Shown here: positions 1 to 60,113 of the stretch, piece after piece
Position numbering within the stretch: position 1 is the first letter of the stretch
How the letters are laid out: each line of letters begins with the position of its first letter
Assembly: GCA_017516345.1 (NCBI GenBank)
Contig: JAFXDC010000002.1
Coordinates: 1-60,113, forward strand
Reading direction: 5' to 3'
Length of the DNA: 60,113 nucleotides
Origin: Clostridia bacterium
Lineage (GTDB): Bacteria; Bacillota; Clostridia; Christensenellales; QALW01
The notes under the pieces: model-generated
Database searches by the model: none
What the model saw: only the letters and a program-made list of their open reading frames with translations
Told to the model about the DNA's origin: nothing
Made by a program: the position numbers and the translations under genes

Positions 1-11
1 AAAAGCATATA

Positions 12-217
12 GTGAAATGTTTTGCTTTTGCAAAACGTGAAATAATGTGCTAACGCACATTGTGAAATATCTCGCCTGCTCGATGTGAAATGAAATTTGC
101 CCACGTCCGCGCAAGCGGACATTTCACATTTGCGTCAGCAAATATTTCACCGTGAAGCGATTTCACTTGCCCGTAAGGGCAAATTTCGTTGCGTACCTGC
201 TCTACGGCAGGTACGCA
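12..217. repeat. Mirrored hairpin array, GTGAAAT/ATTTCAC type
   Basis: Four copies of GTGAAAT (12-18, 37-43, 62-68, 85-91) are followed by three exact ATTTCAC copies (121-127, 144-150, 160-166) and a decayed fourth (183-189, ATTTCGT). Between them sit short perfect hairpins: 19-25/30-36, 44-50/55-61, 105-110/115-120, 128-133/138-143 and 167-172/177-182, each with a 4-nt loop (TTTT, TAAC, GCAA, GTCA, GTAA). An 11-bp stem, 190-200/207-217, closes the right side next to the spoVT 3' end. The heptamers on the two sides are reverse complements, so the whole array can fold as one long stem with side hairpins. The left end may be cut by the window edge. Function is unknown. Confidence 0.85.
190..217 (-). 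terminator. Strong 11-bp hairpin beyond spoVT stop
   Basis: Arms 190-200 and 207-217 pair perfectly around a 6-nt loop. The hairpin lies 16 bases beyond the spoVT stop codon. No T-run follows on the minus strand, so it may be a hairpin of the repeat array or a transcript-end stabiliser, not a classical terminator. Confidence 0.4.
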
Positions 218-232
218 TGACCGTCCTTTTTT

Positions 233-718
233 CTATTCGGTTTTTACAGTCAGTAATTTCGTGCCAAGCTCTGCAGCCTTTTTTATTCCGTCGGTCAGGT
301 TGTCGCCATTTATCAACAAGCCCCCCACAAGATCGGAGGATGAGATTATGGGTATAACGTAATGCGGAATATCATCCTTGGTAAAGCTTACGGCGCGCCG
401 CTCGCTCAGCATGGAGCGTATCTCCTCATCAATTGCAGTATCCTTGACCGAGGACAGCTTGCCGCATGCGGCAACTATGCTTTCACCGTCGAAAATATAA
501 CCCGATACGCCGTATACTCCGTAAAATGCATCCAAAAAATCCTGCGCCACTTGCGCCAGCCTGCTTATGGCTGAATACTTCTTCAGCATTATTCCGTCCT
601 TGTCGGTAAATATCTCAAGCGGATCACCCTCTCTTATCCTCATCGTTCTTCTAATCTCTTTCGGAATAACCACACGGCCAAGGTCGTCGATCCTTCTCAC
701 AATTCCCGTTGCTTTCAT
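233..718 (-). CDS. spoVT: Stage V sporulation protein T (AbrB-family forespore regulator)
   Basis: The 161-aa protein has an N-terminal AbrB/SpoVT swapped-hairpin DNA-binding domain (about residues 1-50, with the hallmark DDLGRVVIPKEIRR) and a C-terminal GAF-like domain (about 55-161). It is close to the length of Bacillus SpoVT. In the family it modulates late forespore genes under sigma-G and affects germination and coat assembly. The start is set by AAGGAG at 728-733, nine bases before ATG. A sigma-G-like promoter and a 14-bp dyad precede it. Its first ten codons and whole leader are copied at 3586-3683 and, less exactly, at 7655-7694, so this locus seems to be a site where accessory DNA accumulates. 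Confidence 0.95.
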   Translation of the reverse strand: MKATGIVRRIDDLGRVVIPKEIRRTMRIREGDPLEIFTDKDGIMLKKYSAISRLAQVAQDFLDAFYGVYGVSGYIFDGESIVAACGKLSSVKDTAIDEEIRSMLSERRAVSFTKDDIPHYVIPIISSSDLVGGLLINGDNLTDGIKKAAELGTKLLTVKTE

Positions 719-727
719 ATATAAAAA

Positions 728-774
728 CTCCTTGTTTTACAAATTTGTACTGTTAGTATCTGTAAAACAAGGAG
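728..774 (-). promoter_or_regulatory. 14-bp dyad covering promoter and spoVT ribosome binding site
   Basis: The arms 728-741 and 761-774 are perfect inverted repeats. The gene-proximal arm contains the AAGGAG ribosome binding site, and the distal arm contains its complement CTCCTT. The distal arm lies between the -35 and -10 of the sigma-G-like promoter, so it would be in read-through RNA but not in RNA from the gene's own promoter. It could instead be a DNA operator. The exact copy at 3586-3683 keeps the same dyad. Confidence 0.6.
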
Positions 775-782
775 ATTTATAC
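754..782 (-). promoter_or_regulatory. Sigma-G-like promoter of spoVT
   Basis: On the minus strand GTATA (782-778) is followed after 17 bases by GATACTA (760-754). This fits the sigma-G pattern GHATR-N17/18-CATNHTA apart from one base. Bacillus spoVT is known to be sigma-G dependent. The start point would fall near 747. The same sequence is present in the copy at 3653-3681. Confidence 0.55.
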
Positions 783-798
783 TTCATAAAGCCGTCTT

Positions 799-1551
799 TT
801 ATTGATTGCGGTAGACTGATGGAGTCGTACCCTCTATTTCTGAAAATTTGCGGTTAAAAACACGCAACGAAAGAAAGCCACATTCCAAGGCAATTTCAGT
901 AATTGTTTTTCCGGTAGTTTTCAAAAGCTTTTTACTTTCTTGTATGCGCAAATAGTTTACATACTGATTGTACGTTATCCCTATGCTTTTCTTGAAAAGT
1001 TTGGAAATATATGCATAATCAAAACCCACAGATGCTGACGCATCATAAAGCAGACATTTTTGCTTATAGTTTTCATTTACATACAGTAGTACTGATACAA
1101 CTTTATCTTGTGAAAACAAATTCTTTTTTTCTGCGTATGTTCTTTCCTTATCAAATTCTCCGCAAATCTCATAAGCAGCTGAACGATAAAGAAACGGATT
1201 ATCAACAGTTTTTTGTGACCATGCAAACTCAAACAAGTTATCTGTTGGAATAAAATTTCCGCTTCCATAATAATCCGGAACAAGATCCGGAGAAAAAATA
1301 CATATATTGTGTGCACTGTTTTCAATTGCTCTATAGGAATGATATTGAAACGGAAAGATCAATACTGCCTGACCCGACTTCAGAATATATGTCCGTTTGT
1401 CAATCACAACCTCAGAAGTACCTCTGGTTTGCATGTATAATTCAAATGAGCGATGAATATGGGACATGAAAGAAAAATTTTGTCCGCTGAAAATTCTGAA
1501 TTCCTCCTCATTAAATGAGTGTTCTTTTTCAAAAAACATAATATCATACAC
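799..1551 (-). CDS. AraC-family transcriptional regulator
   Basis: The 250-aa protein has an N-terminal cupin-like sensing half (histidines near residue 31, in SHIHRSFEL) and a C-terminal double helix-turn-helix of the AraC/XylS type (about 150-250, with ITEIALECGF and the final SVYRNQ). Such proteins usually activate adjacent sugar-catabolism genes on binding a ligand. It is divergent from the ThuA-like and Gfo/Idh genes, which are its likely targets. AGGTG lies only three bases before the first ATG, so the ATG at codon 5 (1539) is an equally good start. It is the first gene of module 1, between repeat copies A and B. Confidence 0.88.
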   Translation of the reverse strand: MYDIMFFEKEHSFNEEEFRIFSGQNFSFMSHIHRSFELYMQTRGTSEVVIDKRTYILKSGQAVLIFPFQYHSYRAIENSAHNICIFSPDLVPDYYGSGNFIPTDNLFEFAWSQKTVDNPFLYRSAAYEICGEFDKERTYAEKKNLFSQDKVVSVLLYVNENYKQKCLLYDASASVGFDYAYISKLFKKSIGITYNQYVNYLRIQESKKLLKTTGKTITEIALECGFLSLRVFNRKFSEIEGTTPSVYRNQ

Positions 1552-1575
1552 CTATTAAGACTAATTTTGTCTTAT

Positions 1576-1604
1576 ATTGTACCACAAAAGGCATAGAACA
1601 TCAA
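1576..1604 (-). promoter_or_regulatory. Likely vegetative promoter for the AraC gene
   Basis: On the minus strand TTGATG (1604-1599) is followed after 17 bases by TACAAT (1581-1576), a sigma-A-like arrangement. A short palindrome (AAGAC/GTCTT, 1557-1573) lies between it and the gene and could be an operator. Confidence 0.5.
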
Positions 1605-1653
1605 CGTAAAATTTTATATAATCAAAACATCAAAAAACGAAAGGAGTATTCCT

Positions 1654-2310
1654 ATGAATAAAACAAAAAAAGCACTTATTGTATACGGTGGCTGGGAAGG
1701 TCATGATCCCTGTGGCGTTGCGAACGTATTTGCAGAAATCCTCGAAAAGGAAAATTTTGCGGTAACAAAATCGGATTCCCTTGATGCTTTTCTGACCGAT
1801 TTAACAAAGTATGACCTCATTGTACCTATTTGGACAATGGGTGCTTTGACATCAGAACAAGAAAACAACGTGTGTGCGGCAATTGCAGCAGGTACGGGCA
1901 TTGCTGGTTGCCACGGCGGAATGTGCGATGCTTTCAGAAACAACACAAATTGGCAATTTATGACCGGTGCCCAGTGGGTCGCACATCCGGGAAATGGAGA
2001 TGTAACCTACGAAGTCAATATCAATAAAGCTTCTTCCAGTTCTCTTGTAGAAGGCATTGATGATTTTACGGTCACAAGTGAGCAATATTATATTCACATT
2101 GATCCTGCTGTTGATGTTCTTGCAACCACCACTTTTACCTATCTTGGTAATCACACTGTCAACGGCAAAATCACTGTTCCCGTAGCATTTACAAAACGTT
2201 GGGGACAGGGGAAAGTATATTATAACAGTTTGGGACACAACCGACATATTTTTGACATTCCTCAGGTTAGAGAAATGATGCGTCGCGGTTTCCTATACGC
2301 AGCAAGATGA
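1654..2310 (+). CDS. ThuA-like domain protein
   Basis: The 218-aa protein is a stand-alone ThuA-like domain with a class I glutamine-amidotransferase-like fold. Marks are the N-terminal strand ALIVYGGWEGHDP, the central GIAGCHGGMCDAFR and the C-terminal GQGKVYYNSLGH. Family members occur in trehalose and other sugar-utilisation operons, and their biochemical role is poorly defined. Start ATG follows GAAAGGAG. The stop overlaps an in-frame upstream ATG of the next gene, and the two are surely cotranscribed. With the downstream Gfo/Idh dehydrogenase it probably takes part in oxidation or isomerisation of a sugar or polyol. Substrate unknown. Confidence 0.85.
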   Translation: MNKTKKALIVYGGWEGHDPCGVANVFAEILEKENFAVTKSDSLDAFLTDLTKYDLIVPIWTMGALTSEQENNVCAAIAAGTGIAGCHGGMCDAFRNNTNWQFMTGAQWVAHPGNGDVTYEVNINKASSSSLVEGIDDFTVTSEQYYIHIDPAVDVLATTTFTYLGNHTVNGKITVPVAFTKRWGQGKVYYNSLGHNRHIFDIPQVREMMRRGFLYAAR

Positions 2311-2327
2311 AATGGGGGCGTAATGTT

Positions 2328-3431
2328 ATGAAAATAGGAATTGTGGGTTGCGGAAACATAAGCGATATCTATCTGAAGAATCTCACAACGGTGTTCGAAA
2401 ACACAGCGGTTTATGCCGTGTGCGATCTGGATGCCACGAAGGCAAACGCACAGGCGCAAAAGTATCAGATAGAAAAAGTTTTGCCTTTGGATGAAATGCT
2501 TGCAGACCCGGAAATTGACATTGTACTGAATATCACAACCCCTAAAACGCATTACGATATTTGTAAAAAGGCGTTGCTTGCGGGCAAACACGTATATGTT
2601 GAAAAACCTCTCTCTATTTCTTACTGTGAGGGCAAAGAATTGTTATCCATTGCAAAAGAAAAAGGTCTGTATATCGGCGGTGCGCCCGATACGTTTTTGG
2701 GTGCAGGCCTTCAGACTGCAATAAAACTGATAAAAGAGGGCGCAATTGGCAAGCCGGTAGGTGGTGCGGCATATATGATGTGTTCCGGTCATGAAAGCTG
2801 GCATCCTTCTCCTGAATTTTACTATGATATCGGCGGTGGTCCTCTGTTTGATATGGGGCCCTATTATATCACGGCTTTGGTGCGGTTGTTGGGTCCTGTA
2901 AAAAGCGTATACGCTGTGGGAACAAAGGCGTTTGCGGAAAGAACAATCACAAGCAAACCTAAATTCGGACAAAAAATCCCCGTTAAGGTCGATACGCACA
3001 ATGTGGGTATCCTTTCCTTTGAAAATGGCGCAGTTGTTACTCTGGTAACAAGCTTTGATGTTGTAGTACACACCATGCCAAATATTCAAATCTATGGCAC
3101 AGAGGGAAGTGTGAAAGTCCCTGATCCTAATACGTTTGGCGGCTCTGTTCAACTGGCTACACGGCAAGAACGACAATTCACCGACGTACCGCTTGTCAGC
3201 AAGTACAGTGAAAATTCGCGCGGAATCGGCATTTCCGAAATGGTTCTTGCCATTAACGAAAACCGAACAAACAATGCCTCGGGAGAACTTGCACTGCACG
3301 TACTTGAAATTATGGAAGCATTTTTAAAAAGTTCAAAAAGTGGAGCACCTGTTATTATTGAGAGCGCTCCGTCAGCCGAAATCGCATTGGATTGGGATGC
3401 TGAGATTGGCAAATTAAAAACGAAGAACTGA
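2328..3431 (+). CDS. Gfo/Idh/MocA family oxidoreductase
   Basis: The 367-aa protein starts with a Rossmann fold (IGIVGCGNISDIY, NAD(P)-binding). It has the family signature EKPLS at about residue 92 and a C-terminal alpha/beta substrate domain. These enzymes oxidise sugars, inositols or their derivatives. I chose ATG 2328 because the Rossmann strand begins there and GGGGG sits eight bases upstream; an in-frame ATG at 2307 overlaps the previous stop. It follows the ThuA-like gene with no gap. A pairing of ThuA-like and Gfo/Idh genes is common in sugar modules. It ends at a strong terminator that is also the start of repeat copy B. Confidence 0.9.
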   Translation: MKIGIVGCGNISDIYLKNLTTVFENTAVYAVCDLDATKANAQAQKYQIEKVLPLDEMLADPEIDIVLNITTPKTHYDICKKALLAGKHVYVEKPLSISYCEGKELLSIAKEKGLYIGGAPDTFLGAGLQTAIKLIKEGAIGKPVGGAAYMMCSGHESWHPSPEFYYDIGGGPLFDMGPYYITALVRLLGPVKSVYAVGTKAFAERTITSKPKFGQKIPVKVDTHNVGILSFENGAVVTLVTSFDVVVHTMPNIQIYGTEGSVKVPDPNTFGGSVQLATRQERQFTDVPLVSKYSENSRGIGISEMVLAINENRTNNASGELALHVLEIMEAFLKSSKSGAPVIIESAPSAEIALDWDAEIGKLKTKN

Positions 3432-3437
3432 TTTAAA

Positions 3438-3465
3438 AAGCGAGGGGAAATTCCCCTCGCTTTTG
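3438..3465 (+). terminator. Terminator after the Gfo/Idh gene
   Basis: A 21-base hairpin, GCGAGGGGAA paired with TTCCCCTCGC, is followed by TTTTGCT. A weaker version, partly coding for the last residues of the AraC gene, is found at 7512-7532, where it opens repeat copy C. Confidence 0.75.
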
Positions 3466-3683
3466 CTATGTATAAAAACCGCCCAAAAACCCGATTTTGA
3501 CACCCTTGCGTTCAATAGGGCATACTAGTGAAAATCCCAGTGTTTATGCGTGTTTAAGGCGGTTTGCGCTATTATAACACAAGCCTCGATCCTTCTCACA
3601 ATTCCCGTTGCTTTCATATATAAAAACTCCTTGTTTTACAAATTTGTACTGTTAGTATCTGTAAAACAAGGAGATTTATACTT
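3440..3683. repeat. Module-flanking repeat, copy B
   Basis: Bases 3440-3626 match 7513-7694 at roughly nine positions in ten, and 3586-3683 match the spoVT leader (687-784) exactly. The unit contains, left to right, a terminator hairpin, a block of about 120 bases bounded by the inverted repeat AAACCGCC/GGCGGTTT, and an antisense piece of the spoVT 5' end with its leader. It divides module 1 from module 2. Confidence 0.92.
3528..3617 (-). pseudogene. Truncated spoVT start fused to a 29-codon reading frame
   Basis: From ATG at 3617 (minus strand) the first ten codons are those of spoVT, with its ribosome binding site, dyad and promoter intact. The frame then continues into the repeat and stops at TAG after 29 codons. 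The copy in repeat C has the same length and stop. It is either a decayed integration remnant or a small forespore-expressed peptide; the former is more likely. Confidence 0.55.
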
Positions 3684-3687
3684 GTAA

Positions 3688-4500
3688 TCACTCGAAGATT
3701 TCTTTAAGCGATTTCATTTTTTCGGAATCGGGTATTTCAAATAAATGCGGTGTTTTTCCAAGAGCTTGGCTTTTGCTTTCGCCCATAGGATGATATGGCA
3801 ACAGCTCAATTTTTTCAGGAGTTCCGCACTCATCTAAAAATTCTTTTATTTTCCTCATTTCGTCAATGTTGTCATTAACGGATGGAATAATCGGAATGCG
3901 AACCCAAATTTTAACGCCCACAGAAAAAAGTTTTTTCAAATTCTCTAAAATCAGTTTGTTGCTCACACCTGTATACTTCTGGTGCTTTTCGGGGTTAAAA
4001 AGCTTAATGTCGTAAAGGAATAAATCGGTATACGGCATTACTTTTTCAAAATTCCCAAACGGCACGTAACCTGCGGTGTCGACGACAGTATGTATGCCTT
4101 TTTCTTTGCACATTTTGAGTACTTCTGCCAATGGCTCAATTTGCGTCATACACTCGCCACCCGAAAAAGTAACACCGCCTTTTTTGCCGTAAAAAGCAAC
4201 GTCTTTTTGGATTTGGTCGTATAATTCCCGTGCGGTGCACTCACGACCTGCAACCTCTCTTGCGCCTGTCGGACAGTTTTTGGCACACGCACCGCAAACG
4301 ATACAAGTTTCTTTATCACAAGCCTTGCAAATTCCACACCCAATACACTTTTCCTTATAAAACAAAAGTTCTTTTTGATAGCTTTGCGTTTCGGGATTGT
4401 GACACCACTTGCAACGAAGTGGACAACCTTTGAAAAACACAGTTGTTCTGACACCGGGACCGTCGTGCATACAAAAACGTTGAATATCGCTGATAATCAT
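3688..4500 (-). CDS. Glycyl radical enzyme activating protein (radical SAM)
   Basis: The 270-aa protein carries the radical SAM cluster motif CX3CX2C (CPLRCKWC, about residues 27-34). A ferredoxin-like insert follows with two further Cys sets (CIGCGICKAC and CIVCGACAKNC), which is typical of activases of catabolic glycyl radical enzymes but absent from the classical PFL activase. It also has the GGE-type motif SGGECM. It uses S-adenosylmethionine to place a glycyl radical on the enzyme encoded just upstream. Its ATG overlaps the stop of that gene (TGATG), so the two are translationally coupled. It ends four bases before repeat copy B. Confidence 0.95.
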   Translation of the reverse strand: MIISDIQRFCMHDGPGVRTTVFFKGCPLRCKWCHNPETQSYQKELLFYKEKCIGCGICKACDKETCIVCGACAKNCPTGAREVAGRECTARELYDQIQKDVAFYGKKGGVTFSGGECMTQIEPLAEVLKMCKEKGIHTVVDTAGYVPFGNFEKVMPYTDLFLYDIKLFNPEKHQKYTGVSNKLILENLKKLFSVGVKIWVRIPIIPSVNDNIDEMRKIKEFLDECGTPEKIELLPYHPMGESKSQALGKTPHLFEIPDSEKMKSLKEIFE

Positions 4501-6632
4501 CAAAGATCACTTCCTGTCTGCGCGATGATCATATTCTGCCATTCCCGATTCAACGTAACAAAACGAGCATTCCAGCCGGACACACGCACCGATAGATTCT
4601 GGTATTCTTCCGGATGCTTCTGTGCTTTTTTCAGCAGCCCTGTATCGGCAATATCAAGCTGCATAAAATGCCCGCCAAGTGTAACAAACCCCTTAATCAA
4701 AGAACTTATCGCCTCAACGCCGTTTTCACCATTGACAGAAGACGGTAACAATTTAATATCAAGTGCCGCACCCGATACGGTGCGCTTCAAATCCGCCTTG
4801 CAATACGATTTGATAATAGCGGTTGCCCCTTCTTTATCGGTGCCGGGAGTTGGCGAGAAATTTCCTGCTAACACGTTGTGTGCTTTCTTGCCGTAGGGGG
4901 TTGCCATGCGCAGCTCGGACCAATCTAATTGTCTGCCAAAGGTGCTAATCCCTGCGGGGGTTTTATATCCGCTTTCCAAATTATCGCAAATATCGGAAAA
5001 ATCGCTTATGATGTTTTTTGCAATAATATCTACTTCGTCATTATCGTTCCCAAAATAAGAATACTTATTAAGAGCATATTGCCGAAGTGTTTCGTTATCT
5101 TCCCAGTTGTTCTTCAATAATCGCATCATTTCGGCAAATGACACCTTTCGCTCATCAAAAACCAGTTTCTTTATGGCATACAGACTGTTAACGACATCGG
5201 GCAAACCGCCTATATGCGGTGAAGCAACATTATACACAGGACCGCCCTCAAGATACGAATGTCCCTTTTCAATACAGCCTTGCTCAAAAAGAGAAACTAC
5301 CGTACAAGGCATATCCGGCGCCCACTTCCATTCTTTCGTAGGTACTGCGGTATATATAAATCTACTCGCGTTTCTTGTGGCGATTATTTCTTCTACCTCG
5401 GATCGCAAATCATTAACAAAGGCATCGTACAAAGATTCAAAATCCGCAAAGCAAACTTTTGTGCCGTAGTTATCAAAGGTTCTTTGCTGCAAAATTTGCA
5501 AACTATCGAAAGGAATATACGTAAAAAACGTTTTACCCGGAATTTGTATTTCCCAGCAACCATCATTGGCGAATTTTCTTGCCTCTTTCAGTTCATAGCC
5601 GTAATCAGTAAGCGAGTCAATTATCAAATCCTCGTTATATACAGCAACAACACCGCCACCGTAGCGTATAACTTCGGCAATGCGTTTAAGCAGTTTCTTG
5701 TCGGTGTTTTTATTGATACGAACGGTAGTAGGGAAGTCACTGATACCCAATTCTTCCAATATATCCAAAACAAGATAAGTAACAGTATTGGTTACTTCTT
5801 TTCCATTTTCGTCCACACCGGCAAGCAAAATGTTTTGATAATGCTGCGCATCTCCGCTTCCATAATTGCCTCCCTTTACCCATTCGCAACCCTTTATAAA
5901 AAAGTGCGCCAGTATTTCTCTTGCCTCGTCAAGCGTCAGCATACCGTCAGCAAGATCTTTTTCCAAATAATCGCCCAAAAGCCAATCAATTCTGCCGATT
6001 CCCGGCCAGTTTCCGCAAAGACGCACAAACGCAAATGTAAACCAAATACTTTGTACTGCCTCGTAAAAATTCTTTGCAGGCTCAAAAGGAACATTTTTCA
6101 GATTCTCGTAATTTGCACGGTATTCAGGCTTGTTTTTTAATTGCTCCAAATATCTTTCGTGCCACATTTTCATACACTGAAGACAATGTATACAGCTTTG
6201 AATAAAGGGTTCTTTTTCGGTTCCCTTGTATTTTTTTAATGCATCTTCTGCTTGCTTTTGAATATGATTTACACCTTTTTTAATAACGGTCTCAAAGTCG
6301 ATGGTCAAATGACTGATCGAACTTGAAAATACAGGTTTTCCTCCAAAGTCAGCAGGAATATTATGGGATATTGCCATACCCAAAGTCGCAGAACCACTTA
6401 TCTTTTCTCCGTCACAAATACGGATGGGCGCAGTTTTTGAAATGCGTTCGATAACAGCATCGTATTTTTGAAGTGGAGATAAATTTTGGAACCCTTTATA
6501 ATCGTCCATCGAAACAGCAGGCGTACTCCACGTTTCCAAGCCGTATTTGTGATTTAAAGAGTCAAAAGCAAATTTTCTTGTTTCTTCACATAGCCTTATC
6601 GGTCTTTTACCGTTCACTGCAAAAAAATCCAT
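4500..6632 (-). CDS. Glycyl radical enzyme of unknown substrate (PFL-like family)
   Basis: The 710-aa protein is a PFL/dehydratase-type glycyl radical enzyme. The catalytic Cys-Glu pair is GCWE at about residues 358-361, followed by IQIPGKT. A second conserved block, GCIEKG...EGGPVYN, lies near residue 452. The C-terminal glycyl loop is RVSGWNARF, with the radical glycine near residue 686. The Glu after Cys points to the dehydratase/lyase branch, not true pyruvate formate-lyase, which has Cys-Cys. At 710 aa it is shorter than choline lyase, diol dehydratase or hydroxyproline dehydratase (about 790-850). The Trp in GCWE is not one I can match to a characterised enzyme. An AraC regulator is divergent and probably controls it. 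Confidence 0.92.
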   Translation of the reverse strand: MDFFAVNGKRPIRLCEETRKFAFDSLNHKYGLETWSTPAVSMDDYKGFQNLSPLQKYDAVIERISKTAPIRICDGEKISGSATLGMAISHNIPADFGGKPVFSSSISHLTIDFETVIKKGVNHIQKQAEDALKKYKGTEKEPFIQSCIHCLQCMKMWHERYLEQLKNKPEYRANYENLKNVPFEPAKNFYEAVQSIWFTFAFVRLCGNWPGIGRIDWLLGDYLEKDLADGMLTLDEAREILAHFFIKGCEWVKGGNYGSGDAQHYQNILLAGVDENGKEVTNTVTYLVLDILEELGISDFPTTVRINKNTDKKLLKRIAEVIRYGGGVVAVYNEDLIIDSLTDYGYELKEARKFANDGCWEIQIPGKTFFTYIPFDSLQILQQRTFDNYGTKVCFADFESLYDAFVNDLRSEVEEIIATRNASRFIYTAVPTKEWKWAPDMPCTVVSLFEQGCIEKGHSYLEGGPVYNVASPHIGGLPDVVNSLYAIKKLVFDERKVSFAEMMRLLKNNWEDNETLRQYALNKYSYFGNDNDEVDIIAKNIISDFSDICDNLESGYKTPAGISTFGRQLDWSELRMATPYGKKAHNVLAGNFSPTPGTDKEGATAIIKSYCKADLKRTVSGAALDIKLLPSSVNGENGVEAISSLIKGFVTLGGHFMQLDIADTGLLKKAQKHPEEYQNLSVRVSGWNARFVTLNREWQNMIIAQTGSDL

Positions 6633-6680
6633 AATCCCTCACCTCACAACCATTATAGCAAATAAAACTATTAAAATCTA

Positions 6681-6709
6681 TTGAAAATACTACTTATTTT
6701 TAGTACAAT
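6681..6709 (+). promoter_or_regulatory. Sigma-A promoter of the AraC gene
   Basis: TTGAAA (6681-6686), 17 bases, then TACAAT (6704-6709). On the opposite strand an extended -10, TGCTATAAT, near 6654-6662 would serve the glycyl radical enzyme, so regulator and enzyme are transcribed from one 94-base divergent region. Confidence 0.6.
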
Positions 6710-6726
6710 ACTATTGAGGTGGGAAT

Positions 6727-7521
6727 ATGCAAATTGAAAAGATTGTTATTGAATATGTAAAAAAGAACGGGTTTACCTCTACTTTGTGCGATGGTGTTTG
6801 TCACACAAAAGTATTGCCGTATTTGTCGGTGGTACAGGCAGTGGAAGGTTCTTATGATATACAACTTGACAATGGCAGAACTTATAATACCGGAAGCGGT
6901 GGCTTTTTTATAGCGCCGTCAAATGTACAGCAACGAATTGTCCATAACACAGACCCTGCAAGTAAAAAAATGATTTGTCGTTGGATTTTTATAAAAATCA
7001 AAATCAACGATGTTTACAGCTTTGATGAAAAATTTAGTTTTCCAACTATTTTGCCCCAAAATATAAAGTCGGATATGAATGCGGTTTTTGACAGATTGTT
7101 TTGTGCCGATAACACGTTTGACGAATATATTTGTTATTACGAAATAATTAAACTGCTTTCTTTGGTCGCAAACGAAAAAGAGGAAATTTTACCTGCGTAT
7201 ATGGAGCAAGCATTATGTTATATAAAAGATAACTACAGTAAAAAAATATCAATTGAAGATATTGCAAAGCAAGCGCATCTTTCTTCCTCACATTTGTTTG
7301 CGGTTTTTAAGAAACAAATGGGTGTTTCCCCCATTTCATTTCTCAATAGTTATCGAATGTCTATAGCAGCAGAGCTGCTGCAAGGAACGGCAAAGTACAT
7401 TAACCAAATAGCATCAGAGGTAGGCATCGACGACTCAATATATTTTAACAAGATGTTCAAAAAGCATTATCAGATGTCACCAACGGAATACCGTAACTGT
7501 TATATAACAAAAGCGAGGTGA
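6727..7521 (+). CDS. AraC-family transcriptional regulator
   Basis: The 264-aa protein has an N-terminal cupin-type ligand domain and a C-terminal AraC double helix-turn-helix (about 165-262, with ISIEDIAKQAHLSSSHLFAVFKK and the closing MSPTEYRN). It starts at ATG after GAGGTGGG. It is divergent from the glycyl radical enzyme, so it probably activates that operon in response to the substrate or a product. Its last codons lie inside repeat copy C: the end KAR-stop is encoded by the left arm of the repeat's hairpin. Confidence 0.9.
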   Translation: MQIEKIVIEYVKKNGFTSTLCDGVCHTKVLPYLSVVQAVEGSYDIQLDNGRTYNTGSGGFFIAPSNVQQRIVHNTDPASKKMICRWIFIKIKINDVYSFDEKFSFPTILPQNIKSDMNAVFDRLFCADNTFDEYICYYEIIKLLSLVANEKEEILPAYMEQALCYIKDNYSKKISIEDIAKQAHLSSSHLFAVFKKQMGVSPISFLNSYRMSIAAELLQGTAKYINQIASEVGIDDSIYFNKMFKKHYQMSPTEYRNCYITKAR

Positions 7522-7694
7522 ATCCCCCCCGCTTTTGCTATGTATAAAAACCGCCCAAAAACCCGTTTTTGACATCCTTGCGTTCAATAGGGCAAACTAG
7601 TGAAAAACCCAGCGTTTATGCGTGTTTAAGGCGGTTTGCCCTATTATAACACTAGCCTCTATCCTTCTCACAATTCCAGTTGCTTTCATATATA
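7513..7694. repeat. Module-flanking repeat, copy C
   Basis: This matches 3440-3626 with about 15 differences. It keeps the hairpin, the AAACCGCC/GGCGGTTT inverted repeat and an antisense spoVT 5' end of ten codons. Beyond 7694 the leader part is interrupted by a palindromic insertion and resumes at about 7813-7842 (GTTAGTAT..TGTAAA..GGAGATTATAC). Confidence 0.9.
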
Positions 7695-7710
7695 CATTTC
7701 TCCTTATCAC

Positions 7711-7800
7711 ATTTCGTAGGGGACGGCGCCCTCGACGTCCCGTTTGAAATTTGAACAATCGTTACGGGCTGTCGTGGGCGCCGTCTCCTACCATAAAATT
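7711..7800. mobile_element. Palindromic MITE-like insertion
   Basis: A long imperfect inverted repeat (GTAGGGGACGGCGCC at 7716-7730 against GGCGCCGTCTCCTAC at 7777-7791, extended inward by about 12 bases) has splayed ends CACATTT and AAATTTCAAATCGTG. It splits the leader part of repeat copy C. It has no coding capacity. It looks like a non-autonomous REP/MITE-type element. Confidence 0.65.
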
Positions 7801-7906
7801 TCAAATCGTGATGTTAGTATTTGTAAACTCACGGAGATTATACCGCAGAATTGACTTCTGAACATAATTATGTTATTATCTATTAAACACTTGTCAGGAG
7901 GCGCGT

Positions 7907-8644
7907 ATGAATACTTTTTTGAACGTGTGCTATTGTGAGGAGCATAATCAACATCTTGATATTTATTTACCCGAATGTGAAAGCTTTCCCGTGTTTGTTT
8001 ACTTCCACGGCGGTGGTCTTGAGGCGGGAGATAAGGCACACCAATCCTTATTATACAGATATCTTACCGACCACGGTGTGGCGGTGGTTGCTCCGAATTA
8101 CCGAATGTATCCTGCCGCACATTATCCGGACTTTTTAGTAGATAGCGCAAAAGCAGTCTCCTGGACCTTAAAGAATATAGGCATATACGGAAACGCCACC
8201 GAAATATATGTAGGCGGTAGCTCTGCGGGCGGATATATTTCGCAAATGCTGTGCTTTGATGAATCGTGGCTTTCGGTGCACGAGATAAAGCCTTCCGATA
8301 TTGCGGGGTATGTACATGATGCAGGACAACCCACCTGTCACTTTAACGTGTTGCGTGAGCGAGGAATAGACTCAAGACGAGTTGTCATTGATGAAGCGTC
8401 GCCGCTTTACTACGTTGATGACCGACAAAGCTATTCGCCAATGCTTATCATCGTTTCCGACAATGATATGGAGAATCGTTACGAGCAGACCATGCTGCTT
8501 GTATCCACATTGAAGCATTTTGGCCACACCGAAAATGTAAAGCTTAAGGTTATGCACGGAACACATTGCGCATATATTGGAGCAGTCGATGAGAATGGTG
8601 ACAACGTTTTGGGAAAACTGGTTCTGGAATTAATACATAAGTAA
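7907..8644 (+). CDS. Alpha/beta-hydrolase esterase
   Basis: The 245-aa protein has the oxyanion-hole motif HGGG (about residues 34-37), the nucleophile elbow GGSSAGG (Ser near 104), an acidic residue in SDND and the catalytic His in MHGTHC. This is the layout of the Aes/BD-FAE-type carboxylesterases, which often remove acyl or feruloyl groups from small or plant-cell-wall esters. No signal peptide, so cytoplasmic. Start ATG follows AGGAGG. It lies just outside repeat copy C and may be the ancestral neighbour of spoVT. It ends at a hairpin terminator. Confidence 0.88.
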   Translation: MNTFLNVCYCEEHNQHLDIYLPECESFPVFVYFHGGGLEAGDKAHQSLLYRYLTDHGVAVVAPNYRMYPAAHYPDFLVDSAKAVSWTLKNIGIYGNATEIYVGGSSAGGYISQMLCFDESWLSVHEIKPSDIAGYVHDAGQPTCHFNVLRERGIDSRRVVIDEASPLYYVDDRQSYSPMLIIVSDNDMENRYEQTMLLVSTLKHFGHTENVKLKVMHGTHCAYIGAVDENGDNVLGKLVLELIHK

Positions 8645-8654
8645 AAAAGGGCTC

Positions 8655-8690
8655 AGCGGAGTGAATTTCACTCCGCTGTTGTTTTATGCT
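8655..8690 (+). terminator. Terminator after esterase
   Basis: AGCGGAGTG (8655-8663) pairs with CACTCCGCT (8669-8677), followed by GTTGTTTTATG. Confidence 0.7.
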
Positions 8691-8786
8691 TTTTAATTAT
8701 GCAGTGCCGGGCACCGAGGGCTTGTAAACAGGCGTCAAGGTATGAGGCTGTTTTTCGATATCAGCCGGCGCCATTTACATTTATTA

Positions 8787-8815
8787 TTGCAATTGATCAA
8801 ATATTATGTTAAACT
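8787..8815 (+). promoter_or_regulatory. Possible promoter of the sigma-like gene
   Basis: TTGCAA (8787-8792), 17 bases, TAAACT (8810-8815). It is the only sigma-A-like pair in the 222-base gap after the esterase. Confidence 0.4.
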
Positions 8816-8866
8816 ATCAACGTCATAGAAGCAGGACCTATTTTGGATATCGTAAGGAGAAAAGCA

Positions 8867-9199
8867 ATGCTTTTTATAAGCGTAGAGGATTTTTACGACA
8901 AAGCAAAAAACGAGCAACGTCTGACAAGGGAGCAGGAGAAGAGACTTTATCTAAAAATGAGGGCGGGGGAGGGCGAGGCAAGGGTGCTTTTACTGAAAAG
9001 CTATCTTCCCTTTATTGCTTCCTTTATTAAAAGATCGCCCGAGAGCATCCGCACGCTGGACACGGTCTACCGTTGTATAGCGGCGCTTGAGCGGTGTGCA
9101 GACGGCTTTGATTTCTCTCAGGACTTCGAGAGCTTTGTGCACCGTCTATCATTTTATCTGAGAAGCTGTATAGTGGGTGCTATAGCGGATAAGAACTGA
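8867..9199 (+). CDS. Small sigma-70 region 1.2/2-like protein
   Basis: The 110-aa protein resembles the beginning of a sigma-70 factor: LTREQEKRLYLKMRAGEGEAR with LLLKSYLPFIASFIK matches the helices of regions 1.2-2.1, and LDTVYRCIAALERCADGFDF matches the region 2.2 core-binding helix. There is no region 2.4/3/4, so it cannot recognise a promoter by itself. It may be a decayed sigma factor or a partner that works with a second subunit. The start at 8867 is set by AAGGAG eight bases upstream; a TTG at 8843 is also in frame. Confidence 0.6.
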   Translation: MLFISVEDFYDKAKNEQRLTREQEKRLYLKMRAGEGEARVLLLKSYLPFIASFIKRSPESIRTLDTVYRCIAALERCADGFDFSQDFESFVHRLSFYLRSCIVGAIADKN

Positions 9200-9274
9200 G
9201 GTATTTCTGATGCATTTACAGACAAAGGCGTTTAATATGACTTTATATTATAAAAAACGATTGGAGGATGTAAT

Positions 9275-9964
9275 ATGAAGCGTTCCGAGATAAATAAGGC
9301 TTTAAGGGAGCTTGAGGCAATGTGTCAAAGGTATAATTGCTATCTGCCGCCGTTTTGTCACTTTACCCCCGAGCAGTGGCAGCACTTGGGCCATGAATAC
9401 GATGAGGTAAGGGATTGCATGCTGGGTTGGGACATCACCGACTACGGTCTGGGGAATTTTGACAAGGTGGGCTTTTCTCTCATCACCATCCGTAACGGCA
9501 ATAATAATAACAAGGAAAAATACCCCAAGACCTATGCTGAAAAGCTGTTGTTTTTAAAGGAGGGGCAGTATGCTCCGAACCATTTCCATTGGAGTAAGAC
9601 AGAGGATATTATAAACCGCGGTGGCGGTAACGTGCTTATCCGTGTTTATAATTCTCTTGAAAATGAGGAGATAGATTACTGCTCCGACGTAACGGTGCAT
9701 ACCGACGGAAGGACCTATACCGTGCCCGCAGGCACCCGGGTGCGCCTTACACCGGGAGAAAGCATACACGTCCAACGGCTTTTGTATCATGATTTTACCG
9801 TCGAGGTGGGCACGGGAGACGTGCTTCTGGGAGAGGTCAGTCAGTGTAACGACGACAATACCGACAACCGCTTTAACCCGCCCGTTGGAAGATTTCCCAA
9901 GATCGAGGAGGATGAGTCGCCTTACCGTCTGCTGTGCAACGAGTACCCAAAAGCAAAGGATTAG
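9275..9964 (+). CDS. D-lyxose ketol-isomerase
   Basis: The 229-aa cupin protein matches the D-lyxose isomerase family (DUF1498; EC 5.3.1.15, D-lyxose to D-xylulose). Metal-binding residues are visible in NHFHWSKTED (two His and Glu near residues 108-116) and a later His in the second cupin half (VQRLLYHDF). The length fits the family. Start ATG follows TTGGAGG. It feeds pentoses into the pentose phosphate route and also acts on mannose in some homologues. It stands alone, without a kinase or transporter next to it. Confidence 0.88.
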   Translation: MKRSEINKALRELEAMCQRYNCYLPPFCHFTPEQWQHLGHEYDEVRDCMLGWDITDYGLGNFDKVGFSLITIRNGNNNNKEKYPKTYAEKLLFLKEGQYAPNHFHWSKTEDIINRGGGNVLIRVYNSLENEEIDYCSDVTVHTDGRTYTVPAGTRVRLTPGESIHVQRLLYHDFTVEVGTGDVLLGEVSQCNDDNTDNRFNPPVGRFPKIEEDESPYRLLCNEYPKAKD

Positions 9965-10015
9965 TTAAGATTAGCCTGTACAAGGGCAAATGCTTGCCGT
10001 AACGGCTCCGAAAAG

Positions 10016-10044
10016 TTGACAAAAATTGCTCTTCGTGATACCAT
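10016..10044 (+). promoter_or_regulatory. Possible promoter of the cation exchanger
   Basis: TTGACA (10016-10021), 17 bases, TACCAT (10039-10044). The -35 is consensus and the -10 weak. I looked for a metal riboswitch between here and the gene and saw none. Confidence 0.45.
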
Positions 10045-10090
10045 ACACCCTTGTTGAGACGTCACCTTTTTGGTGGCAATGGGAGGAAAT

Positions 10091-11029
10091 ATGGAATATA
10101 TTTTATTGATAGTCGGTTTTGTTTTATTGGTTAAGGGTGCGGATTTTTTTGTTGACGGTGCATCCTCCATTGCGGGAAAGCTCAAGGTGCCATCCCTTAT
10201 TATAGGTCTTACCGTGGTCTCCATGGGAACAAGCCTACCCGAGGCGGCGGTCAGCATCTCTGCAAGCATTAGCGGAAACAATGCCATTTCGCTTGGAAAC
10301 GTGATAGGCTCAAATATGTTCAACCTTCTTATGGTGGTGGGCGTATCCTGCATGATCTTGCCCATTGTTACCGACAAGGAGATAATAAAAAGAGATATGC
10401 CCATAGGCATTGCGATAACGGGCGCTCTCTGCCTTATGCTGCTTGACGGTGAGCTCAGCCGTATCGATGCCGCAATTCTGCTCGTGCTCTTTGCAGGATA
10501 TATGTTTATCCTTATCAGAAGCGCTCTTAAAAATCGCGTAGAGGCTCCCGAGCAAAAGGTAATGTCATGGACAAAAAGCCTGGTGTTTACGCTTGTAGGC
10601 GTTGCCGCAATAATAGGCGGCGGTCAGCTGGTGGTGGAAAACGCCAAAATAATAGCCGCAAATCTCGGTATGGGGGAGACCCTCATCGGTCTTACCGTGG
10701 TTGCAATAGGTACCTCGCTTCCCGAGCTTGTAACCTCCATCGTTGCCGCTAAAAAGGGCGAGTCCGGAATTGCAATGGGTAACGTGGTAGGCTCAAATAT
10801 CTTCAATATCCTCTTTATTTTGGGTATGGCGGGACTTATAAAGCCAATGACTGCGGAAAACACCTTCTTTATAGATACCGGCATCCTTATCGCAGTCTCG
10901 GTAATGATGCTGATATTTGCCTTCACAAAAAGAAAGACAAACAGAATAGAGGGTGCGACCGCGGTGATAGTCTATATTGCCTATACAGCATATATCATAA
11001 TGAGGACATTCCATATCTGGATATTTTGA
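10091..11029 (+). CDS. Calcium/sodium antiporter (CaCA family, YrbG-like)
   Basis: The 312-aa inner-membrane protein has two homologous halves of about five membrane segments each. Each half has the alpha-repeat signature: GTSLPEA with GNVIGSNMFN in the first, GTSLPEL with GNVVGSNIFN in the second. These are the ion-coordinating loops of K+-independent Na+/Ca2+ exchangers. Start ATG 10091 follows GGGAGGAAAT; a TTG at 10070 is in frame but has no ribosome binding site. It likely exports calcium. Monocistronic, with a bidirectional terminator after it. Confidence 0.93.
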   Translation: MEYILLIVGFVLLVKGADFFVDGASSIAGKLKVPSLIIGLTVVSMGTSLPEAAVSISASISGNNAISLGNVIGSNMFNLLMVVGVSCMILPIVTDKEIIKRDMPIGIAITGALCLMLLDGELSRIDAAILLVLFAGYMFILIRSALKNRVEAPEQKVMSWTKSLVFTLVGVAAIIGGGQLVVENAKIIAANLGMGETLIGLTVVAIGTSLPELVTSIVAAKKGESGIAMGNVVGSNIFNILFILGMAGLIKPMTAENTFFIDTGILIAVSVMMLIFAFTKRKTNRIEGATAVIVYIAYTAYIIMRTFHIWIF

Positions 11030-11040
11030 TCAATACAATA

Positions 11041-11070
11041 AAAAGCAGATGCGCAGCATCTGCTTTTTTA
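11041..11070. terminator. Bidirectional terminator
   Basis: AAAAGCAGATGC and GCATCTGCTTTT pair around GCA, with A-run and T-run on either side. It serves the antiporter on the plus strand and the MFS gene on the minus strand. Confidence 0.85.
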
Positions 11071-11086
11071 GTATTAACAGTATTTG

Positions 11087-12313
11087 TTACGGCTTTTTTA
11101 TGCTTAAATTCAATCCCAATGCCAAAACCGCAAGGGCCAGAAGCATTATAAATGAATATACAAAGCTTCCGCTTGAAATGTAAAGGCTGTTGCTTACCAT
11201 GGCGATAAGGGTGGCGCCTATAAGGTGGAAAAGAGCAATGCCGTAGTTAAGGGAGAAGTGCTTCTGCCCATAGAAGGTGGCGGTGAATGCCGAAGCCACG
11301 GTGGGGCAGGAGCCATAGGACAGACCTGAGAGACACAGGCCGACTATGCATAATGGGAGAGAGCCCACAGATACCGCAATTAAAGTAATGCCCGCGGCAA
11401 ATATGGTAAGCACGTTTGAGGCTATCATGGTAAAGCGTCTGCCCATAATGTCGTATACTGCGCCCGTCAGGATCCTTCCAAAGCCGTTACAAACAGAAAG
11501 CACACCGACAAGGGTGGTGGCAAGTGCGGGAGCCGCATCTACGGAGAGCATAAGGTCGCGTGCAAAGCTTATCACCGAGTTGCCCACCGCCGTAATAAAG
11601 GCAATGCATACAAATGCGCGCCAGAAGGTGAAGCTCTTGACCATCTCGAGTGTGGTATAATCCCTTGCCTCGAAGCTCTCCTGCTTTTTTGCCGTCCTTG
11701 CGGGCTTGGGCGCGGGAAGCTGTGTGTCGGGAGAGGGAGCACGAAGCACGAGGCTTGCGCAGATTATCACCGTCGCAAGCAGAATGCCAAGAGCGATAAA
11801 GGTCTTTTGCGCGCCCATCGCGGGATACTCAAAAAGGCCGCTTATCACGTTGCCCATCAAAAGAGTGCTGACCCCGAAGCCCATCATAAGACAACCCGAG
11901 CAAAGTCCCTTCTTGTCGGGGAACCATGCGTTCACGGTGGATATTATCACGTTGTACGATATTCCTATTCCGCTTCCCGCTATCAGGGCATACCCAACGT
12001 ATAAAAGGGGAAGGGTATCCTTGGTCAAAAGACCTGTAAGAATGAAGCCGGCACCGGTCAGTACACCGGAAATTATCAGGGAAAAGCGTACTCCGCGCTT
12101 TTTACAGATAAGACTTCCTATAAAAGCACCTATGCAGAAAAAGCACATGGTAAGGGTGAAATTTAATGCAAGTGCTGAGTCCTCCCAGCCAAAGGCTTCC
12201 TTAAGCGGTACCTTTAGTATGCTCCAGGCGTAAAGCACTCCCATGAACAGCATGGCAAAAACGCCTACACCAAGGTATAGCCAACGCTTGTTTAGTTCTT
12301 TTAATGAATTCAT
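11087..12313 (-). CDS. OFA-family MFS transporter
   Basis: The 408-aa protein has twelve predicted membrane segments and the N-terminal signature RWLYLGVGVFAMLFMGVLYAW of the oxalate/formate antiporter branch of the major facilitator superfamily. A short cytoplasmic loop rich in Pro, Ala and Lys separates segments 6 and 7. Such proteins exchange small carboxylates. The actual substrate cannot be told from sequence. Formate exchange would be attractive in an anaerobe, but no formate gene is nearby. Start ATG follows AAAGGAG. Confidence 0.88.
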   Translation of the reverse strand: MNSLKELNKRWLYLGVGVFAMLFMGVLYAWSILKVPLKEAFGWEDSALALNFTLTMCFFCIGAFIGSLICKKRGVRFSLIISGVLTGAGFILTGLLTKDTLPLLYVGYALIAGSGIGISYNVIISTVNAWFPDKKGLCSGCLMMGFGVSTLLMGNVISGLFEYPAMGAQKTFIALGILLATVIICASLVLRAPSPDTQLPAPKPARTAKKQESFEARDYTTLEMVKSFTFWRAFVCIAFITAVGNSVISFARDLMLSVDAAPALATTLVGVLSVCNGFGRILTGAVYDIMGRRFTMIASNVLTIFAAGITLIAVSVGSLPLCIVGLCLSGLSYGSCPTVASAFTATFYGQKHFSLNYGIALFHLIGATLIAMVSNSLYISSGSFVYSFIMLLALAVLALGLNLSIKKP

Positions 12314-12424
12314 AACGGTTCTCCTTTGGGGAATTGCAATAATAATAGCACATTTTCGTTATTTTTACAACATAATATTTGTTTTCTGCATCTTATGTTA
12401 ATGCTTTTCTTTTTATATTTAATA

Positions 12425-12433
12425 TGATATAAT
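12425..12433 (+). promoter_or_regulatory. Extended -10 promoter of the acylation-like cluster
   Basis: TGATATAAT matches TGN-TATAAT. The -35 position holds only TTTTCT. It lies 55 bases before the lipoprotein start. Confidence 0.4.
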
Positions 12434-12488
12434 CATCTTATCAATATAATCATGGTGTTGACACGATCATTTTGTCAAGGAGTTAAAA

Positions 12489-14456
12489 ATGCGTCTTAAT
12501 AAAGCCTCAGCTTTGGCGGTACTCGCCATAATAGTCCTTACCTTTACCTCGTGCATAGTGGCAAACGATGGCGGAGAAGGAAAGGCGGATAAAAACTATA
12601 TAAACGTCTCTATCCAAAAGGGGGATGGCTACACCGTTACTCAGGGCGTGCAAAGCGTGCTATCGGGCAGTGACGTCAAGTTTACAGTCATCCCGAAGCA
12701 GGGCTACAGTATACTTGATTTTTCTTACAGTGACTATCAGTATCTTGGGGATAATGTCTATCTGTTTAAAAATATGCGCTATCCAACCGTTATAGAGGTG
12801 TATTGCGCCATCAACAACGTAACCGACCCTCCAACGCAGGTACCGACCCCGAGCGCGGATCAGACCCCCGAGTCAACGCCTACCGTCGAGGTGACCGTTA
12901 CTCCCGCGCCCACTCCGACCAAGCCAAACGGCACGGTAAGACCTTCCGAGATACCTACCAAGCTTCCTGAGCTTAACCTGGATATCGATGCCGCAATCAA
13001 GGATGAGGGGCTTGTAAACAGTATCATCTATTGCTTTAATGGGGGAGAGTACGTAAACTCTCAGGGCGTTACCATGATGCAGACCTGGGCAAACACCTCC
13101 CATCATCAAAGGATCAATACCTATAACGTGGAGGCAAATCTTAAAAAGGACGGACATACCCTGATAGGCTGGAACACCAAGCCCGACGGAAGCGGGGTGC
13201 ACGTAAGCCTGGGAAGCCGCTGTACGCTCAATACGCAGGGCGCTACCGTGCTTTATGCAAGCTGGGTAAAATGGAGCAATGCCTCGGATTTTACCTACAC
13301 CGCAAGCGGAGGAAACGCATATATAACCGGCTACAGCGGTAGCGACGCGGTGCTCAGTATCCCCGCCGAGCTTGACGGATATAAGGTCACCCGCATAAAA
13401 AGCGGCGCCGTCACGGGGGCAAAATGTCAGAAGGTGGTGTTCCCCTCAAGCATTAAGACGGTGGACTCCAAGGCATTTAAGGATTGCTCCATCACCACCC
13501 TGCATTTCTTTGATACCGTAAAGAGCATGGAGGATGACTCATTTTACGATTGCCCCGATTTTTCCACCCTCTACATCAATCAGCTCAAGCCGCCCGTATA
13601 CATAACAGGTAACGGAAAGGTGGAGGCGTATGATTCCCTTATTCTTTCAAAGAAAAAAAGCGTGGTGTTCTTTGCGGGCTCGTCTGTGCTTTACGGAATA
13701 GATGCCTACAGAGCCGCAGAGCAGTTCAAGGATACCGAGTACGACGTTATAAACCTTGGCTGGACCGCACCGCGAAACGCGCTGTTTCAGGTGCTTATAA
13801 TCACAGAGCTTCTTAATGAGGGAGACGTGTTCCTGCACGCTCCGGAGTATATCAGTAGCTGTCACTTTATGCGAAGCATAGGCATGGGCGGCTCGGCATG
13901 GCAGATATTGGACTGCAACCTTGATCTGTTTTCCTACGTTGATATAAGAAAGCTTCCAAAGGCGATATCCAGCTTTTGCACCTTTACCAACACAAAGGAT
14001 AATGCAAAAAAGACCTATACCTACGATCACTATTGCTCCAGCATGGATTATCTTGGCTATAAGTGCTCGGATAGGCCGGTCATCCGCAAGGAGTCCTGGG
14101 CACCCGACGGAGAGTGCAAGATATCCGCTTCCATCATAACCGACGTAAGCCTTGAACGCCTCGGCGAGCTTTATTCCAATATAGAAAAGCGCGGCGCTAC
14201 GGTCTATCTTTCCTATCCGCCAATAAATCAGAACTATATTCATAAGGATTACCTGACACCGCAGTCCCGTCAGGGCTTCGTGGACAGGTTTGAAATGCTT
14301 GGACGTCCAATTTTGGGCAGCCCGGAGGATTTCTTCTATAACGGCTCGTATTTTCACGATACCGAGTATCATCTTGTCACCAAGGGTGCACAGGAGCACA
14401 CCGATAAGATCACCGCAATGCTTAAAGCCCGGATGCAGACGGACGGACTTATCTGA
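12489..14456 (+). CDS. Lipoprotein with InlB-like, leucine-rich and SGNH/AlgJ-like domains
   Basis: The 655-aa protein is a lipoprotein (lipobox ending at Cys22). Next come a beta-rich segment, a Pro/Thr-rich linker (about 112-155), a Listeria-Bacteroides InlB-type repeat (about 185-260, GWNTKPDGSG...LYASW) and a BspA-like LRR_5 stretch (about 268-365). The last 280 residues are SGNH/AlgJ-like, opening with FFAGSSVLYG. It lies first in an operon with an MBOAT O-acyltransferase and a second SGNH protein, so it may receive an acyl group on the cell surface or bind the target polymer. A Ser is present in GSS, but a clear Asp-X-X-His dyad is less certain (DTEYH). The fusion of adhesin-type domains to an acyl-transfer domain is unusual. 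Confidence 0.75.
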   Translation: MRLNKASALAVLAIIVLTFTSCIVANDGGEGKADKNYINVSIQKGDGYTVTQGVQSVLSGSDVKFTVIPKQGYSILDFSYSDYQYLGDNVYLFKNMRYPTVIEVYCAINNVTDPPTQVPTPSADQTPESTPTVEVTVTPAPTPTKPNGTVRPSEIPTKLPELNLDIDAAIKDEGLVNSIIYCFNGGEYVNSQGVTMMQTWANTSHHQRINTYNVEANLKKDGHTLIGWNTKPDGSGVHVSLGSRCTLNTQGATVLYASWVKWSNASDFTYTASGGNAYITGYSGSDAVLSIPAELDGYKVTRIKSGAVTGAKCQKVVFPSSIKTVDSKAFKDCSITTLHFFDTVKSMEDDSFYDCPDFSTLYINQLKPPVYITGNGKVEAYDSLILSKKKSVVFFAGSSVLYGIDAYRAAEQFKDTEYDVINLGWTAPRNALFQVLIITELLNEGDVFLHAPEYISSCHFMRSIGMGGSAWQILDCNLDLFSYVDIRKLPKAISSFCTFTNTKDNAKKTYTYDHYCSSMDYLGYKCSDRPVIRKESWAPDGECKISASIITDVSLERLGELYSNIEKRGATVYLSYPPINQNYIHKDYLTPQSRQGFVDRFEMLGRPILGSPEDFFYNGSYFHDTEYHLVTKGAQEHTDKITAMLKARMQTDGLI

Positions 14457-14519
14457 CAAGACTCGGTGCAAACCGGCATAAAAATACTAAGAAAGGTATC
14501 ACCACGGTGATGTTTCAAA

Positions 14520-14765
14520 ATGGAAAGTGTGATATTTGACAGCCCCGTGCTGCTTATAATGCTGCTCATTGCCGCAATAATGTGGCTCTGGTCGGTAAAA
14601 ATAAAGGGTAAGGCGCTTGCGATAGCGGCGTATCTTCTTGCCCTTTTGGTGCTTGTCCTGGGCGCTCTTTTGGGCGCGGGATATAATGAGCTTATTATAA
14701 TATCCCTTCTGTTTGCCCTTGGCGGCATAATAACCTATAACGGTAATAAGGAGGCGGAGAAATGA
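14520..14765 (+). CDS. Small membrane protein before the MBOAT gene
   Basis: The 81-aa protein is almost entirely hydrophobic, with two or three membrane segments and a short charged tail (NGNKEAEK). I recognise no family. Its stop overlaps the ATG of the MBOAT gene (ATGA), so it is translationally coupled and probably part of the same membrane complex, like the small accessory proteins of the Dlt system. The ribosome binding site is weak. Confidence 0.65.
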   Translation: MESVIFDSPVLLIMLLIAAIMWLWSVKIKGKALAIAAYLLALLVLVLGALLGAGYNELIIISLLFALGGIITYNGNKEAEK

Positions 14766-16246
14766 ATTTTAATTCCTTTGAATTTTTGGTCTTCTTTCCC
14801 ATAGTCTTCCTGCTTTATTACGTTTTGCCCCATAAGCTGCGTCCTGCAATGCTGCTCTTGGCAAGCTATTACTTTTATATGTCATGGAACCCCGAGCTCG
14901 TATTTCTTATCCTGGGTACCACCGTCATATCCTATTTTGCAGGTATTATAATAGATAAATACCGTCAAAAAAAGCTTTTAAGCAAGGCTTGTCTTGTAAT
15001 AGCTGTAGGAACAAGCCTTGCAGTGCTGTTTTTCTTTAAGTACTTTAATTTCGTTGCGGATACCGCTGCAGATGTTGCAAACCTCTTTGGCGCGAACGTA
15101 TCATGGACCGCGATAAACGTGATACTGCCTGTTGGTATATCCTTTTATACCTTTCAGACCCTTTCCTACGTTATCGATATCTACCGTAACACCTGCAGGG
15201 TGGAGAAAAACTTCGGGTATTACGCCCTTTTCGTCTCCTTCTTCCCTCAGCTTGTTGCGGGCCCCATCGAGCGCCCCGAGAACCTGATCCCTCAGCTCAG
15301 GGAAGGGCATAAGCTTGATGCTGAAAATATACGAAGCGGTCTGCGCCTTATGGCCATCGGCTTCTTTAAGAAGATAGTTATCGCCGACGGAGTGTCTGCC
15401 ATAGTGGATAAGGTATATAATGCTCCCGATCAGGCAAACGGACTGTCTCTTGTGATCGCCACGGTGCTCTTTTCCGTTCAGATATACGGCGATTTTTCCG
15501 GATATACCGATATCGCAATAGGATGCGCCCGCATGATGGGCATACGCCTTATGAAAAACTTCAACCGCCCCTATACTGCGCAGACCATAAAGGAGTTTTG
15601 GGGAAGATGGCACATCAGTCTTTCCACCTGGTTCAGAGATTATCTCTATATTCCTCTTGGCGGAAACCGCAAAGGGGAGGCTCGCAAGCTCTTGAACGTG
15701 TTTATAGTTTTTTTGGTCAGCGGCATATGGCACGGTGCGGCAATGACCTTCATTTTGTGGGGAATGCTTCATGGCCTATATAGAGTGGTGGAGGATGTCC
15801 TGGCACCGCATATAAGGAGCTTTTATAAAAAACGAAGCATCGACCCAAGCAACGAGGGACTAGTACTCTTCAGAAGGATACGCACCTTTGTCTTGGTTGC
15901 CTTTGCATGGATATTTTTCCGTGCCAACAGCACCGAGGAGCTTTGGGTGCTGCTGGGTAAGCTTTTTACCGATTGGTCCCTTGCTCCCGACTTTTTCGCA
16001 ACCACCCTCAGCAGTATAGGACTTGATTGGCTTACCGTATTAAGGATAGCGGTCTCGGTAATAACGTTAGTGTATATCCACAGGATCATGCCCGACAACA
16101 CTTACCCCGCTATGCCGACAACCCAAAAGCGCTCGGGTCTTGTTCAAAAGCTTGCAATGGTATTTTTGGTGCTCGCAATAGCCCTTGGTTGGATAATGCT
16201 GCTTTCCAATAATCAGACTAGCAGCTTCATCTATTTTCAGTTTTAA
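14762..16246 (+). CDS. MBOAT-family O-acyltransferase (AlgI/DltB-like)
   Basis: The 494-aa protein is a membrane-bound O-acyltransferase with ten or more membrane segments. The catalytic His is in GIWHGA at about residue 324. A second conserved block, WGRWHISLSTWFRDYLY, lies near residue 281. The N-terminus, FNSFEFLVFFPIVFLLYY, is typical of AlgI-type proteins. It would carry acyl groups across the membrane and hand them to an SGNH partner that modifies an extracellular polysaccharide or wall polymer. It overlaps the small membrane protein upstream and is 14 bases from the next SGNH gene. Confidence 0.95.
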   Translation: MNFNSFEFLVFFPIVFLLYYVLPHKLRPAMLLLASYYFYMSWNPELVFLILGTTVISYFAGIIIDKYRQKKLLSKACLVIAVGTSLAVLFFFKYFNFVADTAADVANLFGANVSWTAINVILPVGISFYTFQTLSYVIDIYRNTCRVEKNFGYYALFVSFFPQLVAGPIERPENLIPQLREGHKLDAENIRSGLRLMAIGFFKKIVIADGVSAIVDKVYNAPDQANGLSLVIATVLFSVQIYGDFSGYTDIAIGCARMMGIRLMKNFNRPYTAQTIKEFWGRWHISLSTWFRDYLYIPLGGNRKGEARKLLNVFIVFLVSGIWHGAAMTFILWGMLHGLYRVVEDVLAPHIRSFYKKRSIDPSNEGLVLFRRIRTFVLVAFAWIFFRANSTEELWVLLGKLFTDWSLAPDFFATTLSSIGLDWLTVLRIAVSVITLVYIHRIMPDNTYPAMPTTQKRSGLVQKLAMVFLVLAIALGWIMLLSNNQTSSFIYFQF

Positions 16247-16260
16247 AGGAGGTAAGATAA

Positions 16261-17679
16261 ATGAAAAAAACAGTTGCACTGCTCTGTCTTCTTACCGTCC
16301 TTTTGCTGATCTTCCCGATAAGCATCGGATGCGTGGCACTTGCCACCCCCGCACAGTTTGACCAAACCTTCCTTGGGGAAATGTCAAGCAAGCTTGAGCG
16401 GCTTGAGAGCATTGATGAGCCCAAGATAATCATTATCGGCGGAAGCAGTACCGCATTTGGCATAAGAAGTGACCTTATGGAGCAACAGCTCGGTATGCCC
16501 GTGGTAAACCTCGGACTCTATGCATCCCTCGGCACGAAAATAATGTTGGACCTCTCAAAGGTCAATATCGGACAAAACGATATCATAATAATTGCCCCCG
16601 AGCAGGACAAGCAGACCCTGTCCACCTATTTTAATCCCGACTCTGCATGGAAGGCTCTGGACGGAAGCTTTAGATATCTTGAGTATATCCACTCGGACGA
16701 TATGCCCAAAATGCTCGGTAATCTTATGAGCTTTGCCGCAGAGAAGTATAAGTACCTTTCCAAAGGGGAAAAGCCCGAGGTGAAGGGGGTCTACACAAAA
16801 GAAGCATTTAATAAATACGGAGATATCTCATACCCCCGACCAAGCAATACCATGTTCGGCGCGTTTGATAAAAATACCCCCATATCCTTTGATACCGATA
16901 TCCTTTCGGAGGATTTTTTGGCTTATCTTAACGATTATTGCAGGTATGCACAAGGTAAAAAGGCGCGAGTGTTTTTCAGCTTTTCTCCAATGAACAGCTT
17001 GGCGCTTGAGGCGGATACCGATAGCGAGGATATATATAATTATTTCTCCTATCTTCAGGATAAGCTTGATTTTCCCGTTATCAGCAATCCCGAGACCTAT
17101 CTTATGGAGCCTAACTGGTTCTACGACAGTAATTTTCATATGAACGACAGCGGTGCCGTGCTCCACACAAGAAATCTTACAAGGGATATAATGCTATCAC
17201 TTGGCATAAACGAGCCGTGCACCATACCGATGCCCGAAATGCCCGCCCTTCCTACCGAGGGGGAGACCGAGCAGCAGGAAAACGAGCTCTTTCTGTTTAA
17301 TCAGACCGAGCAGGGCGTGGAGCTGATCGGCCTTACTGAAAAAGGAGCCGCCAAGGAGGCTATCGAGGTGCCCGCCGAGATAAACGGCAAGACGGTGATT
17401 GCCATAGCGGCAAATACCTTTAACAGCGAAAAAACCGTAAGCATCACACTGAATAAGGGAATAACTTATATTGCGGACGGCGCCTTTGAGGGCAGTACAA
17501 GCCTTAAGCAGCTTGTCATACTCTCGAACGATCCCGCCGAGATAAGGGTCTCGGAGGAGCTTTTAAGAGGCGCACCCAATTGCATGATATACGTTCCAAG
17601 CGGCGCGTATGAAATATATTCAAACGACTACTATTGGGCGTTTTATTGCGATAACTCCTTGCTTGAGGAGCTGGAGTGA
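16261..17679 (+). CDS. SGNH/AlgJ-like protein with C-terminal LRR_5
   Basis: The 472-aa protein has an N-terminal signal or anchor segment (1-29). An SGNH-like domain follows, with nucleophile block GGSSTAFGIRSDLME (about 59-73) and a DXXH-type dyad in DSNFHMND (about 281-288), then an acidic linker and a BspA-like leucine-rich segment (about 345-430). It is the expected extracytoplasmic partner of the MBOAT protein, transferring the acyl group to its acceptor. It shares the SGNH plus LRR_5 combination with the first gene of the operon but in reverse order. Start ATG follows AAAGGAGG. Confidence 0.82.
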   Translation: MKKTVALLCLLTVLLLIFPISIGCVALATPAQFDQTFLGEMSSKLERLESIDEPKIIIIGGSSTAFGIRSDLMEQQLGMPVVNLGLYASLGTKIMLDLSKVNIGQNDIIIIAPEQDKQTLSTYFNPDSAWKALDGSFRYLEYIHSDDMPKMLGNLMSFAAEKYKYLSKGEKPEVKGVYTKEAFNKYGDISYPRPSNTMFGAFDKNTPISFDTDILSEDFLAYLNDYCRYAQGKKARVFFSFSPMNSLALEADTDSEDIYNYFSYLQDKLDFPVISNPETYLMEPNWFYDSNFHMNDSGAVLHTRNLTRDIMLSLGINEPCTIPMPEMPALPTEGETEQQENELFLFNQTEQGVELIGLTEKGAAKEAIEVPAEINGKTVIAIAANTFNSEKTVSITLNKGITYIADGAFEGSTSLKQLVILSNDPAEIRVSEELLRGAPNCMIYVPSGAYEIYSNDYYWAFYCDNSLLEELE

Positions 17680-17707
17680 TCAAATATTTTATTTAAGGAG
17701 AAGCTAA

Positions 17708-18754
17708 ATGAAGACCGTAACCGTGATAGGCTCGGGAATGATGGGCTCTGCGCTTGTATTCCCCGCCCGTGAAAATAATAATAAGGTCCGCCTTGTGGGC
17801 ACACATCTTGATGAGGATATCATAACGCAATGTAAAAAAACCAACCGTCATCCCAAATTTAAAAGGGATTTTCCTTCGGGAGTGGAGTTTTATTATATCA
17901 GCGACGTCGCCGCCGCGCTTGAGGGTGCGGATCTTGTAATTTGCGGTGTAAGCAACTTCGGAGTCGAATGGTTCAGAGACGTAATACTGCCTATTTTGCC
18001 CGACGGCTTACCCGTGCTTGCGGTAACCAAGGGGCTTATAGCCACCGACGAGGGTGAGCTTATTACCTACGTTCACCATTGGCAAAGCCGTGTCAGAGAG
18101 CTTAGCAAGCATAATCCCATCTGCGCCATCGGTGGACCATGTACCAGCTACGAGCTTGTCGCCCACGACCAGACCCGCGTCACCTTCTGCGGTGAGGATA
18201 TAGAGCTTCTAAGAAAAATTAAAGGCATTATGGCAACCGATTATTACCATATAAGCCTTAGCACGGATATTGTGGGTACAGAAAGCGCGGTGGCGCTTAA
18301 AAACGGCTATGCACTCGGAGTGGCACTTACCGTAGGACTTAATCAAAAGCAATTCGGGCTTGACAGTGAGCTTCACTATAACTCTCAGGCGGCGGTGTTC
18401 GGTCAAGCGGTCTTCGAGATGCAAAGGCTTCTTGAGGCTCAGGGTGCTGGATCGCTTGATAATCTTGCACTTGGCATAGGGGATCTTTACGTTACGGTCT
18501 ATGGAGGCAGGACCCGCCTGGTGGGTATCCTTCTTGGCAGAGGTCTTAGCCTGGAGCAGGCACTGAGCGAGCTTTCGGGTGTTACTCTGGAGTCTCTGGT
18601 GGTGTCAAAAAGGGTGGCAAGGGCAATGCGCATAAGAGCGCAAAAGGGGCTTGTCGACCTTACGGATTATCCCCTTTTAATGCATATAGACGCCATAGTA
18701 TCAAGCGGAGCGCCCGCAGATATCCCCTGGGACAGCTTTGTTAAGGAATATTAA
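17708..18754 (+). CDS. Glycerol-3-phosphate dehydrogenase-like oxidoreductase
   Basis: The 348-aa protein has an N-terminal Rossmann motif (GSGMMGSAL), the VTKGL strand of the GpsA family, and the catalytic Lys in ALKNGYALG. It would reduce dihydroxyacetone phosphate to sn-glycerol 3-phosphate or act on a related substrate. It diverges from canonical GpsA, and a more typical copy lies at 36005-36976, so this one may be specialised. It is 28 bases downstream of the SGNH gene and likely in the same operon, which might point to a glycerol-phosphate polymer as the modified material. That link is inference. Confidence 0.78.
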   Translation: MKTVTVIGSGMMGSALVFPARENNNKVRLVGTHLDEDIITQCKKTNRHPKFKRDFPSGVEFYYISDVAAALEGADLVICGVSNFGVEWFRDVILPILPDGLPVLAVTKGLIATDEGELITYVHHWQSRVRELSKHNPICAIGGPCTSYELVAHDQTRVTFCGEDIELLRKIKGIMATDYYHISLSTDIVGTESAVALKNGYALGVALTVGLNQKQFGLDSELHYNSQAAVFGQAVFEMQRLLEAQGAGSLDNLALGIGDLYVTVYGGRTRLVGILLGRGLSLEQALSELSGVTLESLVVSKRVARAMRIRAQKGLVDLTDYPLLMHIDAIVSSGAPADIPWDSFVKEY

Positions 18755-18761
18755 TAAAAAT

Positions 18762-18793
18762 AAAAAACATTTCGCAATTGCGAAATGTTTTTT
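18762..18793. terminator. Bidirectional terminator
   Basis: A palindrome AAACATTTCGCAATTGCGAAATGTTT with A-run and T-run separates the G3P dehydrogenase-like gene from the convergent GH2 gene. Confidence 0.88.
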
Positions 18794-18797
18794 TATA

Positions 18798-20516
18798 CTA
18801 TTTTTCGGCTTCTGCCGTTTTTGTCATTGCATCCCGCAGTCTGTCATAGGTCTGCTGATCGAATTTTGGGGTGCGGTCGTAATAATAAAGACCGTTTCTT
18901 TCCTGCTCAACGTCATAAAGCTGAGTATAACAAAGGCCCATAACGTGCTTGTTGGACAGCAGGATCTCCGTAAGTGAGCAATAACGCGAAACGTATTCCT
19001 CAAGATCCTTGGGGTGGTTTCCGTATCCCCAGCCGTCGGAGGTGGGTGCCCATCTTATACCGCCGTATTCACTTACAAATACAGGCTCGCCAAAGTAGGG
19101 CTGAACGTCACCGTCCATTCGCACGATCTGATCCCTTACGATGCCGTCTCCGATGCGGGAGTAATACTCGCGGAATTTATCGGGATCCTGCTCGTAGTCG
19201 TGCACGTCATATATCTCTCTTTTATCGATATGATAATTGCCGCTTGTGTCTATGCAGGGCCTTGTGGGGTCGTAAAGCTTGGTAAGCTTATATACGTTCT
19301 CTATTATTTTGCTTGCCGATTCCCTTTCTCTGTATCCCCAGGTCTCGTTAAAGGGGCACCAGCCTATAAGGGCGGGGGAGTTGAAGTCACGTTTTATTAT
19401 CTCTATCCACTCGCAAATAAAATTGCCTTGAGCCACCATGTCGTTGTAATTCATTCCCCAGCATGCGTGCTCGCCCCACACAAGGTATCCGGCCTTATCA
19501 CAATGATACAAAAATCTTTTCTCAAATACCTTCTGATGCAGTCTTGCACCGTTGAAGCCCGCAAGCATGCCAAGGGTTATATCTCGCTTCAGCTCCTGGT
19601 CGCTTTTGGCGGTGTATATGCCATCGGGATAAAAGCCCTGATCAAGCACGGTGCGCAGAAAAACAGGCTTGCCGTTTATCATAAAGCGTCCGTTTTCCAT
19701 CCATACCTCACGCATGCCAAAATAGCTTTTAACGCGGTCGGAGTTAAAGCTAAGGGCAAGATCGTAAAGCCTCCCGCATCCGGGCTCCCATAAATGAAGC
19801 TCGCCTAGCGGAAGCTCGACCCTGAAGCGTGACCCCTTAACAGCTGCGTTTGCGCGTCCGACCGTCTTGCCTTCGTAGGATGCCTCAAGAAGCACGCTAC
19901 CGCTTCCGCATACCTCGCCCTCAACAAGTAAGCTTGAGGCGGTTATGTCGGGGTAGTATTTGCAGGATATTATGTGGTCCTTTGGGGTGAATTCCAGCCA
20001 AACGCTCTGCCATATGCCGGTGGTGCGGGTGTAAAAGCAACCGTAGGAGTCGTGCTTGGTGCTCTGCTTGCCGCACGGCTGATGTCCGCTTCTGGGGTCA
20101 TCCTCCGCAATGACAAATACCGTGTTGCTTCCCTCGTGGCAAAGAGGGGTAATTTCCAGGCTGAACGAGGAATAGCCGCCTATATGCTCGCCCGCGGGCT
20201 CGCCGTTTACGTAAACGTAGCTGTGGTAGTCTACCCCGCCGAAATGAAGAAATATACGTCCGCCCAGCTCGTTAGCGGAAATATCAAAATCTCTTTTATA
20301 GCACACCGAGGGTATGAAATCGGTATATCCTATGCCGGAAAGCGCGCTTTCGGGGCAAAAGGGAACGGTTATCGCCATTTTAAGCTGACCGCCCTTGAAC
20401 AGCTTGCGCTCCCGCGCGCTCACTCCGAAATCGAAATCAAATTCCCACTTGCCGTTTAAGCTTCTCCAGTTGTCTCTTGTCCATTGCGGATCGGGATGCT
20501 CGCTTCTGGGTAGCAT
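18798..20516 (-). CDS. Glycoside hydrolase family 2 protein
   Basis: The 572-aa protein has the three-part GH2 core: a jelly-roll sugar-binding domain (about 15-180), an immunoglobulin-like domain (about 180-270) and a TIM barrel (about 275-570). The acid/base is Glu in PFNETWG near residue 391 and the nucleophile Glu in VSEYGG near 483. Family members are beta-galactosidases, mannosidases or glucuronidases; which applies is not clear. There is no signal peptide, so the substrate is imported. I set the start at ATG 20516, six bases after AAGAGGTG, not the in-frame GTG at 20525. Confidence 0.92.
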   Translation of the reverse strand: MLPRSEHPDPQWTRDNWRSLNGKWEFDFDFGVSARERKLFKGGQLKMAITVPFCPESALSGIGYTDFIPSVCYKRDFDISANELGGRIFLHFGGVDYHSYVYVNGEPAGEHIGGYSSFSLEITPLCHEGSNTVFVIAEDDPRSGHQPCGKQSTKHDSYGCFYTRTTGIWQSVWLEFTPKDHIISCKYYPDITASSLLVEGEVCGSGSVLLEASYEGKTVGRANAAVKGSRFRVELPLGELHLWEPGCGRLYDLALSFNSDRVKSYFGMREVWMENGRFMINGKPVFLRTVLDQGFYPDGIYTAKSDQELKRDITLGMLAGFNGARLHQKVFEKRFLYHCDKAGYLVWGEHACWGMNYNDMVAQGNFICEWIEIIKRDFNSPALIGWCPFNETWGYRERESASKIIENVYKLTKLYDPTRPCIDTSGNYHIDKREIYDVHDYEQDPDKFREYYSRIGDGIVRDQIVRMDGDVQPYFGEPVFVSEYGGIRWAPTSDGWGYGNHPKDLEEYVSRYCSLTEILLSNKHVMGLCYTQLYDVEQERNGLYYYDRTPKFDQQTYDRLRDAMTKTAEAEK

Positions 20517-20609
20517 ATAAAACACCTCTTTTATAATGATTATTTATAACGATTATAGCAGACGCCGTTTTTTATTTCAATAGCAAATTCGTGTTTTTTT
20601 GCATTAAAA

Positions 20610-20640
20610 GAATAAAAAACGGAGAACCGACGGTTCTCCG
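20610..20640 (-). terminator. Terminator of the zinc-ribbon membrane gene
   Basis: GGAGAACC and GGTTCTCC pair around GAC; on the minus strand the hairpin is followed by TTTTTTATTC. Confidence 0.82.
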
Positions 20641-20649
20641 AGTGGTGTT

Positions 20650-21171
20650 TTAAGCCTTGCGGTCGATCTCCACGTGCTTGATCTCCCATTTTTTGTACTT
20701 GATTGGAAGCCACAGAGCAAAAATGCCAATGGTGATGATGCTGAGGAAGGTCCACAAAATATACCTTCCGAAAAGCTGACGGCCCTTGCCGTTGAATTTT
20801 AAGCGATAGCCGCCGATAACGGTGTGCTTGTAGAACCATCTTAAGCGGTAGCAATACATTGCGGGATATGCGAAGCCAAGGGTGATGATGGAAACAAACG
20901 CGAACAGGAAGTTGACTCCGAATAAGCCCCAAAAGCCGCCGTCAAATTTTGAATCCTTCCAGTCGGTGGCGGGGATGCTTGAGCCGGGCATGGGTACGTT
21001 GGGGATCGGGATGTTGGGGATCGGAATATCCGGGATCGGAACGTTGGGAATGGGATTAAAGCCGTTCTTGGGCTCTTCCTTTACGGCTTCAGCCTCGGGC
21101 TGCTTGGTGCCGCAGGATGGGCAGAAGATCTCGTCGTCGTTGATCTTTGCACCGCAGTTGCTGCAAAACAT
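20650..21171 (-). CDS. Zinc-ribbon, Pro-repeat, DUF898-like membrane protein
   Basis: The 173-aa protein begins with a zinc ribbon (CSNCG at 3-7 and CPSCG at 17-21). A short linker and a run of PIPN/VPIP units (about 41-62) follow, then a membrane part of two or three segments resembling DUF898/YjgN. Function is unknown. Such zinc-ribbon membrane proteins are common in Clostridia. Start ATG follows AGGAGG. It is divergent from rlmD. Confidence 0.75.
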   Translation of the reverse strand: MFCSNCGAKINDDEIFCPSCGTKQPEAEAVKEEPKNGFNPIPNVPIPDIPIPNIPIPNVPMPGSSIPATDWKDSKFDGGFWGLFGVNFLFAFVSIITLGFAYPAMYCYRLRWFYKHTVIGGYRLKFNGKGRQLFGRYILWTFLSIITIGIFALWLPIKYKKWEIKHVEIDRKA

Positions 21172-21274
21172 TTTTTTATCCTCCTATTTGCTTTAAAGCA
21201 ATTATTTCTTATAGGTAATTATACTGGCAGACACGGCGGGTGTCAAGCATATTGATTTTGAAAAGCAATTTCCC

Positions 21275-21303
21275 TTTACCTGCGTGCTTTTTTTTGATAT
21301 AAT
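21275..21303 (+). promoter_or_regulatory. Promoter of rlmD
   Basis: TTTACC (21275-21280), 17 bases, TATAAT (21298-21303), 35 bases before the chosen start. Confidence 0.6.
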
Positions 21304-21337
21304 GATATAAATAAAGATGAATCTGAAAGAGGAAGTC

Positions 21338-22714
21338 ATGAGTCTTAAAAAGAACGACGAGCTTATACTTAATATAGAAAGTCTTGCCAATACCGGCGCG
21401 GGTGTGGCTCACCACGAGGGACAAGCCGTGTTTGTAAACGGTGCGCTCCCCGGAGAGAGGGTGGAGGCAAGAATAATCAAGGCGGCCAAGACCTATTGCG
21501 TTGCAAGGATCAATAATATCCTTGAGGCTTCGCCAAGCAGATGCACGCCAAGGTGCAAGCACTTTCCCCGTTGCGGCGGTTGCGTGCTTCAGCATCTTCA
21601 GTATCCCTCACAGCTTGAATGCAAGCGCTCCGAGGCAGAGCAGGTGCTCCGCCGCATCTCGGGCATAGACTTTAACGTGGAAAAATGCATAGGCATGCCC
21701 GAGCCGTGGCAATATCGTAACAAGGCTCAGCTTCCTGTGGGCGTGGATGCATCGGGTAACGTGGTCATCGGCTTTTATTCACAACGCTCCCACGATATCA
21801 TTGATACCGCCAGTTGTGATATCCAAGGCATGGATATCGCCCCTTACGTTCACAAGGTAAAGCAGCTTATAAAGGAAACGAAAACAAGCGTTTACGATGA
21901 AATTAAGCACAAGGGCTCGCTTCGCCATCTTATGCTGCGAAAAAGCCATAAAAACGGGGATATAATGGTGGTCTTGGTAATAAACGAGCCCCTTAAAAGT
22001 CCCGATGTCTGGCGAGATGAGCTCCTTAAAGCGGGCGCCAAAAGCCTTTGGCTGAACGTCAACAACCAAAAGGGTAATATTATCTTGTCAAACAGATGTA
22101 AATTGCTCGGCGGCGATGCAACCATCACCGATTCCCTCTGCGGCGTGTCCTTCGAGCTTTCACCGCTGTCCTTCTTGCAGGTAAATCCCACTCAGGCGGA
22201 AAGGCTTTATCAGACCGCGGTGGAAATGGCAAGCCTCTCCAAGGACGACACCGTGCTTGATGCCTATTGCGGCATCGGCATCATGACTCAGCTCTTTGCC
22301 CGCTCGGTTAAAAAAGCGGTAGGTGTGGAGATAATCCCCGATGCTATTTCTGATGCTAAAAAAAGCGCCGCGGCAAACGGAATAGATAATGCCGATTTCA
22401 TAGTGGGGGATTGTGCCCTTGAGCTTCCAAAGCTCATTAAGGAAATAGGCAAGGTGGATTGCCTCGTGCTTGATCCTCCCCGCGCAGGCTGTGACCCTAC
22501 GTTGCTTGAAGCGATCGGAAACAGCGATATAAATAAAATAGTCTACGTCTCCTGCGACGTCGCCACCCTTGCCCGCGATTGCGGCATACTCTCATCCTTC
22601 GGCTTTGTCCCCGCCCGCACCGTATGCGTGGATATGTTTCCCCAGACAAAACATGTTGAAAGTGTCGTTTGTCTGATGAGAAAGGAAAGTAATATAGGAC
22701 TGTCGGAATGGTAA
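21338..22714 (+). CDS. rlmD: 23S rRNA (uracil-C5)-methyltransferase, RlmD/RumA family
   Basis: The 458-aa protein has an N-terminal TRAM RNA-binding domain (about 1-60) and an iron-sulfur Cys set (CTPRCKHFPRCGGC). The C-terminal SAM-dependent methyltransferase domain has AYCGIGIMT, DPPRAGCD and catalytic VSCD. It methylates uracil in 23S rRNA; RlmCD-type homologues in Firmicutes may act at two sites. I chose ATG 21338, preceded by AGAGGA, over the ATG at 21317, which has no ribosome binding site. The 3' end is a known integration target for mobile elements in Firmicutes, and a second copy of this end lies downstream. Confidence 0.92.
   Translation: MSLKKNDELILNIESLANTGAGVAHHEGQAVFVNGALPGERVEARIIKAAKTYCVARINNILEASPSRCTPRCKHFPRCGGCVLQHLQYPSQLECKRSEAEQVLRRISGIDFNVEKCIGMPEPWQYRNKAQLPVGVDASGNVVIGFYSQRSHDIIDTASCDIQGMDIAPYVHKVKQLIKETKTSVYDEIKHKGSLRHLMLRKSHKNGDIMVVLVINEPLKSPDVWRDELLKAGAKSLWLNVNNQKGNIILSNRCKLLGGDATITDSLCGVSFELSPLSFLQVNPTQAERLYQTAVEMASLSKDDTVLDAYCGIGIMTQLFARSVKKAVGVEIIPDAISDAKKSAAANGIDNADFIVGDCALELPKLIKEIGKVDCLVLDPPRAGCDPTLLEAIGNSDINKIVYVSCDVATLARDCGILSSFGFVPARTVCVDMFPQTKHVESVVCLMRKESNIGLSEW
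22652..22679 (+). repeat. rlmD 3'-end repeat, genuine copy
   Basis: 28 bases encoding HVESVVCLM match 23125-23152 at 23 positions. This is a candidate integration-site pair. Confidence 0.6.
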
Positions 22715-23058
22715 TTTGGTTGTTTATTTTAACCCTTTTTGTAAACTCGGTCTCTGCTCTCACTATATACAGCGGCGACAAAACACGGTATATGCAAAAT
22801 GCTTTTGATAAAATGCTTGAATCCAAAGGGTTTAGATTTTTACTTAAATTTGATCGAAAAACTACGCAAATATATTTAAGAACTTTCATTGCAAACATTT
22901 TGCTCTTCTGTGCCATATTGCTTGAAATCATGTTGTTTGTCTTAGCTTTAGCAATCACAGACGAAACATTCAAGATAATTTTGAGTTCAGGGATGCTTAT
23001 AGTAGGCTTGCTGATTGGAGCGAGTATAACTGGGATTTGTAGATATAAACATAAATAA
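22708..23058 (+). CDS. Small membrane protein of unknown function
   Basis: The 116-aa protein has an N-terminal hydrophobic segment (about 2-18), a basic middle, and two C-terminal membrane segments (about 63-105). I recognise no family. The ATG overlaps the rlmD stop by seven bases. It lies between the real and the duplicated rlmD 3' end, so it may belong to an inserted segment. The base composition is more AT-rich than rlmD. Confidence 0.6.
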   Translation: MVIWLFILTLFVNSVSALTIYSGDKTRYMQNAFDKMLESKGFRFLLKFDRKTTQIYLRTFIANILLFCAILLEIMLFVLALAITDETFKIILSSGMLIVGLLIGASITGICRYKHK

Positions 23059-23129
23059 AAATATACCTTTGGGCTTTACAATCCCCGTTTTTGGCATAAA
23101 AATATACCTTTTGGTCTTATGACCCACGT
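23056..23129. repeat. 33-bp imperfect direct repeat
   Basis: Units 23056-23088 and 23097-23129 share TAAAAATATACCTTT followed by GG-CTT and an ending of CCCCGT or CCCACGT. The second unit runs into the duplicated rlmD end. Confidence 0.6.
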
Positions 23130-23166
23130 GGAAAGTTTAGTTTGTCTGACGAAGCAGACAAACTAA
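23110..23166 (+). pseudogene. Remnant of an rlmD-like C-terminus
   Basis: The frame reads LMTHVESLVCLTKQTN and a stop. THVESLVCL is the hallmark end of RlmD-family proteins and matches the genuine HVESVVCLM of the gene 470 bases upstream. There is no start or methyltransferase core. The last bases also form a 13-bp hairpin (23136-23148/23155-23167). Confidence 0.6.
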
Positions 23167-23421
23167 AGCGATATAAATCCCTTATGGGATTTGCGATATA
23201 CGCTACATTTTATTCGCGTGCGATATGCCTCTGGCGCGATATGTGCCTGCGGCACGTGAGCGCACTGTGTGCGCATATGGCGTGAGGATTTATATGTAGC
23301 GTGCTTTCTACCACATTCGCCAAAGGCGAACATATCGCTATCTCGCATCGCAAGATAATATCGCATTTGCGGAGCAAATATATCGCGCACCGGAGGTGCA
23401 TATCGCGTTCGCAAAGCGAAC
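23136..23421. repeat. Mirrored hairpin array, GCGATAT/ATATCGC type
   Basis: Four GCGATAT (23168-174, 23193-199, 23220-226, 23236-242) are followed by a decayed ATATGGC (23275-281) and four ATATCGC (23332-338, 23358-364, 23380-386, 23400-406). Between them are hairpins: 23175-181/186-192, 23227-229/233-235, 23243-247/251-255, 23260-265/269-274, 23316-321/325-330, 23365-370/374-379, 23387-391/395-399 and 23407-412/416-421. Loops are mostly 3 nt (TCT, TGC, TGT, AAA, GGA). A 9-bp long-range pair, 23200-208 with 23294-302, closes the centre. It has the same plan as the array at 12-217 but a different heptamer. Confidence 0.88.
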
Positions 23422-23490
23422 TTAAAAGAGGTAATAGGTGATTACTTATACTACAAAATTAAATTGCAGTGAATTCTTTAGGAGGTTTAT

Positions 23491-24321
23491 ATGTTGTTAA
23501 AAGGTCATAGTTCGGTTTCAGGAGATCAACTTAGCGATATTAATAAGACCATGTACATTCCTCTTTACGGGAAGAGCTTCGTAAGTAAAAAGGGGGTCAT
23601 CCTGAAGGATGAGAAGGCGGAGGCAATTTGGGAAAACGAGGGCTTTGAGCTAAACGGAAGGGCAAGCTCAAGGTGGCTTGCTTATTATATGGGTATGCGC
23701 GCCGCGGTTTTTGATAAATGGCTGACGCAAAATTTAACTCTAAACCCGAATGCCACGGTAATACATATCGGGTGCGGGCTTGATAGCCGAGCTTTGAGGG
23801 TAAAGGCTCCTCGCGCAATGTGGTTTGATATTGATCTCCCTCAGGTGATCAAGCAACGGCGAATTTACTATAACGATGACGACAGCTATAAAATGCTTCC
23901 GATCGATGTTACTTCTTCCGATTGGATATCTTCCATTCCAAAGGGTGAGCAAGCGTACGTTGTAATGGAGGGCGTAAGCATGTATCTTACGCAGGCGCAA
24001 TTTAAAGATCTGATGCTTGCAATGGAGGCTCATTTCGATAAGGTCTCGGTTTTGGCGGATTTCTATACCGTGCTTGGTGCCAAAATGTCAAAGCTCAGAA
24101 ACCCGGTGAAAAATGTAGGGGTAAGCACGGTGTTTGGCATAGAAGACCCCGCCGATCTTCAGGGGGAAGCTCTTGCTCTTGAAAAGGAGTATAATATGAC
24201 CCCTGATGAGCTTGTTGCAGAGCTGAATGGGGCGGAAAAAAGCGTGTTTAAAATGCTATATGCGGGTAATATCTCAAAAAAGCTTTATAAAATGTACGAA
24301 TACGTTAAAAAAACGCCTTGA
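23491..24321 (+). CDS. SAM-dependent methyltransferase, LCMT/PPM family
   Basis: The 276-aa protein belongs to the leucine-carboxyl-methyltransferase-like O-methyltransferases (PF04072 type). It has the SAM-binding strand VIHIGCGLDSRA (about 91-102), WFDIDLPQVIKQR and VMEGVSMYL. The acceptor is unknown; bacterial relatives act on polyketides or small carboxylates. It starts at ATG after AGGAGG, 69 bases right of the hairpin array, with no other gene between. Confidence 0.85.
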   Translation: MLLKGHSSVSGDQLSDINKTMYIPLYGKSFVSKKGVILKDEKAEAIWENEGFELNGRASSRWLAYYMGMRAAVFDKWLTQNLTLNPNATVIHIGCGLDSRALRVKAPRAMWFDIDLPQVIKQRRIYYNDDDSYKMLPIDVTSSDWISSIPKGEQAYVVMEGVSMYLTQAQFKDLMLAMEAHFDKVSVLADFYTVLGAKMSKLRNPVKNVGVSTVFGIEDPADLQGEALALEKEYNMTPDELVAELNGAEKSVFKMLYAGNISKKLYKMYEYVKKTP

Positions 24322-24446
24322 ACAATTTGAATATAAGGACTGCCAAGCTTTGTCAGTGCTTGAGGAAGCATAAAAATACTAAAGGTGCAATAATATTGAA
24401 GTTTATTTATTAATACTATACTAAGGTTTATCAAGGAGGCCTATAT

Positions 24447-25010
24447 ATGGACAAAAAAACGAACATAGTGTTCTATCTTTTGTGCCTTGGTGGGGGACTG
24501 CTGTTCGGGCTTGTGTTCTTTCTGGCCTTTGGTGCAGACAAAGGCTTTACTTGGGACTTAGCCCTAATATGCTTGATTGGCGGGCTGTTTTTTGCGGTTG
24601 CGTTTTGTGTTGTTTGGCTCATCGTTGAAAAATTTTCCAAGCCCTTTACGTTTGAGAATCCCAAAGCCCAAAGAATGTTGCTCGAATATGAAAAATCGCA
24701 AAGCATCTCCTTTCAGCATAAATTTTGCGCGCACTTTTTAAATTGCGGAAAAGGCTTAAAGCAGGAATTATGCGAGACCTTCATATATTTCGATGAAGAA
24801 AAGGTGCGCATCGTATTTTGTCATTTCTACAGAATTTACAGCTATGAATTCCCATATTCAAGCATCAAAGATATGCGTATCGAAGGCTATAAAACCTTTA
24901 TTATTTCACATTGTGACGGTGCAAGCATGGTTTTTTCTATAAAGGATTCACTAAATGATCTTAAAGAGCTTTTGCTCTTAAAAGGCTTTGATGCGCAGTT
25001 TATTAAATGA
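24447..25010 (+). CDS. Membrane protein with PH-like C-terminal domain
   Basis: The 187-aa protein has two membrane segments (about 8-30 and 36-60) and a soluble C-terminal part of about 110 residues. That part has the beta-strand pattern of a PH-like domain (FIYFDEEKVRIVF...YEFPYSSIKDMRI). Function is unknown. It lies with two similar small membrane proteins (25038 and 26365). AAGGAGG precedes the ATG. Confidence 0.65.
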   Translation: MDKKTNIVFYLLCLGGGLLFGLVFFLAFGADKGFTWDLALICLIGGLFFAVAFCVVWLIVEKFSKPFTFENPKAQRMLLEYEKSQSISFQHKFCAHFLNCGKGLKQELCETFIYFDEEKVRIVFCHFYRIYSYEFPYSSIKDMRIEGYKTFIISHCDGASMVFSIKDSLNDLKELLLLKGFDAQFIK

Positions 25011-25037
25011 TCTCAATAAAAGTATCAGGATGGTCAA

Positions 25038-25724
25038 ATGCGATATTTTAAGTATAAAAACGTAAATAAAAATAGAAAAAATGCCTTAAAGGAGCAATAT
25101 AACACCCTTACCAAGTGCGAAAAGCGTACGGTTTTAAATAAAAAAGTGTGGCACGTGATCTACCGTGCCACTCAGATAGTATCGTTTTTACTGCTTTATG
25201 GCTCGGTTATAGCTCTTGCAATACTTACCCCCATCCCGCAAACCCCGTGGATCGAGACCCTCGTTGTTGTTTCTATGGTCATAGACCATATTGCGGCTTT
25301 TCCGTTGTGCGCAGCTTTAGCCTACCGCATAAGCTTGCCATTGCGTGCAAGGGGCTTAAGCGATACCGCCGTAATGAAAAAAGAGATACTCGCCAAGGCT
25401 TGCAAGCATCTGAGGGAGTATTACGGACTGACAGAGCCTTATCTCATAACAAAATGCTACGATTCCTCAAACCCATCCTTCAGAGGTAAGGATGTATGCA
25501 TATTTGTCTCAAACGGCGAGCTTCGCATGACGGTGGATATAATAAACGGCTTTTTCCATGGCGAGAGTGACTGTGGCTGCTATGCGTTTAATAAAGAGGA
25601 CATGACCCTCGCCAAGCTTTTAAAGGACGAGCTTTTAATATGTGAGCTTAAAGCGGGGGATAGCTTCTTCCTGCTCGGCTATAAGGCTAAAGGCTTTATA
25701 CAAACCAATTTTTTACTTAAATAA
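25038..25724 (+). CDS. Membrane protein of unknown function
   Basis: The 228-aa protein has a basic N-terminus, two membrane segments (about 47-66 and 72-98) and a C-terminal cytoplasmic domain with several Cys residues, including DCGC. No family recognised. It follows the PH-like gene by 27 bases, so the two are probably cotranscribed. Confidence 0.62.
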   Translation: MRYFKYKNVNKNRKNALKEQYNTLTKCEKRTVLNKKVWHVIYRATQIVSFLLLYGSVIALAILTPIPQTPWIETLVVVSMVIDHIAAFPLCAALAYRISLPLRARGLSDTAVMKKEILAKACKHLREYYGLTEPYLITKCYDSSNPSFRGKDVCIFVSNGELRMTVDIINGFFHGESDCGCYAFNKEDMTLAKLLKDELLICELKAGDSFFLLGYKAKGFIQTNFLLK

Positions 25725-25807
25725 GTCTTTGATATGTTGGACGGGTATCGTTGATTGTGTATTGAAAGAGACGATAATTAAACATCAAATTTAAGAGGTG
25801 TTTTTTA

Positions 25808-26257
25808 GTGTATAGCATAAATCAAATAGAAGAATTAGCAACCAAATTTCGAGAAGCCATCGTCAAAGCAAAAAGTGCAGGAGAATTTGATGATGTTGTG
25901 TTTAAAAATTTTCCAAGTGGTTGTTGCGGGGATACGAGTGATTTGTTGGCACGGTATTTATTGAATAACGGCATTAAAACCAAATATGCATCTGGTGCTT
26001 ATCATAATATCTCTCATGCTTGGTTAATTACAAATAATGGAATTATCGTAGATATTACTGGCGATCAATTTCATGATGAACTTGAATTTATGAACTATAG
26101 CCATTGTGTTTATGTTGGCATATTAGATAAGTTTCATAATTTGTTTATAAATGATGATGATTATGCAGAAAAAGAACCAGCTGATTTTGAAAAGCCTAGA
26201 GAATATTATGAGGGTAGATTGCTGAAATTGTATTATCAAATTTGCAAATATGTCTAA
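25808..26257 (+). CDS. Putative transglutaminase-like cysteine peptidase
   Basis: The 149-aa protein has Cys in FPSGCCGDTS (about 35-44), His in ISHAWLI (near 67) and Asp in IVDITGDQF (near 77). The order and spacing fit a Cys-His-Asp triad of the transglutaminase/papain fold. Family assignment is tentative. It starts with GTG after AAGAGG. It is AT-rich compared with its neighbours and has a phage- or transfer-like look. It could be a toxin-type or processing enzyme; nothing nearby decides this. Confidence 0.55.
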   Translation: MYSINQIEELATKFREAIVKAKSAGEFDDVVFKNFPSGCCGDTSDLLARYLLNNGIKTKYASGAYHNISHAWLITNNGIIVDITGDQFHDELEFMNYSHCVYVGILDKFHNLFINDDDYAEKEPADFEKPREYYEGRLLKLYYQICKYV

Positions 26258-26364
26258 AATAGGTCAGAATACTCCTTAAAAAATTAGCGACAATAATTTG
26301 CACTAATAAGTATTTGCTGCAGCTCGCAGCGGTATTATATTGATCATCAACAAACGGAGTCAAT

Positions 26365-26907
26365 ATGAAAAAAGCATTAAAAAAGAGCAAGCACAAAAAG
26401 GGCGCTAACGTTTTAAAGCGGCAAAAGCAGACGGTGAAAAAAGCCTTTTTGGATTATTTGTGGGTTACGGTCATACTCGTTGTAATGGCACTTGCCGTAT
26501 TGGCGGTAGCGCTTTTTGGCGGGGATGAATTACGCTCCAACCAATCGATCCTTTATGCCCCGCCCGTCATTCTTTGCATTGCCGCTATCTATACGTATCT
26601 GTTTCTTCGCAGGCTTTTGATTTTTTTAAGATTAAATAAGATAAGCGGCACGGAAATGCAAACGGTTGAGATCACCTGTAAAAGGGTGAGCTTCATTACC
26701 CGCCCCATATCAAAGCATTTCACCGCTATAGTATGTATTATTTTAACGGACGAAAACGGCAAAAGATATTACGACGTTCCAACCGTCGAGATGCTGGAAT
26801 TTGTCAAAAGAGAGATAAGAGAGGATATGTTGAATAAGCGGGTGGCTCTTAACTGCTATGCAAATACAAGCTTCGTAAAAAACGTTACGAAAATAAGTAA
26901 GCCTTAA
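26365..26907 (+). CDS. Membrane protein of unknown function
   Basis: The 180-aa protein has a Lys-rich N-terminus, two membrane segments (about 31-50 and 62-80) and a soluble C-terminal domain of mixed strands. No family recognised. Start ATG follows ACGGAG. Its last codons lie inside the repeat that flanks the ABC transporter cassette; the copy of this repeat at 29843 encodes the end of the ATPase in another frame. Confidence 0.62.
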   Translation: MKKALKKSKHKKGANVLKRQKQTVKKAFLDYLWVTVILVVMALAVLAVALFGGDELRSNQSILYAPPVILCIAAIYTYLFLRRLLIFLRLNKISGTEMQTVEITCKRVSFITRPISKHFTAIVCIILTDENGKRYYDVPTVEMLEFVKREIREDMLNKRVALNCYANTSFVKNVTKISKP

Positions 26908-26996
26908 CCCGCAAAGATAAGCTGTATTCTTCGATCTTAAATGCCCCTGAGGAGTGAATTGGGAGCTTAATAATAAAGCATAAAAAGGAGAAAAAC
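26885..26996. repeat. ABC-cassette flanking repeat, left copy
   Basis: The first 38 bases are identical to 29843-29880. The middle is diverged, and the last 40 bases, including the ribosome binding site AAAAAGGAGAAAAA, are nearly identical to 29913-29956. Confidence 0.88.
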
Positions 26997-26997
26997 T

Positions 26998-28074
26998 ATG
27001 TCAAAAATCAAGAAAATTGTTTCAATGCTACTCGGAGTTGTTTTGAGCCTTACAGTTGTTTTGTCAATGACGGGTTGTAACGATCCATTAAATAATGTTG
27101 AAATGGTAACTGTAACGGATATGCTTGGTGAGCAAGTAACCGTTAAGAAGAACCCTAAAAAGGTTGCTTGCGCGTCAAGAACTACGTACGACCTTTTGAT
27201 AGCGTTTGGTGTAGCAGATAGTATTGACTGTGTTTATTACTCATTGCTTGATAATGAATGGGCGTCGGTATTTGATGCAAAATCAAACGAAAGATATAGC
27301 TTAGCATATCAAGAAAGTTATGAAACTTATATTTCCCGTGGGGTAGATATTGTATTTGCTCCTGAAAAATACATAGCCGATGGATTAAAAGAACACGGTA
27401 TTAAAGCATTAAACGTTAGCTTGTATGGTAACCCTGATTTTAGCGGATACGTCTATTTCTTTGCTGATTTGGTAAAACAAATTTGGGATAGTGAAGAAGT
27501 AGCACAAAAAGTAGATGCTTGGAAAGCGCATATGAGAAACACTATTTCGGGTATTCAAACGGAGCTTGCAAAGCATAATGACGAGCAAAGGACGGTTTAT
27601 TACGTGCGCGGTGATAAAAATAAGGGCGTAGGCTATACGGATACGGTTGGCTCATTTACGGAATATGCCTATAAAGTGCTTGGTATGAAACCTTTAAATG
27701 ACCAATTTGTATCAAATAAGCCTTCCGCGGAAGAGATTTGTCAGCAGGACCCCGATGTGTTCGTAGTTGGCGGTATTTACCAAAAAACTTTAATGAACGC
27801 ATTGCAAGAAGAGCCTTATAAGAACCTTGATTCGGTAAAAAACGGACAAGTTTTCAATATTCCTATCGGGCTTACGATGTTTGAACAATTAGGGGTATTC
27901 TCTCCGGTCTTCCTTTGCGATCAAGCTAATAAGCTTTATCCTGATTATTTCAATTACGACGTTAAAAAGCAAATTCAAGATTTAAGCAAGGAATTCTTTG
28001 GTGTGATACTTACGGATACGGAAGCACAAAATATGCTTAACGGTTTGAGCATGGAGGGGAACTTGCTTGCTTAA
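26998..28074 (+). CDS. Siderophore/cobalamin-type ABC substrate-binding lipoprotein
   Basis: The 358-aa protein has a signal peptide with lipobox (LSMTGC, Cys near 27) and two lobes of the class III binding-protein fold (about 50-150 and 205-330) joined by a long helix. The opening VTVTDMLGEQVTVKKNPKKVAC is typical of BtuF/FhuD/FepB-like proteins. It binds an iron-siderophore, heme or corrinoid outside the membrane and passes it to the permease that follows. The leader is a copy of the one before the metallophosphoesterase at 29958. Confidence 0.88.
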   Translation: MSKIKKIVSMLLGVVLSLTVVLSMTGCNDPLNNVEMVTVTDMLGEQVTVKKNPKKVACASRTTYDLLIAFGVADSIDCVYYSLLDNEWASVFDAKSNERYSLAYQESYETYISRGVDIVFAPEKYIADGLKEHGIKALNVSLYGNPDFSGYVYFFADLVKQIWDSEEVAQKVDAWKAHMRNTISGIQTELAKHNDEQRTVYYVRGDKNKGVGYTDTVGSFTEYAYKVLGMKPLNDQFVSNKPSAEEICQQDPDVFVVGGIYQKTLMNALQEEPYKNLDSVKNGQVFNIPIGLTMFEQLGVFSPVFLCDQANKLYPDYFNYDVKKQIQDLSKEFFGVILTDTEAQNMLNGLSMEGNLLA

Positions 28075-29083
28075 TAAAAAGAAAAGGTTGACAATGGGCG
28101 TATATTTTACGCTTGTGAGTCTTACCCTTGTGGGTGTATTCATTTTGGCTCTGATAATAGGTAGATATGATATATCTATCGAGACTTTATTCGAAATGTT
28201 ATTTAGTCAAAGCGGATATGAAATAGAGCGAAGCATTGTACTGAATTTGCGTTTGCCCAGAACGATTATCGCGGCGCTTACGGGACTTGCCTTAAGCGTT
28301 TCGGGTCTTTTATATCAAGAAACCTTTCAAAACAAGTTGGTTTCGCCCGATTTGCTTGGCGTGTCTTCGGGCGCAGGCGTTGGCGCGGCACTTTCTATCG
28401 TACTTGGTTTATCGTCGGTATTTGTAAGTTTCTTTGCTTTTGGATTTGGTGTTTTGACGGTGCTCGCAACGATGTTTGTCGCAAAAGCATTTCAAAATAA
28501 ATCATCAATGGTATTAACACTTTCGGGCATTATCGTTGGTGGTTGTATGGGCGCGGTATTATCGTTTATTAAATATCTTGCCGACGCGGAAACAACGCTT
28601 GCGAGTATTACGTTTTGGTTGATGGGCTCGTTTGAACATTCCATAATTGAAAATGTGTACATATTGTTGCCGATTGTGGCAGTGTGTTCAATAACTATCT
28701 TATCTATTAGTTGGAGAATTAATATTGTCGCTTTAGGTAGAGAAGAAGCACAAACAAAAGGGATAAATTATAGATTTTATCGTACTCTTATTATCATTAT
28801 TGCTACGTTGCTTACTGCAAGTTCGGTTGCATTTGCCGGAACGATCAGTTGGATAGGACTGGTTGTTCCGCATATCGTTAGACTAATGGTTGGACGTGAT
28901 ACGAAGAAAACAATTCCTATGTGTATGCTTTTTGGAGCTACGTTTATGGTGATAGTGGACATTCTTTCTCGTGTATTTACAGCAGCAGAAATTCCTTTGT
29001 CAGCGGTAACGGGTTTCTTTGGTACGGTTATTTTCGTTGTATTACTTTTTGTAAGGAGGAATACGATCAGTGAAAATGATTGA
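28067..29083 (+). CDS. FecCD-family ABC permease
   Basis: The 338-aa protein has about ten membrane segments and family blocks RLPRTIIAALTGLALSVSG, LLGVSSGAGVGA and the ATPase-coupling stretch GTISWIGLVVPHIVR. It is the transmembrane part of a siderophore- or vitamin B12-type importer, acting as a homodimer. It starts at TTG (28067), seven bases after GGAGGGG, and overlaps the end of the binding protein by eight bases. Confidence 0.92.
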   Translation: MLNKKKRLTMGVYFTLVSLTLVGVFILALIIGRYDISIETLFEMLFSQSGYEIERSIVLNLRLPRTIIAALTGLALSVSGLLYQETFQNKLVSPDLLGVSSGAGVGAALSIVLGLSSVFVSFFAFGFGVLTVLATMFVAKAFQNKSSMVLTLSGIIVGGCMGAVLSFIKYLADAETTLASITFWLMGSFEHSIIENVYILLPIVAVCSITILSISWRINIVALGREEAQTKGINYRFYRTLIIIIATLLTASSVAFAGTISWIGLVVPHIVRLMVGRDTKKTIPMCMLFGATFMVIVDILSRVFTAAEIPLSAVTGFFGTVIFVVLLFVRRNTISEND

Positions 29084-29858
29084 CGTTAAGAATCTTACCT
29101 TTCAATATCAAAGAAAAGGAAAACTTGTTTTAGATAAATTAAATTTTGCTTGCGAAAAGGGCACGGTAAATGTTTTAATTGGATTGAATGGCTCGGGAAA
29201 AACAACTTTAATCAAAACAATAGCGGGATTATTAGAAAATTATCAAGGTGAGGTTTATATAGATGGTAAAAGCTTGAAAGAGCTTTCGATAAAGCAGCGG
29301 GCAAAGATAATGGCATATGTTTCGCAACGTTCTAATGCAGTTGACGATTTTTCCGTGATGGATTATTTGTTGTTCGGGACTGTTAATAAAATGAATTTTT
29401 ATCAATCGCCTAAAGAAGATGATAAAAATAAAGTTTTGGATTGTGCTAATCAGTTTAGGATTGAGCATTTGCTTGATAAAAAACTGGGCGAAATTAGTGG
29501 CGGTGAAAGACAAATTGTTTCTATTTGTGGAGCAATAGTACAAGATGCTGATTTAATTATTTTGGATGAACCAACTTCGGCGCTTGATATTAAAAATCAA
29601 CACTCCGTTTTATCTATCATTAAGATAATTGCTAAGGAACAAGGAAAAACGTTTATTTTATCATCACATAATCCTAACCACGCTTTGTATTTGGATAGTA
29701 ACGTATTTTTGTTAAAGAACGGAAGTATTTTAGCGCAAGGACGGGCAGAAGATATCATAAATGTTGAAACCTTAAAAAGCGTTTACGGAGAAGATATTTG
29801 TTATAGTACGGAACTTGCATATAGAGAAATATCTTTCAGCGATTACGAAAATAAGTAA
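29070..29858 (+). CDS. ABC transporter ATPase (siderophore/B12 type)
   Basis: The 262-aa protein has Walker A GLNGSGKTT (near 37), signature ISGGERQ (near 140), Walker B LIILDEP (near 160) and a switch His in LSSHNP. It powers the permease encoded just before it, whose end it overlaps by 14 bases. GTG start after AAGGAGG. Its last four codons (YENK-stop) come from the right flanking repeat, which suggests the gene end was reshaped when the cassette entered. Confidence 0.92.
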   Translation: MKMIDVKNLTFQYQRKGKLVLDKLNFACEKGTVNVLIGLNGSGKTTLIKTIAGLLENYQGEVYIDGKSLKELSIKQRAKIMAYVSQRSNAVDDFSVMDYLLFGTVNKMNFYQSPKEDDKNKVLDCANQFRIEHLLDKKLGEISGGERQIVSICGAIVQDADLIILDEPTSALDIKNQHSVLSIIKIIAKEQGKTFILSSHNPNHALYLDSNVFLLKNGSILAQGRAEDIINVETLKSVYGEDICYSTELAYREISFSDYENK

Positions 29859-29956
29859 GCCTTAACCCGCAAAGATAAGCCGTATTCGACGGTCTTGCAA
29901 TGCTCCCGCAGAGTGAATGAGGAGCTTAATAATAAAGCATAAAAAGGAGAAAAAAC
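29843..29956. repeat. ABC-cassette flanking repeat, right copy
   Basis: Direct partner of 26885-26996. It contains the end of the ATPase gene, a possible hairpin (GCTCC with GGAGC, 29901-29925) and the ribosome binding site of the next gene. Confidence 0.88.
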
Positions 29957-29957
29957 A

Positions 29958-30665
29958 ATGAAGCTCGGAATCTTTACCGACCCGCACTATTGCAATAAGG
30001 AAATAACCTGCGTCACCCGCAGATCACTTTTGTCATATCAAAAAATAAAAGAAGCAATGGAGCATTTTGCAAAGGAAAGCGTGGATGCGGTAATCTGCCT
30101 TGGCGATCTTATTGACGATTGCGACTCCTACGAGGGAAACGTAAAGTACGCGCTAAAGCTTACAGAGCTTATAAACGGCTATAGAATTCCCTTTTATTGC
30201 CTTATGGGAAATCACGACCACCTTGATTTTACCCGTGAGGATTTTGCCCGCATAACCGGAGCAACACCCCCCTTCAGCATCATTATGGGGGATAGTCTGC
30301 TTGTGTTCCTTGACTGTAACCATCACGATGACGGCGAGCCATACAGCCCCAAAAGAGCCGATTGGACAAACTCGTATCTTCCAAAGGCTCAGCTTGATGA
30401 GCTTGAGCGCGTCCTTGGCGAAGATAAGGATAAAAAAGCCTATATCTTTTCCCATCAGCCCCTTGAAAATACCCTTGAGCCTGTGCATACCGTAAGAAAC
30501 GGACAAGCCGTGCGGGATATCTTTAAAAAAGCGGGTAACGTAATGCGTGCCTTTGCGGGTCACTTCCATCCCGGCAACGAGGTCACCATCGACGGCGTTA
30601 TCTATACCACCCTCCCCGCAATGTGCGAGGGCGAGCAAAACAGGTATACAATAATAGAGATTTAA
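29958..30665 (+). CDS. Calcineurin-like metallophosphoesterase
   Basis: The 235-aa protein shows the metallophosphatase blocks DPHY, GDLIDD, GNHD, a middle His in FSHQP and the terminal GHFHPG. It would hydrolyse a phosphomonoester or diester with two metal ions in the cytoplasm. The start is ATG after AAAAGGAG. It precedes a PHP-family phosphatase, an SDR enzyme and a cyclase-like protein in the same direction. Spacing suggests one functional set whose substrate is unknown. Confidence 0.88.
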   Translation: MKLGIFTDPHYCNKEITCVTRRSLLSYQKIKEAMEHFAKESVDAVICLGDLIDDCDSYEGNVKYALKLTELINGYRIPFYCLMGNHDHLDFTREDFARITGATPPFSIIMGDSLLVFLDCNHHDDGEPYSPKRADWTNSYLPKAQLDELERVLGEDKDKKAYIFSHQPLENTLEPVHTVRNGQAVRDIFKKAGNVMRAFAGHFHPGNEVTIDGVIYTTLPAMCEGEQNRYTIIEI

Positions 30666-30669
30666 TTAT

Positions 30670-30689
30670 GCACATATATGCATATGTGC
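30670..30689. promoter_or_regulatory. Palindrome between phosphoesterase and PHP gene
   Basis: GCACATAT and ATATGTGC flank ATGC. No T-run follows, so it looks more like an operator than a terminator. Confidence 0.35.
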
Positions 30690-30735
30690 GATGAGCCCGT
30701 AATTTTAACCCTGAATCAACAAGGGAGATATAATA

Positions 30736-31485
30736 ATGATACAAGACCTTCATTCACATACCTACTATTCCTTTTGCGGTAAGGATTCTCCGCAGGCCGT
30801 GGTTGAGGCGGCAATAAAGGGGGGAATAGAGCTCTTCGGCATTTGTGACCATAACTACGGAATAGGTATGGCTCGATTTGATGCCTATCTTCAGCCAAGA
30901 AGCGTTATTGCGCCCACCGCCATAAGCTGGCTGATGCAAAAGTATTACGATCACATATCCCTCATTAAGGAAAAATATAAGGATGATATAAAAGTTCTTT
31001 GCGGCGTGGAGGTTGCCACTCAGACCCGCGATTACAAGGCCGAGCTTCCCGAAAACGAGGATATCTCCATGTTTGATTATTGCCTTATAGAGAACCTTGA
31101 CGACTCCAGCTCCATTGCTAAGGGCGATCTTTTCTCCTTTGCCAAAAGGTGCGGCTGCCCCGCGGTGGGTGTGGCCCATACCGATATGTTTGCCTTTATA
31201 AAAAGCCTTGGTGAGGATCCGCTTGAATACTTCTCCCGCATGGCAGAGCAAAACATCTTCTGGGAAATGAACGTTTCCTACGATAGCATCCACGGCTATC
31301 GGGAGCATCCGTATATGCTGGAGTTTTTTAAAAACGAGCAGCAGCAGGATATCGTGCGTGCATCGGGGGTGCGCCTCAGCGTTGGCTTTGACGGCCACCG
31401 CGTGGAGGATTATCTCCCCGAGAGGATAAAGGATCATAATAAGCGTATAACCGAGCTTGGCATCAAGCTTGCATTTGAGGAGTAA
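30736..31485 (+). CDS. PHP-domain phosphoesterase
   Basis: The 249-aa protein has PHP metal-binding blocks HSHTYYS (residues 5-11) and CDHN, a middle Glu in GVEV, and terminal GFDGHR. It is related to the HisK-type histidinol-phosphatases, but without a his gene nearby that role is not assured. It ends three bases before the SDR gene and is clearly cotranscribed with it. Confidence 0.85.
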   Translation: MIQDLHSHTYYSFCGKDSPQAVVEAAIKGGIELFGICDHNYGIGMARFDAYLQPRSVIAPTAISWLMQKYYDHISLIKEKYKDDIKVLCGVEVATQTRDYKAELPENEDISMFDYCLIENLDDSSSIAKGDLFSFAKRCGCPAVGVAHTDMFAFIKSLGEDPLEYFSRMAEQNIFWEMNVSYDSIHGYREHPYMLEFFKNEQQQDIVRASGVRLSVGFDGHRVEDYLPERIKDHNKRITELGIKLAFEE

Positions 31486-31487
31486 TT

Positions 31488-32192
31488 ATGTTTAAGGATA
31501 AGGTAGCTGTAATTACAGGCGGCGCGCACGGTATAGGAAGGGCAACCGCTGAGGCATTTAAGAAGCAAGGAGCGACGGTTTTTGTCATTGACATCGCCCA
31601 AGGGGATCATTTTGTCGGAGATATCTCTGAAAAGGATACGCTGGAGCGCTTTGCAAAACACGTGCTTGAAAACGCTGACGGCGTGGATTATCTGATCAAT
31701 AACGCACCTCCCGCAATGAGAGGAATAGACTCCTGCTCCTATGAAGAATTCGAGCAAGCCCTGAGCGTAGGCGTAACCGCACCGTTTTACCTGACAAAGC
31801 TGTTTTTGCCCGCCTTTAAAAAGGGTGCGGCGGTAATAAATATCTCGTCCACGCGAAGCTCAATGAGTCAACCGCAGACCGAGAGCTACACCGCGGCAAA
31901 GGGCGGGATAAGCGCGCTTACCCATGCCATGGCTGTATCTCTTGCGGGCAAGGTGCGGGTGTGCAGTATCTCACCGGGGTGGATAGACACCTACGGCAAT
32001 GCCTATAGCGGTGCCGACGCGCTTCAGCATCCCTCTGCAAGGGTGGGGGTGCCCGAGGATATTGCCCGAACGGTTCTGTTTTTGTGCTCGGAAAACGCCG
32101 CATTTATAAACGGAGAGGATATAACCGTGGACGGCGGAATGACAAAGCTTATGATATACCATAACGATTTTGGCTGGAAGCTGGAGGAATAG
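31488..32192 (+). CDS. Short-chain dehydrogenase/reductase
   Basis: The 234-aa protein has the classical SDR motifs: nucleotide site TGGAHGIGRA (about 10-19), NNAP, catalytic Ser in ISSTRS, YTAAK (Tyr and Lys) and SPGWIDT. It reduces or oxidises a hydroxyl or keto group using NAD(P)H. It lies between the PHP and cyclase genes with almost no gaps. Confidence 0.92.
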   Translation: MFKDKVAVITGGAHGIGRATAEAFKKQGATVFVIDIAQGDHFVGDISEKDTLERFAKHVLENADGVDYLINNAPPAMRGIDSCSYEEFEQALSVGVTAPFYLTKLFLPAFKKGAAVINISSTRSSMSQPQTESYTAAKGGISALTHAMAVSLAGKVRVCSISPGWIDTYGNAYSGADALQHPSARVGVPEDIARTVLFLCSENAAFINGEDITVDGGMTKLMIYHNDFGWKLEE

Positions 32193-32196
32193 TGCG

Positions 32197-32790
32197 TTGA
32201 AGATCATTGATATCTCTCAGGAGGTCTTTTCTGCTTGCGTGTATCCGGGCGACCCTGCACCGCATAAGGAGATACTGCAAAATATGGAGGAGGGCGCTCT
32301 TTATAACCTTACTGCATTTTCCATGTGTGCCCATAACGGCACCCACGTCGATGCGCCAAAGCATTTTATTAAGGATGGCCCCGCTATAGATGATATCCCT
32401 CTTGAAGTGACGGTGGGGTATTGCTACGTAGCGCGCTTTGACGGCATAATTACCCGTGATGCGGCTCTGGGCATATTGCATGAGGCTCAGATCTCACACC
32501 CTGAGGCGGCAAAGCGGTTGCTGATAGCGGGTGATGCCGAGCTTTCCCTTGAGGCGGCAGAGCTGCTTGCCCAAAAAGGCATATTGCTCTTTGGAAACGA
32601 GTCGCAAACCGTGGGAAATGAAAGTGCGCCCATGGCGGTGCACAAGGCCTTGCTTGGGAAAAATGTTGTGCTTCTTGAAGGGATCCGCCTTAATTGCGTA
32701 GAGCAGGGGGTATATATTTTAAATGCCTCACCGCTATCTCTTGCGGGCTCGGACGGTGCCCCCACAAGAGCCATCCTCATTAAGCCATGA
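32197..32790 (+). CDS. Cyclase/kynurenine-formamidase-like metal hydrolase
   Basis: The 197-aa protein belongs to the cyclase family (PF04199). The metal site motif is HNGTHVDAPKHF, and the opening DISQEVFSACVYPGDP is also typical. Members hydrolyse formyl- or ring-amide bonds. No tryptophan-degradation genes are near, so kynurenine formamidase is only one option. I chose TTG 32197, with GGAGGA nine bases upstream, because the domain begins right there; an in-frame TTG at 32170 lies inside the SDR gene. Confidence 0.85.
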   Translation: MKIIDISQEVFSACVYPGDPAPHKEILQNMEEGALYNLTAFSMCAHNGTHVDAPKHFIKDGPAIDDIPLEVTVGYCYVARFDGIITRDAALGILHEAQISHPEAAKRLLIAGDAELSLEAAELLAQKGILLFGNESQTVGNESAPMAVHKALLGKNVVLLEGIRLNCVEQGVYILNASPLSLAGSDGAPTRAILIKP

Positions 32791-32796
32791 TTTTAT

Positions 32797-32824
32797 TTGC
32801 CATTTTTTAAAAATATGATATAAT
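32797..32824 (+). promoter_or_regulatory. Promoter of the ECF S-component gene
   Basis: TTGCCA (32797-32802), 16 bases, TATAAT (32819-32824). The 110-base leader contains the inverted repeat AAAGGTA/TACCTTT. I recognise no riboswitch in it. Confidence 0.6.
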
Positions 32825-32933
32825 ATTAAAAACATATTTGATATTCGCTTTTTAAGGAGCATATGAGCTTTTTGAAAGGTAATATATAAATTTATGCGTT
32901 GTACCTTTTAAGGACGACAGCAAGGAGGAATTT

Positions 32934-33518
32934 ATGTCAAATATCACAAAAAGAGAGTCGACCAGGACACTTGTGCTTGGAGCGATACTCACGGGTCTTG
33001 TATTTTTATTGCAAATGCTGGGCTCCTTTATTCACATCGGACCGTTTTCCATTTCGCTTGTGCTTGTGCCCATAGTTATCGGCGCGGCGACCTGTAATTG
33101 GAAGATAAGCGCATGGCTCGGCACCGTTTTCGGTATAGCCGTGCTTGTTTCGGGGGATGCGGCATCGTTTCTGGCAATAGACGTAGCGGGAACGGTGGTC
33201 ACTGTGCTTTTAAAGGGCATGTTGTGCGGCCTCGTGGCGGGCCTTGTATACAAGCTGCTCGAAAAGAAAAACAGATACCTTGCAGTGGTGGCTTCCGCAA
33301 TAGTTTGCCCGATCGTAAATACCGGTGTGTTTTTACTTGGATGCCTTGTCTTTTTCCTTCCCACGGTGGCCTCTTGGGGCGCGGCCGAAGGGTATCAGAA
33401 CGTGGCGGCTTATATGTTCCTTGGACTTGCGGGTGGCAACTTCCTGGTGGAGCTGTTGATAAATATCATCTTGAGCCCTGTGATAGTCAGAATACTTAAC
33501 ATCAGAAAAAAAGCCTGA
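32934..33518 (+). CDS. ECF transporter S component
   Basis: The 194-aa integral membrane protein has about six segments, a Lys/Arg-rich N-terminus and a compact size. This matches substrate-binding S components of energy-coupling-factor vitamin importers. The closest feel is the PanT/FolT-like group, but the vitamin cannot be told from sequence alone. It would share the ECF ATPase/T module encoded elsewhere. Start ATG follows AAGGAGG. Confidence 0.82.
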   Translation: MSNITKRESTRTLVLGAILTGLVFLLQMLGSFIHIGPFSISLVLVPIVIGAATCNWKISAWLGTVFGIAVLVSGDAASFLAIDVAGTVVTVLLKGMLCGLVAGLVYKLLEKKNRYLAVVASAIVCPIVNTGVFLLGCLVFFLPTVASWGAAEGYQNVAAYMFLGLAGGNFLVELLINIILSPVIVRILNIRKKA

Positions 33519-33526
33519 AACCAACT

Positions 33527-33554
33527 GTCCGCACCATTGTTGCGGACTTTTTTT
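33527..33554 (+). terminator. Terminator after ECF S component
   Basis: GTCCGC and GCGGAC pair around nine bases, then seven T. Confidence 0.85.
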
Positions 33555-33555
33555 A

Positions 33556-33601
33556 TTTTTGGCTCTCGCTCCCGCCCGCCCACCAGCGCGAGAGCCAAAA
33601 A
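33556..33601. repeat. 14-bp inverted repeat with C-rich loop
   Basis: TTTTTGGCTCTCGC (33556-33569) pairs perfectly with GCGAGAGCCAAAAA (33588-33601); the 18-base loop is CCCGCC-rich. It sits directly after the terminator. Its role is unknown; it could be a second terminator on either strand. Confidence 0.65.
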
Positions 33602-33695
33602 TCGCAGAGTATAAAAATATAACGACGTTTTGACCGTTTTTTACTCAATTATTAAAAATTCACACGTTAAAAGACCGATAAGAGCAACTTTTTCG

Positions 33696-33724
33696 TTGAA
33701 GGTTACTCTTTTTCGTGTTATAAT
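33696..33724 (+). promoter_or_regulatory. Promoter of the GT-C-like gene
   Basis: TTGAAG (33696-33701), 17 bases, TATAAT (33719-33724). Confidence 0.7.
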
Positions 33725-33781
33725 ATATCGGTATAATGCAATATTATTGCTTTTTGCAGCATATAATTAAGGAGATTAAAT

Positions 33782-35983
33782 ATGCAGGGAAGCTTTTTTG
33801 GAGATCTTCTTGCCGCAGTATATCTGCTTGCCTTCGTGCTTGGCGGTGTAGCGGTAGCAAATAGGATCTTTTATAAGGAGGATATGTTGACCCGCCTGAC
33901 GGTAGGAGCGACAATGGGCTCTTTTATGCTCATGTGGTTCCCGTCTCTGTTCTCTTTCTTCATGGGCTTTAACCTTTGGTCCCATCTGCTTGCCTTCGTG
34001 CTTATGGCGGCGGTTACCGTTGCGGTGTCCCTGCTTGTTAAGCATCACGGAAGCTTTGCCGTTAAGAAGCCGGTTATAAGCGTTCACGATGTGGTCGCGC
34101 TTACCTTCTTTGGCTTTGTTTTCATCTATTATGCGCTTACCCTTTCCTCACACACCATACCGATAATAGGTGGGGACGTGCATACCGGCCAGTGCACCTA
34201 TGGAGATATGAATATGCACCTTGGCTTCATCACAAGCGTTGCTACTCAGGGCTACTTTCCGCCCGAGTATTCCATTCTTCCGGGTACGCCCCTTAACTAT
34301 CCCTTCCTTTGCGATACGGTATCCTCAAGCCTTTATCTGATGGGTTGCTCTCTGCGCTTTGCATATATGGCGCCCATGCTGCTTGCGATGCTTCAGCTTA
34401 TGTCGGGCTTTTGGCTGCTTGTGCGTAACTGGTTTAAGGACAAGGCAAAGGCCAACGTGGCAAGCGTTCTGTTCTTCCTTTGCGGTGGCTTTGGCTTTAT
34501 CTATTTTATGGATCGACTCCGCGAGGATCCCGATAACTTTCTGCGCATATTTGAGGCGTTCTATAACACTCCCACCAACCTTGTGGACGAGGGCAATATA
34601 CGTTGGGTAAATATAATAGTCGATATGCTTATTCCTCAGCGTGCCACCCTTTTCGGTTGGTCGGTGCTATTCCCGCTTCTTGCCGTGCTGTATAAGGCGG
34701 TATTTGAAAATGAGGATAAATATTTTCTTCCCGCCGCAATATTTGCCGGCGGCTTGCCCATGATCCATACCCATTCCTTCCTGGCACTGGGACTGATCTG
34801 CGCGACCTGGCTCCTTTGGAGGCTTGGAAGAAGTGTTTTGGATGACCATCCGCACGGTAACCAAGGTAAAAAGTATATAAATACCGCTGTGTTGATAGCT
34901 GCGATCCCCACCGTGATCTGTCTGCTCTACGCACTTATTAATCTTGTCCTTAACGATGCCGACCGCCTTGATCCTGCCTCGCGTTCCTTGTACATCGCGC
35001 TTCCCGCCATCGGCCTTGTTGCGGGCTTGCTCCTTGCCGGTGTTTGGCTACTCGTGCTTAACGTTATCAATGGCAGGGCTAAGGACCTTGCGTGCACGTG
35101 GCTTGTGTTTCTTGCCGTCACGCTGGTGCTTGCCGTGCCTCAGCTTGTGAAATGGACCTTCTCCCAGGTGGGCGAGGGCACAATGCTTAAGGGACACTTT
35201 AACTGGGGCAATATTAACGATAATTACCTTTGGTTCTATATTAAAAATATCGGCGTCGTGGCTCTTCTGGCGGTTCCTGCGCTTTTAAATGCCAAAAAGC
35301 ACTTTAAGGTGGTGGCTCCCGCATTAGTGATATTCTTCATCGCCGAGTTCGTGGTCTTCAAGCCCAACGTCTACGATAACAATAAGCTTCTCTACGTCAG
35401 CTATGCGCTTGTGGCGTGCGTTGTCGCAAGCTATATGGTGGATGCCTACCGCGCCCTGAAAAAAGCCGATATCAAGGGCAGACGCGTGCTTGCCGTCATA
35501 GTGCTTATTTTGTGCACCTTCTCTGCGGTCCTTACCATGCATAGGGAGCAGGTGTCGGATTACGTGCTCTACGATAAGCATCAGCTTGCCGCGGCAGAGT
35601 ATATTGAGAAAAACGCGCCTTCCGATGCGGTGGTTTTGACCGAAACAAGACATAATAATGCAATTTCCTCCCTTACGGGCAGAAATATAGTATGCGGCTC
35701 AAGCTCGTTCCTCTATTATCACGGGGTAAACTATCACCAAAGCCAACAGGACGCAATGCTTATGCTTATGGATCCTATAAGGTTTAATGACCTTATGGAG
35801 AAATACAGCGTTGATTATATCCTTGTAAGTAATTATGAGCGCTCTGCATACAGAGAGTTTTATAAGCTTTACAGCGGTGGATATCCGGGCTATACGACCG
35901 AGATAAACGAGAATATGCTCGCAGAGAATTTTGAGCTTGTCTTTTCAAGCGGCGACGTTAATATTTATAAGGTCACAAATTAA
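33782..35983 (+). CDS. Large multi-pass membrane protein, GT-C-like
   Basis: The 733-aa protein has 13 or more membrane segments and a C-terminal extracytoplasmic part of about 150 residues. An acidic loop after the third or fourth segment (GGDVHTGQCTYGDMNMH) resembles the catalytic loop of GT-C-fold lipid-linked sugar transferases. The C-terminal block IEKNAPSDAVVLTETRHNN also occurs in such proteins. The exact family was not recognised. It probably transfers a sugar from a lipid carrier outside the membrane. It has its own promoter, and gpsA follows 21 bases later. Confidence 0.65.
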   Translation: MQGSFFGDLLAAVYLLAFVLGGVAVANRIFYKEDMLTRLTVGATMGSFMLMWFPSLFSFFMGFNLWSHLLAFVLMAAVTVAVSLLVKHHGSFAVKKPVISVHDVVALTFFGFVFIYYALTLSSHTIPIIGGDVHTGQCTYGDMNMHLGFITSVATQGYFPPEYSILPGTPLNYPFLCDTVSSSLYLMGCSLRFAYMAPMLLAMLQLMSGFWLLVRNWFKDKAKANVASVLFFLCGGFGFIYFMDRLREDPDNFLRIFEAFYNTPTNLVDEGNIRWVNIIVDMLIPQRATLFGWSVLFPLLAVLYKAVFENEDKYFLPAAIFAGGLPMIHTHSFLALGLICATWLLWRLGRSVLDDHPHGNQGKKYINTAVLIAAIPTVICLLYALINLVLNDADRLDPASRSLYIALPAIGLVAGLLLAGVWLLVLNVINGRAKDLACTWLVFLAVTLVLAVPQLVKWTFSQVGEGTMLKGHFNWGNINDNYLWFYIKNIGVVALLAVPALLNAKKHFKVVAPALVIFFIAEFVVFKPNVYDNNKLLYVSYALVACVVASYMVDAYRALKKADIKGRRVLAVIVLILCTFSAVLTMHREQVSDYVLYDKHQLAAAEYIEKNAPSDAVVLTETRHNNAISSLTGRNIVCGSSSFLYYHGVNYHQSQQDAMLMLMDPIRFNDLMEKYSVDYILVSNYERSAYREFYKLYSGGYPGYTTEINENMLAENFELVFSSGDVNIYKVTN

Positions 35984-36004
35984 GTAATATAAAGCAGGTA
36001 AAAA

Positions 36005-36976
36005 ATGAACAACAATAACGTAACTGTAATCGGCAGCGGCAGATGGGGCTCCTTTATAGCCTGGTATTTAAGCACGCTGGGTAAAAACGTGCTAATATAT
36101 GGCAGAGGGGACTCCGAGCGCTTTAACGCACTTCGGACACAGCGCGGTAACGAACATCTTAAATATAACGATACCGTAAGCTTTACCGACGATCTTAAAA
36201 AAGCGATAGAGCATGCCGACGCCATATACGTGTCCATTTCCGCCCAGGCGGTAAGGGATTTTATGCGTCAATTGGCCCTTGTGGGTGTCAAAAAGGAAAA
36301 GATCATCGTGCTATGCATGAAGGGGCTTGAGGAGCGCACAGGGGAGAGACTCTCCACCATAGTTAGCTCCACGCTCCACGGTCACGAAAACGTAGCGATC
36401 TGGGTTGGTCCGGGCCACGTTCAGGACTTTCTTGCGGGCAGACCTAACTGCATGGTAATAGACTCCGCCAAGCAGGAGCTTGTTCCGTTCCTCGCGGAGG
36501 ATCTTACAAGTCATCTGATACGCTTTTATAAGGGTGATGATATAATCGGCAACGAGGTAGGTGCAGCCGCAAAGAACGTTATAGGTATTGCCGCAGGTGC
36601 TCTTGACGGACTGGGATGCCCCGCACTCAAGGGTGCGCTGATGGCAAGAGGTGCCCGCGAGGTGGGCAGACTTATAGCTGCAATGGGCGGAAAGGGGATA
36701 TCGGCATACGGGCTTGCTCATCTTGGAGATTATGAGGCGACCCTTTTTAGCGAGTTTAGTCATAACCGCAAATACGGACGAGCCTTGGCAGAGGGTAAGC
36801 AGTTTGACAGTCTTGCGGAGGGAAGATCCACAAGCAAGGCGCTGATGGTCTTAAGCGCGCTTTACGACGTGGATATGCCTATATGCACCGGCGTGTACGA
36901 GGTGATCTACAGCGGTGCGGACATCAAGACCGTGATAAACGATATGTTCCTTAGAAATATAAAAAAGGAATTTTGA
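36005..36976 (+). CDS. gpsA: NAD(P)-dependent glycerol-3-phosphate dehydrogenase
   Basis: The 323-aa protein has Rossmann motif GSGRWGSF, the CMKGLE strand, the catalytic Lys in AAAKNVIGIAAG and the C-terminal block LAHLGDYEATLFSEFSHNR, in line with GpsA. It makes sn-glycerol 3-phosphate for phospholipids from dihydroxyacetone phosphate. A second, more divergent family member is at 17708. Start ATG follows GCAGGT. A DNA-repair-like gene and a lipoprotein follow closely. Confidence 0.88.
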   Translation: MNNNNVTVIGSGRWGSFIAWYLSTLGKNVLIYGRGDSERFNALRTQRGNEHLKYNDTVSFTDDLKKAIEHADAIYVSISAQAVRDFMRQLALVGVKKEKIIVLCMKGLEERTGERLSTIVSSTLHGHENVAIWVGPGHVQDFLAGRPNCMVIDSAKQELVPFLAEDLTSHLIRFYKGDDIIGNEVGAAAKNVIGIAAGALDGLGCPALKGALMARGAREVGRLIAAMGGKGISAYGLAHLGDYEATLFSEFSHNRKYGRALAEGKQFDSLAEGRSTSKALMVLSALYDVDMPICTGVYEVIYSGADIKTVINDMFLRNIKKEF

Positions 36977-36983
36977 GCTGTAA

Positions 36984-37298
36984 ATGAGCAATACCTTTGA
37001 TAAAATTTATGATGCAGTAAAGCTTATTCCAAGGGGATACGTTGCAACCTACGGTCAAGTGGCTCGACTTGCGGGAAATCCAAGGTGGGCAAGGATAGTA
37101 GGATATGCGCTTCACGTAAACCCCGATCCGGAAAATATCAAATGCCACAGGGTGGTATTTAAGGACGGCTCGTTGACCGATGCCTTTGCCTTTGGAGGGC
37201 AGGAGGAGCAACGAAGGTTGCTTCTTGAGGAAGGGGTAAGCTTTCTGGAAGATCGAAAGGTGGATATGGAGAAATGTCAATATATAAAAAGCTTTTGA
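36984..37298 (+). CDS. MGMT/ATL-family DNA-binding protein
   Basis: The 104-aa protein is only the C-terminal DNA-binding domain of O6-alkylguanine-DNA alkyltransferases, with IPRGYVATYGQVARLAG and KCHRVV. The Cys of the active-site CHRV motif is present, unlike in the alkyltransferase-like proteins, which have Trp or Ala there, but the preceding Pro is Lys. It may repair or flag alkylated guanines. It starts seven bases after gpsA with a weak ribosome binding site and overlaps the next gene by 25 bases. Confidence 0.85.
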   Translation: MSNTFDKIYDAVKLIPRGYVATYGQVARLAGNPRWARIVGYALHVNPDPENIKCHRVVFKDGSLTDAFAFGGQEEQRRLLLEEGVSFLEDRKVDMEKCQYIKSF

Positions 37299-38233
37299 GT
37301 CTTGCTGCGGTGGCGTGCATATTGCTTTTGGCGGGATGCGGGGATAATACAGTACCCGAGGATACCACGCCGCCTCCGGCTACAACGCCCGATATTCCTG
37401 TTGGCGTTGTAAACGACGTTGTTCCGGGTAGATTTGCGGTAAAAGATAATAAGATATATTATGCGCTTTCGGATAGCATACTTTGCTATGATGAAACGGT
37501 CTCCCTTGTGGTGACCGCCGATGAGCCATCGTATCTCTGCCTTGTTGGAGATATTCTTTATTTCAGATGTGTAAGCAAGAGGGAGAACTACAAGCCCGCT
37601 GAGTATCAGATCAGAAGCGTGGATCTTACAAACGGAAGCGTTGCTATCTATGCAAACGGCAACATTAATTGTCTTTTGACTGCGCAGAGCAAGGTGTTTT
37701 ATCTGGAGGATCACTCAAGCCTATATAAGATAGAGAATACCTCAACTCAAGATATCTTAAGTGGGGAATTGTCCGATCCGTACGCCGCAAACGGAGCCAT
37801 CTACCTGGGAATAGACGGTAACCTGTGCAGATTTGATCCTTCGGGAGAGCAGTACAGCGTGCTGATTGATAAATGTTATCCCAATAATATCTCTGCAGAC
37901 GAGCAGACGGTATATTATTCCACCGAAGAAAACAGTGCACTTAGCTCTTACGGCATTGAATCGGGTACTGTGGTACAAAGCTCAATAAATAATTACGGCT
38001 TGGTGCTTGACGGCGGAGTACATTATTATGTGGTCAACAATGATGGCTTTGCTCTTATCAGGGCAACGGATAAGCACGTGGTGTTAGAGCTTGGCAGACT
38101 TCAAAATTGTTCGTCTCCTCTGTTTTATAAGGGGAACATATACTTCTTTATAAGCTCGGATGATTATTACGGGCTAATAAGCTGTGACCCCTTAACGGGA
38201 GAGATGACACGCCTTACTGAATCTGAGGGATAA
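37274..38233 (+). CDS. Lipoprotein with beta-propeller-like repeats
   Basis: The 319-aa protein has a signal peptide and lipobox (LLLAGC, Cys near 22), a Thr/Pro linker and a body of repeated beta-strands. Units such as NKIYYALSD, GDILYFRC, QTVYYSTEE and GNIYFFISSDD resemble the DUF5050/propeller proteins of Clostridia. Its function is unknown; it is probably a surface ligand-binding or scaffold protein. Start ATG after GGAG inside the MGMT-like gene. A terminator follows. Confidence 0.72.
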   Translation: MSIYKKLLSLAAVACILLLAGCGDNTVPEDTTPPPATTPDIPVGVVNDVVPGRFAVKDNKIYYALSDSILCYDETVSLVVTADEPSYLCLVGDILYFRCVSKRENYKPAEYQIRSVDLTNGSVAIYANGNINCLLTAQSKVFYLEDHSSLYKIENTSTQDILSGELSDPYAANGAIYLGIDGNLCRFDPSGEQYSVLIDKCYPNNISADEQTVYYSTEENSALSSYGIESGTVVQSSINNYGLVLDGGVHYYVVNNDGFALIRATDKHVVLELGRLQNCSSPLFYKGNIYFFISSDDYYGLISCDPLTGEMTRLTESEG

Positions 38234-38260
38234 GTCTTGAATTAGTATTATTAAAAAAAT

Positions 38261-38294
38261 AAGACTCTTGCTTTTCGCGAGAGTCTTTTTCTTT
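38261..38294 (+). terminator. Terminator after lipoprotein gene
   Basis: AAGACTCTTGC and GCGAGAGTCTT pair around TTTTC, followed by T-rich sequence. Confidence 0.82.
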
Positions 38295-38299
38295 TTAGC

Positions 38300-38440
38300 A
38301 CTACAGTAATTGAGGCGCACACGCTCGCCGCGCGACTTCCGCTTCCGCTTGCGCTCCACCTTCCGCCGCGGCTCGTGGTGCTTGCCTTTGTGTGCATCTT
38401 AATTTCTCTACAGGGTCCTTGTATGTGCTACAGGTTAAAA
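38300..38440. other. GC-rich pyrimidine-biased intergenic stretch
   Basis: This 140-base region between two convergent terminators contains CCGCTTCCGCTTGCGCTCC-like pyrimidine tracts and the pair GCACAC/GTGTGC. No gene, promoter or conserved RNA recognised. Confidence 0.4.
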
Positions 38441-38444
38441 GTGA

Positions 38445-38475
38445 CAAAAAAATAACGGCGGTTTAACCGCCGTTA
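38445..38475 (-). terminator. Terminator of pfkA
   Basis: TAACGGCGGTTTAACCGCCGTTA is a near-perfect palindrome; on the minus strand TTTTTTTGT follows. Confidence 0.88.
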
Positions 38476-38480
38476 AAGCA

Positions 38481-39440
38481 TTATATACAAAGAACGTTTG
38501 CAAGATTGTAAATGTTGTTGTTTACCTCGTGCTCGATCTTGAGAGCAGAGTGGATGTCCATATGGAAGATCTGATCGTCCTTGATTCCCACTACCTGTCC
38601 GCCCAGGCCCTTATCAAGAAGATTTACAGCATAGAAGCCGAACATGCTTGCAAGCTGAGTGTCCCTTGCTGAAGGTGCACCGCCGCGCTGAATGTGACCA
38701 AGCACGGTAGCGCGTGCTTGCATTCCGGTACGCTCCTCAATTATCTTACTGACCTCGTGACCGCTTCCGCAGCCTTCTGCAAGCAGAACGATGGAGGCCA
38801 TTTTGCCGCGCTCCTTGCCGCGGAGAAGGTTTGCACAAATATAATCAATGTTCCATTCGCGCTCGGGAATGATGATGGACTCGGCGCCGCCTATAAGACC
38901 TGCATAAAGGGCAAGATCACCGCATTTGTTACCCATTACCTCAACAACGCTTACGCGGTCGTGGCTTGTCATGGTGTCGCGTATCTTGCGAATGGCGTCA
39001 AGTATGGTGTTAAGAGCTGTGTCAAAGCCTAAGGTATAGTCGGTGTAAGCAAGATCGTTGTCGATGGTGCCCGGAATGCCGATGGCGGGAATGCCGTAAT
39101 TTGTCAGCACCTGTGCGCCCTGGAAGGAGCCGTCGCCGCCGATGACAACTATGCCCTCAATACCGCGCTCGCGGATATTATTAAGAGCCACCGCTTGCCA
39201 TTCTTTGGTTTTGAATTCAAGACAGCGTGCAGTCTTGAGCATGGTTCCGCCGCGGTTGATTATATCCCCAACCGAGCGAAGATCCATTTCGTGCATTTTA
39301 TTTTCAATAAGCCCGCGGAAGCCACACTCGATTCCGATGGGGGTCATGCCGTGATATATAGCAGTGCGTACAGCCGCACGTATGCAGGCGTTCATGCCCG
39401 GTGCATCGCCGCCGCTTGTAAGTATACCGATCTTTTTCAT
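38481..39440 (-). CDS. pfkA: 6-phosphofructokinase
   Basis: The 319-aa protein is ATP-dependent PfkA. It shows ILTSGGDAPGMN for ATP binding, GGDGSFQGA, the fructose-6-phosphate site PGTIDNDL and MGNKCGDLA, and GHIQRGG. The Gly of GGDGS (residue near 104) fits ATP as donor; PPi enzymes have Asp there. It catalyses the committed step of glycolysis in the cytoplasm. It has its own promoter and terminator. Start ATG is preceded by CAGGTG. Confidence 0.96.
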   Translation of the reverse strand: MKKIGILTSGGDAPGMNACIRAAVRTAIYHGMTPIGIECGFRGLIENKMHEMDLRSVGDIINRGGTMLKTARCLEFKTKEWQAVALNNIRERGIEGIVVIGGDGSFQGAQVLTNYGIPAIGIPGTIDNDLAYTDYTLGFDTALNTILDAIRKIRDTMTSHDRVSVVEVMGNKCGDLALYAGLIGGAESIIIPEREWNIDYICANLLRGKERGKMASIVLLAEGCGSGHEVSKIIEERTGMQARATVLGHIQRGGAPSARDTQLASMFGFYAVNLLDKGLGGQVVGIKDDQIFHMDIHSALKIEHEVNNNIYNLANVLCI

Positions 39441-39864
39441 TTTATGTTTTCACCTGAACCTTTCCTGTTGTGACATTGTACTTAAAGCCAATACACGTTT
39501 AAAACATAAATATTATTCTCGAATTAACAGTATATCAAATAGTGTGATGTTTGACTAGCGTTTTTAATCAAAAAAATAGCATTTTTCGCATTTTTAATGA
39601 AAAAAATAAAGATTTATGCTTGTTTTTATGATGATTGGCCTTTATATTTGTCTTTAAGACGGTGGACCGAATATTTCATGATATAAATTATGCAAAGCGG
39701 TGTTAACAGGTGAGCACGTAATATTATCTGCACATTAACTTTCGTCAATAATAGTGATTTAAAGTCAAAATCATTCAAAGGGAAAATGAGTAAGGTCAAG
39801 GAATATAAAAATGAAAAATACATATGTAGCCAAAAATATGTTTTTTGTGCGGAAAGGAAAAATT
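39441..39864. other. Gene-free region between pfkA and minD
   Basis: 424 AT-rich bases. They hold the pfkA promoter at 39510-39538 on the minus strand and the minD leader, where AAAGGA precedes ATG 39865. An in-frame extension of minD back to 39811 has no ribosome binding site. minC, usual before minD, is not here. Confidence 0.6.
39510..39538 (-). promoter_or_regulatory. Promoter of pfkA
   Basis: On the minus strand TTGATA (39538-39533), 17 bases, TAATAT (39515-39510). Confidence 0.55.
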
Positions 39865-40656
39865 ATGGGGAGATCAATAGTTATTACCTCCGGAAAAGGA
39901 GGAGTGGGCAAAACCACAGCCACGGTAAATATAGGGGCGGCGCTTGCTCAAAGCGGGAAAAACGTTCTGCTGATGGATGCGGATCTTGGGCTTCGCAATC
40001 TTGACCTTATGCTGGGAGTGGAGAACAGAATAGTCTACGATGTGGTGGATGTGCTGGAGGGCAGATGCAGGGTGCGTCAGGCAATAGTTAAAAATAAAAG
40101 CAACGAGCGCCTGGCACTGCTTCCTGCATCCCAAACCAAGAATAAGGATGCGATAAAAAGCGGGCAGATGCAAAAGCTCATAAACGAGCTTAAAAGCAAT
40201 TATGACTTTATCCTGATAGATTGTCCCGCGGGCATTGAAAAGGGCTTCAGCAACGCCGTGGAGGGTGCTGATGAGGCGATCATAGTTTGCACTCCGGAGA
40301 TAGCCTCTGTAAGGGATGCCGATCGCGTGGCGGGCTTGCTTGCGGGCAGTGAGGTGGATAAGGTGCGCCTGCTTGTAAACAGGGTAAAAAACGAGCTTGT
40401 CCGCAAGCACGAGATGATGAGCGTTACCGACGTAGAGGAGATAATGGGAATTACCGCTATAGGAGCTGTACCCGATGACCCGATGGTGGTAAGGGCTGCA
40501 AACCTCGGCGAGCCGCTCGTAAACTGGATGCGCTCGGGTGCAAGCAGAGAATATAAGAAGGTGGCATATAAGCTTTTAGGGTTGCGCGAGACCGAGCCTC
40601 AAAGTAAAAATATAAGACTGATGCTGCGAAGACTCTTTGGCTCGGATGCGGGATGA
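39865..40656 (+). CDS. minD: Septum site-determining ATPase MinD
   Basis: The 263-aa protein has the deviant Walker A GKGGVGKTT (near 10), switch blocks DADLGLRNLD and DCPAGIE, and a C-terminal tail (KNIRLMLRRLFG) that fits an amphipathic membrane-targeting helix. It binds the membrane in its ATP form and positions the division inhibitor MinC. Start ATG 39865 follows GGAAAGGA. minE follows 11 bases later; minC is not next to it. Confidence 0.93.
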   Translation: MGRSIVITSGKGGVGKTTATVNIGAALAQSGKNVLLMDADLGLRNLDLMLGVENRIVYDVVDVLEGRCRVRQAIVKNKSNERLALLPASQTKNKDAIKSGQMQKLINELKSNYDFILIDCPAGIEKGFSNAVEGADEAIIVCTPEIASVRDADRVAGLLAGSEVDKVRLLVNRVKNELVRKHEMMSVTDVEEIMGITAIGAVPDDPMVVRAANLGEPLVNWMRSGASREYKKVAYKLLGLRETEPQSKNIRLMLRRLFGSDAG

Positions 40657-40667
40657 TGAGGTGTAAG

Positions 40668-40937
40668 ATGACGTTTATAAAAAAACTGTGTGAAAGATTG
40701 TTCAAAAAAAGAAGCGCTAGGGTGGTCAAGTGTCGATTGAAGCAAATAATCTCCTGCGACAGGCTTGCCGTTTCTCCTTCCCTTATTCAAAGGATACAGG
40801 GCGCGCTTGAGGAGGTCCTTACATCGGAGCTTGGCGCGGGGGAGCTACTCGTTGCGATAAGCAGTAAACGAAGCGGCGAGGGCACCGAGCTTACGGTGAA
40901 TGCTTCATTTGCGGGAATACAGACCCCGGCTGCATAA
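40668..40937 (+). CDS. minE: Cell division topological specificity factor MinE
   Basis: The 89-aa protein has an N-terminal amphipathic segment (TFIKKLCERLFKK), the MinD-contact helix (ARVVKCRLKQIISCDR) and the C-terminal topological domain (ALEEVLTSEL). This order and size fit MinE. It stimulates the MinD ATPase and drives Min oscillation or patterning. GAGGTG precedes the ATG. rodA follows 156 bases later with its own leader. Confidence 0.85.
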   Translation: MTFIKKLCERLFKKRSARVVKCRLKQIISCDRLAVSPSLIQRIQGALEEVLTSELGAGELLVAISSKRSGEGTELTVNASFAGIQTPAA

Positions 40938-41093
40938 AATAGGTCTCCAAATACCGTTTTTTACGCAAGCAATACCCAAAAGATGTATAAGTGAAAATAT
41001 AAATACATATTAATTAATTATTCATAAATTATTTGTAGATTTTTGTCCGTATTTATGATACAATAATAAAAACAAGCATAAAAAGGACAAAAA

Positions 41094-42242
41094 ATGAATT
41101 TTTTGGGTATTAAATTCAAAAAAATTGAATATATCGTCCCCGCACTTGTATTGGTGCTGGTGCTGGTGGGCTTTGTTGCCCTTACCATAGCCACCGCAAG
41201 CCCCTTTACCGGGGAGGAGCTCACCTTCGGCGAGATAATGGCGAATCTTGATTTCTCCATCGTGGGACTTCAAGCCATATTCTTTGTTATAGGTGTGGCT
41301 ATAATGCTTGTGCTTATGTTTGTTGATTACCGCATCTACAGTAAGATATGGTTTCTTGTCCTGCTTGTCGGCCTTGCGCTTCTGGGACTTGTTGCGGTGT
41401 TCGGAAGTGCGTTGGGCGGCACAAAGGGGTGGATATATATCGGCTCCTTTACGGTACAGCCCTCTGAGATAGTCAAGCTTGCCATGATACTTGTCTGCGC
41501 TAAATTTCTTGCAGAGAGCCCGCTTGAAAAATTTACAGATGTGCTTCCCGCGGTTGGTGTGTTCGTTGCCATAATAGCGGTACTACTGTATCAGATGGAC
41601 ATCGGAACCACTATAGTTTACGTGGTTGCCTTCGTTGGCATGGCATTTCTTGCAGGTATGAAGCTTCGTCATATGGGGATATTTGCCGGGGCAGCACTTG
41701 CGTTCGGAGTCTTTGCGTGGTTTGTTCTGCTTGGACCAAAGCAACAGTCCAGAATAATAAACTTCTTTAACCGTACCGGAGACAGCGATGCCTTCCTTCA
41801 GCTCAATCACTCCATAGCCGCCATAGGCTCGGGCGGTTTTGCGGGGAAGGGGCTCTTCAGCGTGGGTGCACTCAGTCAGCTTGATTATGTTCCCGTGCTC
41901 GAGACCGACTTTATTTTCGTTGCCATTGCTGAATCCTTCGGGTTTGTGGGATGCTTTATATTGCTTGTTATCTATGCCGTGCTGATATTCAGGCTTTTCC
42001 TCATCGCACGCCGTACGGAGGACAGATTCGGTGCCATTATAATCTACGGTATAATGTTTATGCTCATGTTCCACGTCTTTGAAAATATCGGTATGACCAT
42101 AGGCATAATGCCCATAACCGGCATTCCCTTGCCCTTTATAAGCAAGGGGGGAACAAGCATGATAACAAATATGGCGGCTATAGGTTTGGTGTTGTCGGTG
42201 TGCTACCATGCGCCCGATAAGGAGAGAGAATCCACCCTTTAA
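41094..42242 (+). CDS. rodA: SEDS peptidoglycan polymerase, RodA-type
   Basis: The 382-aa protein has about ten membrane segments and SEDS blocks KGWIYIGSFTVQPSE, ETDFIFVAIAESFG and the closing PLPFISKGGTSM. It polymerises glycan strands for cell elongation together with a class B PBP. It lies just after minD-minE, a common cell-shape neighbourhood. Roda rather than FtsW is suggested by this context, though FtsW cannot be fully excluded. The start follows AAAAGGAC. Confidence 0.88.
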   Translation: MNFLGIKFKKIEYIVPALVLVLVLVGFVALTIATASPFTGEELTFGEIMANLDFSIVGLQAIFFVIGVAIMLVLMFVDYRIYSKIWFLVLLVGLALLGLVAVFGSALGGTKGWIYIGSFTVQPSEIVKLAMILVCAKFLAESPLEKFTDVLPAVGVFVAIIAVLLYQMDIGTTIVYVVAFVGMAFLAGMKLRHMGIFAGAALAFGVFAWFVLLGPKQQSRIINFFNRTGDSDAFLQLNHSIAAIGSGGFAGKGLFSVGALSQLDYVPVLETDFIFVAIAESFGFVGCFILLVIYAVLIFRLFLIARRTEDRFGAIIIYGIMFMLMFHVFENIGMTIGIMPITGIPLPFISKGGTSMITNMAAIGLVLSVCYHAPDKERESTL

Positions 42243-42248
42243 AGCTGT

Positions 42249-42297
42249 AATTCGCCGAATTTTGCCTCTCGTGGCTTAAAAATACGGCGAATTTCTA
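42249..42297 (+). terminator. Possible terminator of rodA
   Basis: AATTCGCCG (42249-42257) pairs with CGGCGAATT (42285-42293) across a 27-base loop, followed by TCTATATT. The T-tract is poor. Confidence 0.5.
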
Positions 42298-42350
42298 TAT
42301 TATCGCGTTGATTTATGTATTTTTCAGCATCTGCTACGGTGTTACGAGAC

Positions 42351-42379
42351 TTGTTTTTTTGAATTGTTTGTGATATAAT
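42351..42379 (+). promoter_or_regulatory. Promoter of the OLE RNA
   Basis: TTGTTT (42351-42356), 17 bases, TATAAT (42374-42379). Transcription would begin near 42386. Confidence 0.7.
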
Positions 42380-42385
42380 AATTTT

Positions 42386-42965
42386 GGTGGTACAGTATTC
42401 TAGTCAGCATTGGTTGTCTTGAAGGCGGGGCTAAAATATCGTCAAAGGGCATATCGATGAAGTTTCTGGTGCAGGCTTGAAACGCCCAGTTTTGGGTCTG
42501 TGCTGGGAGTTAAGGAGGACGGGCGATCCGCAATGGCATGCGGGCGTTGACCCAGCCTCCGTGGAGACATACTTGGGTAGCTGTCTGCTCAGGCAGATGC
42601 TACTGGGTATGAAGAACCTGCTATGCGGTGGCTTTGCCGCTGTGTACAGTGTAGCCTGTCTTGAAGTGGTAATGAGGGAAATGGGAATACGCAGCTGCGT
42701 CCACGGCCATGGAGCTGTCTGCGATGGCCCTTTGAAATCCTTACTGCAAAAGAGACTAGGGACAGTCTCTGCTGTCGGGGAAATCCCCTAGACTGATCGT
42801 CTGTTATGGATTATAGTGTGGTCTAAGTGGTTATCGAGCGCAAGCGTCAGTGATGCGTTTGTGCGGTCTTTAAAGGGAAACCGCTTCATCGGCGACGGGG
42901 AGCAGACCGTAGGGAAATCCGGCTCGACCTAAGCCGCAAGGTTTACAGGGCAGACTGCCACCTTA
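42386..42965 (+). ncRNA. OLE RNA (ornate large extremophilic RNA)
   Basis: This 580-base non-coding stretch lies directly before oapA in the dxs-nadK-argR-recN neighbourhood where OLE RNAs of Firmicutes are known. It is packed with stems: 42574-42608 (GTAGC..GCTAC around TCAG), 42751-42770 (AGAGACT/AGTCTCT), 42863-42884 (GCGGT/ACCGC) and GGGGAAATCCCC near 42778. Its length is close to the roughly 600 bases of known OLE RNAs. OLE forms a membrane-linked ribonucleoprotein with OapA and OapB and supports growth under cold, alcohol or metal stress in Bacillus halodurans. I call it from gene context, size and structure; a covariance-model search was not run. Both ends are approximate. Confidence 0.88.
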
Positions 42966-43023
42966 TTTTTTATATTTCAAACGGCATATGCCGTATGCTC
43001 TTTTTCACAAGCGGAGAACAATA

Positions 43024-43581
43024 ATGAAAATTAAAGAAAAGCATAATAAAAAGAATTCGGGAGCGCGATGGACTGCAACCGTTACGGTTTTGTCCTTTGT
43101 GCTTACCGTTATTTTTTCATTTTTGGCGGAATCAGTAACCGAGGCGGCATCTGTGGTGCTGTCCGTGTTGATAATCCTTGTGCTCATTATAATAAGCATA
43201 ATAGCAGATATTGTGGGTACTGCGGTCACCGTGTGTGACGCGACCCCTCTTGCGGCAATGTCCAGCCGTAAGGTGAGGGGAGCAAAATCTGCGTTAAGGC
43301 TTATCCATAACAGCGAAAAGGTAGCAAGCGTGTGCTGTGATGTGATCGGTGATATCTGCGGTATCGTAACAGGTGCCGCAACCACTGCAATAGTGTATAT
43401 GATAATCTCCTCCGGCGGCGAGGGAGCCCGTCTTTGGATATCCATCCTGCTCAGCGCCTCGGTAGCATGTCTCACCATAGGAGGAAAGGCTTTTGGCAAA
43501 AAGCTCGCACATAAAAAAAGTAAGGATATCGTGTATCTGATAGGAAGAGTATTTTCTATAGCCGATAAGAGTGATAAATAA
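43024..43581 (+). CDS. oapA: OLE-associated protein OapA
   Basis: The 185-aa membrane protein has four predicted segments (about 16-35, 42-64, 110-128, 135-153). A conserved polar block lies between the second and third, IADIVGTAV then ATPLAAMSSRKVRGAK, then HNSEKVASVC and DVIGDICGI. This is the OapA family, often annotated as CorB-like. It binds the OLE RNA and places it at the membrane. Start ATG 43024 has GGAG seven bases upstream; an ATG at 42988 is in frame but lies in the RNA's 3' flank. It overlaps the start of dxs. Confidence 0.93.
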   Translation: MKIKEKHNKKNSGARWTATVTVLSFVLTVIFSFLAESVTEAASVVLSVLIILVLIIISIIADIVGTAVTVCDATPLAAMSSRKVRGAKSALRLIHNSEKVASVCCDVIGDICGIVTGAATTAIVYMIISSGGEGARLWISILLSASVACLTIGGKAFGKKLAHKKSKDIVYLIGRVFSIADKSDK

Positions 43582-45382
43582 CGTGTATTGCATAAGTGAC
43601 GTTAAAAAAATGAATATTGCTCAGCTCAATGATGCCGCAAGGGAAATACGAGAGGAGCTTGTGCGGGCTACAGATCAAAACGGGGGACATCTTGCCTCGA
43701 ATCTCGGGACCGTAGAGCTTACCCTGGCGCTTCATTGCGTTTTTGATTCCCCACGCGATAAGATGGTTTTCGACGTTGGACATCAGGCGTATACCCATAA
43801 GCTGCTTACGGGCAGAAGCCTCGAGGGTATGCGCCACGCAAACGGAGTCAGCGGATTCCCCGATTTTAACGAAAGTGAGCATGATCCGTTTATCGTGGGA
43901 CATAGCGCAACCGCCGTCTCCACCGCTCTGGGACTAGCGCGCGCAAGGGATATAAAGGATGAGGATTTTCATATAATTGCAGTCGTGGGGGACGGTGCCT
44001 TCGGAGGAGGAATGAATCTTGAGGCGGTAAACGACCTTGGATTTAACCCTACAAGACTTATAATTGTGCTTAACGATAACGGTATGTCCATCTCCCGTAA
44101 CGTTGGTGCGCTCAGCAGACATATGCTCAAGCTTCGTACCGCAAAGGGCTACGTAGGCTTCAAAAAGGGGATGGAACGCTTTTTAAAGGGACTTCCGTGT
44201 GGGAATTTCATCTTTAAAGCCGCGCTTAACGTTAAAAACTTCTTCAGACGTATGCTTATCGGCACCACTGTGTTTGATAATATGGGTATTAAGTTCATCG
44301 GTTCGGTGGACGGACACAATATCCCGGAGCTTAAAAATATCCTCCAAAGAGCAAAGGAAGAGACTGTGCCGGTGCTGGTGCAGATCCGTACCCTGAAGGG
44401 TAAGGGAGCTGAAAAGGCGGAAAATGATCCTGTAGCCTACCACGGTGTGGCTTCCGCGCTCGCAAACGGTAAAAAGGAGAAGACCTTTACCAAAAGCTTT
44501 GGTGCGTTTCTTACGGATATGGCACGGGAAAACGAAAAAATATGCGCCATTACTGCAGGAATGACCGATTCTACGGGTCTTAGAGCCTTTGCAGATGCGC
44601 ATCACGACAGATTCTTTGATGTCGGCATTGCCGAGCAGCATGCCTTCGGACTTGCCGCGGGGCTTGCCAAGGGGGGGATGCGCCCCGTTGTTGCGATATA
44701 TTCCACATTCCTTCAGCGCGGTGCGGATCAGATATTCCACGATATTGCCCTTCAACGGCTTCCGGTGGTGATGTGCATCGACCGCGCGGGCTTTGTGGGT
44801 CAGGACGGACAGACTCATCAGGGCGCATACGATATAGCCATACTCAGGGCACAGGGAATAAAGATCATGGCACCGGCAGATCCGTATCAGCTTAAACAGA
44901 TGCTTAATTATGCATTCACTCTTGATGTCCCTTGTGCTATAAGGTACCCAAAGGGAGGCGGATGCTGCTTGCCGCAGTGCGAGCTTGTCCCGGACAGATG
45001 GCAGAGTGTCAAAAAGGGAGAGGATTGTATCATCGTAACCTTTGGGGCATTGCTTTCTCAGGCCTTAGAGGCGGCGGGGCTCCTTGAAGCGGAAGGAATA
45101 AGTGTAGAGGTTGTAAATGCCTGCTTCCTGGCTCCTGATGCCCAATACATAAAGGATATCACTGCAAACAGCCTTTTCGTGCTTGAGGACAACGCATACG
45201 CAGGTGGGCTTGCCGAGGCTATAGCCGGTCTTGTGCAGAATAATGAGAGTATAAAACACTTTGCTTCGGTAAGCGGCGAGGCGGGCTTTAATATCCATGA
45301 TGATGTTTTCGCTCAGCTTAAAGCAGCAGGACTTGACGCGGCTTCCATAGCTGAGCTTGTTAAAAATACCGTTCGCACTTAG
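43571..45382 (+). CDS. dxs: 1-deoxy-D-xylulose-5-phosphate synthase
   Basis: The 603-aa protein is a thiamine-diphosphate enzyme. It condenses pyruvate and glyceraldehyde 3-phosphate in the first step of the MEP isoprenoid pathway. Visible marks are SHLA-type start block GGHLASNLG, the ThDP/Mg site GDGAFGGGMNLEAVND, the catalytic Glu in IAEQHAFGLAAGLA and the C-terminal transketolase domain. The start is unclear: GTG 43571 overlaps oapA, GTG 43583 is close, and ATG 43610 would drop conserved residues. The slight shortness compared with about 620-640 aa is in loops. Confidence 0.95.
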   Translation: MINNVYCISDVKKMNIAQLNDAAREIREELVRATDQNGGHLASNLGTVELTLALHCVFDSPRDKMVFDVGHQAYTHKLLTGRSLEGMRHANGVSGFPDFNESEHDPFIVGHSATAVSTALGLARARDIKDEDFHIIAVVGDGAFGGGMNLEAVNDLGFNPTRLIIVLNDNGMSISRNVGALSRHMLKLRTAKGYVGFKKGMERFLKGLPCGNFIFKAALNVKNFFRRMLIGTTVFDNMGIKFIGSVDGHNIPELKNILQRAKEETVPVLVQIRTLKGKGAEKAENDPVAYHGVASALANGKKEKTFTKSFGAFLTDMARENEKICAITAGMTDSTGLRAFADAHHDRFFDVGIAEQHAFGLAAGLAKGGMRPVVAIYSTFLQRGADQIFHDIALQRLPVVMCIDRAGFVGQDGQTHQGAYDIAILRAQGIKIMAPADPYQLKQMLNYAFTLDVPCAIRYPKGGGCCLPQCELVPDRWQSVKKGEDCIIVTFGALLSQALEAAGLLEAEGISVEVVNACFLAPDAQYIKDITANSLFVLEDNAYAGGLAEAIAGLVQNNESIKHFASVSGEAGFNIHDDVFAQLKAAGLDAASIAELVKNTVRT

Positions 45383-45427
45383 GCTGAGAGTGGATCTTAT
45401 AAGTAAAAATCATAATATAAGTAATTT

Positions 45428-45455
45428 AAGGTCGATTTTTTCGACCTTTTTTTAA
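45428..45455 (+). terminator. Terminator of dxs
   Basis: AAGGTCGA and TCGACCTT pair around TTTTT, followed by a T-run. Confidence 0.85.
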
Positions 45456-45474
45456 TTTTTTTCTTTATTCACTA

Positions 45475-45503
45475 TTGTATATTTATTCATTTTGTAGTAT
45501 AAT
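45475..45503 (+). promoter_or_regulatory. Promoter of nadK operon
   Basis: TTGTAT (45475-45480), 17 bases, TATAAT (45498-45503). It probably drives nadK-argR-recN. Confidence 0.65.
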
Positions 45504-45544
45504 ATCAACATAAAGCATTTAAAATATTATTTTTGGAGCATATC

Positions 45545-46375
45545 ATGCTTAAAACAATAGGAATATACGTAAATACCGATAAGGATACAAATATGTCCTG
45601 CGATCATATTGCGCAGGTGCTTGTTGATAACGGCTTTACCCCAAGAATACTTAGCTGTGCGGGCCTGTGCTGTAAGACCGAGGAGATAGTAAGCTTTATC
45701 AAAAACGTCGATGCGGTCTTTACCCTTGGCGGAGACGGCACTCTTTTGATGATATCCAAGCTTTGCGCACGCTTTCAGGTGCCGGTGCTGGGTATAAATC
45801 TTGGTAGAGTGGGCTTTTTGTCCGAGGTGGAGCTTATGGACGTGGATAAGGCTATCCGTGCACTCAAGAACGGCGAGTATGTCGTTAACAATAGAATGAT
45901 GTTAGAGTGCAGAGTGGAGGATAAGGTCTATTATGCCCTTAACGAGGTGGTGCTTCACCGAGATATGGCGGAGCATATGCTCAATATAAAGCTTAGCGCC
46001 CGAGAACAGTCGGTGGGTAGCTTTTACGCCGACGGCGTACTGGTTGCCTCTCCAACGGGCAGTACCGCGTATAATCTCTCTGCGGGAGGCCCTATAGCCG
46101 CCCCCGATGCCGAGGTCATGCTGCTTACTCCCATCAGCGCACATACCTTGCGGGCAAGACCCTATGTTTTCAGCGCCAAAGAGGTGCTGCAGATAAACGG
46201 CGAGGAGGGCATTATAAGCGCCCTTGCAATAGACGGTGCTCAGGTCAAAAGGGGAGACGGCATAACGGTCACGGTAAGGCGTGCCGAGTTTGACGCAAGG
46301 TTTATATCCCTTAAAAATAAAAATTTTTACAGCGTTCTTTCCTCAAAGCTCAACGAGTGGAGCACAGTAGAATAA
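45545..46375 (+). CDS. nadK: NAD kinase
   Basis: The 276-aa protein has the GGDGTLL motif (near 60) and SPTGSTAYNLSAGGP (near 170) of the NAD kinase family. It phosphorylates NAD to NADP. Start ATG 45545 follows GGAG by six bases; an upstream TTG is also in frame. It is first in the nadK-argR-recN cluster that is conserved in Firmicutes. Confidence 0.94.
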   Translation: MLKTIGIYVNTDKDTNMSCDHIAQVLVDNGFTPRILSCAGLCCKTEEIVSFIKNVDAVFTLGGDGTLLMISKLCARFQVPVLGINLGRVGFLSEVELMDVDKAIRALKNGEYVVNNRMMLECRVEDKVYYALNEVVLHRDMAEHMLNIKLSAREQSVGSFYADGVLVASPTGSTAYNLSAGGPIAAPDAEVMLLTPISAHTLRARPYVFSAKEVLQINGEEGIISALAIDGAQVKRGDGITVTVRRAEFDARFISLKNKNFYSVLSSKLNEWSTVE

Positions 46376-46410
46376 ATAAAAATAATATCATGAATAGGTA
46401 GGATAAAAAA

Positions 46411-46860
46411 ATGAAAGCATCACGACAGATAAGGATTTTAGAGCTTATTAAGAATAAGAGCATCCAGACTCAGGAGGAGCTTGCTAATGCTCTTAAAAAC
46501 GAAGGCTATGACGTAACTCAGGCCACCGTCTCAAGGGATATTAAGGAGCTTAATCTGATCAAGACCATTTCGGCCGACGGTAGCTATCGCTACAGCGTTG
46601 TAAGCGGAGTCAAGCAGGATCAACAGGATAGACTCCACAAAATATTTGCCAGCACCGTCCTTAAGGTGCAAAGTGCAAACAATATCATCGTGCTTAAGAC
46701 CATGCAGGGAAGTGCCAATACTGTTGCGGTGGTGATAGACTCGTTAAATAATGACGATATCCTTGGCTCGGTTGCCGGAGATGACACCGTTATTATAATT
46801 GTCCGCTCCAACGAAAAGGTGGCAAGCATAGAGAATCTTATTAAGGATCTGATCCGTTAA
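46411..46860 (+). CDS. argR: Arginine repressor
   Basis: The 149-aa protein has an N-terminal winged helix (about 1-70, with QATVSRDIKELNLIK) and a C-terminal oligomerisation and arginine-binding domain (SVAGDDTVIIIV). It represses arginine biosynthesis and may activate catabolism when arginine is bound. It lies between nadK and recN, as in Bacillus. Start ATG follows AGGAT. Confidence 0.94.
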   Translation: MKASRQIRILELIKNKSIQTQEELANALKNEGYDVTQATVSRDIKELNLIKTISADGSYRYSVVSGVKQDQQDRLHKIFASTVLKVQSANNIIVLKTMQGSANTVAVVIDSLNNDDILGSVAGDDTVIIIVRSNEKVASIENLIKDLIR

Positions 46861-46870
46861 GGAGGAGCCA

Positions 46871-48562
46871 ATGCTTTATAGTCTGAGCATAAAAAACGTT
46901 GCGTTGATCGACAATGCCTCCATCACCCTCGAGGATGGCTTTAACGTTCTAAGCGGCGAAACGGGTGCGGGTAAATCCATAGTGGTGGACTCGCTCAATC
47001 TTCTGCTTGGCGACAGGACCGACCGCGACCTTGTTCGTACCGGAACCGATATGGCACAGATCGAAGGGGTGTTCTTTGTTTCGAGCGCGGTTGCGGAGTC
47101 TGTATGCAGGGAGCTTGATGTTGAGCTTGAGGAGGATAATATGCTTCTGGTGCGCAGAAGCGTTACAAGCGACGGCAGAAGCACCGTCAAGGTCAACGGC
47201 AGAACGGTTACTGTTTCAGCACTCAGAAGGGGTATGCAGTACGTGGTGGATATCTACGGTCAGCACGAGCATCAAGCACTGCTGAAAAAGGAAAATCATA
47301 TTGTTTTTCTTGATAATTATGCCGCGGATGATATTTCTGTAGAAAAAAACGAATGTCAAAAATGCTACGAGCAGTATATTAGCGTGCGAAATAAGCTTAA
47401 TGCGGATTGGGGAAGTGAGGCAGAGAGGGAGCGTCGCATAGATATTCTTCGCTTCCAGATAGAGGAGATAGCCTCAGCCGAGCTTTATGATTCGGAGGAA
47501 GAGGAGCTTGCAAAACGAAAGAAATTCCTCCAGAGCATCGAGCTTATAGCGGAGACCCTTCAGCAGGTGCATTATAGCCTGAACGACGAGGGCGGTGTCT
47601 GTGAAGCTCTGTCCGAGTCGGCAAAGAGCATGGAGCGTATTGCGGATAAGGATGATTATTATAATACCCTTGCAGAGCGTCTTCGTTCGCTAAGCTATGA
47701 CGCTCAGGATATATCCGAGGAGGTCAGCTCCTGCCTTGACGGTGTGGACGGCTCGGAGGGAGAGCTTGATAAGGTGGAGGCAAGACTTCAGCTTATCCGA
47801 GACCTTAAGCGCAAATACGGCGCAGACGTTGCTGCCGTGCTTGCCTTTATGGAGGAAGCCCGCAAGGAGCTTGACAGACTTGAGCATGCCGAGGCAACGG
47901 TGACAGAGCTTGAAAAAGCACTAAAAAAGGCCAAGGCGGCCTTGAATAATGCGTGTGAGCAATTGTCCTCAAAGCGCAAAAAAGCCGCGGAAAAGCTGGA
48001 AAAGGAGCTCTCCTGCGAGCTTAAGGAGCTTGGCATGAGGAGCGCTGAGTTTAAAATAAGCTTCGAGCGCTTGAATGATCCCGAATTTACCGCTGACGGC
48101 TTTGATGTAGTGGAATTTCTTTTTTCCGCAAACCTCGGTGAACCCCTCAAACCCCTTGTAAAGGTAATATCCGGTGGTGAAATGAGTCGCTTTATGCTGG
48201 CGGTAAAGAGCATACTTGCCGATAACGATAACATCGGTACCATGGTCTTTGATGAGATCGATACCGGTATCAGCGGGCGAATGGCTCAGGTCACCGCGGA
48301 AAAAATGGCAAGGATAGCTCATAGGCACCAGGTGATATGCGTTACTCATCTGCCACAGATCGCCGCTATGGCAAGCGCTCATTTCTATATCGAAAAAAAC
48401 GAGAGGGACGGAAGCACCCGCACTACTCTTGAGCCGCTTAAGGGAGAGGGAAGGGCAAGTGAGATAGCTCGTCTTTCCGGAGGTGACACCACCTCGATAG
48501 CGGTAGCGCATGCAAAGGAAATGCTTAAAAGCGCGCAGGATTTCAGAGATTCATTTAACTGA
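46871..48562 (+). CDS. recN: DNA repair protein RecN
   Basis: The 563-aa SMC-like protein has a Walker A GETGAGKSIV (near 31), two coiled-coil arms (about 160-230 and 290-390), the signature SGGEMSRFMLA and Walker B MVFDEIDTGISG. It acts early in double-strand break repair. The start is ATG after AAGGAGG, ten bases from argR. A bidirectional terminator follows. Confidence 0.95.
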   Translation: MLYSLSIKNVALIDNASITLEDGFNVLSGETGAGKSIVVDSLNLLLGDRTDRDLVRTGTDMAQIEGVFFVSSAVAESVCRELDVELEEDNMLLVRRSVTSDGRSTVKVNGRTVTVSALRRGMQYVVDIYGQHEHQALLKKENHIVFLDNYAADDISVEKNECQKCYEQYISVRNKLNADWGSEAERERRIDILRFQIEEIASAELYDSEEEELAKRKKFLQSIELIAETLQQVHYSLNDEGGVCEALSESAKSMERIADKDDYYNTLAERLRSLSYDAQDISEEVSSCLDGVDGSEGELDKVEARLQLIRDLKRKYGADVAAVLAFMEEARKELDRLEHAEATVTELEKALKKAKAALNNACEQLSSKRKKAAEKLEKELSCELKELGMRSAEFKISFERLNDPEFTADGFDVVEFLFSANLGEPLKPLVKVISGGEMSRFMLAVKSILADNDNIGTMVFDEIDTGISGRMAQVTAEKMARIAHRHQVICVTHLPQIAAMASAHFYIEKNERDGSTRTTLEPLKGEGRASEIARLSGGDTTSIAVAHAKEMLKSAQDFRDSFN

Positions 48563-48568
48563 AAAAAT

Positions 48569-48606
48569 AAGCACTTATGAGATGAACCTCGTAAGTGCTT
48601 TTTATA
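48569..48606. terminator. Bidirectional terminator
   Basis: AAGCACTTATGAG pairs with CTCGTAAGTGCTT around ATGAAC, with T-run beyond. It ends recN and the convergent cysteine-synthase-like gene. Confidence 0.85.
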
Positions 48607-48608
48607 TT

Positions 48609-49559
48609 TTATATAACTATATAGCTTTCGTTTTGGTCAAACAGACCGGTTCCGAGATATCGCTCCCCCGTATCGGGCAGGATGGCAACTATCATTTTGC
48701 TTGCATTTTGCGGCATTCTTGCAAGCTGAAGTGCCGCGTGTACCACCGCTCCACTTGATATTCCCGCAAGTATTCCGTCGTTTGCCGCCAAGCCTACACA
48801 TCCGCCAAATGCATTGAGGCTCTTTACGGGATAGACCTCGTCGATGACCTTGCGGTTTATAAGGGGTGGATATTCATCAGTGCTAAATCCGCGTATCCCG
48901 TGAGAAGCGGGCTCCTTTCCTCCGAGCAGAAGCTGGGATTCCTCTGCCTCTACGGCTACTACCTCTATATCTTTATTTTTTCGTTTTAAATGCTCGGCAA
49001 TGCCTGTTATGGTGGCGCCGCTACCTACTCCCGCCACGATTATGTCCACCTTGCCGTCTGTGTCACGCCATATTTCGCGACCGATAGCGCGGTATGCGCT
49101 TATCGTTGTGGTATTATAGAACAAGCGCGGACGGTATGCTTCGGGATATTTCTTGCATAGCTGATCCGCCTTTTTATTTGCCCCCATCAATCCCTGAGAG
49201 CCGGGAGTAAGGATCACCTGTACGCCATATGCGTGAAGCAGGGAATAGTGCTTATTATCCTCGGTATCCGCCATTACGATAACAAGCTTATAATTCTTTG
49301 CCGCGCATACTATGGCAAGTCCAACGGCGGTGTTTAAATTGGTCGCCTCAATAACGAGCTGTTGATTCGCACCGAGATGCCCTGCCTTTTCGGCCTTTTC
49401 AATGCAGTACAGTGCTGCGCGTATCTTTACACTTCCGCCGGGATTTTCCCCCTCAAGCTTAACGTAGATATTTTTGTCAACGTGGCTTACCTCACACAGC
49501 TTATCAAGCTTTATAAGAGGTGTGTTTCCAATATATGATAATATATTTTGGTTAGACAT
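48609..49559 (-). CDS. Divergent cysteine-synthase-like PLP enzyme
   Basis: The 316-aa protein is a fold-type II PLP enzyme of the cysteine synthase/cystathionine beta-synthase family (ILSYIGNTPLIKL start, GVGSGATITG phosphate loop, GISSGAVVHAA). The PLP Lys is in GGSVKIRAA (Lys45), where the family has SVKDR. The substrate loop reads TNLNTAVG (73-80) where cysteine synthases have TSGNTG. Two signature residues are thus replaced, which makes classical O-acetylserine sulfhydrylase activity uncertain. Start ATG 49559 follows GGAGGATCG. It lies beside prmA. Confidence 0.8.
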   Translation of the reverse strand: MSNQNILSYIGNTPLIKLDKLCEVSHVDKNIYVKLEGENPGGSVKIRAALYCIEKAEKAGHLGANQQLVIEATNLNTAVGLAIVCAAKNYKLVIVMADTEDNKHYSLLHAYGVQVILTPGSQGLMGANKKADQLCKKYPEAYRPRLFYNTTTISAYRAIGREIWRDTDGKVDIIVAGVGSGATITGIAEHLKRKNKDIEVVAVEAEESQLLLGGKEPASHGIRGFSTDEYPPLINRKVIDEVYPVKSLNAFGGCVGLAANDGILAGISSGAVVHAALQLARMPQNASKMIVAILPDTGERYLGTGLFDQNESYIVI

Positions 49560-49585
49560 ATCGATCCTCCAATGCACAAAAAGTG

Positions 49586-50527
49586 TTATCTTGTGGCGGC
49601 AATGGCTACCCATCCCTCCTGAGCACGTACCTTTTGGATCTTAAAGCCGTATTTCTCAAGGCATTCCTCAACGTCCTGCCTGCGTTCGTCAATGATTCCC
49701 GAAACGATATAAGTGCCGCCCTCTGCCAAAAGAGAGGGGATCGATGGAGTAAGACGGATGACGATATCCGCCACGATGTTTGCTGTTATGATGTCATATT
49801 TCCCGCTTACGCCCTTTACAAGGTCGGCCTGACGGAACTCCCCCTTGTGGGATACTTTGTTTTTCTCTGCGGTCTTAATGGCTACGTTGACTGAATTAAG
49901 GTCGATATCTACGCCCAATGCGTGCTCTGCACCAAGAAGAAGCGAGGCCACGGCAAGTATGCCGCTTCCACATCCTACGTCAAGAACTTGCTTGCCAAGG
50001 CAATCAATACTGTCAAGGGTCTCAAGGCAAAGCTTGGTCGTGGCGTGTCCGCCCGTACCAAAGGCACTGCCCGGGTCAATGGTAAGCACGGTGCGACCGT
50101 CGCGGTTATCATATTCCTCCCACGAGGGGCGAACGGTAAGCTTGTTGCCGATCTCAAGGGGATGAAAATATTTTTTCCAGGTATTTGCCCAATCCTCCTC
50201 ATTAACGCTTCCTATGCTTATTTCGAGACTGCCCGTGTCAAGCTCCTTTTCATCTGTCTTATACTGCTTTAAGGCGTCCTTAAGCATAACGAGAGTGTCT
50301 CTGCCTTGTTGGTTATCGGGAAGATATACCTGCACTCTTACACCGCCGTCGCCGCTTAGAAGAGATTCGTCAACGTAATCCCAAAGCTCACGGTTATTCT
50401 CCATAAATTCGGTCAGGTCGCTTTTGTCATTTATTGCCCAACACGATATCCCGCAGGATATAAGCAGACCGCCAATTGCCTCGGTTGCCTCGTGAGTCGT
50501 ATCAATGCTTATTTCAAACCATTCCAT
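49586..50527 (-). CDS. prmA: Ribosomal protein L11 methyltransferase
   Basis: The 313-aa protein has an N-terminal L11-recognition part (MEWFEISIDTTHEA start) and a C-terminal SAM methyltransferase domain with DPGSAFGTGGHATT (near 160), VLDVGCGSGILAVA and the NIVADI motif. It trimethylates L11. Start ATG is preceded by AAAGGAAG. Same direction as the next gene, but the terminator-type hairpin at 50641-50673 separates it from hppA. Confidence 0.95.
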   Translation of the reverse strand: MEWFEISIDTTHEATEAIGGLLISCGISCWAINDKSDLTEFMENNRELWDYVDESLLSGDGGVRVQVYLPDNQQGRDTLVMLKDALKQYKTDEKELDTGSLEISIGSVNEEDWANTWKKYFHPLEIGNKLTVRPSWEEYDNRDGRTVLTIDPGSAFGTGGHATTKLCLETLDSIDCLGKQVLDVGCGSGILAVASLLLGAEHALGVDIDLNSVNVAIKTAEKNKVSHKGEFRQADLVKGVSGKYDIITANIVADIVIRLTPSIPSLLAEGGTYIVSGIIDERRQDVEECLEKYGFKIQKVRAQEGWVAIAATR

Positions 50528-50640
50528 ATTGCTTCAACTTTCCTTATTTGTATAGTTTATATTTTATTATAACAGAATTACTCCCAATATGCAACTGCGG
50601 AGTCGTTTTTTACGGATAATGACACTAAAAAATGCAAACA

Positions 50641-50675
50641 AAAAAGGCTTATGTACAATACATAAGCCTTTTTTA
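50641..50675 (-). terminator. Terminator of hppA
   Basis: AAAAAGGCTTATGTA and TACATAAGCCTTTTT pair around CAA; T-run on both strands. Confidence 0.9.
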
Positions 50676-50703
50676 GTTGATGCTAAACCTTTGTATTCGT
50701 TTA

Positions 50704-52794
50704 TCAGATTCCCCAGATAGCCTTGATGATAACAAGAATAATGGGGGCAAATACGATGGATACAACACTCAGGAGTTTAATAAGAATGTTGATGGAGGGT
50801 CCGGAGGTATCCTTGAAGGGATCGCCTACGGTGTCGCCAACAACCGCAGCCTTGTGATTGTCACTGCCCTTGCCGCCGATGGCGCCGGACTCAATGTATT
50901 TCTTGGCATTGTCCCATGCACCGCCGCTGTTGCTCATCATGGTCGCCATGCAGAAGCCTGATGCAGCAGCACCGGCAAGCATACCGGCGATGCCGTTGAA
51001 CTCAAGAAGAATGCCAACCAAAATGGGAGCAACGACCGCAATAACTGCGGGGAGGATCATTTCCTGCTGTGAGGAACGGGTGCAGATGTCAACGCAAGCC
51101 TCGTAATCGGGCTGAGCCTCGCCGGTCATAATACCCTTGATCTCTCTGAACTGACGGCGAACCTCTGTAACGATTCTGCCTGCAGCTCTTCCTACTGCCT
51201 GCATGGTAACTGCAGAGAACAGGAAGGTGAGCATTACGCCGATAAAGAAACCAATGAGAACCTGAGGGTTAAGGATATTAAGATTGAATGTGTAGCCCAG
51301 ACCCTCAACTGTGCTCTTAAACGCAGCAATAAGGGTTATTGCCGTAAGTGCGGCAGAGCCGATTGCAAAGCCCTTACCGGTTGCGGCAGTGGTGTTACCA
51401 AGACTGTCAAGAGCGTCGGTGCGCTCGCGCACGTAAGGCTCCTGGCCGGTCATTTCGGCGATACCGCCTGCGTTATCCGCAACGGGGCCGTAAGCGTCGG
51501 TGGCAAGGGTGATACCAAGAGTTGAGAGCATACCCACTGCCGCAATGCCTACACCGAAAAGTCCGATCCCGGGGTCTTTTATCGTTCCGCCTGCAAGGAA
51601 GAAGCTTCCTGCGATAGCGGCCACAACAATAATGATGGAAAGCATTGTGGAGCGCATGCCCAGTGCAAGACCGTCAATAATTACAGTAGCGCTTCCGGTG
51701 TCGGATGCCTTAGCAAGCTTCTGAGTAGGCTTGTAGGTATCGGATGTAAAGTATTCGGTAACTGCGCCCATTGCAACGCCTGCAATAAGACCGCAAAGCA
51801 CAGAGCCGTAAAGACCCCATATGTTGATGCCCTCCTTGCCGCTAAGCATAAAGTAGATTATTGCTCCTGCGGCTACCACCATAATGAGGGTGGAAATGTA
51901 GGTTCCCTTTCTGAGGGAAGCAAGGAGCTGCTTCTGGGTGGCGTTTTCGCCGGTGCGAACAAAGAAGGTTCCGATTATAGAGGCGATAACTCCCGCTACT
52001 GCGATAAGGAAGGGGACGATAAAGCCCATTTCCTCAAGACCTGCAAAAACACCCAGAGCGCTTGCGGAAAGCACGGAGCCAACGTAAGACTCATAAAGGT
52101 CTGCGCCCATACCCGCAACGTCGCCTACGTTATCACCAACGTTATCTGCAATAACTGCGGGGTTGCGGATGTCATCCTCGGGAATGCCTGCCTCGACCTT
52201 ACCGCATAGATCAGCTCCAACGTCAGCGGCCTTAGTGAAGATACCGCCGCCTACACGTGCAAAGAGTGCCATGGAGGAGGCGCCGATACCGAAGCATACC
52301 ATGGTGTTGGCGATCTGAGAGGGATCCATGTGGGCAATATGCTTAAGTCCAAGATACCAAAGGCTGGTGTCGAGAAGTCCGAGACCTACAACGACCATGC
52401 CCATAACGGTTCCGCTGGAGAAGGCGGTGCGCAGACCCTTGTTGAGGCTCTGCTTGCAGCCCATGACCGTGCGACCGTTGGAGGAGGTGGCGATCCTCAT
52501 GCCGATAAAGCCGGCAAGACCTGAGAAAATACCGCCCGTAAGGAAAGCAAAGGGGGTAAACCAGTTACCTGCACCAAATGCTGCCAGGATCAATAAAAGT
52601 ACGAAGATGACTGCGAAGAATATAGCCACAACGGTATATTGACGCTTAAGGAATGCATTTGCTGCCTTTCTGATGATGCCCGAGATTCTACGGACGTCCT
52701 CTGTACCTGCATCGCTTTTGGCAAGCTTCTTTGCTGTAAACAAAGCAAACAAGAGAGCGATGACGGCTGTTACTGTTACTAGAATCATTTCCAT
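50704..52794 (-). CDS. hppA: Membrane-bound ion-pumping pyrophosphatase, K+-dependent
   Basis: The 696-aa protein has about 16 membrane segments and the pyrophosphate-binding blocks [18 protein letters not shown] and [22 protein letters not shown]-terminal [15 protein letters not shown] block is also present. The stretch [16 protein letters not shown] has Ala where K+-independent enzymes carry Lys, so K+ dependence is expected. It couples PPi hydrolysis to H+ or Na+ export; which ion is not decided here. It has its own promoter. Confidence 0.95.
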
Positions 52795-52874
52795 GAAACA
52801 AGATCCTTTCCTATGTTTTGCTATTAAATTGATGATAAAGAGTATATTATTTATAAATATATCTTTATTATAAA

Positions 52875-52904
52875 ATAATACAATATAAACGTGTAAATTG
52901 TCAA
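52875..52904 (-). promoter_or_regulatory. Promoter of hppA
   Basis: On the minus strand TTGACA (52904-52899), 18 bases, TATTAT (52880-52875). Confidence 0.6.
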
Positions 52905-53117
52905 TTATATACTGCCTTTTTCTTGATACAAATAAACATTTTTTTTATAAAGCTTTAAGAATCGAACATTATTTGTTCAAAGTAAACATGGTTGCTTGAA
53001 AATTTATCACAATATTAAAAAAACCGAAGATTTTATTGATGCCTGTGCATTTTTCGGAGTATAACGGCGATCCTTTTGCTCTTTATTTAATTTGCGCTAT
53101 GCAGAAAAACATTTTTG

Positions 53118-53126
53118 TGTTATAAT
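53118..53126 (+). promoter_or_regulatory. Extended -10 promoter of smc
   Basis: TGTTATAAT matches TGN-TATAAT. No clear -35 at the usual distance. Confidence 0.45.
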
Positions 53127-53201
53127 AAGATGATATATTATGTAATTTGTATTTTTATAGCATAAATTATACGGTTCCCTGTTTTGATCGGAGGTATTTC
53201 T

Positions 53202-56200
53202 TTGTTTCTTAAACGATTGGAGGTCTACGGCTTTAAATCCTTTGCCGAAAAGACCGAATTGAGCTTCACTAACGGCATCACTGCAATTGTTGGCCCTAAC
53301 GGAAGCGGAAAGAGTAACGTCGGCGACGCGGTGCGCTGGGTTCTTGGTGAGCAAAGCGCCAAGCAGCTTCGCGGCGGTAAGATGGAGGATATTATTTTTA
53401 ACGGCACCGAAAAGAGGAGAAAGCTCTCATTTTGTGAGGTGACTCTGGTCTTTGACAATCAGGACCGTATGCTTCCTATCGATTATACCGAGGTGGCTAT
53501 TACCCGAAGACTGTACCGTAGCGGCGAAAGTGAGTATTGCATCAACCGTACTCCGTGCAGGCTTAAGGACGTTACCGAACTGTTGCTTGATACCGGTATC
53601 GGTAAGGAGGGCTACTCCATCATAGGCCAGGGAAAGATAGATCATATCCTCTCCAACAAGGCAGAGGAGCGCCGCAGTGTCTTTGAGGAGGCTGCGGGCA
53701 TAATGAAGTACAAGACCAGGAAGCTTGAGGCGGAAAGAAGGCTTGAGCGTACATGTGAAAACATCGAGCGTCTTAACGATATCCTAAGCGAGATAAACGA
53801 CCGTATCGATCCCCTTCGTGAGCAGTCCGAAACTGCACAGAAGTATCTTGCTATACGCGAGCAACTTCGTTCCCTTGAGGTCAATTTTTATCTTTATCAG
53901 TATGATATGGCGGCAAAACGCAAGGAGGACATAAACGCAAGCCTCTCGTCGGTTGAGGGCGAGTATTTCGAAAAGGAGCAGCTTCGCGATAAGATCAGAG
54001 AGCAGGACGAGACCTCTCTTGAGCAGATGGATGCTCTTGAGCTGGAGCTTGACTCTGTCCGCAAGGCGGTGCTTGACCTTACCGCGAGGATCGAGCAGGG
54101 CTCGGGCGAAAGCAGGGTGTTTTCCGAAAGAGTTGCTCACCTTACAGAGGATGCGGAGCGACTTGAAAAGGAAATAGAGCTTGATGCCGATATGAAGGCC
54201 ACCATGCTTGCCGCAAGAGAGGGAGACCTTGAGGCGGTGGATAATAAAGCGGGTCAGATAGAGCAGATGAAGCTTGACGTTGACAAGGAGCAGAGTCTGT
54301 TGGACGATGCTGACAAAAAGCTGGAGCTTGAAGGTGTCGAGCTTGAAAAAATGCGCACCGAAATAATGAATGCCATGAACCGCCTCAGCGACGTCAAGGT
54401 CAACAAAAGCCGTTGCGAGGCCATCAAAAGCGGGCTTGAGCAGCGCCTTGAGCAGATTTCCCGTCAGGAGCAGGATGCTAAAAATATGCTTGATAACGTA
54501 TCTCAGGCATTACTTAGTCAGCAGGAAAGCGGTAAGGATATAGTAGACAGACACGGGCAGCTTGTAAATAAGAGGGATGAATTAAGAGCCGAGCTTACCA
54601 AGCTTCAGCAGCAGGTGCGTTCGGGACGTGAAGATGCGCAGGAGCTTGCGGAAAGGCTTCACGCCGCCCGCCAGAGAGCAAGCATGCTAAGGGAAATGCA
54701 AAATGATTACGAGTCATTTAACAACTCGGTCAAGCATATATTAAAAAACAGTCAAGCACCGAGCATAAAGCCCTATTTTATGGGGGTGATCGCGCAGCTT
54801 ATAAGTGTACCGCAGAAATATGAAAAGGCTGTAGAAACGGCTCTTGGCAGTGCAATGCAGAATATCGTCACCAAAACCGAGGAGGATGCCAAGGCCTTTA
54901 TCGAATACCTTAAAAACGGCAAGCTTGGCAGAGCTACCTTCCTTCCCATGTCTGCAATTCGTGCAAGAAGGCTTGAAAATAACGAGAAAAATGCCATTAA
55001 GCAAAACGGATGCTACGGCATCGCCAGCGATCTTGTTTCCTTTGATGATCAATACCGTAATATATTTGAAAACCTCCTTGGCAGAACCGTTATCTGTCAG
55101 AGCCTTGACGTATGCATTAAAATAGCGAGGGATACCAAGCATGCATTCCGTCTCGTTACCCTCGACGGTGACGTAATAAATCCGGGCGGAAGCATGACGG
55201 GCGGAAGCAGTCAAAGCCGCCTTACCTCTGTGCTGGGCAGGACCAGGGAGCTTGAGGAGGCGGTTGCGGCAGAGGAGGAGCTTGCCCTTAAATGCGAAGG
55301 CTATAAGGGAGTGCTTGCCCAAACGGTAACGGCTCGCGATAAAAAGGAAAAAGAGCTGACCGACCTTGAAAGGGAGCTTCATGAAAACGAGGTGCTTCTT
55401 GCCGCGGAAAATGAAAAGCTCAACAAGCTTAACAGTGATGCCGATGCCATAAGGGAGACCTTGATGGATCTTGAGCAGGAGCGTAGCGAGCACAATGACA
55501 CGCTTGCGGATATCCATGCTCAGCTTAGCGGCTCGGACGATAAGGCAGGGGATATTGAGCAGGATAATAAAAAAGCACAGCAGGAGCTTGCAAGCAAAAC
55601 CGCTCAGTATAACTCAAGAAAGCTTGACCGCGAGCGCAAGGCTCAGCATTTGACCGATATGAGGGTCCAGCTCTCTGCATTTATTCAGGAGCTTTCCGCA
55701 ATGAAAAATAATGCCGAGCGTGTGGAGAAGGAGCTATCGGATATCGATCAACGTACATCCCACAAGCGTGCAAAGCTTGAAGATTGCTATAAACAGATAG
55801 AAGCCATAAACGATGAAAGTGTCAATTTTGGCAAGCAGATCGACCTGCTTCGACAGTCGCTTTGCACCATGCAGAACAAGCAACAGCAGCTTCAGGGCAA
55901 AAAGGACGGCATGAATGACGAGGCAAAGGAGCGCAACCGTCGTGCTCAAGAGCTTGATAAGGATCTTCTCGTGGCTCAGGAGAAAAAGCATAAGCTTGAG
56001 CTCAATCTCCAAAAGGTGGATGCGGATATCGCTCTTATGGAGCAACGCATATGGGATGAATACGAGCTTACATACCTTAGCGCAACAGAGCTTAGGGACG
56101 CCGAATTCAAGGTGACGGGAGCACAGAGCGAGATCAATCACCTGAGAAGGGATATTAATGCGCTTGGTACGGTAAACGTAAACGCCATTGAGGAATACGT

Positions 56201-56771
56201 AGCCACCAAGGAGCGTCAGGAAAACCTTACCTCTCAGCTTGGAGACCTGCAAAAGGCGGAGCAGGATCTTCGTAAGATCATAAGCGATATGGTCAAGAAA
56301 ATGGAAAGTCGCTTCGCTGAGCAGTTTGCCATCATCAATAAGTATTTTGGAGAGACCTTCCGTAAGCTCTTCGGAGGGGGTAAGGCAGAGCTTCGCCTTG
56401 AAAATTCCGATGATATCCTGGGAAGCGGCATAGATATCGTTGCTCAGCCTCCGGGGAAGGCTCTGCAGATGCTCTCTCTGCTCTCGGGCGGCGAGCGTGC
56501 ACTTACCGCAATCGCCATACTGTTTGCAATGTTAAGACTTAAGCCCACTCCGTTCTGTATTCTTGATGAGATAGAGGCGGCGCTGGATGAAGCAAACGTA
56601 TATAATTTTGCTGAGTACTTAAGGGCGTTTACCGATAAAACTCAGTTCATCGTCATTACTCACCGCAAGCCCACTATGGAGGAGGCAGACTCCCTCTATG
56701 GCGTTGCAATGGAGGAAAAGGGTGTTTCCAGCATGGTTTCGGTAAAGCTTTCGGATATTAACAACGATTAA
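53202..56771 (+). CDS. smc: Chromosome segregation protein SMC
   Basis: The 1189-aa protein has Walker A GPNGSGKSNVGDAVRW (near 32), a first coiled coil (about 170-500), a hinge (about 510-660 with GGSMTGGS), a second coiled coil (about 670-1010), signature LLSGGERALTAIA and Walker B FCILDEIEAALDEA. It condenses and segregates the chromosome with ScpA/ScpB. I chose TTG 53202 because the conserved FLKRLEVYGFKSFAEK starts there and GGAGG lies eight bases upstream. ftsY follows 23 bases later, as in many Firmicutes. Confidence 0.97.
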   Translation: MFLKRLEVYGFKSFAEKTELSFTNGITAIVGPNGSGKSNVGDAVRWVLGEQSAKQLRGGKMEDIIFNGTEKRRKLSFCEVTLVFDNQDRMLPIDYTEVAITRRLYRSGESEYCINRTPCRLKDVTELLLDTGIGKEGYSIIGQGKIDHILSNKAEERRSVFEEAAGIMKYKTRKLEAERRLERTCENIERLNDILSEINDRIDPLREQSETAQKYLAIREQLRSLEVNFYLYQYDMAAKRKEDINASLSSVEGEYFEKEQLRDKIREQDETSLEQMDALELELDSVRKAVLDLTARIEQGSGESRVFSERVAHLTEDAERLEKEIELDADMKATMLAAREGDLEAVDNKAGQIEQMKLDVDKEQSLLDDADKKLELEGVELEKMRTEIMNAMNRLSDVKVNKSRCEAIKSGLEQRLEQISRQEQDAKNMLDNVSQALLSQQESGKDIVDRHGQLVNKRDELRAELTKLQQQVRSGREDAQELAERLHAARQRASMLREMQNDYESFNNSVKHILKNSQAPSIKPYFMGVIAQLISVPQKYEKAVETALGSAMQNIVTKTEEDAKAFIEYLKNGKLGRATFLPMSAIRARRLENNEKNAIKQNGCYGIASDLVSFDDQYRNIFENLLGRTVICQSLDVCIKIARDTKHAFRLVTLDGDVINPGGSMTGGSSQSRLTSVLGRTRELEEAVAAEEELALKCEGYKGVLAQTVTARDKKEKELTDLERELHENEVLLAAENEKLNKLNSDADAIRETLMDLEQERSEHNDTLADIHAQLSGSDDKAGDIEQDNKKAQQELASKTAQYNSRKLDRERKAQHLTDMRVQLSAFIQELSAMKNNAERVEKELSDIDQRTSHKRAKLEDCYKQIEAINDESVNFGKQIDLLRQSLCTMQNKQQQLQGKKDGMNDEAKERNRRAQELDKDLLVAQEKKHKLELNLQKVDADIALMEQRIWDEYELTYLSATELRDAEFKVTGAQSEINHLRRDINALGTVNVNAIEEYVATKERQENLTSQLGDLQKAEQDLRKIISDMVKKMESRFAEQFAIINKYFGETFRKLFGGGKAELRLENSDDILGSGIDIVAQPPGKALQMLSLLSGGERALTAIAILFAMLRLKPTPFCILDEIEAALDEANVYNFAEYLRAFTDKTQFIVITHRKPTMEEADSLYGVAMEEKGVSSMVSVKLSDINND

Positions 56772-56794
56772 AACGGTTTTTAAGGAGATCTATT

Positions 56795-57766
56795 ATGGCG
56801 TTTTTATGGTCAAAGAAAAAGCAGGAGTCGGAAGGGGCAGAGACGGTAACCGATACCCCCGAAAAGCCCAAGACCTCCCTGCTTGGTAAAATGGCGCAGG
56901 GACTTATGCGCACAAGAAGCTCGTTAGGGCAAAAGCTTGGCAATCTTCTTGCTTATTATGATAAGATTGATGACGAGTTCTTTGAGGAGCTTGAGGCGGT
57001 GCTCATAAGCGCTGATATGGGTGTCGTGGCCACCGAGAAAATAATTAATACCGTGCGTGAACGCTGTAAGAATGAAAAGATAAGCGATACCGCTCGAATT
57101 CACGAGCTTTTGCGCGGATGTATAAGCGATATAATGCGTGCTGAGGCTCCGGATGAAGTCTATCCGTTGCTCATTCTGGTGGTGGGCGTAAACGGCGTGG
57201 GCAAGACCACTGCCATAGGAAAAATGGCGTACAGATATTCCCTTATGGGCAAAAAGGTCCTACTTGCCGCGGGAGATACCTTCCGTGCCGCCGCCGCAGA
57301 GCAGCTTGAGGTGTGGGCGGAAAGAAGCGGCGCGCAGGTGGTTCGCCACGGTGAGGGTGCCGATTCCGCAGCTGTAATCTTTGATGCACTCTCCGCCGCA
57401 AGGGCAAGGGGAGTGGACGTATGCATTTGTGATACAGCGGGTAGACTTCAGAACAAAAAGAACCTTATGGACGAGCTTGCCAAGGTGGGCAGAATAATAG
57501 ACCGTAATTGGGAAGGCGAAAAGCAGACCTATATCGTGCTTGATGCCACTACGGGCCAGAATGCCATAAGCCAGGTCAAGATGTTTAACGAGGCCACAAA
57601 GCTTGACGGCATCGTGCTCACAAAGCTTGACGGCACCGCAAAGGGCGGCGTCGCAGTTGCAATTAAAGAGGAATTTGACTTGAACGTCCGCTACGTTGGC
57701 GTGGGCGAGGGCAAGGAGGATCTTTTGGTCTTCGATCCTGAGGATTACTCGGCTAACATCATTTAA
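56795..57766 (+). CDS. ftsY: Signal recognition particle receptor FtsY
   Basis: The 323-aa protein has a short charged N-terminal part, then the NG domain: GVNGVGKTT (near 133), DTFRAAAAEQL, DTAGRLQNK and TKLDGTAKGG. It docks ribosome-SRP complexes at the membrane through its GTPase. The A domain is short, as usual in Firmicutes. Start ATG follows AAGGAG. Confidence 0.97.
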   Translation: MAFLWSKKKQESEGAETVTDTPEKPKTSLLGKMAQGLMRTRSSLGQKLGNLLAYYDKIDDEFFEELEAVLISADMGVVATEKIINTVRERCKNEKISDTARIHELLRGCISDIMRAEAPDEVYPLLILVVGVNGVGKTTAIGKMAYRYSLMGKKVLLAAGDTFRAAAAEQLEVWAERSGAQVVRHGEGADSAAVIFDALSAARARGVDVCICDTAGRLQNKKNLMDELAKVGRIIDRNWEGEKQTYIVLDATTGQNAISQVKMFNEATKLDGIVLTKLDGTAKGGVAVAIKEEFDLNVRYVGVGEGKEDLLVFDPEDYSANII

Positions 57767-57789
57767 ATAAGGAAAAGGAGCTAAAACTG

Positions 57790-58152
57790 ATGGAATCGAT
57801 TGGAAAAACCAAATGGATAATCCCCGACGGCTATATCTCAAGCAAGTCCGGAAGTCAGACAAGCCATGATGCAGTGTGCGTGTTAAACCTCTGCGGCAAG
57901 GAGGCAAAAATAACCCTTACCTTGTATTTTGAGGACAGAGACCCCATTACCTTTAGGTCGACCTGTCCTGCGGAGCGCACCCATCATATTAGAATGGACA
58001 AGATCACCGATAAAAACGGCAATCTCGTACCAAGAGATACTCCTTATGCTATTTTGGTGGAGAGCTCCTGTCCCATAGTGGCACAGTATTCCCGTCTTGA
58101 TACCTCTGCAAGCGATACTGCACTTATGACCACCATCGCCTTCCCGGTCTGA
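57790..58152 (+). CDS. ASRT-family (sensory rhodopsin transducer-like) protein
   Basis: The 120-aa protein matches the Anabaena sensory rhodopsin transducer family across its full length: GKTKWIIPDGYI at the start, SHDAVCVLNLC, YFEDRDPI, THHIRMDK and a C-terminal QYSRLDT..ALMTTIAF. No rhodopsin is nearby or expected in an anaerobe. The non-rhodopsin members have been proposed to bind carbohydrates or regulate their use. It is 23 bases after ftsY and has AAAAGGAG before its ATG. Confidence 0.88.
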   Translation: MESIGKTKWIIPDGYISSKSGSQTSHDAVCVLNLCGKEAKITLTLYFEDRDPITFRSTCPAERTHHIRMDKITDKNGNLVPRDTPYAILVESSCPIVAQYSRLDTSASDTALMTTIAFPV

Positions 58153-58170
58153 CGGTAATTATCAAAATGT

Positions 58171-58199
58171 AAAAAACGCACCGTAAAGGTGCGTTTTTT
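58171..58199. terminator. Bidirectional terminator
   Basis: AAAAAACGCACC and GGTGCGTTTTTT pair around GTAAA. Confidence 0.9.
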
Positions 58200-58220
58200 G
58201 TATGTATTATTGATTTCTTA

Positions 58221-59654
58221 TTACGATTGCAGATCGCGTCTTGTTACCTTGTCTATCATTTCGTTGTATACGGGTGCAACAGACTCAAAGTACTGAGATG
58301 CGGATACCTCACCGGTAAGGATCTTGGAGGTGCTCTCAAGACCCATGTACTGCCAGTTGATGCCGTAATATACTGCCTTGCTCTGAACTGTGATATCCTG
58401 CAGATAGTAAAGGAAATTGATGGAATCCTGATCCTCACAGTAAAGTGCAACCTCGCTGTTGAACAGCTGATCGTTATCTGCAGATCCCTTAGCGTAAATG
58501 GGACGGTAGAGCATCTTCATGGTCTTTAATAATCCGTCGGGATTGTTGCAGCCCTTAAAGATGACGAAGCACTCGCCGGGTAGCTCCTCGGATACGTAAT
58601 CGGTAGCATCGGGACCCATGGGAACCGGAAGCCATCCGCAATTTTCTATAACGCGTCCGCTATCCCAGCTTCTGCGCCAATGGTTGATCATAAACGCTAC
58701 GTTTCCGCTCTTGAATTGACCCACGATATCCTGGTCATAGGTGCCCTCGGTAAGGGGAAGGGTATAGCCGTTATCGTAAAGACCCTTGAGAAAATCCCAT
58801 GCCTTGGTGCTGTTGGCATCGTAGCCTGTAAAGACGTCTCCGTTTTTCGATTCGGTTACTATTTTGCCGTTGTTGCTCATTGCAAGCTGAAGACCAAGAT
58901 CATACCAGGTGGTGCCGTAAATGCCCCTGTCAGGGTCGGTCACCTTGGAGCAGATATCCTCAAATATCTCCCAATTCCAGGTCTTGTCCTTTACCATCTG
59001 ATAAAGCTGAGAGGGGGTGTAGCCTGCAGATTGAATAAGATTGTAGTTAAAGAAGGTCACCTTGGCAGTCTCGACGCTCTTCATTCCCACCGTGTTCATA
59101 ACAAAGCCGTAAAGCTTTCCGTTGAAGGTGCAGAACTCTTTTTGCTGCTCGACGTCCCAATATGCATCGTCATCAAAGGAAATATTATGGTCGCTTATGG
59201 GCTCAAGGCAGGAGCCGGGAAGCTCAAGATACCAATAGTGGTCAATTGCGTTTGCCACGCTTCCGCCATGCATGCCGTCAGCCAATGGCTCTCCCGAATA
59301 TGCCGAAGAGCGTACCTGATCCCAATAGCTTCCTGTATTTGGGATAAATTTTATGGTTACTCCGTAATCGTTTTTAAGGGTGCTCATTGTATTTTGACGG
59401 TAACGGGAAACAATGGAATCGTCGGAGAATTCGTCCTCCTCCTGACCGGGTTGAAGCCACCAATGATAAAGTCTGAATTCATCACCCGATCTAAGGTATT
59501 CCAGCTCCGTATCGATCTCGGGTGCATCGCTTTGGCCGTCTGACGGACCGGGAGTGGGGGTGTCGGTGGCGATAGGATCACTGCATGCAGTAAAAGCAAG
59601 CGTCATGCATGCGCATATCACAGCAATGATCATAAGCTTAAAGATGTGTATCAT
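58221..59654 (-). CDS. Family 1 extracellular solute-binding lipoprotein
   Basis: The 477-aa protein has a signal peptide with lipobox (AFTAC, Cys near 24), a Pro/Thr/Asp-rich linker and an MBP-like two-lobe fold. It has conserved blocks such as YNLIQSAGY..PSQLYQMVKDKTWNWEIFE, typical of carbohydrate ABC importers of Clostridia. It captures an oligosaccharide outside the cell. No permease is next to it on the right; they would be elsewhere or beyond the window. Start ATG follows GGAGG. Confidence 0.85.
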   Translation of the reverse strand: MIHIFKLMIIAVICACMTLAFTACSDPIATDTPTPGPSDGQSDAPEIDTELEYLRSGDEFRLYHWWLQPGQEEDEFSDDSIVSRYRQNTMSTLKNDYGVTIKFIPNTGSYWDQVRSSAYSGEPLADGMHGGSVANAIDHYWYLELPGSCLEPISDHNISFDDDAYWDVEQQKEFCTFNGKLYGFVMNTVGMKSVETAKVTFFNYNLIQSAGYTPSQLYQMVKDKTWNWEIFEDICSKVTDPDRGIYGTTWYDLGLQLAMSNNGKIVTESKNGDVFTGYDANSTKAWDFLKGLYDNGYTLPLTEGTYDQDIVGQFKSGNVAFMINHWRRSWDSGRVIENCGWLPVPMGPDATDYVSEELPGECFVIFKGCNNPDGLLKTMKMLYRPIYAKGSADNDQLFNSEVALYCEDQDSINFLYYLQDITVQSKAVYYGINWQYMGLESTSKILTGEVSASQYFESVAPVYNEMIDKVTRRDLQS

Positions 59655-59861
59655 AAAATACCTCCTTCATTTTATAATTAATTTTAACATAAATCTTATG
59701 AATAATAAAGACATAATTCCAACTTAAATAAGAACAAAACTAACCTGAATTATCGTGTTATTCGTGCAAAATTCGTTCCTTTAATGCTTTTATAGTACAA
59801 AATTAACACTTGACTAGACAAAACTAACATTGAATGCCGTTCAAATGATAACTATATTAAG

Positions 59862-59893
59862 AAAGGCTTCCCATAACTAAGGGGGAAGCCTTT
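59862..59893 (-). terminator. Terminator of the partial surface-protein gene
   Basis: AAAGGCTTCCC and GGGAAGCCTTT pair around a 10-base loop; on the minus strand TTTCTTAATA follows. Confidence 0.7.
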
Positions 59894-59918
59894 TGATGTA
59901 AGGTGTATTTATAATGAT

Positions 59919-60113
59919 TTATTTGGCACTCTTCTTTTTTCCAAGTAAAACGATCACTACTACAGCTACGACCACAACGACCGCCGCAACGATGCCGATG
60001 ATAAGGCCTGTATTATCTCCGTCGGGAGTAGCGATATCGGTGGGAACGTCACCGGGTTGGCTTGTTACGTTTTCAGTGGGCGCAGGGGTAGCCTCGGTGG
60101 TGGCGATGGGCTC
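59919..60113 (-). CDS. C-terminus of a surface-anchored protein (partial)
   Basis: The reading frame runs off the right edge; 64 codons are visible. They encode a Thr/Pro-rich linker (EPIATTEATPAPTEN), then a single C-terminal membrane segment (GLIIGIVAAVVVVVAVVV) and a basic tail GKKKSAK. This is a membrane-anchored extracellular protein of the type made by gut Clostridia; its outer domain is outside the window. No start codon is present. Confidence 0.75.
   Translation of the reverse strand, partial: EPIATTEATPAPTENVTSQPGDVPTDIATPDGDNTGLIIGIVAAVVVVVAVVVIVLLGKKKSAK

Follow-up and report, generated by a model that had tools for sequence, protein, structure and literature searches.

The hairpin array at positions 23125-23421 of the window, the term used here for the whole 60,113-nucleotide stretch of Clostridia bacterium DNA that was analysed, is a member of a large and previously uncharacterised family of such arrays found in bacteria of the gut and in their phages. 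The claim of a new class is based on failed membership tests and on a search of the open-access literature (PMC), in which we found no report of arrays of this kind together with IVP. The arrays are placed at gene 3' ends, their loops are of a DNA type, and they are linked to genes of the PF05635 family, whose products, small orphan proteins named 23S rRNA intervening-sequence proteins (IVP, or S23), co-vary with the array heptamers and together with which arrays have spread horizontally. We consider it rather probable that array and gene form an IVP-linked mobile DNA-hairpin element, of which the array is the cis-acting DNA part and IVP the protein.

The window array, to which no single strand can be assigned, extends from a copy of the rlmD 3' end on its left to its last hairpin on its right. 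The rlmD copy (23125-23167, + strand, as for all features of the two halves given below) codes for HVESLVCLTKQTN-stop, matches the layout seen in G013, G085, G187 and L170, where it lies directly on rlmD, and contains the first, outer hairpin of 13 bp with loop ACGAAG (23136-23167). The 4+4 plan of GCGATAT and ATATCGC copies put forward in the earlier note is borne out, with all eight heptamers located and every gap occupied by a hairpin of 3-7 bp. The four left heptamers (23168-23174, 23193-23199, 23220-23226 and 23236-23242) are separated by the perfect 7-bp hairpin AAATCCC-TTAT-GGGATTT (23175-23192), by a spacer with a hairpin of 4 bp only (23200-23219) and by the perfect hairpin GCC-TCT-GGC (23227-23235). 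The centre (23243-23314, no strand assigned) holds the hairpins GTGCC-TGC-GGCAC and GCGCAC-TGT-GTGCGC as well as the conserved motifs GGATTTATAT (23286-23295, complementary to 23171-23180) and CTACCAC. It is followed by the hairpin ATTCGCC-AAA-GGCGAAC (23315-23331) and by the four right heptamers (23332-23338, 23358-23364, 23380-23386 and 23400-23406), between which lie TATCTCGCATCGCAAGATA (23339-23357), a hairpin with five perfect outer pairs in place of which homologues have other hairpins, and the perfect hairpins ATTTGC-GGA-GCAAAT (23365-23379) and GCACC-GGA-GGTGC (23387-23399), both with a c-GNA-g loop. The last, outer hairpin is GTTCGC-AAA-GCGAAC (23407-23421). The 9-bp pair that had been proposed for the centre, ACGCTACAT (23200-23208, within the 4-bp hairpin spacer) with ATGTAGCGT (23294-23302), does exist as an alternative pairing but is not conserved in homologues, whereas the pair ATATAAATCC (23171-23180) with GGATTTATA(T) (23286-23295) and the heptamers are largely kept across five aligned sequences.

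Dinucleotide shuffling of the whole window, repeated 100 times, produced neither a 4+4 layout of any heptamer nor a chain of at least three consensus heptamers with intervening hairpins. The block holds eight heptamer copies, and no heptamer exceeded five when 23001-23500 was shuffled 300 times. The block folds as DNA far better than shuffled sequence on both strands (z = -8.4 on the + strand and -8.0 on the - strand), and the predicted DNA fold pairs left heptamers with right ones. The defined boundary that the earlier note had hoped to see is present on the left, where five genomes show a sharp edge at 23125, the homologues in G013, G085 (two copies), G187 and G385 having a common left edge at query position 25-27.

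The other array that the same note had reported in the window, at 12-217 and of the same plan, is real and consists of four GTGAAAT copies facing three ATTTCAC copies plus ATTTCGT. Its heptamer had been regarded as unlike that of the 23125-23421 array, but the two are rather variants of one loose consensus. The right half of the 12-217 array is the Rfam Gut-1 motif (RF01706), matched on the minus strand with 63.8 bits, above the membership cut-off of at least 50 bits applied to the covariance model, whereas the 23125-23421 array matches weakly, with 29.4 bits, and falls below it. Gut-1 has been described as an orphan non-coding RNA, from human-gut sequences only (Weinberg et al. 2010, PMC2864571). 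Within the present family it accounts for a single half of the arrays built on GTGAAAT; the whole is a symmetric DNA array whose loops are of a DNA type, whose heptamers vary and to which a protein is linked. Several contigs of the window's bin, G000, start or end at arrays (window 1-217; C18:1, the end of C23, C47:1 and C68:1), and a nearly identical array has different flanks in C13 and C18; hence the arrays break assembly.

A family search across relatives, named bacterial genomes and phage contigs yielded the heptamers GTGAAAT, ATGAAAT, GTGATAT, GTTATAT, GTGATGT, GTGAAGT, TCGATAT, ACGATAT, ATGAATT and others, with a loose consensus of about RYGAWRT. Scanning with this loose consensus recovered 192 half-chains in 2.8 Mb, against none in shuffled sequence, and the named genomes in which true arrays were recognised belong mostly to gut Clostridia (Oscillospiraceae, Ruminococcaceae and "Clostridia bacterium"). 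Near-identical copies are dispersed in genomes, and in the richer genomes Gut-1-type matches number about 10 to 59 per genome, dispersed and intergenic. Left and right heptamers change together: of 62 arrays, 48 have the same heptamer on both sides, where permutation gave a mean of 16.2 and never more than 26. The earlier note had asked whether the two sides always remain complementary; they do in these 48 arrays, but pairing is not an obligatory rule, since one-sided arrays exist in high copy; variants include one-sided arrays, arrays with the halves in R-then-L order and sets of tens of near-identical copies. The one-sided ATGAAAT arrays of G085 (L329-L348), which number more than 20 and are near-identical, form composite units with GTCATCCTGAGC-type repeats, which nearly always adjoin them. 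An integron-like cassette system was considered for these high-copy arrays and rejected, as they are ordinary intergenic repeats between operons. The 7-bp inverted boxes and single-strand hairpin do recall integron attC sites, but the boxes follow about RYGAWRT rather than the GTTRRRY/RYYYAAC of attC, and there are eight of them with hairpins in between.

The hairpins themselves bear on the nucleic acid in which they act. Following the Rfam view of Gut-1, the arrays would be structured non-coding RNAs or 3'-UTR elements, with hairpins acting in the transcript, for instance in mRNA protection or termination, and with IVP binding RNA. Besides the Gut-1 matches of both window arrays, this reading can draw on the many arrays in transcribed DNA downstream of tRNAs, rlmD or phage genes, on the excision by RNase III of 23S rRNA intervening sequences (IVSs) from RNA (PMC4990558) and on a preference for 3' ends, the arrays being mostly intergenic and enriched in convergent gaps (22/69 versus 33/203 background gaps). 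The composition of the hairpins speaks against it. Among 670 distinct spacers, 610 are hairpins, 511 of them perfect and 99 with one or two mismatches, and the 3306 pairs of the whole family include 26 G·U and 24 A·C, so that the G·U excess of an RNA is absent. Loops are strand-polar throughout the family: the strand that reads AYWTCRY carries c(GNA)g or c(GNNA)g, and the opposite strand their exact complement. This bears out the idea of DNA mini-hairpins that the earlier note had drawn from several triloops. A d(GNA) loop closed by a C-G pair is an extra-stable DNA loop (PMC5815330, PMC6479982), and so is d(cGNNAg) according to Nakano 2002 as cited in PMC8373063. The third base of the cGNNAg tetraloops (23 A, 22 T, 17 C and 2 G) is a pyrimidine as often as a purine, which argues that these are not GNRA loops of RNA. 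G·A mismatches on the AYWTCRY strand number 63, against 8 of the opposite polarity, and DNA nearest-neighbour energies favour this strand by 83:3. RNA energies also favour it, by 71:19, and a slight excess of G·T over A·C on the same strand (32:18, p=0.06) counts against the DNA reading. The folded strand has no preference for the coding strand (61:49), half-array orientation showing no tie to neighbouring genes. Given that the stable loops of the left and right halves lie on opposite strands, a single transcript cannot explain the design; duplex DNA with extruded hairpins, or each half folding on its own strand, can. From base composition and pairing, the hairpin evidence points to DNA over RNA as the acting form, and we hold the RNA reading to be unlikely.

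The linked protein family that the earlier note had thought worth looking for does exist. Across 101 related genomes, PF05635 was found in 19 of the 24 array-bearing genomes and in 6 of the other 77 (p=3e-11), with array-positive genomes defined by Gut-1 matches and most genomes being metagenome bins. Among 55 IVP loci retrieved for neighbourhood tests, an array lies within 1 kb (nearest 39-175 bp) of 21 of the 41 IVP genes in array genomes and of 1 of the 14 elsewhere. The strict scan detected no array within 1 kb of the remaining 20 of the 41, several of which have, on inspection by eye, arrays of other heptamers upstream. In a test free of any consensus, 21 of 40 IVP genes had an inverted array immediately upstream, as did 16 of 368 control genes (p=1e-14); a tRNA gene stands ahead of 16/37 IVP genes versus 6/55 control ORFs. 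Beyond proximity, IVP protein identity correlates with heptamer similarity (rho 0.52, reached in none of 2000 permutations), and the nearest IVP relative in another genome has the same heptamer in 15 of 18 cases, the heptamer labels of the IVP loci having been assigned partly by eye. Part of this agreement could be due to common descent of whole elements. No IVP was found in five of the array genomes, which are possibly incomplete, and none with the ATGAAAT heptamer was found in G085 despite its more than 20 half-arrays of that type. Many arrays stand without IVP, the window itself has no IVP gene and its own genome has four others. The array-IVP link emerged from the IVP side only, and clustering of the genes around 55 named array loci gave no shared family, probably because these are solitary arrays without IVP.

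Further evidence for movement of the array-IVP unit comes from the rlmD locus. The host gene in the window is an rlmD/rumA-type 23S rRNA methyltransferase gene (21317-22714, + strand; PF05958, 3e-19, TRAM). Full-length homologues of the window array occur in other families of the order, are 73-84% identical and have a sharp edge; in G013, G085 and G187 the array follows rlmD and precedes IVP, with the rlmD stop codon inside the first hairpin. Between G013 and G187, rlmD is 41% identical and the adjacent IVP 94%, which argues that the array-IVP unit moves; on these identities, it most likely entered the same rlmD site horizontally. A PF05635 ORF, such as IVSs carry, is present in these three homologues and absent from the window copy. 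What the window has is a second rlmD 3' end, then the array, then AAAAGAGGTAATA (23422-23438, + strand), retained from the ribosome-binding region of the homologues' IVP gene; no IVP ORF is left, and a carboxyl-methyltransferase-like gene stands after the array in its place. No array was detected beside rlmD in the congener G001.

The 3' end of rlmD resembles an integration hotspot, with small cassettes and copies of ATACCTTTTGGAGTCTTGACCCACGTCGAGAG between them (window 22652-23135; L379 8384-8434; L382, L383, L384 and L385), and in the window an att-like motif, ATACCTTTTGGTCTTATGACCCACGTGGAAAG (23099-23135, + strand), joins the upstream cassette to the array. On this account, a tyrosine recombinase might use the array as an accessory (arm-site) region when integrative elements insert site-specifically at the rlmD 3' end. 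The att-like duplicates of the rlmD 3' end that flank cassettes downstream of rlmD would fit, as would the frequent position of arrays behind tRNA genes, but no integrase was recognised among the rlmD cassettes inspected and most arrays are found at other sites, phage operons among them. Integrases occur in 96 of the 101 genomes and are thus uninformative about a link with arrays. We regard a role as integrase arm sites as the least probable explanation of those considered.

Outside rlmD, arrays often start at a stop codon or just past a tRNA terminator. Phages with occupied and with empty sites differ at defined intergenic points, in agreement with the precise boundaries expected earlier: in one phage group the terminase-portal gap measures about 15 bp or less in most relatives, and two of them have an array there. 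Several arrays stand between structural genes, right after stop codons, in the phage contigs L289 (5008-10325), L220 (1428-1571 and 4352-4522) and L520 (6494-6776), and relatives of array-bearing phage contigs have other short dispersed repeats at those points. Of the target-site duplication that marks transposon-derived MITEs, one clear 18-bp case was seen, in L220 (4322-4545), where the direct repeat CCCGGCTAAGCGAGCCGC flanks the array; otherwise such duplications are at background level. The second half of CCCGGCTAAGCGAGCCGC doubles as the 5' arm of the first hairpin of that array.

Hairpins can in principle be perfected by template switching at the replication fork, in which case the arrays would be a neutral mutational product and IVP a passenger in the same 3'-end niches. 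Homologues do swap whole hairpins, which stay perfect, the outer hairpin takes one arm from the flanking gene and the same phage gaps hold other short repeats. Such a process leaves unexplained, however, the uniform and co-varying heptamer, the linkage and co-variation with IVP and the transfer of array and IVP between families, and it appears to us decidedly unlikely.

Dispersed, intergenic, hairpin-based and single-strand-polar arrays in many copies, with a proposed trans-acting protein, also resemble the REP/BIME palindromes moved on single-stranded DNA by Y1 (RAYT/IS200-type) transposases, and the GTCATCCTGAGC-type repeats adjoining the G085 arrays add to the likeness. REP hairpins have a conserved 5' tetranucleotide (GTAG type) at the foot; in the present arrays the hairpin flank is a 7-bp box on both sides. 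The architecture of the arrays differs from that of REPs, and their partner is a four-helix bundle without known catalysis. Y1_Tnp is not associated with arrays (10 of 24 array genomes have it and 27 of the other 77, p=0.63), no Y1 was found in the array-rich G001, G002, G013, G019 and G059, and the 55 named array loci lack a common neighbour gene family. An origin by Y1 transposition, already disfavoured, is in our estimation very improbable, and a RAYT/Y1 transposase was rejected as the driver for want of co-occurrence with arrays in the 24 versus 77 genomes. Reverse transcriptase was likewise rejected, RVT_1 being absent from 17 of the 24 array genomes, including ones rated 98-100% complete.

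In the IVP-linked element that we favour, the full unit would consist of the 3' end of a target gene (rlmD, a tRNA with its terminator, or the stop codon of another gene), the array of heptamer-separated hairpins with complementary left and right copies, and the IVP gene. The acting form of the hairpins would be DNA, from which they are extruded when it is supercoiled or single-stranded, and each half would fold on its AYWTCRY strand, the one with c(GNA)g or c(GNNA)g loops. An IVP multimer would read the heptamer-hairpin units as extruded DNA, from which a heptamer that is uniform within an array, matched across its sides and tracking the IVP would follow, and might then bring the element and the target hairpin into contact, leaving the chemistry to host nucleases and polymerases. 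Solitary arrays such as that at 23125-23421 would be copies that lost or never had IVP. We know of no catalytic site in IVP, which hence could not alone cut or join DNA; we infer that it binds the array and drives movement, and that host enzymes provide the strand chemistry. More tentatively, and with rather more doubt than confidence, we propose that IVP/S23 proteins are DNA-hairpin (cruciform) recognition factors of an undescribed class of mobile elements without transposase or reverse transcriptase, in which each IVP lineage reads its own heptamer by a protein-heptamer code, and of which rRNA intervening sequences and the Avd of diversity-generating retroelements (DGRs) would be derived branches.

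Both of these relatives offer points of comparison. IVSs with an IVP ORF have palindromic surroundings and have been proposed, but never proven, to be mobile elements (PMC4990558). They have the PF05635 family and the palindromic surroundings in common with the arrays, but the latter lie outside rRNA genes, behind tRNAs, rlmD or phage genes, have a 4+4 heptamer-hairpin layout and include dispersed copies without the ORF. In DGRs, the target requires a supercoil-dependent DNA hairpin or cruciform near the stop codon, with a GRNA loop and a stem of free sequence (PMC3240598), and homing requires Avd as well (PMC10053308). A structural model of IVP (pLDDT 97) matches both the S23 pentamers 2rld and 2gsc and DGR Avd (4dwl), with TM scores of 0.81-0.84, so that the linked protein has the four-helix-bundle fold of Avd. 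The arrays, whose hairpins may be comparable to that of the DGR target, differ from it in having many hairpins with heptamers instead of one, and loops that are also of 3 nt and, as GNA or GNNA, not limited to a purine at the second base as in GRNA. By this analogy, DGR homing may be the nearest experimental parallel to the proposed IVP-array mechanism and provides a lead, and the parallel suggests a possible reason why DGRs require both Avd and a target hairpin with a GRNA loop.

Proteins of the PF05635 family occur widely and their structures show pentamers, but no function is known to us. The arrays give them their first candidate DNA partner, a defined DNA structure whose copies can be counted and whose heptamer can be read, so that PF05635 function becomes directly testable. 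Gut-1, listed in Rfam as an RNA, is reinterpreted as half of a DNA element, and a large repeat class that fragments gut-genome assemblies and is present in phage operons has been identified.

Three IVPs gave no match in PHROGs. Eighteen IVP genes were once catalogued within cas loci (PMC3936711), and hairpin arrays adjoining IVP may have been mistaken for CRISPR arrays there. At some loci (L772, L774, L788 and L796-L799), tandem short repeats (ATTATTCATT, GTTGAAA and GAATGCA), with some inverted copies and no large hairpins, lie upstream of IVP and are perhaps a second array type for PF05635. The window also contains a full-length OLE RNA (RF01071, 475 bits) at 42371-42977 (+ strand).

Follow-up and report, generated by a model that had tools for sequence, protein, structure and literature searches.

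An OLE RNA gene and its oapA in a Clostridia genome, and related OapA proteins that may act without OLE

The DNA studied here, called the window, is a stretch of 60,113 nucleotides from a Clostridia bacterium (contig JAFXDC010000002.1), in which the gene of an OLE RNA is followed by oapA, encoding the OLE-associated protein A. The region upstream of OLE contains minD, a RodA/FtsW family gene, whose place is taken by ispA in several relatives, and a weak match to minE. Downstream of oapA, the gene order is dxs, nadK, argR and recN. The following features were assigned:

41094-42242 (+): RodA/FtsW family gene, upstream of OLE (PF01098, 278.5 bits)
42371-42379 (+): TGATATAAT, TGnTATAAT extended -10 box, likely OLE promoter, from the sequence and a -10-like box in relatives
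42371-42977 (+): OLE RNA gene, full-length RF01071 match, conserved 5' end at 42387
42447-42462 (+): GGGCATATCGATGAAG, putative 5' part of the OapC kink-turn region, by conserved pattern in the RF01071 alignment
42705-42708 (+): GGCC in the loop corresponding to L9.3, by RF01071 alignment and pattern
42890-42897 (+): P13 loop CGGCGACG, by RF01071 alignment and pattern
42981-42994 (+): small hairpin resembling a terminator, with a T-rich stretch after it, in the gap from OLE to oapA (weak)
43024-43581 (+): oapA, membrane protein of 185 aa with DxxxD, adjoining OLE
43246-43287 (+): loop motif P75-x3-M79-[AS]-[SA]-R82-K83-x-x-G86-A87-K88, oapA codons 75-88, kept with OLE and decayed upon loss of OLE in f6 and f28
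43339-43353 (+): DxxxD motif, oapA codons 106-110, invariant with or without OLE
43571-45382 (+): dxs, directly 3' of oapA (TIGR00204, 611 bits)

The Rfam covariance model of OLE (RF01071) aligned from its position 1 to 616 with nucleotides 42371-42977 of the plus strand and gave 475.3 bits (E 2.2e-136) at a gathering cut-off of 50, which assigns the RNA to the OLE class. The initial annotation, which had located an OLE RNA at about 42390-42960 and proposed this search, was thus confirmed over the full model, and its coordinates for OLE and oapA were correct. Its description of a structured non-coding gene directly before oapA is borne out by the fold energy of the OLE strand, which was below that of all 100 dinucleotide shuffles (z -3.2), and by the position of oapA. 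The conserved 5' end, GTGGTACAGTATTCTAGTCAG, begins at 42387. In the OLE RNA of H. halodurans, the region corresponding to GGGCATATCGATGAAG forms the OapC kink turn (PMC9723947); L9.3 is described as the symmetric kissing loop of the OLE dimer (PMC12286853), and the P13 loop lies within the region bound by OapB (PMC9723947, PMC12054373). Judged by sequence pattern and model alignment, both the P13 loop and the kink-turn region appear intact. In model length, 5' end, kink-turn region, L9.3 GGCC and P13 loop, the window copy matches the full-length RF01071 type; it shows nothing distinctive and falls outside the shortened TANB77 and RF39 variants that PMC11332333 describes. With the OLE model, no second copy was detected in the same genome (1.61 Mb in 68 contigs, 70% complete), and no OLE match was obtained among phage records. 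An open reading frame for 104 amino acids (42477-42791) sits entirely inside the structured RNA and was therefore taken as a probable chance occurrence, not as a gene.

OLE is likely to have its own promoter, as the initial annotation had claimed. TGATATAAT is a perfect -10 box with a TG extension and ends 7 nt upstream of the OLE 5' end, and a -10-like box is present in the 20 nt before this end in 38 of the 53 relatives sharing the conserved OLE 5' end, compared to 8% of random 20-mers. On the other hand, the assignment goes no further than likely, since the -35 region is weak and the site was not listed by a consensus promoter scan. Terminator-like sites in the region numbered three, with 1.5 expected.

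The oapA gene starts about 60 nt downstream of the OLE RNA and is preceded by a plausible ribosome-binding site. Its product is hydrophobic, contains the DxxxD motif (D106-D110) and the basic loop and shares with known OapA proteins the length of 185 residues and the position downstream of OLE. It is 76% identical to OapA of a genome of the same genus (G001) and shows ordinary divergence only. A solved structure related to OapA was not found by sequence search. The membrane domain of OapA is distantly similar to that of the MpfA/CorC-type Mg2+ exporters with a CNNM domain, a weak relation that has already been published (PMC11332333), and the Pfam CNNM model indeed matched the window protein with 23.3 bits (E 5.5e-5). 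That the protein is an ordinary CNNM/MpfA fragment is nevertheless extremely improbable. The score is below the Pfam cut-off of 28.4, the combination typical of an MpfA/CNNM transporter (CNNM above cut-off together with CBS and CorC domains) was not found, and the protein of only 185 residues has neither a CBS nor a CorC domain. Moreover, it possesses DxxxD, which CNNM domains lack according to PMC11332333, and it adjoins OLE in most relatives. The argR gene at 46411-46860 lies about 3 kb past OLE; binding of ArgR to OLE is mentioned as unpublished in PMC12054373.

With regard to the partner proteins, the initial annotation had advised to look for OapB elsewhere in the genome. It is present directly upstream of infA (G000:C4) and matches PDB entry 7k9b, the solved structure of 'OLE-associated protein B', with E 4.5e-9. 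An OapB-like protein also precedes infA in genus g2, which possesses neither OLE nor OapA, and this fits the published view of further OapB roles. Matches to the L7Ae family (PF01248) were absent from the 70%-complete window genome, whose rpsL region, the expected site of oapC, is missing. The congener G001 likewise lacks the rpsL region, and the neighbours of its one PF01248 match point to YlxQ.

Among 151 relatives, OLE was detected in 82, OapA in 96 and both in 80 genomes, not counting two weak OapA hits with E near 5e-4 that are likely to be CNNM proteins. In a second sample, comprising 80 OapA loci of named genomes, a long OLE match was nearby in 75 cases and a fragment in one more. Since the pair is so common among relatives, and since a GTDB-wide survey has already counted 2,822 OLE RNAs in Bacillota, uncultured gut clades included (PMC11332333), the OLE/oapA pair of the window is an unremarkable, full-length representative of a known class. 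Of the suggestion that it is of special interest in a host-associated anaerobe, the origin can be retained: the genome falls in a clade of anaerobic Clostridia and the named relatives found via OapA include MAGs from rumen, caecum and poultry, so that a gut origin is likely. The presumed unusualness does not stand, given the gut-clade OLE RNAs reported in that survey. A Gut-1 RNA (RF01706) at 116-191 of the minus strand (63.8 bits), near the contig edge, fits a gut origin as well. In some relatives, OLE and oapA occupy separate sites (L066, L067 and L114-L120 of families f13 and f30; G435 and G407 of f100), with about 200 kb between them on one contig in G435. At locus L188 (1194-1350), a 3' fragment of OLE is fused to the reading frame of an ABC-transporter ATPase before an oapA, which is probably a chimeric assembly.

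CorC_HlyC, used as a proxy for MpfA, was found in 19 of 82 genomes with OLE and in 53 of 69 without (Fisher p 3e-11, kinship ignored). Within the family of the window, OLE and OapA occur in genus g1, which is without CorC, while genus g2 has neither OLE nor OapA and carries CorC in two of three genomes. Similarly, in family f24 the OLE-less genome G136 gave two CorC matches and its OLE-containing sister G073 none. This tendency towards mutual exclusion agrees with the anticorrelation of OLE and MpfA published in PMC11332333.

OapA without detectable OLE was initially seen in 16 genomes. Two of them (G100 and G104) were set aside because their OapA loops are intact and the assemblies are incomplete or have oapA at a contig edge. 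The remaining 14 all belong to the order of the window: six of family f6, two of f8, five of f28, and G136 of f24. In G073, the order is ispA-OLE-oapA-tlyA, whereas its sister G136 has ispA-oapA-tlyA with 66 nt between ispA and oapA. The arrangement is ispA-oapA-dxs in f6 (G009), and in f8 oapA is likewise preceded by ispA; the gap between the two genes is about 30-120 nt in f6, f8 and G136 and contains no OLE. In f28, proS and an L20-leader-like element preceding infC flank a second oapA, and two genomes of this family (G054 and G137, loci L064 and L065) contain it in addition to an OLE with its own oapA. OLE-less OapA genes or second copies away from OLE were recorded at L048-L055 and L058-L065 (f6, f8, f28, G136), with DxxxD intact. 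The OapA tree showed four changes of the OLE label, corresponding to about four losses, of which at least three are forced by well-supported branches. In a class-wide sample, comparison of the lists by eye indicated that all genomes with a strong OapA outside the window's order also have OLE.

It might be argued that these genomes do contain OLE, either beyond the reach of the Rfam model through divergence or missed because of gaps in the assemblies. G100 and G104 may be such cases, and five of the 80 named loci had no full OLE nearby. The loop is kept in all five, and OLE was found elsewhere in the genome in two (L174, L194) and as a fragment in one, the two without any OLE having oapA at a contig edge. 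For the 14 genomes, however, this explanation is improbable. Completeness of the f6 and f28 genomes is 96-100%. Infernal with laxer filters gave no OLE at E <= 10 in any of the 14, a search around oapA of the OLE-less genomes gave none at E <= 0.5, and the distance from ispA to oapA is short in f6, f8 and G136. A 21-nt signature of the OLE 5' end, with three mismatches allowed, was recovered from each of the eight OLE-containing genomes searched and was absent from all 14. Decay of the OapA loop in f6 and f28 also fits true loss.

This loop is located before the third hydrophobic segment. In 78 OapA proteins from OLE-containing genomes it reads P-x3-M-[AS]-[SA]-[RK]-[KR], with the stated letters in 95-100% at each position. 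It is scrambled in the OLE-less copies of f6 and f28, intermediate in f8 and mostly kept in G136. By contrast, D62, D106, G109, D110, G117, K155 and K159 are invariant in 50 of 50 aligned OapA rows, OLE-less ones included. In a scoring of segments that excluded the family of the row being scored, the median of the loop (16 residues) dropped by about 56 bits, from 37.7 with OLE to -18.5 without, while the DxxxD segment scored 55.3 and 48.5, respectively, and two other segments fell by 3 and 9 bits; some OLE-containing families also have low loop scores (f9 11.5, f31 14.7), as low as f8. A simplified basic-loop pattern was recovered in 67 of the 75 OLE-containing rows among the named loci, with Bacilli relatives showing K instead of M, or H, D or Q at basic positions. 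Purifying selection acts on OapA in the absence of OLE as well: dN/dS of pairs was 0.07, 0.15 and 0.23, compared to 0.07-0.13 for pairs with OLE.

Loop decay could also reflect general drift and then be uninformative on RNA binding. The independent losses of OLE are few, part of the loop is retained in f8 and G136, and the other segments are slightly lower in OLE-less rows as well, which makes this a possibility to be taken seriously, albeit an unlikely one. Against it stand the size of the drop in the loop relative to the 3-9 bits of the three other segments and the invariance of D62, D106, D110, G117, K155 and K159. In addition, in the f28 genomes with two oapA copies, the motif is kept in the copy adjacent to OLE and lost only from the other. 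A basic cluster on the cytoplasmic face of OapA was earlier suspected of RNA binding (PMC12265935), and in H. halodurans changes at both OapA aspartates are reported to cause severe phenotypes (PMC9723947).

Taken together, the window harbors an OLE gene accompanied by its own oapA, both in a short cluster that includes dxs. As judged from the sequence, it very probably specifies an OLE ribonucleoprotein of the known type, in which OapA would consist of two parts. By analogy to the published accounts of H. halodurans and C. acetobutylicum, OLE RNA would dimerize, OapA would hold it at the membrane, and OapB, probably also OapC, would bind it; the particle may tune stress and divalent-metal handling and partly substitute for an MpfA-type Mg2+ exporter. 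The basic loop of OapA (residues 75-88) would serve the RNA, as its fate in relatives suggests. Its membrane core with DxxxD would function without OLE, most likely in ion transport in view of the likeness to CNNM. That these two parts are separable is suggested by the decay of the loop along with OLE loss while core residues stay invariant. We also favor, with more reserve, the view that in several lineages the operon lost OLE or a duplicated copy of oapA parted from the RNA, the loop then decaying, the DxxxD core being kept and OapA working alone. According to a published suggestion (PMC11332333), neither OLE nor OapA may ever be found without the other. In the OLE literature considered, OLE-less OapA was not met, though its novelty is not certain.

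The OLE and oapA genes of the window are ordinary in themselves and the interest lies in the contrast with their relatives. If OapA does persist alone, the suggestion made in PMC11332333 that the two may never be apart would be contradicted and need changing, and the RNA-binding part of OapA would be separated from its transport part. The loop motif that decays with the loss of OLE would be a specific candidate for the contact with the RNA. With natural OLE-less OapA proteins, the function of OapA by itself and the contribution of the RNA could be addressed directly.
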